The notes beneath the pieces were generated by a model, which did no database searches, was not told where the DNA came from, and saw nothing but the letters and a program-made list of their open reading frames with translations. A DNA stretch of 26,444 nt from a virus, in the IMG/VR virus record IMGVR_UViG_3300035703_000378, positions 1-26,444 of that record. One strand, written 5' to 3'. Below are positions 1-26,444 of the stretch, piece after piece. The position numbers and the translations under genes are program-made. How positions within the stretch are numbered: position 1 is the stretch's first letter; the number at the start of each line of letters is the position of its first letter.

Positions 1-14
1 TCGGTGAGTGACAT
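1..14 (-). CDS. Start of a gene that leaves the left edge (begins MSLT)
   Basis: An ATG at position 14 (minus strand) opens a frame reading Met-Ser-Leu-Thr before the window ends. The case for a real start is its context: the sequence upstream copies the leader and promoter of the 77-aa gene that starts at 17183, including the same CACACCATG around the start codon and a CCTAAC a few bases before it. Nothing can be said of the product. By analogy with the second copy it could be a small accessory protein. Confidence 0.5.
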
Positions 15-38
15 GGTGTGCGTTAGGTTTGAGTTTGC

Positions 39-100
39 ATTGCCTGCTGGCAACGAGACCACCATACACGACCCGTTCTCCCCGTCCACTTATTTTCGTT
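39..100 (-). promoter_or_regulatory. Promoter A with dyad operator at the expected start site
   Basis: Read leftwards: an A-rich box AACGAAAATAAGT (100-88), a -35-like TGGACG (88-83), a 16-bp spacer, a -10-like TATGGT (66-61), 7 bp, then the perfect dyad TTGCC-AGCA-GGCAA (53-40), and after a 25-base leader the ATG at 14. The same elements in the same spacing occur at 17206-17270. The A-rich box may act as an UP element. The dyad lies where RNA would start, so it is either a repressor operator or a 5' hairpin. The promoter hexamers alone are weak; the duplication is the evidence. Confidence 0.6.
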
Positions 101-181
101 CTTTGGCGCATTTTCTGCGCAATTCCTCAGTCCGCATAAGGTTTTGCTGCGGTTTTCCTGTTAGGATCGGGGCGCTAACAG
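101..181. other. Intergenic stretch with small hairpins and three GTTAGG/GCTAAC words
   Basis: No gene is seen. On the minus strand there are two short stems: CCGCA/TGCGG, and GCGCA-GAAAA-TGCGC just upstream of promoter A. Neither is followed by a T-run, so no clear terminator follows the hub gene that stops at 182. The 13-mer GCTAACAGTTAGG (174-186) combines two CTAAC words as an inverted pair and recurs as GCTAACTGTTAGG at 18945-18957, also at a gene end. Confidence 0.4.
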
Positions 182-2665
182 TTAGGACGGGGGCGCGGTG
201 CCTACCGTCGTCACCGTGACGGGGTATGCCATCACGATGCCGTCGTGCCTTTGCTCGACCGTGATGACCGAATCGGCTATGCCAATCTCAGCCAGCAGTA
301 TATGGGAGAGCGTGTCGGTATCTGTTGGGGTCGTGGACTGCTTAAGGATGGCGGCTGCGGTGCAGGCCCAAGTTTTCCGGCGGATTGTGGCCGTTGTGAA
401 GACAGTCACTACGGCTGTTGTCGGGCCCCCCACGGCTCCGGCTGCTGGCGGGTCATATCCAGGGTCGCCAGGCTGTCCCGGTCCTCCGCCCGCCCCGGAT
501 CCGCCAACTCCGCCAAACCCGCCAGCGCCGCCACCCAGAGCAGACCCCCCGGATCCGCCAGCGCCACCGTCGCCGCCCTCGCCTCCCGGATCGCCGCCGA
601 TGCCTGTAGTGGCCCCGCTGACTCCAGCAGTCCCCGCGAGCCCGGTGGCTCCTGGCTCCTCGCCACCGCCGCCCCCGCCGCCACCACCACCAGCGCCACC
701 GCCACCCCCGCGGCCCCCGTCGCCGCCGTATCCACCGTCACCTCCCTTACCCCCGAGCCCGCCCGTGATTGAAACCGCAGACCCGCCAGTCAGCGCCCCG
801 GAAACGTTCGTATCGGAAAGCGTATGTGTTAGGCGTAGCCAGATCTTGTCACCGTTCGCCACCGATAGCGTGGACGCGGCAACGGTTATGGTCTTGCCGA
901 TCTTCGTTAGGTTCCCGCTCCCGTCAATCTCCGGCGTCTTGACCTGTCCGGACGCTACCTCAACGGACGTATTCGTTTTTGCCAAGACGGTGAAAAACTT
1001 CTTCGGCGGTGGCGGTGCAGCCCTAACGGAATTCCGCTGCCTCGCCGCAACGCTGCCGGATACGTTAGACTTTCCGGACAATGCCCCGGATGTCCTGACA
1101 GCGGAGCCGGAAAACGATGGCTTTGCGGCCCGCTCGCCGCCACGCTGAAGGGCGATGAAATCCTGCGGTGCAAGTCGGGTGTTAATCGGACCATAGCCCA
1201 CCGTAATCCTGCCCGAAAAGATGTCAGCGACGACGGACTGGATGACAGCGCCAGTCACCGGGTGATGTCCTGTCAGGGTCAGCTTCTTCCCCGGCACGAT
1301 GCTGCGGTCGATCTCCGTATCCACCCACGTCACGCTGCCCGCCTGCGGCTCCGATGACAGCGCGTCGTAATAGGATTGAGCCAGCCCAGCAGGTGCCGTC
1401 TCGCCGCCCGTAGTGGCGCTTGTGCGGTACGTCGTGGTCTCGCAATCCGTGCCTGTAAGGTCAACCGTTAGGGTCAGCTCCTTCTTCGCCCCGGAAAACA
1501 GCTCGCGGATGGTATCGTTTTCCGCGGTGCCGACCCAGCGCAGCACAACGGTCACTTTGACGGGACAGGCCGAGACGCCGCTTTGCCAAGGAGGGACGGA
1601 ACCACCAACCAACTCCCGTGGGTATTTCGGGATTCCACCCGTTTCTGGGATGCTGCCAAGACCAACTTTCCGGGCCGTGTCTACCTCTTGGTCAATGCTG
1701 ACAACGGAAACCATGCCCGCCCCGAGGTTCAGTCCTTTGAGGTCCGGGAAATGGTCAATCAGCCATGCGCCTGTAACCGCCCCCGCCGTCTGCGGAATCG
1801 TTTCCGTTAGGCACTCTTGCGACTGCGTGACCGTATCGGTGCCGTTAAGCGCAATCGTCCGCCGCACGATGTCCAGTCCGCTAGTTGCTCCTGCCGTCTG
1901 CTGCGTGATGGACGTATAGGTCTGCCCGTCCACGGTGTTTGATGTCTCAAACGTCAGCACCACCCCGTTCACCGCCCGCCTTGTTAGAGGCTTGACGCGG
2001 TACTGCCGCGCACCGCTGCCATTGCCGCTCATCGCCTTTGTGATGATCGGAGTTAGGGCTGCTGGCTTCTTGACGTTTAGCGTGCTGCTTACGTGGTCAA
2101 AATACAGAACCGCATCCGGATGCCAGCGCATCACCTGCCCGATGCACTCCCACGCCGTCGCGTCCACCACCTCAATCTTCGGATAGTAGATTGCGCCAGT
2201 TGCCAGGATGCTACCAGCAGAGACCCCGGTGGCGCTCTGTGCATACTGGACAATATCCGTTATGCTCTGCGCCGTTGTCTCTGCGGTGCCGTTAAGGGCA
2301 AGCCCGAGCACGCAGCGGGTTTTGTATGCCAGCGTATTCCCTGCCCCTGTCGCATATTCCTGCTGATAGGTAATCCGCGCCAGATTGCCCTGCTTGCCGT
2401 TACAGTTGACGGTCCATCCCTCTGAGCCGCCGTCCGCGTAAGGCTCGACCTGCGTCACATAGCCGACGAAATACGTGGTTCCTGAGTAAGCAATAGTGAC
2501 CGCTTCGTTGACGGTAAACGGTGCGGGTGACGTGGTAGCGTCTTTTGCTAGGGTAAGCGATGCGGAGTCAATGCCGCCCGCATTAAAGCTACACTGCGCC
2601 CCGGAGATCTTTGCATCAGCAAAGGACACCACAGCGCCGCCGCCTCTTTGGATTGTCCAACTCAT
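182..2665 (-). CDS. Large tail hub/adhesin protein with polyglycine-rich domain
   Basis: This 827-aa protein follows the tape measure gene (4-bp overlap), the usual place for tail tip, hub or receptor-binding proteins. Residues about 1-500 are beta-rich, with an early segment (AYSGTTYFVGYVTQVEPYA) of the kind seen in phage hub proteins. A proline-rich segment (APPPPKKF) near residue 550 leads into a second domain. Residues about 633-745 are very glycine rich, with GG-X repeats and a run of about ten Gly. A folded-looking C-terminal domain of about 80 residues follows. Such a layout resembles adhesins with polyglycine-II bundles (known for phage S16 gp38), but no sequence homology to them is claimed. 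It ends TCC-TAA-C within the CCTAAC word. Role as hub or adhesin is inferred from position and composition. Confidence 0.65.
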   Translation of the reverse strand: MSWTIQRGGGAVVSFADAKISGAQCSFNAGGIDSASLTLAKDATTSPAPFTVNEAVTIAYSGTTYFVGYVTQVEPYADGGSEGWTVNCNGKQGNLARITYQQEYATGAGNTLAYKTRCVLGLALNGTAETTAQSITDIVQYAQSATGVSAGSILATGAIYYPKIEVVDATAWECIGQVMRWHPDAVLYFDHVSSTLNVKKPAALTPIITKAMSGNGSGARQYRVKPLTRRAVNGVVLTFETSNTVDGQTYTSITQQTAGATSGLDIVRRTIALNGTDTVTQSQECLTETIPQTAGAVTGAWLIDHFPDLKGLNLGAGMVSVVSIDQEVDTARKVGLGSIPETGGIPKYPRELVGGSVPPWQSGVSACPVKVTVVLRWVGTAENDTIRELFSGAKKELTLTVDLTGTDCETTTYRTSATTGGETAPAGLAQSYYDALSSEPQAGSVTWVDTEIDRSIVPGKKLTLTGHHPVTGAVIQSVVADIFSGRITVGYGPINTRLAPQDFIALQRGGERAAKPSFSGSAVRTSGALSGKSNVSGSVAARQRNSVRAAPPPPKKFFTVLAKTNTSVEVASGQVKTPEIDGSGNLTKIGKTITVAASTLSVANGDKIWLRLTHTLSDTNVSGALTGGSAVSITGGLGGKGGDGGYGGDGGRGGGGGAGGGGGGGGGGEEPGATGLAGTAGVSGATTGIGGDPGGEGGDGGAGGSGGSALGGGAGGFGGVGGSGAGGGPGQPGDPGYDPPAAGAVGGPTTAVVTVFTTATIRRKTWACTAAAILKQSTTPTDTDTLSHILLAEIGIADSVITVEQRHDGIVMAYPVTVTTVGTAPPS

Positions 2666-4248
2666 TTTGCGGTACGGAGGTCGTCCAGTTCGGACTGTAG
2701 TTTTTCGAGTTTGGCCCGCGTTTTGTCGTCAAGCGTCCGCATGTATGGCAAAAGCTGCTCCAGCAGTTTCATCAGCGCATCAGTATCTTTTGCGCCAGAT
2801 GCCGCGTTGAGTTGCGACATGAATTGCGAGCTTGCGCCACTGCCAGCCAATGCAGACGCGAGCGATGAGCCAGCAGAAGCGGCTTCGTCCACGTCCTTCT
2901 GCCGCTTCGCTGCCGCCTCATCCGCCTTCCGCTTTTCTTCCGCTTGCCGGGTCCGCTCTGCCGCTGAAGTCCGCATTGCTTCGGTCTCGGCCCGCATTGG
3001 AATCAGTTCCTCCAGTGTGCCACGCCGCCCCGCAGCAGACGCCCCAGACGCCGCCGCTTCCTCCTGCCGCTTCCGGAACTCCAGTGCTTGCCTTTCGATC
3101 TGTTCTCTCTGCTGCTGGAAATCCTCTTGGCTCTTTGTCCCCGTTGCTGTCCTAGCCTTTTCGTCCTCGACTAACTTACCTTGCGTTTCCGCCAGCACCT
3201 TTTTCGCGGAAGCCACCTTGCGGTCTGCGTCCGTCATCTGCTTTTGCAGGTCATTTTGCGCAGCGGCACGCATGGATGGGTCCATGATCCCTGCCCCATT
3301 AAACTCATCAAAGGCTTTCTTCTTGGCCAGATATTCCTCCTTGGCAGTCTCAAGATACTGCTGGTTTGCATCAAGTAGCTGCTCCTGATACTTCCGCTGG
3401 GCTTCTGTTAGGATTTTCTCACCGTTGGCTTGGTTCATTTTGCCAGCCAGAACCTCTTGAGTGCGCCGGTCTCCCTCCGCTGCCGCCTCCATTTCCACCT
3501 TTGCTTGTTGCTCCGCGGCTTTAAGCCTCTCAATCTCAATCTGCTCCCTTCGCGCCGTTGCCTGCGCACGTGCACCCGCCCGCTTTTGTGTTGCTTCGCC
3601 TGCGGTGATTTCGCCGGCCGCCTCTTGCAGGTCAATCATTGCAATGGTTTTCTCAAAAGCAGCATCCGTCCGCTTCATTTCCGCATCTGCCGCCTCTTCC
3701 TGCTTGCGAAATGCGCGATCTGCCGCCGATGTCGCCTCATCGTAAGCGGTCGTGGTGTTGCGCAGTTCGTTGGCGAGTTCCCGCTGGGATTTTGCTAGTG
3801 CTTCCGCTTTCTCTGCTGCAATGCGTGACTCGTTGGCGAGCTTGTTTAGTTCCTGCTGGTTTTTCTCTGCTTCCTCCGCTGCCTTTGCCGCCTCGGTGCC
3901 AAACAGGTCAAAGTTCTTTGTTAGGATTTGCACCCCAACCGCCGCAGCTTGAGCCACCCCGGCAACGCCCATGCCAAGGCCAAGACCGGAAACCATCATC
4001 GGGATGTTGTTGATCATCCCTGCCATGCCGTACTGAGCGTCTTGGAATGCGTTGGATAGGGCAAGAACGCCCATCGCGGAATTGCTGCTGCTCTTACCCA
4101 GTTCCTTGCTTGCCTGACTGGCCCCGTTTGCGGTGACCGTCGCCTGCTTGGCTGCATTCGCAACGCTAGTCATCGCTGCCGCCGCCGCCTTTGCCTCGGC
4201 AGAGTTCGCCTTGATGTCGATGCCGACCGTTAGGTTTTTGTCAGCCAT
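2662..4248 (-). CDS. Tail tape measure-like protein
   Basis: The 528-aa product has the composition of a tail length tape measure: Ala/Lys/Glu/Gln-rich helices with long coiled-coil potential over residues about 120-460, and one hydrophobic, glycine-rich stretch around residues 75-110 (MINNIPMMVSGLGLGMG) that may act as the membrane-active segment. A low-complexity Ser/Ala segment and a final charged helix close it. At 528 residues it would set a rather short tail for a siphovirus. It overlaps the gpG-like gene upstream by 8 bp and the hub gene downstream by 4 bp, an order typical of tail operons. No peptidase motif is visible. Confidence 0.7.
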   Translation of the reverse strand: MADKNLTVGIDIKANSAEAKAAAAAMTSVANAAKQATVTANGASQASKELGKSSSNSAMGVLALSNAFQDAQYGMAGMINNIPMMVSGLGLGMGVAGVAQAAAVGVQILTKNFDLFGTEAAKAAEEAEKNQQELNKLANESRIAAEKAEALAKSQRELANELRNTTTAYDEATSAADRAFRKQEEAADAEMKRTDAAFEKTIAMIDLQEAAGEITAGEATQKRAGARAQATARREQIEIERLKAAEQQAKVEMEAAAEGDRRTQEVLAGKMNQANGEKILTEAQRKYQEQLLDANQQYLETAKEEYLAKKKAFDEFNGAGIMDPSMRAAAQNDLQKQMTDADRKVASAKKVLAETQGKLVEDEKARTATGTKSQEDFQQQREQIERQALEFRKRQEEAAASGASAAGRRGTLEELIPMRAETEAMRTSAAERTRQAEEKRKADEAAAKRQKDVDEAASAGSSLASALAGSGASSQFMSQLNAASGAKDTDALMKLLEQLLPYMRTLDDKTRAKLEKLQSELDDLRTAK

Positions 4249-4855
4249 TGGGTGTTGCTAGGATGTCCTCCATGGTTTCGGTAATTGCCTGCATAAACTG
4301 CGCATCAGTCGGCAGGATTCTCGGGTTAGGCTGCATCGGTCCAACCTGCTTGGCAAGGTAGAAATAGACCGGATCGTTAGGCGAACGCTTTGCGCCAGTC
4401 TGCTCGCGGAGCGTCCCGCCCGCCCGGTACAGATTGACCCCGGTGGCACGAAGTGTTCCAACCGTTTTTCCGTGAGCCTCTGCCCGCGCCGGAATCGTTA
4501 GGAACTTGATGGCGCGGCCCGTGATTTCGGACGTGTTCCGCGGCTTGATGACGCCGCCTCCTGTGTAATGGCGACGGACTCCGACTAACGAAGTTTTGCC
4601 CTCAAAAACCTCGGCGGTAATCATGCTGCCAGATGAGCTTGCAAACGTCGCCTCTGCCGCTCGCTTCCAGTATCCCGTTGACTGCGCTTTGAATTTGTTT
4701 TGCTTTTCTTTTCCGTATGCCGCGAAATTGTCGCGAATAGTTTTCTGGACTACGGCATAGGATTTTGCTGCCACCTGCTCACCTGTAAGCGACAGGTATT
4801 TCCTCATTGTGGCCTGCAAATCATCCGCCCCGGCAATGGAAATTGAGACTGTCAC
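4241..4855 (-). CDS. Virion morphogenesis / tail completion protein (Mu gpG-like)
   Basis: The 204-aa protein starts MTVSISIAGADDLQATMRKY and continues with a helical segment, a basic region (YGKEKQNKFKAQSTGYWKRA), and a beta-rich half with RRHYTGGGVIKP and RAIKFLTIPARAEAHG. This pattern of 'haYaaiHQfGG / RPFLG'-like features adapted as RRHYTGGG and FLTIPA is typical of phage virion morphogenesis proteins of the Mu gpG/tail completion group. It overlaps the gpF-like gene by 4 bp (ATGA type) and the tape measure gene by 8 bp. Assignment rests on general pattern and place, not on a measured match. Confidence 0.5.
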   Translation of the reverse strand: MTVSISIAGADDLQATMRKYLSLTGEQVAAKSYAVVQKTIRDNFAAYGKEKQNKFKAQSTGYWKRAAEATFASSSGSMITAEVFEGKTSLVGVRRHYTGGGVIKPRNTSEITGRAIKFLTIPARAEAHGKTVGTLRATGVNLYRAGGTLREQTGAKRSPNDPVYFYLAKQVGPMQPNPRILPTDAQFMQAITETMEDILATPNG

Positions 4856-5904
4856 AGTACAAGTTCCGCGAGTTGCAGCAGTGCGCCGATGACCTGCGCC
4901 GCCGATGTTGTGTTTTCCTGCCTAGACACCCGACGCACTAGCATATTCCAGTCGTCTAGCAGGTCCGCCCCGGCGAACTCCTCTTCCATCTTGGCAAACG
5001 CTCGCGAATCGCCGCCAAGAGCCACCCATTCACGAAGCGCACGCTTCTGATAGTTTTCGGTAGCGTCGATATTCATCTTCCCGAGTAGCTGCGCCAACAT
5101 CGGAACTGGCCAAGGACGCGAGCCATTAGGGTCGGTAAACACCAGAGCATTCTCGCGAAACGTTCCAAGCCCACGGAGGTCGCCAAGCAGTTCCTCCCGA
5201 GCCTGCTGGTCCGTGATTTGCGTCTGGACTTCCAGTGTCTCGTTGAGGCTCCCGGCGGGCTGTGGCTTTGCCTGCTGGTCTCTCCTGAGGATCCCCAGCT
5301 TGATTGCTTCGGTGCGCCGGAATGGAGTCTGCATCATCCCGCTGCCCCACTTCAGTGGCGTGAATGGCGTCCCGAAGTCTGACAGGTAAACCCAGATCGG
5401 GTCATCAATCAATGCAGCCATCTTTTCTGGCTTTGCTCCGCTTCCGCTAGGTCCGATTGCGTCCGGCCATAGCTTTTGTTCCCATAGTCGTGGTTCATCC
5501 GGCCTGCGCCCACGAATCAGCTCCCGAGCAGGGTATATTTCCCACGCTTGACGGCTCTGTGCATCCCACGCCCAGCCCTGAGCGAGGGATACGTTAGTGC
5601 GCAGATTGATCACCTGCCGATGCACGGAGTTCAGATCCTTGATGGTGCCTTCCTGCCCCGGCTCGGGCTTGTAGCCTGACGTCTTAAGTCCCTCGCGAAT
5701 GATACGCAAAGCCTCCTGCTCGCTGACGGTGCCGTCAATAACGCCCTGCGCCGCTTGCCGAAACGTGTTGAGCGCTTCGGCCCGCATTACCCCAGCCATG
5801 AAAAAAGACTGCTCTTTGATCCACAGGGGAAGGCGAGCAAACTCCCGCGTCCGCAACTCTGTCAGGAGTGGCGTTTTCTTGCGGAAGTAGTCCTGAGGGG
5901 TCAC
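4852..5904 (-). CDS. Minor head / head morphogenesis protein (Mu gpF-like)
   Basis: A 350-aa protein if started at GTG 5904 (VTPQDYFRKK), which overlaps the stop of the small membrane gene as GTGA; an upstream ATG at 5964 gives 370 aa but would overlap that gene by 64 bases. Residues about 100-170 contain INLRTNVSLAQGWAWDAQSR, then IYPARELIRGRRPDEPRLWE. This matches the pattern of Mu gpF/SPP1 gp7-type minor head proteins (a TN..A.G segment followed by P..ELiR and R.W). Such proteins usually sit next to the portal; here the gene lies among tail genes about 8 kb away, which is unusual. The C-terminal half is alpha-helical and unassigned. Confidence 0.5.
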   Translation of the reverse strand: MTPQDYFRKKTPLLTELRTREFARLPLWIKEQSFFMAGVMRAEALNTFRQAAQGVIDGTVSEQEALRIIREGLKTSGYKPEPGQEGTIKDLNSVHRQVINLRTNVSLAQGWAWDAQSRQAWEIYPARELIRGRRPDEPRLWEQKLWPDAIGPSGSGAKPEKMAALIDDPIWVYLSDFGTPFTPLKWGSGMMQTPFRRTEAIKLGILRRDQQAKPQPAGSLNETLEVQTQITDQQAREELLGDLRGLGTFRENALVFTDPNGSRPWPVPMLAQLLGKMNIDATENYQKRALREWVALGGDSRAFAKMEEEFAGADLLDDWNMLVRRVSRQENTTSAAQVIGALLQLAELVL

Positions 5905-6068
5905 GCTAGGAAAGCAAGCACAAGGACAGCAACAAAGCCAGCGCAAATGCCCCATGCCAGCCACTCAATGACGCGATCGGCATCGGACTTCCGCTCGATG
6001 TCACGTTGCACGCAACGCCGCAGGTATTCCCTAGCAGCTTCTTCACGGCTCTTGAGTCGGTGTTTCAT
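5901..6068 (-). CDS. Small single-span membrane protein
   Basis: This 55-aa protein starts at ATG 6068 (MKHRLKSREE), which overlaps the stop of the preceding gene as ATGA; an upstream start at 6110 is possible but would overlap more. The first 35 residues are strongly charged and helical, and the last 18 (WGICAGFVAVLVLAFLA) form one transmembrane helix ending at the C-terminus. It is a tail-anchored layout. It lies inside the virion operon. A role in lysis (holin-like or spanin-like) or as a membrane-associated virion factor is possible, but nothing specific is seen. Confidence 0.65.
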   Translation of the reverse strand: MKHRLKSREEAAREYLRRCVQRDIERKSDADRVIEWLAWGICAGFVAVLVLAFLA

Positions 6069-6442
6069 GCGATTCGTCCGGTGATTTGCCACTGAATGGT
6101 GACACTGCATCCCTGCCGCGAGCCGTTTGCTAGGGTGACAAGTGCGTCAGCCAAGGAAAGTACCGTGCCAGACTCCGCAAATGTCACGCTTACCGGAGCC
6201 GTGAAGTCGTCCTTCCACCCCATAAGCGCAGCAATCGCAGCCGCTGGCGTAGCATACTCATAGACGACGGAAAAAGAACAGGAGGCACTGCGATTCTTGC
6301 GCCGAAACATGGCGGGACCGTCCGCGCCGATAATAGGCTCGACTGAATCGGCGTCGGAGAATGACAGGGTAAACCCCTGTTCATCCTCGACTTTGCCGGA
6401 GTCGGCCCCAGCTATCGCAATGCCTCCTGCTGTAATGGTCAT
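6065..6442 (-). CDS. Small tail-associated beta protein, unknown
   Basis: The 125-aa product (MTITAGGIAIAGADSGKVED) is rich in beta-prone residues and has no hydrophobic segment. It starts in an ATGA overlap with the larger tube-like gene upstream and ends in an ATGA overlap with the 55-aa membrane gene. Position and size fit a tail tube companion, neck or chaperone protein. No family is recognised with confidence. Confidence 0.55.
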   Translation of the reverse strand: MTITAGGIAIAGADSGKVEDEQGFTLSFSDADSVEPIIGADGPAMFRRKNRSASCSFSVVYEYATPAAAIAALMGWKDDFTAPVSVTFAESGTVLSLADALVTLANGSRQGCSVTIQWQITGRIA

Positions 6443-7710
6443 GGAATAACGGCCTCAATGACTCGATTTCGCACGCCGCCCGTGTATGTGCGCAGCGATT
6501 GCCAAGTCAGATCAGAATTACGCATGGATGTGATGCCATAGACGGACCCGCCGGCGGAAACGGCTGCACTTGGCAGCTTAAAGTCCAAGGTGTCGTCGTC
6601 GTCCTCGATGCGAAGCCAAAGCTGCATGGCGGTCGCCGCCCTCATGCTGCGCCCACGAAGCCGTCCGGTGTAACTGCCGCCACTGTTTTGCTGGTTGAGT
6701 ATCTTCTGGATTTCCTCATCAGTCATCAGCTCGCCGACAGGCTGAGCCGTCACAGTGACTGCCAGGTCTGTAAACTTGACGTCAACCAACCCGCACGAAT
6801 CCGTTACATGGTCGTTAGTGCTTAGGCTCAGATTGATGGTCGCCCCGTTCGCCGTGCAAAATTCCTTCCACGGTGCCGGAGCTGGGTCAGACGGGGTCCA
6901 TGCATTAACGTTAACGGTGGCGTAGCGAATTCTAGGCGGCAGGGTCTTGATGCTTTCCGGCGCAAAAGACGCGAGCTGGGTTGATGTCGGAGCCGTCCAA
7001 GCGCGATAGTCAATCAGCGATGCGGCATCATCCGCCTCTAGGCTCCGATGGTAGATCGCCGTAAAGGTGACGGCACCCATGATTGTATCAGTCGCGTTGA
7101 GCGTCAGCGTAGGCAGACCCGTAAGCGCAACGTTTTGAAACGTAATGATTTTCTCCGTCCCGCCCGACTCAAAAAGCGGGTGAATAACCAGCGTGTCGGA
7201 GTAGCGAAGCGATCCGGGTGTTGCCGGGCTGCTGATGTAGGCAACGGCGAGTTTAAGCTGAGTTGAGCTAGTGACCGCCGAGATGCGCCATGTGCCGTTA
7301 TACCCGGCGACGTTGGAACCGGAAATGGTCACGTACTGACCGACCACAAAGCCAACAGTGGACGAAACAGTGATGGTCGTAGCCGCGCCAGCGTCAGCAG
7401 TAGCGTAAGCGGTGATTGCCAGGGTCGCCCACTTGAAAAGGCTTTGCCCTGGCTGCGGCTCAACTACCCCAACCGACCCAAGTGCGTACTTATCAAGAAA
7501 CACGGTCATATCTGACAGCGTCCCGGCTGGCGTGAAGCTGACGGTGTGCCTGACAAGGTTGACCCGCTGGTCAGTGATGCCAGCCGAGTCAATGGTGACG
7601 GGGGAAAGTGTGGTTTCCTTTGTGATGGTCACGTCACCCTTGGTGCGGGTCCAGTAGTTTTGCCAGCCGACAAGGCAAGGCCCGGAAATTACAGTGCAGT
7701 CGCAACTCAT
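6439..7710 (-). CDS. Tail tube-like structural protein
   Basis: The 423-aa protein (MSCDCTVISGPCLVGWQNYW) is beta-rich throughout. An internal segment near residues 100-165 (TTITVSSTVGFVVGQYVTISG, then YNGTWRISAVTSSTQLKLAV) has the look of a small beta-sandwich inserted in virion proteins. A conserved-looking pair of segments, IKTLPPRIRYATVNVNAW and VDVKFTDLAVTVTAQPVGE, is found in its C-terminal half. It lies after a tail-terminator-like gene, where the main tube protein is expected. Four cysteines in the first 12 residues are unusual. The leader has CCCTAACC followed by an A/C/T-rich stretch and no Shine-Dalgarno site. Tube assignment is by position. Confidence 0.5.
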   Translation of the reverse strand: MSCDCTVISGPCLVGWQNYWTRTKGDVTITKETTLSPVTIDSAGITDQRVNLVRHTVSFTPAGTLSDMTVFLDKYALGSVGVVEPQPGQSLFKWATLAITAYATADAGAATTITVSSTVGFVVGQYVTISGSNVAGYNGTWRISAVTSSTQLKLAVAYISSPATPGSLRYSDTLVIHPLFESGGTEKIITFQNVALTGLPTLTLNATDTIMGAVTFTAIYHRSLEADDAASLIDYRAWTAPTSTQLASFAPESIKTLPPRIRYATVNVNAWTPSDPAPAPWKEFCTANGATINLSLSTNDHVTDSCGLVDVKFTDLAVTVTAQPVGELMTDEEIQKILNQQNSGGSYTGRLRGRSMRAATAMQLWLRIEDDDDTLDFKLPSAAVSAGGSVYGITSMRNSDLTWQSLRTYTGGVRNRVIEAVIP

Positions 7711-7722
7711 AGATAGTATTGG

Positions 7723-8268
7723 TTAGGGTGCGCCTGCCTTCGGCGCATGTGTTAGGCGGTTGAAATCTGTTAGCGTGAAATTCGTCGCTGACAAGCGGAC
7801 AGAGTAGGCGCGGCCTTGCGGAAGCGGTGCGCCATCGGTGCCGAGGGCTTGAGCGGGCTCGATGGCTGTGAGTTTCCACGAGCCTCCGGTCATCTTCGCC
7901 CCGTCGCTACCCTTGCAGCATGCTGTATTTGCCAGAGTCATAGCGACCTTCTCGGCGACCCGTGCCGCGTTGTCTAGGACTCCACTGGCGCTGCGGTTTT
8001 GCCCCACAATCTCCTGCACCCTAGCAATGACTGAAATGCTGCCAGTGACGCATCCACCGCTCCCAACATCCCCGAAGGCATCAAGCCCGACAGCTACCAG
8101 CATCCCGCGGATTTCAGCCTGCTGAATAGCCTGAAAGATGTCGCCACTCACGTCCTCCACCACCGGAATCCGTGGCTTGCCATCGGTCGGCGTGAAATAC
8201 TCGTTAGCCCGCAGCGTCTCGCACGCAGTGAGCAGGCAACGCGTTAGGGTGTCTTCGTTTTCTGCCAT
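7723..8268 (-). CDS. Possible tail terminator / neck protein
   Basis: A 181-aa protein (MAENEDTLTRCLLTACETLR) with an early helix, a block IPVVEDVSGDIFQAIQQAEIRGMLVAVGLDAFG and a beta-rich second half ending in RAYSVRLSATNFTLTDFNRL. The order, short N-terminal helix, strand-rich middle and a 'Y.V.L...' strand near the end, is reminiscent of tail terminator proteins, and it sits just before the tube-like gene. The start at 8268 lies two bases after CCTAAC, which also holds the stop of the preceding 77-aa gene; there is no Shine-Dalgarno site. The stop at 7723 is again CCC-TAA-C. Confidence 0.45.
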   Translation of the reverse strand: MAENEDTLTRCLLTACETLRANEYFTPTDGKPRIPVVEDVSGDIFQAIQQAEIRGMLVAVGLDAFGDVGSGGCVTGSISVIARVQEIVGQNRSASGVLDNAARVAEKVAMTLANTACCKGSDGAKMTGGSWKLTAIEPAQALGTDGAPLPQGRAYSVRLSATNFTLTDFNRLTHAPKAGAP

Positions 8269-8271
8269 GCG

Positions 8272-8505
8272 TTAGGATTGGTCCTCGTTGCTCAGCTTGC
8301 TGATGATGAGTTGCCGGAGCGCGATGCGGTCTTTTTCGCATTCGATGCTGGCAGCTTCCAGTGCCTTGATGCGTCCGTCGTAAAGGTTTTTCACTTCGCG
8401 GGTGATGTAGTAAACGGCTCCGATAAGCAGGCCCGGAGTTCCGAGCTTGTCAAAAATCATGGTGATGTCAGTCACGATTGGCGATTGTGCTAGGGTTACG
8501 AACAT
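8272..8505 (-). CDS. Holin-like small membrane protein
   Basis: A 77-aa protein with one hydrophobic segment at residues about 22-36 (LGTPGLLIGAVYYIT) followed by a charged amphipathic helix to the C-terminus (YDGRIKALEAASIECEKD). One span plus a cytoplasmic or periplasmic coil is compatible with a holin, a pinholin or an inner-membrane spanin subunit. The endolysin gene is far away (21196-21762), so lysis linkage is not supported by context. Stop TCC-TAA-C lies four bases before the next ATG. Confidence 0.5.
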   Translation of the reverse strand: MFVTLAQSPIVTDITMIFDKLGTPGLLIGAVYYITREVKNLYDGRIKALEAASIECEKDRIALRQLIISKLSNEDQS

Positions 8506-8544
8506 TGATGCGCCATGGGCGCGGAAGTCATGGATTTCAAGCGG

Positions 8545-8931
8545 TTAGGATGCCGGAAGCACGGACACAACAAAGGCTCCGTCTACGATCTGGATTTGCC
8601 GCCCCTGCGCCGCGAGTTTTTCTTGGAATGGGCGGGTATCCACCGGAACGTAATTGGCTGGCAGACCGGAGTCGGTGACTAACTTGGCGACGATTGCGAG
8701 GCTTGCGTTGAGTGCGTCCCCGCTGTTTTTGTGGTCGGCGAAAAGCTCGAAAACGTCATCCATCGGCTGGCTATTAAGCCAGTCCTGCAAGGCGCTGTTG
8801 TCCAGATTGAGCAGGATGGAAACCATGCGGTTTGCCTGCGCGGCTGATGTCGCAAGCAGGCCGAGACTTGAGCGGGTCGCGTCCAGTAGCTCGGCGGAGG
8901 TCAGTTGATCGGGTGTTAGGAGAGAGGGCAT
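8545..8931 (-). CDS. Unknown helical protein following the fibre-like gene
   Basis: A 128-aa, mostly alpha-helical, acidic protein (MPSLLTPDQLTSAELLDATR). Its ATG at 8931 overlaps the stop of the 728-aa gene as TAATG, so the two are likely translated together. A close functional tie to the fibre-like protein (chaperone or adaptor) is possible, since fibre genes are often followed by such a small gene, but no family is recognised. It ends GCA-TCC-TAA-C. Confidence 0.6.
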   Translation of the reverse strand: MPSLLTPDQLTSAELLDATRSSLGLLATSAAQANRMVSILLNLDNSALQDWLNSQPMDDVFELFADHKNSGDALNASLAIVAKLVTDSGLPANYVPVDTRPFQEKLAAQGRQIQIVDGAFVVSVLPAS

Positions 8932-11117
8932 TAGCTTGTCGGGGCTACCAGTGTTAGGAAATGGACAGTTAAGCGGACTGCGCCGGCTGTGAAGTTTCCT
9001 CCGTTAGCCGTTAGGACGACGTTCGTTGCGGTCTCGTACCGTGTCGGCGCGATTGTGTTGTTGCTGGTGGTTCCGAGAGTCACTGCCACGTCATCGCCGA
9101 AAAGGTTGGCAGTCGTACCGTCGCCGATGTCAAACGAGGTCGCTCCTGTGATTGCGGTCGTGACGCGAGTCGTCACGCCGATGACAATGGAGTTTGCTGG
9201 AATTAGCGCAGCAACGGTTACAGTTGCGCCGCTTGTGGTCGGCGTTGGCGAAGCGGTGGTTGCCTGCCCTAGCTGCGTGCTTTGCCCATTGGCTCCGGTT
9301 GTCAGCGCATTGCCTCCGAAAAGGCGGGACTGCGTAGTGTTGGACGTACCGATGACCGTTGTGTTTGACCCGTCAGAAATCGCCCCATTCGTTGCCCCGT
9401 TTGCGATGACAATGATATTTGTCTGACTGTCCGTTGATGGCCTAGCATTTGTCCCAATAAGGATTGAGTCTGTCAGAGTGGTCACTGCATTCGTTCCACC
9501 GACCCCGAAATATCGACCCGCCTGAAACCCAAAAACAGAAGAACGGTTTGCCGAAGACGCGCTTTGCAATGCGGATCGACCAAAGACGCAAGATTGCAGA
9601 GTGCCGCCACTGCTGGTCATCGCCGAAGCGCCAACTATTGTATTGTCATTCCCGGATCCAGCGGCACCTGCGTTCTGCCCGACAAAAACACAGTTTACAC
9701 CTCCTGTCCTGCTTGCTCCGGCCCCATTTCCAAAAACAACGGTCGACGCTGAAGCAAAGCCACCTTGTCCAACGCGGATGCTGTTGATGATAGCATCTGC
9801 CCCGGTGTTGATTGCGCCACCGATGCCCACCCCGCCAGTCACGACAAGCGCTCCCGTAGTGGTGGTAGTGCTTGCCGTGCTTGCAGTAACCGTCGCTGAA
9901 GTTGATGCAGTGATTGCCCCGGCACTTAGCGATGACAGCCCGCCGATGCTGCCGCCTGTGATTGCGACGGAAGCGGCAGACTGACTTGCTAGACTTCCGT
10001 TAGTCGCGGCAGGAGTTACAATGATTGCGCCGTTGTTGACATTGACCCGCTCGACGATTGCAATGGGCTGCGCTCGCACATCCGGAGCCGTTGCCGTGAG
10101 CCCGCCCCCGCTCGCCACGTAGAGCGGCGCATTGACTGCGAGTCCGGACGTATCGAGGTTTTCGATGATGCCAGTGATGACGCAGTGCCCGTTTGCGTTG
10201 TTTGCCAGTTCCTCATCCAAGATGCCGATGGCAGGCATGGTCGCGGCACTGGCAGAGTCTGCGCGGCCCACCAGCGACCGAGTCTGCCCGACGGAGTAAC
10301 CAGTCACATAGACAGGTGTGCCTTTCGCGAGGGGTCCTCCTGACTCGTTGCGAATATGGGAGTAGACCGCGCCCGCAAGATTCCCATGGATGTGTGGAGC
10401 CGTTAGGGTGCCCGTAACGCTGGCATCAGAAACAGTCAGCAATCCCGCATCTGTCAGGGTCGCCGTGCTGCTTTGAATGAGCTTGCCAGTCGTCCCGTTA
10501 AACCTCGCAAGTGCGTCGTCGGTGGCGCTTGCTGGTCCGACCACGTCACCGCTTCCGGAGGCGTTGGACGAAATTGTCAGGGTATCGGTCCCCGCATTGG
10601 TTGTTAGGGTGATGCCGTCGCCAGCAGCTATCGTCAGGGTGTCCGCGGACGAGTCGGCAACGATTGAGCTTTGGCCAGCAACGGCAATTGTACGAAACGC
10701 GAAAATCAGCGCAGGCTCGGGCGGTGCGGGAGTGACTTGGCTGATGTTATCGTAGGCCAGCGTCAGGCGGATAGTCGCCAGCGTCAGCAGAAGGTCGCTG
10801 GCTCCGGTCGCGTAGACCACCAGCCAATACTCCTTGTCATCCCCGGGCAGGACCGTCTGGTTCATTTGCGCGGCGCTGAAGTCGAGTTCCCACGGACCCA
10901 CGGAAGCCGCCGTCATGGCAACAGGTCCAGCGGTCGCAACTGGCGAGGACGCGGGCGTTCTTGAGGTGTGCAACTCCGCGTAGAGCGCCAGCGTTTCCGT
11001 GACTTCCTCGCCCCTAGCAAGTTCGCAATACAGGGTAAGCGGGTTGGCTTGGCTGTGCCGTTCCGCGATTTCTCGCGGGTCACGGCGCAGGGAAACGGAG
11101 ATTCGGCGGGCTTCCAT
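8931..11117 (-). CDS. Fibre-like structural protein with adhesin-head-type repeats
   Basis: The 728-aa product begins with a small domain (residues 1-150) rich in charged residues and strands, then becomes Ser/Thr/Ala/Gly rich. Residues about 195-225 contain DDALARFNGTTGKLIQSSTA, a motif commonly seen in phage tail fibres, and IHGNLAGAVYSHIRNESGG starts a second domain. Residues about 480-620 show repeats of the type NTIVGASAM / VFGRSAL / VFGFQAG / ILIGTNA, the left-handed parallel-beta-roll pattern of trimeric autotransporter heads (YadA-like). A final beta domain ends LTVHFLTLVAPTS. A trimeric, surface-exposed fibre is the natural reading. Its place between a head connector gene and the tail genes is unusual and may mean a head or neck fibre. 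Confidence 0.65.
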   Translation of the reverse strand: MEARRISVSLRRDPREIAERHSQANPLTLYCELARGEEVTETLALYAELHTSRTPASSPVATAGPVAMTAASVGPWELDFSAAQMNQTVLPGDDKEYWLVVYATGASDLLLTLATIRLTLAYDNISQVTPAPPEPALIFAFRTIAVAGQSSIVADSSADTLTIAAGDGITLTTNAGTDTLTISSNASGSGDVVGPASATDDALARFNGTTGKLIQSSTATLTDAGLLTVSDASVTGTLTAPHIHGNLAGAVYSHIRNESGGPLAKGTPVYVTGYSVGQTRSLVGRADSASAATMPAIGILDEELANNANGHCVITGIIENLDTSGLAVNAPLYVASGGGLTATAPDVRAQPIAIVERVNVNNGAIIVTPAATNGSLASQSAASVAITGGSIGGLSSLSAGAITASTSATVTASTASTTTTTGALVVTGGVGIGGAINTGADAIINSIRVGQGGFASASTVVFGNGAGASRTGGVNCVFVGQNAGAAGSGNDNTIVGASAMTSSGGTLQSCVFGRSALQSASSANRSSVFGFQAGRYFGVGGTNAVTTLTDSILIGTNARPSTDSQTNIIVIANGATNGAISDGSNTTVIGTSNTTQSRLFGGNALTTGANGQSTQLGQATTASPTPTTSGATVTVAALIPANSIVIGVTTRVTTAITGATSFDIGDGTTANLFGDDVAVTLGTTSNNTIAPTRYETATNVVLTANGGNFTAGAVRLTVHFLTLVAPTS

Positions 11118-11561
11118 TTATCGGATAGAATCGAAAGAGTAATAGTCGCTCCCCCCATATTGCCCCTCATCCGGAGCGGGGGAATTGGTCGCGGGCGTGG
11201 TCGGTTGCTCGATGTCCAACTCGCAGTTGGCAATCATCTTCAGCTCCGCCTTTGCCTCGCTGATGCGCCGTTGCCTGCCGTCGTCCAGGGTGACTCCCGA
11301 GGCTGGCAGGTTGGTGGCAAGGTCTTCCATTAGCAACGCAAGCGCCGCCGAATGGATTTCGTCAGGGATTGTCCCGGCTGGGCCTAACTGGTTTCTGTCG
11401 CATGACCTAACGTATGCCCGGACGCGGGAAACTGTCCGGTCGATCGCTTTTTGGACGACATCGCCAGCGCCGGAATCGCGAGCGGTGGCGGAAATCGCCT
11501 GCCACTCCCAATCAGCAAAAAGTGAGGCGGCGTCCTTATCCGTTAGGTAGTTCCAAGCCAT
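11118..11561 (-). CDS. Head-tail connector protein, Mu gp36-like (DUF1320 type)
   Basis: The 147-aa protein (MAWNYLTDKDAASLFADWEW) has the helical N-terminal half with segments VQKAIDRTVSRVRAYVRS and IHSAALALLMEDLATNLP that are typical of Mu gp36-like connectors, which cap the head after DNA filling. The C-terminal 40 residues are Pro/Asn/Ser/Tyr-rich and probably disordered. It lies directly after the major capsid gene, as expected. The start is three bases after a CTAAC word; a long GC-rich hairpin stands about 16 bases upstream. The stop is adjacent to the start of the fibre-like gene. Confidence 0.6.
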   Translation of the reverse strand: MAWNYLTDKDAASLFADWEWQAISATARDSGAGDVVQKAIDRTVSRVRAYVRSCDRNQLGPAGTIPDEIHSAALALLMEDLATNLPASGVTLDDGRQRRISEAKAELKMIANCELDIEQPTTPATNSPAPDEGQYGGSDYYSFDSIR

Positions 11562-11577
11562 TTTGTTAGTCAGGAGT

Positions 11578-11615
11578 GGGCGGCGGGGGAGAAACCGAGA
11601 AAGCCCCCGCCGCCC
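11578..11615 (-). terminator. Very stable GC hairpin between capsid and connector genes
   Basis: A perfect 12-bp stem, GGGCGGCGGGGG with CCCCCGCCGCCC, encloses a 14-base loop. No T-run follows it on the minus strand, so it is not a standard intrinsic terminator. It may protect the 3' end of the major capsid message or reduce expression of the downstream genes, as is common after capsid genes. That function is inferred from position. Confidence 0.45.
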
Positions 11616-11635
11616 TATGTCCCGAGCCGAATTGG

Positions 11636-12577
11636 TTAGCTGATGGTCACCAGCTTAATGGCGGCCGAGTTGGTCGCGGCGATGTCTTCGTACCAGCTCC
11701 ACGAAGCCCGCTCCAGTCCGGTCTGCGAGGAGACAAACTGAGGCGTGAGCGAGAAGCTACCGTAACCCTCAAAGAACTTAAGGGCGGAAGCGTCCTGCGT
11801 GTTCGGGGCCGCGGAAACGGCAGCGATGTAGATGCTGCTCCCGAGGAGGTACGAGTTGGTCACGGTCTGACCGACTGCCGCGCTGTTGTACACGGCGTTG
11901 GTGACCTTGACGTTCACGCCGTACCCAATGAGGCGAGCAACATCCTGTTCCGTTGGCGTCGATGGGATTGCCTTGGTGGCTCCGCCAGTGATGCGGCCTT
12001 GGACCTTCGCCGCGTTGGAGAAGAGCCGAAAGGCATCGGAGCCGAACAGGATGTTGATATTGGCATAGCCGCCCGCGGCCTTGTTGACCGTCTGGACGAC
12101 TGCTTGAATCTTCGAAACGGCTTCGTCGGAAGCAGAATTGATGGTGTCAGCGGCAGCGCCAGCGGCGGCGGAAGCGGCGTCAAGGATGCGCTTGAACCGC
12201 CCAGTCACGATCGCCTGCGTGGCGAGTCGGACACCGCCTTGCAGTTGCAGGAGGATGTCCTGATCGGTGACGTTGGCGCTCACGTCGTACCAGTCGGTGG
12301 CGCATCGGTGCGGCTTCAGTGAGCCGGGGACGATGGTGCCGCCGAATGACAGCGTGGTGCCGTATGGGTCGTTACCGACGGCTCGGGTGTCCGGGATCGT
12401 GACGCCATCGCCACGGTCAAACTGCGCGTACTGGTAGTTGAGTCCTGTCTTGATCGGTTGCCCGGTCAGGAAGTAGGCATCTTGCATGATGCTTTGAGCG
12501 ATGGTGTCAGATGCGTAAGCGGACGCAAACTGAGCCACGTTTTGAGTAGCCGCGAGGGCTTCGGAGCGAGTAGCCAT
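11636..12577 (-). CDS. Major capsid protein
   Basis: A 313-aa protein at the usual site for a capsid gene, after protease/scaffold and cement genes. It opens with helices (MATRSEALAATQNVAQFASAYASDT), then FDRGDGVTIPDTRAVGNDP, a domain with TIVPGSLKPHRCATDWYDVS, a long helix RFKRILDAASAAAGAAADTI, and ends with ERASWSWYEDIAATNSAAIK. Lack of a long N-terminal scaffold region fits the separate scaffold gene. The fold is expected to be HK97-like, but that is inferred. It has the best Shine-Dalgarno site of the head genes (AGAAAGG about 10 bases before ATG), consistent with high expression. Confidence 0.75.
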   Translation of the reverse strand: MATRSEALAATQNVAQFASAYASDTIAQSIMQDAYFLTGQPIKTGLNYQYAQFDRGDGVTIPDTRAVGNDPYGTTLSFGGTIVPGSLKPHRCATDWYDVSANVTDQDILLQLQGGVRLATQAIVTGRFKRILDAASAAAGAAADTINSASDEAVSKIQAVVQTVNKAAGGYANINILFGSDAFRLFSNAAKVQGRITGGATKAIPSTPTEQDVARLIGYGVNVKVTNAVYNSAAVGQTVTNSYLLGSSIYIAAVSAAPNTQDASALKFFEGYGSFSLTPQFVSSQTGLERASWSWYEDIAATNSAAIKLVTIS

Positions 12578-12616
12578 GATGTTAGGGCCTTTCTGTTAGT
12601 TGTTAGGGTCGGCGGC

Positions 12617-12985
12617 TTAGTAGAGGACCACCTTGACCAGACCGCCAGCCGCGGCGGCTTCCTGCGCCCGTCCGACCTTGGTGCCGGAAGCGAACGCTTT
12701 GACTTTGCCGATGTCGGTCGTAGCGGCGAATTCAACTTCTTGCCCGGCGGTGATGTTGCCAGCAGACAGAAGCCTGATTTCAGCGCCACGGGCAAGTGGC
12801 ATGCAATCCACTCGGGATCCGCTGATGCCGCTCGTAAGAGCGACCATGCAGATGGGTCCGGTGGCGGGAGCCGCGACGACTTGGTCGGCGGTTGAATGAG
12901 GCGTGACGAGCATGCCTTGGGTAATCGCGCCAGACGCCGTGTAGGGGCGGCGGTCCTGACGCACATCGAACAGGGGTTCAGCCAT
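12617..12985 (-). CDS. Capsid cement / decoration protein (DUF2190-like)
   Basis: The 122-aa product is a small beta protein with the rhythm of DUF2190 capsid cement proteins: SGAITQGMLVTPHSTADQVV, then GPICMVALTSGISGSRVDCM, LARGAEIRLLSAGNITAGQE, and a closing VGRAQEAAAAGGLVKVVLY. Such proteins bind between capsomers and stabilise the shell. It lies directly before the major capsid gene. Its leader is A/C-rich (ACCAACCTAACACAATAAC before ATG) with no Shine-Dalgarno site. Confidence 0.65.
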   Translation of the reverse strand: MAEPLFDVRQDRRPYTASGAITQGMLVTPHSTADQVVAAPATGPICMVALTSGISGSRVDCMPLARGAEIRLLSAGNITAGQEVEFAATTDIGKVKAFASGTKVGRAQEAAAAGGLVKVVLY

Positions 12986-13010
12986 GTTATTGTGTTAGGT
13001 TGGTGTTTGG

Positions 13011-13565
13011 TTACGATTGGGCCGTCAGGATTTGTCCGGCCATTTCCCACCCCGCTTCAAAATTAGGGGCAGATTTGGAGGCGACCAGTTCGCGGGCTTT
13101 CGCTGCGCGCTGTTCGCCAAAGTTTTCAGGGGTCTTCGCAGGCTGGTCATCCGTGAGCCGCTTTCCGTCCGGCGCATGCGCAGCGGTCAATTCCTTTGCG
13201 GCTTCCAGAGCGGCGGCGGAATCGGCGAGGAACTGAGCCCGATAGAGCTTGTGGATGCTGGCGGCTTTCGGCGCGATCTTGCCGGAAGCGACGAGTTCGC
13301 TGACGAAGCTATCGGCAGCGCTTTCGCGAGCCTTGCCGATTTCAGCGCGGGCGGCTTCCAGTTCCGTCTTGAGGCTGGCAACTTCGGAGTCAACCACCGC
13401 TTTCGATGCGGTCAGTTCGTCCATCTTCTTTGCCATTCCTGCTTCCATGTCCTTGCCTTTCATGTGGCTGGCACAAGCGGCCTCCAGCTCAAGCATGAGG
13501 TCTTCGTCTTCCATCTCGGCGTCTTCGGCTTTGCCGAGGGCTTTCATCAGTCGCTTTTTATCCAT
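13011..13565 (-). CDS. Nested scaffold protein (internal start)
   Basis: An in-frame ATG at 13565 (MDKKRLMKALGKAEDAEMED) would give a 184-aa protein made of the coiled, charged C-terminal half of the protease gene. Mu and lambda both make a scaffold this way (Z in I, Nu3 in C). The 24 bases before the ATG are A/C-rich (CAACCAACCCCAACG), like the leaders of several separate genes here, which supports real initiation although no Shine-Dalgarno site is present. Confidence 0.5.
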   Translation of the reverse strand: MDKKRLMKALGKAEDAEMEDEDLMLELEAACASHMKGKDMEAGMAKKMDELTASKAVVDSEVASLKTELEAARAEIGKARESAADSFVSELVASGKIAPKAASIHKLYRAQFLADSAAALEAAKELTAAHAPDGKRLTDDQPAKTPENFGEQRAAKARELVASKSAPNFEAGWEMAGQILTAQS

Positions 13566-14087
13566 TGTATTCGTTGGGGTTGGTTGTTTTGCCGCAACGA
13601 GCGGCGCGATCTTTTCAAAGGCGGGGTCACTAACAAGTCCGCCCGCGGCATTGCCGGAAGAGGAGTCAAGCAGTCCGACAATGCGGCCGCGGACGACGGC
13701 GCAGCGTGGGGAGAAGTAGCGGACAGACGGGAGGATTCCGTTAGGGACATCACACTTGGTTGCCTCCAGTCCCATTGGGGTCCATATGACGCGTGCCCAG
13801 ATGCCGGAGCCTTCGCGCCACTCAAATTCCTGTGGATACGCTGCCGCTTCGCGTGCGTCGTGGTGCAGATCAAAAAACGGCTGCGGCCCCCCTTCGGTCT
13901 TCCGCGCTTCAAGGTCTCGCTGCAGTGCCGCGGCTCCCTCGGCGTCTACGGTGATGGTGAGCCGGGAAGGCTTGCCATCGAGCTTGGCTTGGATGCTCTG
14001 CTTTCCAGCCGGGGCAAACATGATCCAGTCCGGAGCGGTTCCGTTGATTTCGTTAGTGGCAAACGCAGCGACGAGTTCGTGTTTCAT
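13011..14087 (-). CDS. Prohead protease with C-terminal scaffold (Mu gpI-like)
   Basis: The 358-aa protein has a protease-like N-terminal half: PDWIMFAPAGKQSI, FFDLHHDAREAAAYPQEFEW, WTPMGLEA and GILPSVRYFSPRC follow the order of Mu gpI-type proteases, in which this HH segment and a downstream Ser form the catalytic site. Residues about 175-358 are Lys/Glu/Ala-rich coils typical of a scaffold. An internal ATG at 13565 starts that half separately. It overlaps the portal stop by 4 bp and has a clear Shine-Dalgarno site (GGAGG). It should cut scaffold and capsid proteins during head maturation; the exact catalytic residues are not established here. Confidence 0.65.
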   Translation of the reverse strand: MKHELVAAFATNEINGTAPDWIMFAPAGKQSIQAKLDGKPSRLTITVDAEGAAALQRDLEARKTEGGPQPFFDLHHDAREAAAYPQEFEWREGSGIWARVIWTPMGLEATKCDVPNGILPSVRYFSPRCAVVRGRIVGLLDSSSGNAAGGLVSDPAFEKIAPLVAAKQPTPTNTMDKKRLMKALGKAEDAEMEDEDLMLELEAACASHMKGKDMEAGMAKKMDELTASKAVVDSEVASLKTELEAARAEIGKARESAADSFVSELVASGKIAPKAASIHKLYRAQFLADSAAALEAAKELTAAHAPDGKRLTDDQPAKTPENFGEQRAAKARELVASKSAPNFEAGWEMAGQILTAQS

Positions 14088-15508
14088 GCTTCGGCCTCCT
14101 TTACTTGCTCTTCCCAGATTGCGTTGCCGCCGAGGATTCCGGCGACTAACAGGCGCTCAATGACGCCTTCCAGCTTGCTATCGGTTGGCGCTTTCGCTGC
14201 CGTCAGCGTCTGCGGCTTGGGGGCGCTAACGGTAGCTTCTCCCTCTGTCGGCGCCGGAACGTCGTGACGCTCGCGGAGGAACTGGTCAGGGATTGCAAGG
14301 CCCATCCGGGCAAGGATTTCGTCTCGTTGCGCCAGCGCCACAGCATCCTGCGGGGATGGGATCTCACAGACGACCGTGGGCATCTCCGATGTCTCACCGT
14401 AGTTCAGACGGATGACCATTTCGGCCAGTGACTGGAGCGTGACGACGGCGTCGTTGCAGTAACCCTGCATTGCCTCACGCCTAACACCTGCGTAAACCTC
14501 GCCAGTGTTGCCGAGCCCTTGGCTGCCATCGGTGCCGCTTGATGCGGTCTCGCCCCTGATAACGAGGTCACAGGCTTTGTCCGCCTCGCTGATGACATAG
14601 GATTGCGGGAGGTCTTTGGCATTTGCGCCAGATTCGTGGAGCTCTAGCTTGGTGCCTTCCGGAAAGACGCCCCAACCGCTCGCCCCGATGTTTTGCATCA
14701 TCTGCCCGAGGGCGGTCCGCACCTGGCTGGACTCCTTCCGGTAGGTCGCCCACCGGAACGGCATGCCAAATCGCTGGGTGTACTGCAAGAGCCACTGCCA
14801 CGCTGACGTGGTGTAGCTCCAGTATTTGACCAGCGTCCTGATGCGTCCTGCTTGCGATGGGTGCGCGTCGGTGGCAGGCACCACGTGCACCAGAAACTTG
14901 TTAGGCGGGAAGTCCTCCCACGTCGCCAATTGATTCCGGAATTGCAGCGGTCCGGTGTTGTTAGGGTAGCCGTACCACCGAGGTCCAACATTGACGCAGC
15001 AACGGGGCAGAATCGCCGCTTGCCCGCCAACTTCGCGACGGTGCCAGAGGATTTCGAGGACGGCGTGCCCGGTGACGGATCCGCGAGCCAAGGCTTTCAA
15101 CACACCATCGCGACCGAGTTCGCGGCGTGCGGCGTTGGGACGCATGCCTTTCAAGGCTTCCTTGACGAGTTCGGCTTTCTCCTTCGCTAAGTCGGAAGCG
15201 TTTCCCTCCTCATCCGCGAACGGCTGCACGTCAAACGGCGCACCCGTCAGTGCATTCTCGACGGTCCGCATGTTGTCCGCGAGCCTCGCCCACGTGTCCA
15301 TCATGCTGATGAACAGGTTAGCCTGTAGACTCATGTCCCCGCCCCATGCGCCGCGCAGGATGCTTTCGGCGGTCTGCGGCTGAATCAGCCGCTCCACCGC
15401 ATCCACATACCCGGAGCCAGCCCATCCGCCGTCGTTATCCGCGGGCACAGTGATGCCTTGCGCAAGTTTTGAGCGGGTCCGAAGTTTGCTAGGCACTGCC
15501 GCCCGCAA
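14084..15508 (-). CDS. Portal protein, Mu gp29-like (DUF935 type)
   Basis: The 474-aa protein matches Mu gp29-like portals in order and motifs: QANLFISMMDTWARLADNM early, a middle region ELGRDGVLKALARGSVTGHAV then LEILWHRREVGG, WEDFPPNKFLVH, and the family-typical KYWSYTTSAWQWLLQYTQRF followed by GMPFRWATYRK. The C-terminal third has GSQGLGNTGEVYAGVRR and Ala-rich helices. The portal forms the dodecameric DNA gate and docks the terminase. The first codon given is TTG at 15508; a GTG at 15496 is an equal alternative, and neither has a good Shine-Dalgarno site. It overlaps the protease gene by 4 bp. Confidence 0.75.
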   Translation of the reverse strand: MRAAVPSKLRTRSKLAQGITVPADNDGGWAGSGYVDAVERLIQPQTAESILRGAWGGDMSLQANLFISMMDTWARLADNMRTVENALTGAPFDVQPFADEEGNASDLAKEKAELVKEALKGMRPNAARRELGRDGVLKALARGSVTGHAVLEILWHRREVGGQAAILPRCCVNVGPRWYGYPNNTGPLQFRNQLATWEDFPPNKFLVHVVPATDAHPSQAGRIRTLVKYWSYTTSAWQWLLQYTQRFGMPFRWATYRKESSQVRTALGQMMQNIGASGWGVFPEGTKLELHESGANAKDLPQSYVISEADKACDLVIRGETASSGTDGSQGLGNTGEVYAGVRREAMQGYCNDAVVTLQSLAEMVIRLNYGETSEMPTVVCEIPSPQDAVALAQRDEILARMGLAIPDQFLRERHDVPAPTEGEATVSAPKPQTLTAAKAPTDSKLEGVIERLLVAGILGGNAIWEEQVKEAEA

Positions 15509-15536
15509 ATATTGTTAGCGTCCCTTGTCAAGCGGG
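15509..15536 (-). promoter_or_regulatory. Possible promoter element before portal (TTGACA)
   Basis: Immediately after the terminator the minus strand reads CTTGACAAGGGACGCTAACAA before the start region of the portal gene. TTGACA is a perfect -35-like hexamer, but no matching -10 box lies at the usual spacing. The head genes need some promoter past the terminators, which is the main reason to list it. Confidence 0.25.
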
Positions 15537-15570
15537 AAAACGAAACGGCCCGGAGGGTTAATCCGGGCCG
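15537..15570 (-). terminator. Intrinsic terminator upstream of the portal gene
   Basis: A perfect 9-bp stem CGGCCCGGA / TCCGGGCCG with a 7-base loop is followed on the minus strand by TTTCGTTTT. It is the second terminator-like hairpin between the 79-aa gene and the portal gene and would shield the virion genes from cassette transcripts. Confidence 0.65.
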
Positions 15571-15645
15571 CTCGCATGAACTCACAATACACACCGCCCA
15601 CTCAGGCAGTGCCAGCAGGTAGCGCAGGCAAGGCGCGGCGTCAAC
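15571..15645. other. Short gap between two terminators
   Basis: No gene is seen. The + strand holds GTGCCAGCAGGTAG near 15609, which matches 11 of 14 positions of the promoter A/B dyad, including the AGCA centre. It may be a decayed operator or chance. Confidence 0.2.
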
Positions 15646-15675
15646 AAAAAACCGCCACCCCCGGAGGAGTGACGG
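15646..15675 (-). terminator. Intrinsic terminator after the 79-aa gene
   Basis: A 10-bp stem (CCGTCACTCC / GGGGTGGCGG, two G-U pairs in RNA) with a 4-base loop is followed by six T on the minus strand. It lies 22 bases after the stop of the 79-aa gene and ends the accessory cassette. Confidence 0.75.
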
Positions 15676-15696
15676 CTGGTCGGTAACGGTAAGGGG

Positions 15697-15936
15697 TTAC
15701 AGAACCTCGACGTAGGCGAAGGATCCTTCGCACTCTTCGTCATGCTCAACGCGGACAGTCGCCAGCTTTCCGAAGAACTTCGTCAGGGCTTCGCTGAGGC
15801 GCTCCGTGATTTCGTAGGTCGAGAACGTGAAGGAACGAGCGCCGCGCACCGTGAGGTCAACTCGCATTCCAACAAGATTGGAGATTTGGCTTTCGAGGGC
15901 TTTCTTGCGGGCGTTGATTGATTCGGTGTTGTTCAT
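15697..15936 (-). CDS. Unknown 79-aa protein of the accessory cassette
   Basis: The product begins with a helix (MNNTESINARKKALESQISN), then has strands (GMRVDLTVRGARSFTFSTYE) and closes with a helix and an acidic strand (EHDEECEGSFAYVEVL). An alpha/beta fold of this size is compatible with a small inhibitor or DNA-mimic-like protein, but no family is recognised. It has a fair Shine-Dalgarno site (GGGGA close to ATG) and is followed by a strong terminator. A promoter-like region directly upstream would start RNA almost at the ATG. Confidence 0.65.
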   Translation of the reverse strand: MNNTESINARKKALESQISNLVGMRVDLTVRGARSFTFSTYEITERLSEALTKFFGKLATVRVEHDEECEGSFAYVEVL

Positions 15937-15942
15937 GTCCCC

Positions 15943-15990
15943 GCACTACCACACCCCGCGCCGTCGTCCAGCACTATTTCCGTTTTTCTT
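15943..15990 (-). promoter_or_regulatory. Possible third promoter (C) resembling A and B
   Basis: The minus strand reads GAAAAACGGAAATAGT, close to the A-rich box of promoters A and B, then TGGACG (15970-15965, identical to the -35 of promoter A), a 16-bp spacer and TAGTGC (15948-15943), a poor -10. No dyad follows. RNA would begin within a few bases of the ATG at 15936. The A-rich box overlaps the 3' end of the nuclease gene. Confidence 0.35.
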
Positions 15991-16348
15991 CTGTGGGGGT
16001 GGCATGACCCTGCTCGACCAGCAGCGCATTGATTTCGTCCCACGCCGATCCGTCGCTAGCCCAGATGACGGCAAGGCTGCGCCCGTATTTGTCGAGACCT
16101 ATGGAGTGCATTAGTACCTCCGATGGTTGCCACTCAATCAAGACGCGCTCCAACCCCGCCTTCGATGCCTTCGCTCGCACCCGCTCATCCGGATCCTTCG
16201 CCCTCAACTCCGGCGCGTCAATGCCAGCCAGGCGGATGATTTGCCTCTGACGGATCCGGAACCCGAGGTCCACGTCGGCCTCGATTGTGTCGCCGTCGAT
16301 GATCCGGATGTTGCTGATGGGGTACGTAAATTTGCTAGGAGGGGTCAT
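15974..16348 (-). CDS. Staphylococcal-nuclease-like (SNase/TNase) protein
   Basis: The 124-aa protein holds the SNase core almost from its N-terminus. IIDGDTIEADVDLGF carries the metal-binding Asp residues, IIRLAGIDAPELR carries the first catalytic Arg and the Glu, and KYGRSLAVIW carries the second catalytic Arg; WDEINALLVEQGHA is the conserved last helix. It cleaves DNA or RNA with calcium in known members. The start at 16348 is in an ATGA overlap with the preceding gene, which rejects the longer start at 16444. No signal peptide is seen, so it should act inside the cell. It lies in a cassette with its own promoter, so it may be cargo acting on host or competitor nucleic acid. Confidence 0.85.
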   Translation of the reverse strand: MTPPSKFTYPISNIRIIDGDTIEADVDLGFRIRQRQIIRLAGIDAPELRAKDPDERVRAKASKAGLERVLIEWQPSEVLMHSIGLDKYGRSLAVIWASDGSAWDEINALLVEQGHATPTEEKRK

Positions 16349-16680
16349 ACCTTGAAATGGTTTTCGGCTTCCTCTTTGGCTTCGCGGACCCGCGCCGCCA
16401 GTTGATCCGGCAACCCAGATTCCCAGTCCCACGATCGGATCCATGCCGTTTCACGGCGGAACACGCACGAAACATCCCCTGACGGGTCAGCCAGAAACTC
16501 TAGGCTGATTGGGTCGCGATAAAACATCAATGTCCAGTCGCCGTCGGTGTCGGGACAGAATTTACGCAGGATCCATCCCTCCATGGCGTGCACGATGACA
16601 CAGATAGCTAGGTGCCTTCTGTCGAGGCTGAGGTATTCGGTGGTGATATTGTCGGCGTTGATTTGGGTCGGTTGGGACAT
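16345..16680 (-). CDS. Unknown 111-aa protein of the accessory cassette
   Basis: Started at ATG 16680 (MSQPTQINADNITTEYLSLD); longer starts run through a terminator hairpin and are rejected. It contains a helix CVIVHAMEGWILRKF, a strand pair DWTLMFYRDPISLEFLADPS, SWDWESGLPDQLAARV and a charged last helix. It overlaps the nuclease gene by 4 bp and is probably co-translated with it. Its acidic, small alpha/beta form could be an immunity-like or regulatory partner of the nuclease, but that is only a guess from context. No Shine-Dalgarno site is seen. Confidence 0.6.
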   Translation of the reverse strand: MSQPTQINADNITTEYLSLDRRHLAICVIVHAMEGWILRKFCPDTDGDWTLMFYRDPISLEFLADPSGDVSCVFRRETAWIRSWDWESGLPDQLAARVREAKEEAENHFKV

Positions 16681-16715
16681 GGCGCACCGTGCCACCGCAG
16701 CCGCTCGCCGCAAGC

Positions 16716-16748
16716 AAAAACCCCAGCCCGGAGATTTCCAGACTGGGG
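16716..16748 (-). terminator. Terminator-like hairpin upstream of the 111-aa gene
   Basis: CCCCAG and CTGGGG pair around an inner GGA/TCC stem, followed by TTTTTG on the minus strand. No gene is recognised between it and the terminator at 16905-16930, so it may end a non-coding transcript or act as an attenuator for the 111-aa/nuclease pair. Confidence 0.55.
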
Positions 16749-16904
16749 CGCGGCAGCGTGCGCAGCGCTGCGACTTCGGAGGGCGGCATGGAGCCACCCG
16801 CCGCGGATTGGCGATTGCTCGCCTCTGTAAGTCGCGCATCGGAGCAATGCTCATGACTTGCGGCTCCCTCCCGATACCGCGCCGCGCCCCGATGTCAAGA
16901 CACG
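16749..16904 (-). ncRNA. Structured segment between two terminators, possible small RNA
   Basis: No protein gene is convincing. The segment 16790-16867 can close with GGAGCC / GGCTCC into a 78-base structure, with an inner GGCGA-GCAA-TCGCC hairpin and AAGTC / GACTT pairing, and it is followed downstream by a terminator-like hairpin. Size and closing stem recall tRNA, but there is no T-loop, no D-arm and no CCA, so it is not a tRNA. A small regulatory RNA is a possibility only. Confidence 0.2.
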
Positions 16905-16930
16905 AAAAACCCCGCCGTTTCGGGCGGGGC
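16905..16930 (-). terminator. Intrinsic terminator after the 77-aa gene
   Basis: A 7-bp stem CCCCGCC / GGCGGGG with a six-base loop is followed by TTTTT on the minus strand, 20 bases after the stop of the 77-aa gene. It is the clearest intrinsic terminator in the window. Confidence 0.85.
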
Positions 16931-16949
16931 TCAGTGTGAAGGCTGATAG

Positions 16950-17183
16950 TTAAGCGAGACTCAGCGCAGCGAGATTTGATCTAAATTTAGGCGTCCAATT
17001 CCGATGGACGCAGCGGGACAGCCCATCTTTAGATTGCGCTGAGAATTCGTGAACCTCGCACAGTACTCCGCGATCCTTCAGCTCATTGGCTGCTTTGACT
17101 GCAAGGTGCCTGTCGGTCATTACTGATCCGATCTGCTCTCCAAGAGCGGCTGATGAAGTGCGGGACATGATGACGTATTGCAT
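16950..17183 (-). CDS. Unknown 77-aa protein driven by promoter B
   Basis: The start is ATG 17183 (MQYVIMSRTSSAALGEQIGS), set by the conserved CACACCATG shared with the gene at the left edge; a longer frame to 17288 would run through the promoter and is rejected. Residues 10-60 form an alpha/beta unit (SVMTDRHLAVKAANELKDRG, VLCEVHEF) and the C-terminus is basic. A monocistronic unit with promoter and terminator is typical of phage morons. The product is not recognised; small single-domain proteins in such units are often anti-host or anti-defence factors. Confidence 0.65.
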   Translation of the reverse strand: MQYVIMSRTSSAALGEQIGSVMTDRHLAVKAANELKDRGVLCEVHEFSAQSKDGLSRCVHRNWTPKFRSNLAALSLA

Positions 17184-17205
17184 GGTGTGATGGTGGTTAG
17201 GGTTA

Positions 17206-17270
17206 ATTGCCTGCTGGCAACGCGGACAGATTAGCACAGCCCGCGACCCGCGCAATGACTTATTTTCGTT
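17206..17270 (-). promoter_or_regulatory. Promoter B with dyad operator
   Basis: Read leftwards: A-rich box AACGAAAATAAGT (17270-17258), -35-like TTGCGC (17255-17250), a 16-bp spacer, -10-like TAATCT (17233-17228), 7 bp, then the perfect dyad TTGCC-AGCA-GGCAA (17220-17207) and a leader with CCCTAAC before the ATG at 17183. Dyad, A-rich box, spacer length and dyad offset are the same as in promoter A at the left edge. Sequence between these elements differs, which argues for selected sites rather than a recent copy. Confidence 0.65.
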
Positions 17271-17281
17271 TTTCTTGCGAG

Positions 17282-18943
17282 TCACCACCGGGCGAAAAAT
17301 CCGTCAAACTCCGGCTCGCCTACCTCGACGGCTTGCAGGTCTGCCATATCCCATCCGCCGAGGTTGCCAGCGAAGTAGCCGTGGAGCGCGAGGGCGATCG
17401 ACCAGAACCTGTCCGCGTGGTCGTTAGAGTCCTTGGCTGATGCCACCAGCACCCGGCTCCCACGGATGACGCGGCACGGTTTCCGCATGTCCTCCCGGAG
17501 GGCGTCGTCATGGGGCAGGGCGATCTTGCCATCCTCCATTGACCGTTGCAGGTCCACTGCCATGCGCTCCGAAATCAGCATGGTGGCCCGTTTGTCGCCC
17601 GATGTCCGCAACACGTCATCGAGGGGAACGGTGGAGGCAAAGTGCACAGGGAGAATAAGCGACCCGTACCGTTCCGCGAGTTCGTCACTGAGCCCGGTTC
17701 CGTTGCCAGTCATATCCATAACTACCCGCTGAACGCGTCCGCCTACCGCTCCCATCAGTCGCTCCATCTGACGCCGTTGGTGCGGGGTCGTCTGGTCCCG
17801 CATCTCAAGCCGTGCAACGTGGACGCAGGAGCCTTGGGATTCTGCTAGGACGGACACCACCGACAAGTCCCCGTTTCGGGCGAAGTCCTGCCCAACGTAG
17901 AGCGAGGCGTTGCCGTGGTGGCGGGCGAGGCTTGCAAGGGTGGAATCGCTCCATGCCTGCTGGTCCGGGGTAAACGCGGGCGCGGTCATGCATCGGGTGA
18001 TCAAGTCCCAGCTCAGAAACGGCAGGTTGTCGCCATGGTAGGGCTCATTTTCGTAGTTTTGCCGATACTCCGCCTTAGCCCATCCAGCTTCCGCTTCAGC
18101 TTCGTCCGGCGTGATTTCGTGGACCGCTTCGCCGTCTTTCGGCTGGCGTATCAGACTGCCGATAACAATCCGGTCCTGCGGCTGCGCCTGCATGTACCTG
18201 GGCGACGCCTTCCACGCCGCGAATGCTTTTGGGTCCAGTCTCTCCCAGCGGTCAGCGAACTCCCGCAGATGCCGCTCCGATCCTTGCCCCATGTTCCACG
18301 CCTCGCTGCGCTTGATGCTGGCGACTGGAAACCTCCCGTCCTGCACCCATCGGTGGAAGAGCGTGCCGATGCCGTTGTGGGTGCTGGCGATGCGCACCTG
18401 ATATTCCGGGTTGGCGCTGACTATCGGTTCCGCTGCGTCCCAGATTTTGTTAGCGTTTTCATGGTGGGCGAACTCATCAAGTGCCAGATCCCCAGAGAAT
18501 CCGCGGGCGGTTCTCGGGGATGCAGCCAGCACCATGATGCGCCCCTTCTTCCCGGAAAGCCTGATTTCCATTCGCTGCGCGAAGTCCTCAATCTCAATCG
18601 GCGCACCTGACAGGATTGCCCTGTCCTCATCCGTCACCCGTTCCGGTTCCTCGCGCGTGAATGACTCCAACTGCCCGCGAATCTGTGCGTCAGCTTCGCG
18701 GACGGCTTCAAGGACATCGCTGATTTTCTGCCCGAATTCGATGCCGTTGCTCTTGCTGTTACTGATGACGACGATCAGCCAGTTGCGCACCTCTGGTCTG
18801 GACAGTCGCTCAAGTAGTCGAGCGACCGCCCAGTTTGCCATGGTGAAGCTCTTCCCTGTCTGCCTAGCAAACTCCACTAACAGAAACTTCCCCCGGAAGA
18901 GGAAGACGGGAAGCTGATACGTGCGGAGCTTGAGTGCGGGCAT
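17282..18943 (-). CDS. Terminase large subunit (Mu gp28-like)
   Basis: The 553-aa protein is a packaging ATPase/nuclease. Walker A is ARQTGKS at residues 26-32, an adenine-binding RQ as in terminases; Walker B is GDLALDEF near residues 151-158, with the catalytic Glu; ASTHNG near 190 fits the coupling motif. The nuclease half has VGQDFARNGDLSVV, VVMDMTGNGTGLSDEL and a final Asp-rich KDSNDHADRFWSIALALHG, the RNase-H-like acidic set. It packages DNA into the prohead through the portal. The portal gene is not adjacent: an accessory cassette of about 1.7 kb separates them. The start follows a GCTAACTGTTAGG junction with no Shine-Dalgarno site. Confidence 0.85.
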   Translation of the reverse strand: MPALKLRTYQLPVFLFRGKFLLVEFARQTGKSFTMANWAVARLLERLSRPEVRNWLIVVISNSKSNGIEFGQKISDVLEAVREADAQIRGQLESFTREEPERVTDEDRAILSGAPIEIEDFAQRMEIRLSGKKGRIMVLAASPRTARGFSGDLALDEFAHHENANKIWDAAEPIVSANPEYQVRIASTHNGIGTLFHRWVQDGRFPVASIKRSEAWNMGQGSERHLREFADRWERLDPKAFAAWKASPRYMQAQPQDRIVIGSLIRQPKDGEAVHEITPDEAEAEAGWAKAEYRQNYENEPYHGDNLPFLSWDLITRCMTAPAFTPDQQAWSDSTLASLARHHGNASLYVGQDFARNGDLSVVSVLAESQGSCVHVARLEMRDQTTPHQRRQMERLMGAVGGRVQRVVMDMTGNGTGLSDELAERYGSLILPVHFASTVPLDDVLRTSGDKRATMLISERMAVDLQRSMEDGKIALPHDDALREDMRKPCRVIRGSRVLVASAKDSNDHADRFWSIALALHGYFAGNLGGWDMADLQAVEVGEPEFDGFFARW

Positions 18944-18952
18944 TGCTAACTG

Positions 18953-19183
18953 TTAGGGGCTAGGGCTCCATGCTGCAACAATCGCGCAGCGCAGCATATC
19001 GGCCATCGGCTCAACCTTTGCGGGGCGGTATCGTCCCACGACGTTAGGCCAATCCCATATCCTCGCCTCAATCAGGTGCCCGGTATGGTCCAGAGACCAG
19101 CCGAATCCGCGGGCCTCAAGCCACTGGATTAGCTCGTCGGCGGACATCTCCGACAGTGGTTTGTCTTGTGGGGTATCAGTCAT
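18953..19183 (-). CDS. Unknown 76-aa protein before the terminase
   Basis: Small protein (MTDTPQDKPLSEMSADELIQ) with a helix LIQWLEARGFGWSLDHTG and a C-terminal helix MADMLRCAIVAAW. The start is fixed by the short gap after the 34-aa gene. The stop is CCC-TAA-C in the junction element before the terminase. Its place next to the terminase is shared by small packaging or regulatory genes, but no family is recognised. Confidence 0.6.
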   Translation of the reverse strand: MTDTPQDKPLSEMSADELIQWLEARGFGWSLDHTGHLIEARIWDWPNVVGRYRPAKVEPMADMLRCAIVAAWSPSP

Positions 19184-19195
19184 GTAATGGTCATG

Positions 19196-19300
19196 TCAGA
19201 AGAACCAAGGCCCTCCCGAGAAACCTGGCTTCACTGGCGGGTTGCTGGCGGTCAGCACTAGCACCCGTGGCGCTTTCTTGGGTTTTGGTTTCTTGCTCAT
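19196..19300 (-). CDS. Very small 34-aa protein (Lys/Pro-rich)
   Basis: A short frame starting in an ATGA overlap with the 87-aa gene (MSKKPKPKKAPRVLVLTASN) and ending PGFSGGPWFF. The basic N-terminus and the aromatic end look like a genuine peptide, and codon third positions are mostly C or G. It is below usual gene-calling length. Function unknown. Confidence 0.45.
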   Translation of the reverse strand: MSKKPKPKKAPRVLVLTASNPPVKPGFSGGPWFF

Positions 19301-19560
19301 GGCAACTGCCCCGCGTTAGCCGACTCCCACTCACTGATTCCTTTCTTGGCTCCGTTGACGGCGGATTCCAGCTGGGCCGCCTTGTTGCCGCCAGCGAAGA
19401 ACAAAGCGTTGCCTGCGTACCACTGAAGCAGTTTCTTAACGGCGTCGCGGAAGAACTCGCCAGCCGCAGCAATGTCCGCAGGCTTCGGTGGTGGCGGCAG
19501 GGTGCTACAAGGAAACGGCTCGATGATTGTGGTCTTGCCTGTGTTGGTTGTCTCGGTCAT
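19297..19560 (-). CDS. Unknown 87-aa protein
   Basis: Starts MTETTNTGKTTIIEPFPC and contains a Pro-rich linker (STLPPPPKPAD) and an amphipathic helix (FFRDAVKKLLQWYAGNALFF). The ATG overlaps the stop of the preceding gene as ATGA, after the leader CCCTAACCAACCAACCAA that lies in that gene's end. It overlaps the 34-aa gene by 4 bp. It may be membrane-associated through the helix, but no true span is present. Confidence 0.6.
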   Translation of the reverse strand: MTETTNTGKTTIIEPFPCSTLPPPPKPADIAAAGEFFRDAVKKLLQWYAGNALFFAGGNKAAQLESAVNGAKKGISEWESANAGQLP

Positions 19561-19745
19561 TTGGTTGGTTGGTTAGGGTGATTTTTGTTCATCATTCTCT
19601 TCGTGTTTTCGCGGCACATATACGCCACGATCCTCGCAAGCTCATCTTCGGAGTACGCAGACCCCGGCGGCGGGATGAACCGCAGCAATCCGTCTTTGGC
19701 AACAATCATGTGCCTGTCTCTCAGTTCCTGCTCGGTCTCAGTCAT
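19557..19745 (-). CDS. Unknown 62-aa protein
   Basis: The start at 19745 (MTETEQELRDRHMIVAKDGL) is set by an ATGA overlap with the preceding gene. A beta turn region LLRFIPPPGSAYSEDELARI is followed by a basic tail rich in Met and Asn. Function unknown. It is embedded in a run of five very small overlapping genes upstream of the terminase. Confidence 0.6.
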   Translation of the reverse strand: MTETEQELRDRHMIVAKDGLLRFIPPPGSAYSEDELARIVAYMCRENTKRMMNKNHPNQPTK

Positions 19746-19930
19746 GGCTTGGTGATTTTCTGGGCCTGCCTCTCCGCCTTGGCGAACCATCGGCACATTG
19801 CGACGTAGTTCCGGAATCTGTCAGGGACTCGCAGGATCCCGCCGTTGTCCTCAATGTCCCTCCGGAATGCTCGCCGGAACTTGATAGCGGCTCTTCGCTG
19901 CCGCTCGCGTCGGTGTCGTTTGCTGTGCAT
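19742..19930 (-). CDS. Small very basic 62-aa protein
   Basis: Begins MHSKRHRRERQRRAAIKFRR and is rich in Arg, with a second helix FRNYVAMCRWFAKAERQAQ. A nucleic-acid-binding role is likely from charge alone. Codon third positions are G/C biased as in neighbours, which favours this frame over a competing one (19738-19971) that begins in an ATGA overlap with the gene upstream. Confidence 0.55.
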   Translation of the reverse strand: MHSKRHRRERQRRAAIKFRRAFRRDIEDNGGILRVPDRFRNYVAMCRWFAKAERQAQKITKP

Positions 19931-19967
19931 GGCGGTCGTCCTGCGTAACGGAAGTGGGTGTCTGGTT

Positions 19968-20363
19968 TCATGACGGCATCGGCTCGAAATCGCGTGCGAT
20001 GTCGTAGGCGGCGACAAGCGGCACCCAGACATCAAGCGGCACCTTGTCGGGTTCGTGCTGATTCGCGGGCGCGAACCCCTCGCACTGACCGTCTTGGCGC
20101 AGGGTGATTTCAATTCCGGGTTTCGGTCGCAGCGAAGCAACCACATCGCCGTTTTTCCTAACGAGGAAAATCAGGATTTGGTCGGCGTCGTCAATGTACC
20201 GCAGGCAAAGCGATCCGGATTTGTGTTCGGAAAATGGAGCGGTCCGCATATGCCCCCATTTGTTTTGCCAAGCCATGCTCTTTGCGACCTCCACGGCGGA
20301 CGCGATCTGCGCTTCTGGGTGCATGTCTCGGCGCTCTTCAATCTGCTCAAGTATGGTTTTCAT
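19968..20363 (-). CDS. Unknown 131-aa protein
   Basis: Starts MKTILEQIEERRDMHPEAQI; residues about 55-75 form strands (SLCLRYIDDADQILIFLVRK), residues 95-105 a further strand pair, and the C-terminus VPLDVWVPLVAAYDIARDFE is helical. The leader CACAACCGAAACCAC before the ATG is A/C-rich and lacks a Shine-Dalgarno site. No family recognised. Confidence 0.6.
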   Translation of the reverse strand: MKTILEQIEERRDMHPEAQIASAVEVAKSMAWQNKWGHMRTAPFSEHKSGSLCLRYIDDADQILIFLVRKNGDVVASLRPKPGIEITLRQDGQCEGFAPANQHEPDKVPLDVWVPLVAAYDIARDFEPMPS

Positions 20364-20392
20364 GTGGTTTCGGTTGTGTGTCCATGTGATTG

Positions 20393-20881
20393 TTAAGCCG
20401 CTTTGCCAAAGACATCGCCCCAGATGCGCTCGCTGATGTTAGCGATTCGCGCTTCCAGTCCCTCGGCTCGGGCTTGGCTGTCCGCGTCCTTGACCTTGGC
20501 AAGGCGTTCTTCGGAGTCCAGCATGTCCAGTATCCGCATTGCCATCTTCCGGCGTGCGTCGTGCTCGGCGCGCATGTCGGATTTGCGGGACATGAGGATT
20601 TCATGGAACCGGGCGAACGTCTGGACGAAGCGGGAGATTTCCGCTCCACCGGACAAGCCCCGAGACTCCTGATTGAGGATCACTGACAGGCGTTTGATGG
20701 TGTCAAGGTTGATGTCGTTGGTATCCTCTGACTTGATGTCAATGCCTGCCTTTTCAAAAGTCCAGTCGTCGTAATGCCCCTTCTTGAAGCGATGAGTCTG
20801 GGCAATGTCGGCCTGGATGCCCTGCTCAGTCAGCCATGCCGCTACTGCCGCCAGCGTCTCGCCTGCGCGGAACCGCTCCAT
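20393..20881 (-). CDS. Possible terminase small subunit / DNA-binding protein
   Basis: The 162-aa protein is almost wholly helical. Its first 45 residues (MERFRAGETLAAVAAWLTEQ then GIQADIAQTHRFKKG) look like a helix-turn-helix of the 'wL..qGi..s.s.v.Rf' type seen in small phage DNA-binding proteins such as the DUF3486 group. The rest is a long charged coil (LMSRKSDMRAEHDARRKM). Its place some 1.5 kb before the large terminase fits a small terminase, but several tiny genes intervene. A general regulator is the main alternative. Confidence 0.45.
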   Translation of the reverse strand: MERFRAGETLAAVAAWLTEQGIQADIAQTHRFKKGHYDDWTFEKAGIDIKSEDTNDINLDTIKRLSVILNQESRGLSGGAEISRFVQTFARFHEILMSRKSDMRAEHDARRKMAMRILDMLDSEERLAKVKDADSQARAEGLEARIANISERIWGDVFGKAA

Positions 20882-20940
20882 GGGGGAATCCAGTCACCCG
20901 GCCTTACTGACGCGGTGGAATAGGGTGTTCTGCGGGCCTT

Positions 20941-21033
20941 TCATGTTTGCGGGTGCTTTACGCTTTTCGTTTCCCTGATACCGTTAGGATTTGGCGGTTG
21001 CAATCGCGTTTCTGTTGCGGTTCTCGGGCGCAT
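20941..21033 (-). CDS. Weak 30-aa frame between zinc-finger and helical genes
   Basis: A frame from ATG 21033 (MRPRTATETRLQPPNPNGIR) to a stop at 20941, basic and Pro/Thr-rich. It begins in a repeat that copies the end of the 48-aa gene and could be chance. A further 16-codon frame follows to about 20890. Nothing else is seen in the 170-base gap apart from an A-rich stretch AACGAAAAGCGTAAAG like the A-rich box of promoters A and B. Confidence 0.15.
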   Translation of the reverse strand: MRPRTATETRLQPPNPNGIRETKSVKHPQT

Positions 21034-21036
21034 CAA

Positions 21037-21071
21037 TTGCACCCGATGCAAATCAATTGCACGCCGTGCAA
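21037..21071. repeat. Two tandem dyads, 20 bp apart, at the end of the 48-aa gene
   Basis: TTGCACCCGATGCAA (21037-21051) and TTGCACGCCGTGCAA (21057-21071) are each dyads, separated by ATCAA and forming a 20-bp tandem repeat. One lies in the last codons of the 48-aa gene and one beyond its stop. Two equally spaced palindromes, two helical turns apart, are typical of protein-binding sites. Local duplication of the gene end is the alternative. Confidence 0.45.
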
Positions 21072-21199
21072 ATGACCCGGAACGTCCTGCCGGGGTTGAT
21101 TGCGCTCGGCGTCTCAACAAACCCCTGCCCGTTGCATCGCGGGCACTTGGCGGTCTTCTTGGCCTGCTTGCGCACGGCCTTGGTGGCTGGCTTTTTCAT
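21053..21199 (-). CDS. Tiny zinc-finger protein (CxxCxGxG)
   Basis: A 48-aa protein beginning MKKPATKAVRKQAKKTAKCP with CPRCNGQGF (CxxCxGxG, DnaJ-type knuckle) and a closing VICTACN, which supplies the second CxxC pair. The basic N-terminus is lysine-rich. The ATG overlaps the endolysin stop as ATGA. It would bind one zinc ion; such proteins are common and unassigned in phages. Confidence 0.7.
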   Translation of the reverse strand: MKKPATKAVRKQAKKTAKCPRCNGQGFVETPSAINPGRTFRVICTACN

Positions 21200-21762
21200 G
21201 GTCTCGTCGCTTGGAAATGCATGGCATCACGACCCCAGAACGCCCCCGCCGCGACCCATCCGTGGCGGGCGAAGATCTCCATGACTTCGAGCGGCATGGT
21301 GGCGCGGGCGGGCCATGCGGTCTGGTTGCCGTTGGTGGCGGCGCAGAAGTCGATGGCGGCGCCTCGTGCGTGCAATGACGGCAGTGAGCCGCCGCGCATC
21401 GGGCGGTTATTGTAGCACCCTTCGTACTGCTTTAGGATGTACGCCCACCGGGAAGCGGACAGTTCTTGCAAGACGGCCTCCAGTGAGTCCGCTACTTTGC
21501 AGTGGCAACGGACGAATCGTACTGGCATCCCTTCGTACTGGATGCCTAGCTTTCCAACTGGCAGGTTGCACAGCCGCGACTCATCGCCCGGACTCCCATA
21601 AAACCGTTGCAGGCTCCGCTGGTCTGTCGCGGGCCACGGGTTCGGTTTTGGCATCATCCGCATCAGGTGCGCTTTGCATGCGGCGATGGAGCGCGGACCC
21701 CAGAAGCCGTCAGCGACGACTCCGATGCGGGTCTGCATGTCTTTGATTTGTTGCTGGGTCAT
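21196..21762 (-). CDS. Endolysin: M15-type D,L-peptidase with N-terminal wall-binding domain
   Basis: The 188-aa protein opens with a peptidoglycan-binding-like repeat (QIKDMQTRIGVVADGFWGPR then SIAACKAHL, residues 5-33). The catalytic half has the M15 (VanY/Peptidase_M15_4) zinc signature: SLHARGAAIDF with the first His and Asp ligands, and DAMHFQ with the second His. It would cut peptide cross-links of peptidoglycan. No signal peptide is present, so it needs a holin. It overlaps genes on both sides by 4 bp. The M15 residues are clear; substrate specificity is not. Confidence 0.8.
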   Translation of the reverse strand: MTQQQIKDMQTRIGVVADGFWGPRSIAACKAHLMRMMPKPNPWPATDQRSLQRFYGSPGDESRLCNLPVGKLGIQYEGMPVRFVRCHCKVADSLEAVLQELSASRWAYILKQYEGCYNNRPMRGGSLPSLHARGAAIDFCAATNGNQTAWPARATMPLEVMEIFARHGWVAAGAFWGRDAMHFQATRP

Positions 21763-21965
21763 TTGAGTGCTTCTTCGGCTAAATGTCTAACAACTGGGAG
21801 TGCTTGTATTTTTTCGAGAGCCTTCCGCATCCGGCGGATCCTCTCCACCAGCTCGTCCTGCATCAGCTTGCCCTCGGGGTCTCCTGCTGCCTCGCGGATG
21901 TCGGCAATGAGCCGCAATGCGGCGTTGAGGGTGTCGGCGTTGTCTGTGTTGATTTGCTCGTCCAT
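21759..21965 (-). CDS. Unknown 68-aa helical protein
   Basis: Starts MDEQINTDNADTLNAALRLI at 21965, fixed by a good Shine-Dalgarno site (AAGGAG, 9 bases before ATG) that lies within the end of the MazG-like gene. It is entirely helical and charged (VERIRRMRKALEKIQALP), with coiled-coil potential. It overlaps the endolysin start by 4 bp. Function unknown. Confidence 0.65.
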   Translation of the reverse strand: MDEQINTDNADTLNAALRLIADIREAAGDPEGKLMQDELVERIRRMRKALEKIQALPVVRHLAEEALK

Positions 21966-21966
21966 A

Positions 21967-22311
21967 TCAAAACTCCTTTCCATGCAGCCGTTCCCGTCCG
22001 GCGTTGTGGAGCATCTTTGCGGTAATTGCGCCGGCAATGTCCCAGCCTCGTCCTGCTGCTAGGTCCATGATGCGGATGACGACGTCAGCAAGCTCCGCCT
22101 CGGCTCCGGAGTAAGCCGGAATCTTGTCGTCCGGCGGGTTGCCTTTGCGGAGCGCTTCCAGTGCTTCGCTCACCTCGGAATGGATGAGCGCCAGCGCTTC
22201 GCCGTCGTTGCGTTCCTTGTCCCAGAAGCCTTTCGCCTTTGCGTTAGCGTGGACTTCCGCGGCGGTGTCGTCCCACGCTTCGCCGAAGACAATCATTTGG
22301 TCCGTTGTCAT
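21967..22311 (-). CDS. MazG-like nucleoside triphosphate pyrophosphohydrolase
   Basis: The 114-aa protein has the MazG metal-binding pattern: SEVSEALEALRKGN (ExxE) and AEAELADVVIRIMDLA (ExxD), with four helices around them. MazG-like enzymes hydrolyse (d)NTPs to monophosphates; in phages they are thought to adjust nucleotide or ppGpp pools. Start ATG 22311 is in an ATGA overlap with the lipoprotein-like gene. Length is usual for single-domain phage MazG. Confidence 0.75.
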   Translation of the reverse strand: MTTDQMIVFGEAWDDTAAEVHANAKAKGFWDKERNDGEALALIHSEVSEALEALRKGNPPDDKIPAYSGAEAELADVVIRIMDLAAGRGWDIAGAITAKMLHNAGRERLHGKEF

Positions 22312-22505
22312 TTCGTTGCCTCCGGAAAGAGTTCGGCTTGCGGCTCCGTGACCTGCTGCGGCTGCGGCAGTGCTGGGCGCAAAGGGATGCTGATGGCGAC
22401 GACGCCCTTTCCGCCGGGGAGGATGTAGCTGCCTGACAGCGTGAGCGGCACCGTGCTGATGCAAGACGGCATCGCAAGTGTTAGGGTGACTAGGGCGAGC
22501 TTCAT
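22308..22505 (-). CDS. Small lipoprotein-like protein
   Basis: A 65-aa protein from ATG 22505 (MKLALVTLTLAMPSCISTVP). The first 15 residues form a short signal peptide, with Cys15 preceded by Met-Pro-Ser, a rough but imperfect lipobox. The mature part has strands and a Pro/Gln-rich tail. An outer-membrane spanin subunit (Rz1-like) is possible; superinfection exclusion lipoproteins are another. It overlaps its neighbours by 4 bp each. Confidence 0.5.
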   Translation of the reverse strand: MKLALVTLTLAMPSCISTVPLTLSGSYILPGGKGVVAISIPLRPALPQPQQVTEPQAELFPEATK

Positions 22506-22711
22506 GGCTTCTTGGGGGAGGGGATTACGCGGTAATAGGACAGGTCGCAACTTAGGCCGGGTCCGTCGTCCTCAATCCAATCCGTGAGGCCTGGTTCGTT
22601 TTTGCCAATGTTAATCTGCATCCTTCCCCCGTTTGCCACGGTGGCGTAGAGTGCCGCGATTTCCGCGGCCTTGGCTTTTCTTTCGGCTAGTTCTTTCTTG
22701 GTTCGTTTCAT
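22502..22711 (-). CDS. Unknown 69-aa protein
   Basis: Basic N-terminal helix (MKRTKKELAERKAKAAEIAA), then a strand-rich acidic half (PGLTDWIEDDGPGLSCDLSY). The leader ACTAACCAAAACCGAA before the ATG is A/C-rich with a CTAAC word and no Shine-Dalgarno site. It ends in a 4-bp overlap with the lipoprotein-like gene. No family recognised. Confidence 0.6.
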   Translation of the reverse strand: MKRTKKELAERKAKAAEIAALYATVANGGRMQINIGKNEPGLTDWIEDDGPGLSCDLSYYRVIPSPKKP

Positions 22712-22738
22712 TTCGGTTTTGGTTAGTGGGACAGTTTG

Positions 22739-22840
22739 CCCTCATGCTTCCTCGGGGTGTTTTTCGTCACTCCTGGCCTTTCTACTGGTTGTTAGGATGC
22801 CCCGCCTGCTCAACACGAGCCGGAGCGGACAGCATGAGGG
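22739..22840. repeat. 10-bp perfect inverted repeat spanning the 22712-22846 gap
   Basis: CCCTCATGCT (22739-22748) and AGCATGAGGG (22831-22840) are exact reverse complements, separated by 82 bases. The gap has no gene except a 17-codon frame. The arms could pair in RNA and present the leader of the 69-aa gene in a structured form, or be a protein-binding pair. Confidence 0.35.
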
Positions 22841-22846
22841 AGATTG

Positions 22847-23041
22847 TTAGCGCCCCCGCTTCGTCGGGCTGATGAACCTCTTGTCGGTCCATCTGGCGAC
22901 GGTTGGGGCGCAGGCTGCGCAGTGCGTGCGGTTTTCCCATCGCTCCCATCTGGTTGTTGGCGATGGCCAGAATGGATTTCCGCAGCAGGCGCATATTCTG
23001 ATCTCAGTTTCTCGCCAGTTAGGGCGCGGCTTTCGCGGCAT
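22847..23041 (-). CDS. Small zinc-ribbon-like protein
   Basis: The 64-aa protein (MPRKPRPNWRETEIRICACC) has CACCGNPFWPS and THCAACAPT, two CxxC knuckles about 26 residues apart, and a basic C-terminus. Its ATG lies inside the last codons of the MazG/zinc gene, with overlap of 23 bases. A single-zinc fold with a DNA or RNA role is likely. Confidence 0.65.
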   Translation of the reverse strand: MPRKPRPNWRETEIRICACCGNPFWPSPTTRWERWENRTHCAACAPTVARWTDKRFISPTKRGR

Positions 23042-23627
23042 TGGCGAGGTGGGGGTAGCTTTTGTGCACGTGTCCGCAGACCTTGCACCGCTTGATGGGC
23101 ACGCCGTCCTTCATCGAGCTTCCAATGGTTTTGACGCCTCCGCAGGAGGGGCAGACGAGCGGCTTGCGTCCGCCGCCGGGTTTGCGAGGGCGGGCAGCAG
23201 GTCCGGGGCAAGCAGTTGGATCATTCCCCGCTCCACCAAGATCCCGAATCGGTACAGCGTCGGGTATGCTAGGATGAAGAGTGGGATTCCGATGCAGTAC
23301 GCCAGCAGCGCCAGCGTCGTCTTGATTTTGTTTCTGGTTTTCGTGGTCATGAATCATCCGTTTGGCATACACCGCCGCGTCCAGCAACTCTTGGTAAAAA
23401 TGAGTGAGCCACGCGAGAAACGGCAAATCGTTAGCCATCACCGTTGTCCCATACTTGGCGATTCCGCGCCGCTGACGTTCCGCGATGTCAGCGCAGACTG
23501 CGGCCTCGGTTCCGGTTGCCGCGTAAACGCCATTTTCCGGCGGGGTTGGTTCCGTTAGGGTGGTGACAGCGGGCGCGCCGCTATCTGCGCTCTGCGTGGC
23601 GTTTGGCGCGGTTTCTGTGCTATTCAT
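23019..23627 (-). CDS. MazG-related protein with C-terminal zinc ribbon
   Basis: From ATG 23627 (MNSTETAPNATQSADSG) the product is 202 aa; the start overlaps the stop of the 56-aa zinc gene and has GGAGGG upstream. Residues about 45-95 carry ADIAERQRRGIAKYGTTV and FYQELLDAAVYAKRMI, a pattern common in phage proteins of the MazG-like all-alpha NTP hydrolase group. A linker of about 55 residues has coding properties of the other frame, which encodes a membrane protein. The end is a zinc ribbon, CPSCGGVKTIG and RCKVCGH. The frame is open throughout, so the ribbon is probably fused; a separate zinc gene would lack an ATG. Confidence 0.55.
   Translation of the reverse strand: MNSTETAPNATQSADSGAPAVTTLTEPTPPENGVYAATGTEAAVCADIAERQRRGIAKYGTTVMANDLPFLAWLTHFYQELLDAAVYAKRMIHDHENQKQNQDDAGAAGVLHRNPTLHPSIPDAVPIRDLGGAGNDPTACPGPAARPRKPGGGRKPLVCPSCGGVKTIGSSMKDGVPIKRCKVCGHVHKSYPHLANAAKAAP
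23111..23350 (-). CDS. Out-of-frame nested membrane protein
   Basis: A 79-aa protein (MTTKTRNKIKTTLALLAYCI) inside the MazG-like gene in another frame. Residues 12-36 form a hydrophobic segment with a basic N-terminus and a second amphipathic part (LVERGMIQLLAPDLLPAL). Codons in this frame are regular (CTG, ATC, CTC) while those of the host frame in the same stretch are poor, so this frame is probably the translated one here. It could be a small inner-membrane protein of exclusion or lysis type; function unknown. Confidence 0.5.
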   Translation of the reverse strand: MTTKTRNKIKTTLALLAYCIGIPLFILAYPTLYRFGILVERGMIQLLAPDLLPALANPAADASRSSAPPAEASKPLEAR

Positions 23628-23790
23628 CGCGCCCAGTCCCTCCGCACTGCGGGCATGGGGCGAAAACTGGCTTACTTCCTCCCTCTTGCTCGCCGTAGTG
23701 TCCTGTTCCGGATTCGACGTGGCCGTTTCCGTTGCAATGTCGGCAGGGTCGGTCACGAGGTGGCCGTTTTCTTGCTGGCTTGGTTGACAT
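23620..23790 (-). CDS. Tiny DnaJ-type zinc-finger protein
   Basis: A 56-aa frame from ATG 23790 (MSTKPARKRPPRDRPCRHCN) with CRHCNGNGHVESG and CPQCGGTGRDE, two CxxCxGxG knuckles that together make the zinc site of a DnaJ-type cysteine-rich fold. It ends in a 7-base overlap with the MazG-like start. A competing in-frame extension of the MazG gene to 23804 covers the same bases but has no recognisable content. Confidence 0.7.
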   Translation of the reverse strand: MSTKPARKRPPRDRPCRHCNGNGHVESGTGHYGEQEGGSKPVFAPCPQCGGTGRDE

Positions 23791-23807
23791 GGTGTCTCGC
23801 TCATTTG

Positions 23808-24500
23808 TTAGGGTGCGGCAACGGTGGCGTTGCTCTGCTGGTTGTCAATCGGTTTTTCGTTTCGTTCGCTCCAATCTGCCGTCTCGCACTGCAACAGGTA
23901 GCTCCCATGGCGATGCAGTCGGGAGGAAATCCGGTGGTCCCGGTCGCTCCACTGCGCCGGGGACAGATTGGTCGTCATGACGGTCCACCTGCCTATGCGG
24001 ACGTTGAGCAAGTCGAGCAGATAGGAAGCTGTCCATTCCGTCTGATGCTCTGCCCCTGCGTCGTCGATGACAAGCAGGCCCGCCTCCCTAGCAAAGCCCA
24101 GCTTGTGCGTGACATCGCCTCCGGATTGCTTGCGGGTGCAGAGGTTCGGCCAGTTGAGGAAGCAGGTCGGCGGGGTGGCTGGCAGGTGCATCCTGACGGC
24201 TTCCGCGATGAGCCTAGCCAAGTGCGTCTTCCCGGTGCCGTTCCCTTTGCCATTTGCGCCCCAGAGCGTCAGCCAGCACGGCGGGCGGCTCTCGCGGACG
24301 CTGCGGACGTACCGGGCTGCGATGTGGCGCATTTTCGTTAGGACGGGATCCGTTAGGACGTGGAACGAAGCAAGCTCAGTCTCGATGGCTTTCAGGTCCG
24401 TCGAGCTTGTCGGCGTTGAGCCATGCTCTGCGCTCTTCTGAGAGCGTGAAGCCCTCGCCGTTTCGGCTAGACGTGCGATTCGGTCGGCTATGGTTTCCAT
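23808..24500 (-). CDS. DnaC-like replicative helicase loader (AAA+ ATPase)
   Basis: The 230-aa protein is a DnaC/IstB-type AAA+ ATPase. A short helical N-terminus leads to LTLWGANGKGNGTGKTHLAR (Walker A), AGLLVIDDAGAE (Walker B), VMTTNLSPAQW (sensor 1) and RDHRISSRLHRHG, which holds the arginine finger. It would load the replicative helicase of host or phage at the origin. It overlaps the initiator-like gene by 125 bases in another frame, a long overlap. The stop is CCC-TAA-C. Confidence 0.8.
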   Translation of the reverse strand: METIADRIARLAETARASRSQKSAEHGSTPTSSTDLKAIETELASFHVLTDPVLTKMRHIAARYVRSVRESRPPCWLTLWGANGKGNGTGKTHLARLIAEAVRMHLPATPPTCFLNWPNLCTRKQSGGDVTHKLGFAREAGLLVIDDAGAEHQTEWTASYLLDLLNVRIGRWTVMTTNLSPAQWSDRDHRISSRLHRHGSYLLQCETADWSERNEKPIDNQQSNATVAAP

Positions 24501-25194
24501 TTTGTGGTGGGGTTGCGATTGATGCGTTGCGCTGCCAGTTCCTCACAGCGGCTTTCCAGTCCTTCATGGGATTGCGCCCGACTCGCCACCCGTTGCTCTC
24601 GTAGTAGTCCCAGAAGCGCTGGGCTTCGACGGGTGGCAGTGCTGGCTCAAGGGTCATTCCGTAAGTCACGACATCCATGGCGCTTTGCGGTCGTGCGTCG
24701 CTCCGCTTGCGGGGCGATGCAGATACAGTTGCGAGTACTGATTCCGATTCCTGTTTCTGTTCCTCTTTCAATTCCCCTTCCTCTTCCTCTTTCTCTTTCG
24801 TTAAAGCATTCCTTGAAGGTATGCTTGAAGGTATGCTTGAAGGTATGCTTGAAGCATAGCTTGCCGGAGACTTTGGCGAGCGCCCACCCTTGCGGCCCCC
24901 TTCCCGTTTAGCTTGAACGGCTTGCTCCTGTTTTTCCGGATATTCCCACACGACCAGATTGCCTTCGGCGTCCCAAGTCCAGAGTGCGCATTTTGTGCGC
25001 AGGGTTGCGCCCTCCACGTCCATCAGCCGCTGCCACTGCCGATCGGTGAACTCCGCCGCGCCACGGATGACGCCCCCGTTTTCCTGCTGCGCGCAGTAGA
25101 GAAGCAGGTGGAACCATGCCAGTTGCTGGGCGGATTCCGCTGACGTGTACTCCGGTCCTTGGGTCCGGATGATTTCGATATTGAGCCAATGCAT
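24376..25194 (-). CDS. Putative phage replication initiator
   Basis: From ATG 25194 (MHWLNIEIIRTQGPEYTSAE) the protein has 272 aa; a TTG at 25251 would add 19 residues through a hairpin. The N-terminal 100 residues (AWFHLLLYCAQQENGGVIRG and FTDRQWQRLMDVEGATL) resemble winged-helix starts of phage replication proteins. Then follow a basic linker, the repeat SSIPSSIPSSIPS, an acidic coil, and a C-terminal unit FWDYYESNGWRVGRNPMKDW with KAAVRNWQRN, a typical ending of phage DnaD/O-type initiators. Paired with the DnaC-like gene it should form the replication module. Confidence 0.65.
   Translation of the reverse strand: MHWLNIEIIRTQGPEYTSAESAQQLAWFHLLLYCAQQENGGVIRGAAEFTDRQWQRLMDVEGATLRTKCALWTWDAEGNLVVWEYPEKQEQAVQAKREGGRKGGRSPKSPASYASSIPSSIPSSIPSRNALTKEKEEEEGELKEEQKQESESVLATVSASPRKRSDARPQSAMDVVTYGMTLEPALPPVEAQRFWDYYESNGWRVGRNPMKDWKAAVRNWQRNASIATPPQNGNHSRPNRTSSRNGEGFTLSEERRAWLNADKLDGPESHRD
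24813..24860. repeat. 12-bp tandem repeat in the initiator linker
   Basis: Three perfect copies of TTGAAGGTATGC (24813-24848) and a fourth degenerate copy encode Ser-Ser-Ile-Pro repeats in the linker of the initiator. Repeats inside initiator genes can double as origin iterons; three copies without spacing variation are weak support, and slippage is the simpler reading. Confidence 0.55.
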
Positions 25195-25247
25195 GGGCAA
25201 AAAGAAGGCCCCCAGTGTAGAACCCCGCATTTCTGCGGCACTGGGAG
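25195..25247 (-). terminator. Two-stem hairpin with T-run just before the initiator gene
   Basis: On the minus strand CCCAGTG and CACTGGG enclose a nested CCGCA-GAAA-TGCGG hairpin with a GNRA-type loop, followed by GGCCTTCTTTTTG and, after three more bases, the ATG at 25194. This is a terminator shape placed directly in front of a start codon. It may end methyltransferase-operon transcripts or attenuate the replication genes. Confidence 0.55.
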
Positions 25248-25251
25248 CCAA

Positions 25252-25324
25252 GTTGTTTTCCGTTTACCTGCCGGGTTCTAAACGGCAGTCGGTTTCTGTT
25301 AGGATACGCGGGAAGCGGGGCGTG
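25252..25324. promoter_or_regulatory. Leader region between methyltransferase and initiator
   Basis: The gap contains CCTAAC, an A-rich stretch AAACGGAAAACAAC similar to the A-rich box of promoters A and B, and then TTGGCT, but no -10 box at correct spacing because the hairpin begins there. A promoter is likely somewhere here if the hairpin is regulatory, but none is clearly seen. Confidence 0.2.
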
Positions 25325-26041
25325 TCAACTGGCGGCAAGCGGCAACTCCTGCGCCCGTTCGTTTACTGCCGCTTCAATCCGCGCGCGGGCAATGTCCAGA
25401 TACTCCGCTTCACGCTCGCAGCCAATGAAGCGGAAGCCTTCGGCAATGGCTGCTTTCCCCGTGCTGCCCGACCCCATGAACGGATCGAGCACGACGCCGC
25501 CGGGCGGTGTCACCAGTCGGCAGAGGTAGCGCATGAGGGCGGTGGGTTTGACGGTGGCATGAAAATTACTCGCCGGAATCCAATTTGCGCCGTCGCTTAT
25601 TGAAGACAGCATTTTTGACACAGCATGACTTGCACCATGGACTGATTCCGCTCGGCTTGCGTTCGTAGTACTCGGTGCTGACTGGTTTGAACTGATTGCA
25701 TTTCCGGCAGGGCTTCCACCATGTTCCGTTTCGCAATTCGCATCCGCTGTGGATTCTCTTGTGCGTGAGGGCGTCAACAAGCTGCAAATTTGTGATGTCG
25801 TTATTTTGCTTATTTCCGTCAACGTGGTGGATAAAGAAGCCAACTGGCACAGGCCCGTGATACTTGCGCCAGACTCGTCGATGTCCCATTTCACGATTGA
25901 TTCGCACATAGCCTTTTGCAGTGATTCCGCCAGTTCCGTATTCTCTTCTTTGCATAGGCCTGTAGTATGCTTCACGGTGCGGAAACCGTCGCACCCTTCA
26001 TCCCTGTCCGCCTTGCTGGCCTTGGCGCAGTATTTAATGCG
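25325..26041 (-). CDS. DNA methyltransferase (N4/N6 type), interrupted by HNH genes
   Basis: The C-terminal part is clear: FHATVKPTALMRYLCRLVTP followed by the SAM-binding DPFMGSGSTG, then FRFIGCEREAEYLDIARARI. Some 400 bases upstream in the same frame is KYCAKASKADRDEGCDGF, a segment that in intact phage methyltransferases stands about 30-50 residues before the HPTVKP motif. Between them lies an HNH gene in another frame, and directly upstream a second HNH-type gene. The frame has no stop to the right edge, but its sequence within the HNH genes is Ser/Thr-rich and unlike any methyltransferase. The catalytic DPPY-like motif is not in the window. Whether an active enzyme is made is unknown. 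Confidence 0.6.
   Translation of the reverse strand, partial: RIKYCAKASKADRDEGCDGFRTVKHTTGLCKEENTELAESLQKAMCESIVKWDIDESGASITGLCQLASLSTTLTEISKITTSQICSLLTPSRTRESTADANCETEHGGSPAGNAISSNQSAPSTTNASRAESVHGASHAVSKMLSSISDGANWIPASNFHATVKPTALMRYLCRLVTPPGGVVLDPFMGSGSTGKAAIAEGFRFIGCEREAEYLDIARARIEAAVNERAQELPLAAS
25566..25955 (-). CDS. HNH homing-type endonuclease inside the methyltransferase gene
   Basis: Started at ATG 25955 (MQRREYGTGGITAKGYVRIN) it has 129 aa; ATG 25994 would add 13 residues that read methyltransferase bases in another frame. The HNH_3-type core is GHRRVWRKYHGPVPVGFFIH then HVDGNKQNNDITNLQLV and THKRIH. A zinc knuckle pair CRKCNQFKPVSTEYY and WCKSCC follows. It cuts DNA as a mobile homing-type nuclease. 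Its stop TAA overlaps the codons of the methyltransferase just before FHATVKP. There is no space for an intron core on either side. Confidence 0.85.
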   Translation of the reverse strand: MQRREYGTGGITAKGYVRINREMGHRRVWRKYHGPVPVGFFIHHVDGNKQNNDITNLQLVDALTHKRIHSGCELRNGTWWKPCRKCNQFKPVSTEYYERKPSGISPWCKSCCVKNAVFNKRRRKLDSGE

Positions 26042-26444
26042 ACAACCCGCTTCCCCATGTCCCAAGCTCAACGGAGTGATGCTTGATGTGGCACTTCCGA
26101 CAAAGCCACCTAATCTTGAGAGGCTGACTGTAATCGTCGTGGTGCCTGTCTGACCGAGGGTTACCGCAGACACTGCAAGGCTGCCGCACGGGGTGTGCCT
26201 TTCTTGCTGCGACTCGCGCAAGAACCCGTTTGCGATAGTCGCTATCGCACGCATAGCGGTTTCGTCTATCGCTTTTGATTCGCTCGGAGTAACGGGCGTA
26301 AAAGGTTCCGACTGTGCGCTTAATTGCATTTCCCCGAGGCTTGGCCAGATTGCTACAGCTTTTTGAGCAATACAGGCGACCTGTTCTTGCAGGGATAAAG
26401 TGGACGTTGCAGTTTGCGCAGCAGATTGCTGTGGGTTTTGGTCT
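26034..26444 (-). CDS. HNH/zinc-finger protein, 5' end beyond the right edge
   Basis: The frame enters from the right edge and ends at TAA 26034-26036. It carries CCANCNVHFIPARTGRLYCS plus KSCSN, a zinc knuckle, basic helices (SERIKSDRRNRYACDSDYRK) and a C-terminal CSVCGNPRSDRHHDDYSQP then IRWLCRKCHIKHH, the familiar CxxC...HHDDY...CxxCH pattern of small phage HNH-like proteins. The stop lies in the codons of the methyltransferase frame just before KYCAKASK. It overlaps most of the non-homologous N-terminal part of that frame. Nuclease activity is probable but not certain. Confidence 0.75.
   Translation of the reverse strand, partial: RPKPTAICCANCNVHFIPARTGRLYCSKSCSNLAKPRGNAIKRTVGTFYARYSERIKSDRRNRYACDSDYRKRVLARVAARKAHPVRQPCSVCGNPRSDRHHDDYSQPLKIRWLCRKCHIKHHSVELGTWGSGLSH

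What the first reader, a model, noticed from the sequence alone, without database searches (positions are those of the whole stretch)
39..100. Duplicated promoter-operator module at 39-100 and 17206-17270
The two sites share a 13-base A-rich box, 16-bp spacers between weak hexamers, an identical 14-bp dyad placed 7 bases after the -10, a CCTAAC in the leader and CACACCATG at the start. Intervening bases differ. Conserved position of the dyad at the predicted start of transcription strongly suggests one regulator, or one RNA 5' hairpin, controlling two separate small-gene units 17 kb apart.
Basis: seen in the sequence. Interest (0 to 1): 0.75.

Follow-up and report, generated by a model that had tools for sequence, protein, structure and literature searches.

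The report
Hairpin-capped promoters heading phage operons
An uncultured bacterial virus starts both halves of its one-way genome from look-alike promoters whose messages are predicted to begin with the same small RNA hairpin; relatives keep a hairpin at that spot in the first promoter but spell it differently, so it probably works as a protective RNA cap and not as a landing site for one repressor.

Summary
Both sites (window minus strand) share a 13-base A-rich box, hexamers 16 bp apart, and the only dispersed 17-bp exact repeat in the window, CGTTGCCAGCAGGCAAT. In both, the dyad starts 7 bases after the -10. The sites are not heads of small units. Two relatives that overlap end to end give a 35.0-kb circular map. 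On it, site 1 (P_A) heads the recombination/replication half and site 2 (P_B) follows the terminase and heads the structural half. P_A orthologs in other contigs keep a hairpin 5-6 bases after the -10, but with different stems: TTGCC/GGCAA, TTGGC/GCCAG, GTCGC/GCGAT, including a C-G to G-C swap and G-U pairs. A promoter search blind to hairpins gave 14 sites with a summed +1 folding energy of -66.7 kcal/mol against -18.3 +/- 6.4 in shuffles (0 of 200 as low). I conclude these are sigma-70-type promoters with an UP-like A-box, whose transcripts carry a 5'-terminal stem-loop and then an unstructured, CA-rich leader without a Shine-Dalgarno sequence. A repressor operator is the main rival. The shared CCTAAC and CACACCATG are common features of this phage's gene starts. 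CCTAAC is its most over-represented hexamer, and that remains unexplained.

The parts
88..100 (-). A-box of P_A (AACGAAAATAAGT), UP-element-like, directly upstream of the -35
   Evidence: Exact 12-base core found only twice in the window and only twice in each of relatives G001 and G002, always at these two promoters.
83..88 (-). -35 hexamer of P_A, TGGACG (first T shared with the A-box)
   Evidence: Conserved in G001/G002 while the 16-bp spacer diverged.
61..66 (-). -10 hexamer of P_A, TATGGT, after a 16-bp spacer
   Evidence: TAAGGT in G001/G002; CATGGT in G003 with a 16-bp spacer from TTGCCA.
38..55 (-). predicted 5'-terminal stem-loop of the P_A transcript, CGTTGCC-AGCA-GGCAATG; predicted +1 is the G at 54
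   Evidence: Folds as a 7-bp stem, -8.9 kcal/mol, 0 of 200 shuffles as stable; position kept and stem changed in relatives.
12..27 (-). end of the P_A leader, CCTAAC (22-27) and CACACC, and start codon ATG (12-14) of the first early gene, which is cut by the contig end
   Evidence: Read from the sequence; counterpart in G001/G002 is a 72-aa ORF.
106..120 (-). boxB-shaped hairpin GCGCA-GAAAA-TGCGC just upstream of P_A, in the intergenic stretch after the tail gene; role unknown
   Evidence: -6.8 kcal/mol; conserved in the relative and the only GAAAA-loop 5-bp hairpin in either genome.
17258..17270 (-). A-box of P_B (AACGAAAATAAGT)
   Evidence: Identical to P_A; an identical block of over 30 bases ending with it is kept in G001/G002.
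17250..17255 (-). -35 hexamer of P_B, TTGCGC
   Evidence: TTGCGC/TTGCGT plus a 16-bp spacer recurs at promoters of relatives G006, G007 and L130.
17228..17233 (-). -10 hexamer of P_B, TAATCT, after a 16-bp spacer
   Evidence: Read from the sequence; scored.
17206..17221 (-). predicted 5'-terminal stem-loop of the P_B transcript, GTTGCC-AGCA-GGCAAT; predicted +1 is the G at 17221
   Evidence: -7.1 kcal/mol, p 0.005 against shuffles; absent from the site-2 counterpart in G001/G002.
16950..17183 (-). first gene after P_B: 77-aa ORF without a Shine-Dalgarno sequence, leader CCCTAACCACCATCACACC
   Evidence: ORF and leader; no Pfam match.
17282..18943 (-). terminase large subunit; its stop codon is about 12 bp upstream of the P_B A-box
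   Evidence: phrog_2, E 3.6e-24.
182..2665 (-). 827-aa protein at the end of the structural half (tail position), upstream of P_A
   Evidence: ORF; 98% identical in G002; no PHROG.

Best explanation
The two sites are the promoters that head the two co-directional halves of a ~35-kb circular (or circularly permuted) phage genome. P_A (site 1) heads the recombination/replication half and P_B (site 2) heads the structural half. Each is a sigma-70-type promoter with an UP-element-like A-box, a -35, a 16-bp spacer and a -10. Transcription is predicted to start on the G that is the first or second paired base of a 6-7-bp stem-loop, so the mRNA carries a 5'-terminal hairpin. An unstructured CA-rich leader without a Shine-Dalgarno sequence and the start codon follow. 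The most likely job of the hairpin is to shield the 5' end of a very long operon mRNA from 5'-end-dependent decay (RppH/RNase E or RNase J type) while leaving the leader open for ribosomes. In this phage the same cap has been copied to, or acquired by, P_B. Shown by computation: anatomy, conservation of the blocks, recurrence of a hairpin at +1 with changed stems. Inferred: promoter activity, the start site, and the stabilising function.
For: Geometry and exact repeats. In an alignment with the closest relative, the A-box/-35 and the -10-to-dyad blocks are identical or nearly so, whereas spacer and leader diverge. P_A orthologs in G001/G002, G003, G006, G007 and L130 each have a hairpin at +1 with different stems: GTTGCC-AGCA-GGCAGC, GTCGC-AAGAAAC-GCGAT, GTTGGC-AGTC-GCCAGC, CGTTGGC-AGCA-GCCAGCG. 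There is one C-G/G-C double change and frequent G-U pairs; 83.7% of cells pair, against at most 55.1% when the partner strand is slid. Sites found without reference to hairpins fold at +1 with -66.7 kcal/mol in total against -18.3 +/- 6.4, 0 of 200 shuffles. The same search finds 7 modules on the coding strands and 0 on the other strands of four genomes, against 0.03 per shuffle set. Unrelated stems at about the same place follow promoters in L155, L161 and L174. Review PMC3997798: 5' hairpins stabilise bacterial mRNAs and impede RppH.
Against: No 5' end is mapped and the host is unknown, so the start site and the decay pathway are inferred. Several promoters of the same type have no +1 hairpin (site 2 of G001/G002; G007 at 12768, 18134 and 18734), so the hairpin is optional. 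A palindromic operator would also show paired changes in its arms. The covariation is modest: one double-changed pair, covariation score reached in 45 of 500 shuffles, and G003 is out of register in that alignment. The promoter criteria were set after seeing the first sites.
Confidence: 0.55

Rival explanations
1. The dyad is a DNA operator at +1. A phage-encoded dimeric repressor (for example a C1-type protein) binds it and turns down P_A, and P_B as well in this phage. Different relatives carry different operator specificities, as immunity groups do.
For: 12 of the 14 dyad bases are two-fold symmetric, including the central GC. Identical copies occur at two promoters of one phage. The composite relative encodes a protein with a weak Cro/C1-type HTH match, PF13443 E 0.0032, below the curated cutoff, in the P_A operon.
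Against: Loop length changes between relatives (4, 5, 6, 7), which would rotate half-sites. Many arms are completed only by G-U pairs, which DNA symmetry does not use. There is one copy per promoter and no secondary operators. No integrase or curated repressor match was found among the proteins scanned.
Confidence: 0.25
2. The hairpin is a boxB- or put-like antitermination signal that lets RNA polymerase read through terminators in each half-genome operon.
For: Same hairpin at the head of two long operons in one phage, and phage-specific stems in relatives, which is the logic of nut/put sites. A GAAAA-loop 5-bp hairpin lies just upstream of P_A.
Against: No boxA-like element was noticed by eye (no systematic scan was made). 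The hairpin sits at +1 itself. The P_B counterpart in the closest relatives has none although it heads a similar operon. No antiterminator-like protein was recognised.
Confidence: 0.1
3. Simple recent duplication or gene conversion of promoter DNA from P_A to P_B, with no function for the dyad.
For: P_B of the closest relatives lacks the dyad, and the P_B copy in the window equals the window's P_A copy, not the relatives'.
Against: At P_A the dyad block is kept across relatives while its flanks diverge, and hairpins recur at +1 with new sequences. The A-box and dyad are identical between sites but the bases between differ, which a recent duplication would not leave.
Confidence: 0.07

Closest known systems
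5'-terminal mRNA stem-loops that stabilise transcripts (E. coli ompA, papA and engineered bla; Emory 1992 and Bouvet and Belasco 1992, cited in PMC3997798)
   Same: Short stem-loop with no or few unpaired 5' bases, followed by an open leader; position more important than sequence.
   Different: Here they are in an uncultured phage at the heads of both operons, the leaders lack a Shine-Dalgarno sequence, and no stability data exist.
Cluster K mycobacteriophage start-associated sequences, SAS/ESAS (PMC3203893)
   Same: Repeated sequence at gene starts, about half with inverted repeats upstream.
   Different: SAS is a 13-bp G-rich repeat in 11-19 copies next to gene starts. Here the dyad is in two copies at predicted transcription starts, and the gene-start motif is C/A-rich and SD-less.
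Lambdoid nut/boxB and HK022 put RNA signals (from general knowledge, not tested by search)
   Same: Small RNA hairpins at the heads of two long phage operons, phage-specific stem sequence.
   Different: No boxA noticed, hairpin at +1, missing from one operon in the closest relatives.
UP elements of rrn-type sigma-70 promoters (general knowledge)
   Same: A-rich block next to the -35, with 1-4 bp of spacing play.
   Different: The 12-base core is identical in all copies (two per genome), which is stricter than a usual UP element.

Membership tests
Sigma-70-type promoter with UP element | Two hexamers 16-18 bp apart resembling TTGACA and TATAAT | tested here: met
   TGGACG-16-TATGGT and TTGCGC-16-TAATCT; weak matches, but spacing and type recur in relatives.
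Sigma-70-type promoter with UP element | A-rich block directly upstream of the -35 | tested here: met
   AACGAAAATAAGT at both; A-rich blocks also at G003, G006, G007 and L130 promoters.
Sigma-70-type promoter with UP element | Transcription actually starts there | not testable with these tools
   No RNA data.
Stabilising 5'-terminal stem-loop | Stem-loop at or within a few bases of the 5' end | tested here: met
   Stem begins 5-6 bases after the -10, at the predicted +1 G; -7.1 and -8.9 kcal/mol.
Stabilising 5'-terminal stem-loop | Structure kept while sequence changes | tested here: met
   Different stems at orthologous P_A, one C-G/G-C double change, G-U pairs; formal covariation is modest.
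Stabilising 5'-terminal stem-loop | Longer mRNA half-life when present | not testable with these tools
   Needs RNA half-life measurement.
Repressor operator | Palindromic site with fixed half-site spacing among family members | tested here: not met
   Loop 4 in the window and 7 in the G003 ortholog; 5 and 6 at other promoters.
Repressor operator | Cognate DNA-binding protein encoded by the phage | tested here: inconclusive
   One sub-threshold Cro/C1-type HTH match (PF13443, E 0.0032) in the composite relative; the window does not cover that region.
nut/boxB antitermination site | boxA followed by a 15-nt GNRA-like pentaloop hairpin after the promoter | tested here: not met
   The +1 hairpin has a 4-base AGCA loop; the only GAAAA-loop hairpin lies upstream of P_A. 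boxA itself was not scanned for.
Known Rfam RNA family | Match above gathering score | tested here: not met
   No match in the window.

The most novel reading that the evidence does not exclude
The +1 hairpin together with the Shine-Dalgarno-free CYAAC/CA-rich leader is a portable expression cassette of this phage lineage: a structured 5' cap plus a non-SD ribosome entry signal that can be swapped between operon heads. CCTAAC, the genome's most over-represented hexamer, would be part of a host- or phage-specific recognition code.
Probability: 0.15. Interest if true: 0.6.

Novelty: new variant of a known kind. Interest (0 to 1): 0.42.

Why it matters
It gives a concrete picture of how an uncultured, SD-poor phage lineage switches on its two gene blocks, and it turns a 'shared operator' guess into a testable 5'-cap model. 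The separable blocks (A-box, core promoter, hairpin, CA-rich leader) are a ready-made test of which parts control mRNA life and non-SD translation. It also shows that identical dyads at two promoters need not mean one repressor.

Tried and rejected
A first collection scan for A-box plus dyad used the wrong gap (40-65; true gap 34-37) and found nothing; repeated with the right gap it found only G001 and G002. A 17-base dyad scan found four unrelated contigs without promoter context, taken as chance. Megablast against annotated phages found nothing; the closest annotated terminases are about 22-33% identical over part of the protein (Mu-like and similar). A genome-contig scan with the terminase alignment found nothing. 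One with the relative's helicase found four MAG contigs of mixed phyla, one labelled Verrucomicrobia. A search of 388 genomes of that phylum found terminase relatives at E 1e-62 to 1e-80, two in chromosome-scale contigs, but the three regions fetched do not carry the module, so the host stays unproven. I considered CCTAAC and CACACCATG as parts of the module and rejected them as specific parts because they occur at many gene starts. CCTAAC as a type III restriction orientation effect or a Chi-like site could not be tested without a host.

Full report
WHAT WAS CHECKED. The window is a whole IMG/VR virus record of 26,444 bp, with essentially all its phage-like genes on the minus strand (terminase, portal, protease, scaffold, capsid, endolysin, MazG-like pyrophosphatase, DnaC-like loader). 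Read on the minus strand, site 1 is AACGAAAATAAG-TGGACG-N16-TATGGT-GGTCTCG-TTGCCAGCAGGCAA-...CCTAACGCACACC-ATG. Site 2 is AACGAAAATAAGTCA-TTGCGC-N16-TAATCT-GTCCGCG-TTGCCAGCAGGCAA-TTAACCCTAACCACCATCACACC-ATG. The identity around the dyad is 17 bases, the only dispersed same-strand 17-mer repeat in the window; 20 shuffles gave none.

GENOME CONTEXT. Terminase searches found close relatives: G001 and G002 (80% identical terminase) and G003 (62%). The ends of the first two overlap: G001 1-626 equals the end of G002, and G001 4057 onward equals the start of G002. This gives a 35,027-bp circular or permuted composite, 'C'. The two A-boxes in C sit at the counterparts of sites 1 and 2, about 18.4 and 16.6 kb apart, and occur nowhere else. 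P_A heads small genes, a RecT-like protein, a PD-(D/E)XK nuclease, an SNF2-like helicase (my reading of the sequence), a methyltransferase and the DnaC-like loader, and its half runs on to the terminase. P_B follows the terminase stop codon and heads the nuclease/portal/capsid/tail genes. So the units are half-genome operons. G003 has a 127-bp terminal direct repeat and is probably a complete circle of about 33.5 kb.

FOOTPRINT. Aligning P_A of the window with C, the A-box plus -35 (AACGAAAATAAGTGGACGG) is identical, the 16-bp spacer is largely different, the stretch from the end of the -10 through the dyad (GGTGGTCTCGTTGCCAGCAGGCA) is identical, and the leader diverges. At P_B a block ending with the A-box is identical, but downstream C has TGGACA-N16-TAGAGT-GTCGGCAC-ATG with no dyad and almost no leader. 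The A-box-to-(-35) gap varies by 1-4 bases. By general knowledge of promoters this fits an alpha-CTD/UP element better than a rigid activator site.

THE HAIRPIN IN RELATIVES. A search for A-rich block + TTG/TGGAC hexamer + 16-17 bp + NANNNT + CA-rich SD-less leader, which does not look at hairpins, picked out P_A orthologs in G003 (position 3394), G007 (78), G006/L126 and L130, as well as sites 1 and 2. G007 P_A lies 1.4 kb before its recT, as expected for an ortholog. The +1 stems are: window GTTGCC-AGCA-GGCAAT; C GTTGCC-AGCA-GGCAGC; G006 and G007 GTTGGC-AGTC-GCCAGC; L130 CGTTGGC-AGCA-GCCAGCG; G003 GTCGC-AAGAAAC-GCGAT. Further promoters in recT-bearing contigs carry other stems at about the same place: L161 GTTGC-ACGAC-GCAAC, L174 GAGCGG-CACGTT-CCGCTT, L155 TTGCC-ACAG-GGCAA. 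For 14 sites the summed best +1 energy is -66.7 kcal/mol against -18.3 +/- 6.4 for shuffles, none of 200 as low. The module count on four genomes is 7 on coding strands and 0 on the other strands, against 0.03 per shuffle set. In a structure count on seven P_A/P_B sequences, 83.7% of cells pair, against 55.1% or less for any slide, with one C-G/G-C double change and wobble toggles at two more pairs. These sequences are partly related and G003 is out of register there, so this is support, not proof.

MECHANISM. The stem starts at the base expected to be +1 (a G seven bases after the -10 in most cases). The literature held here says that hairpins at the 5' end stabilise bacterial mRNA and impede RppH, and that 5' hairpins protect long downstream regions in Bacillus (PMC3997798). 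I therefore favour a 5'-terminal cap on long operon transcripts, followed by an open, G-poor leader for SD-independent initiation. Akkermansia and another verrucomicrobial genome are listed as SD-scarce (PMC10783764), which fits the weak hint of a verrucomicrobial host, but the host is not shown. The main rival is a +1 operator. It predicts fixed half-site spacing and one sequence per repressor, but loop lengths of 4-7 and G-U-completed stems argue against it. A weak Cro/C1-type HTH protein in the C early operon keeps it alive.

WHAT IS NOT SPECIAL. CCTAAC and the CACACC-ATG start are not specific to the two sites. CTAAC or CCAAC within 26 nt of an ATG precedes many genes of the window, C, G003 and G007. 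CCTAAC is the top over-represented hexamer: 44 copies on the coding strand against 3.3 expected and 5 on the other strand in the window, 54 against 4.4 and 8 in C. Inside genes there are 25 copies against 5.2 in synonymous shuffles, maximum 13. This is a separate, unexplained signal.

LIMITS. No RNA data; site 1 is 39 bp from the contig end; the host is unknown; promoter criteria were set after seeing the first sites.

Noticed in passing
whole window, minus strand (e.g. 22-27, 17196-17201): CCTAAC is the most over-represented hexamer (44 copies against 3.3 expected; 5 on the other strand), enriched both before start codons and inside genes beyond synonymous shuffles; 22 of 27 aligned copies are conserved in the relative against 16.7 expected locally. 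It is much weaker in G003 and absent as a signal in G007. Role unknown (non-SD initiation signal, Chi-like site or other).
   Followed up: partly
106-120: boxB-shaped hairpin GCGCA-GAAAA-TGCGC (minus strand) in the intergenic stretch just upstream of P_A, conserved in G001/G002.
   Followed up: partly
about 24815-24854: Tandem repeat of a 12-bp unit (CTTCAAGCATAC on the minus strand) inside the coding region of the 291-aa ORF 24376-25251.
   Followed up: no
L032/L034 composite near C 3560-3580; L036-L037 (G003) near 6150-6175; L123 (G007) near 2380-2405: A second conserved leader hairpin, GGGGCGCGCAT..CAACGCGC, precedes early genes in three relatives, followed by CTAAC and an SD-less ATG.
   Followed up: partly
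L184-L187 (G112, G155, G273, G397): Four genomes of the phylum of G012 (a MAG labelled Verrucomicrobia) carry relatives of this terminase (E 1e-62 to 1e-80), two of them in contigs above 4 Mb, suggesting integrated relatives and a possible host phylum.
   Followed up: partly
composite of L032-L035, C 1707-2216: Early protein with an N-terminal cysteine-rich segment and a sub-threshold Cro/C1-type HTH match; candidate phage regulator not covered by the window.
   Followed up: no
17206-17283: In G001/G002 the counterpart promoter after the terminase has only 8 bases between -10 and ATG, so its mRNA would be nearly leaderless, and the gene behind it is different from the window's 77-aa gene.
   Followed up: partly
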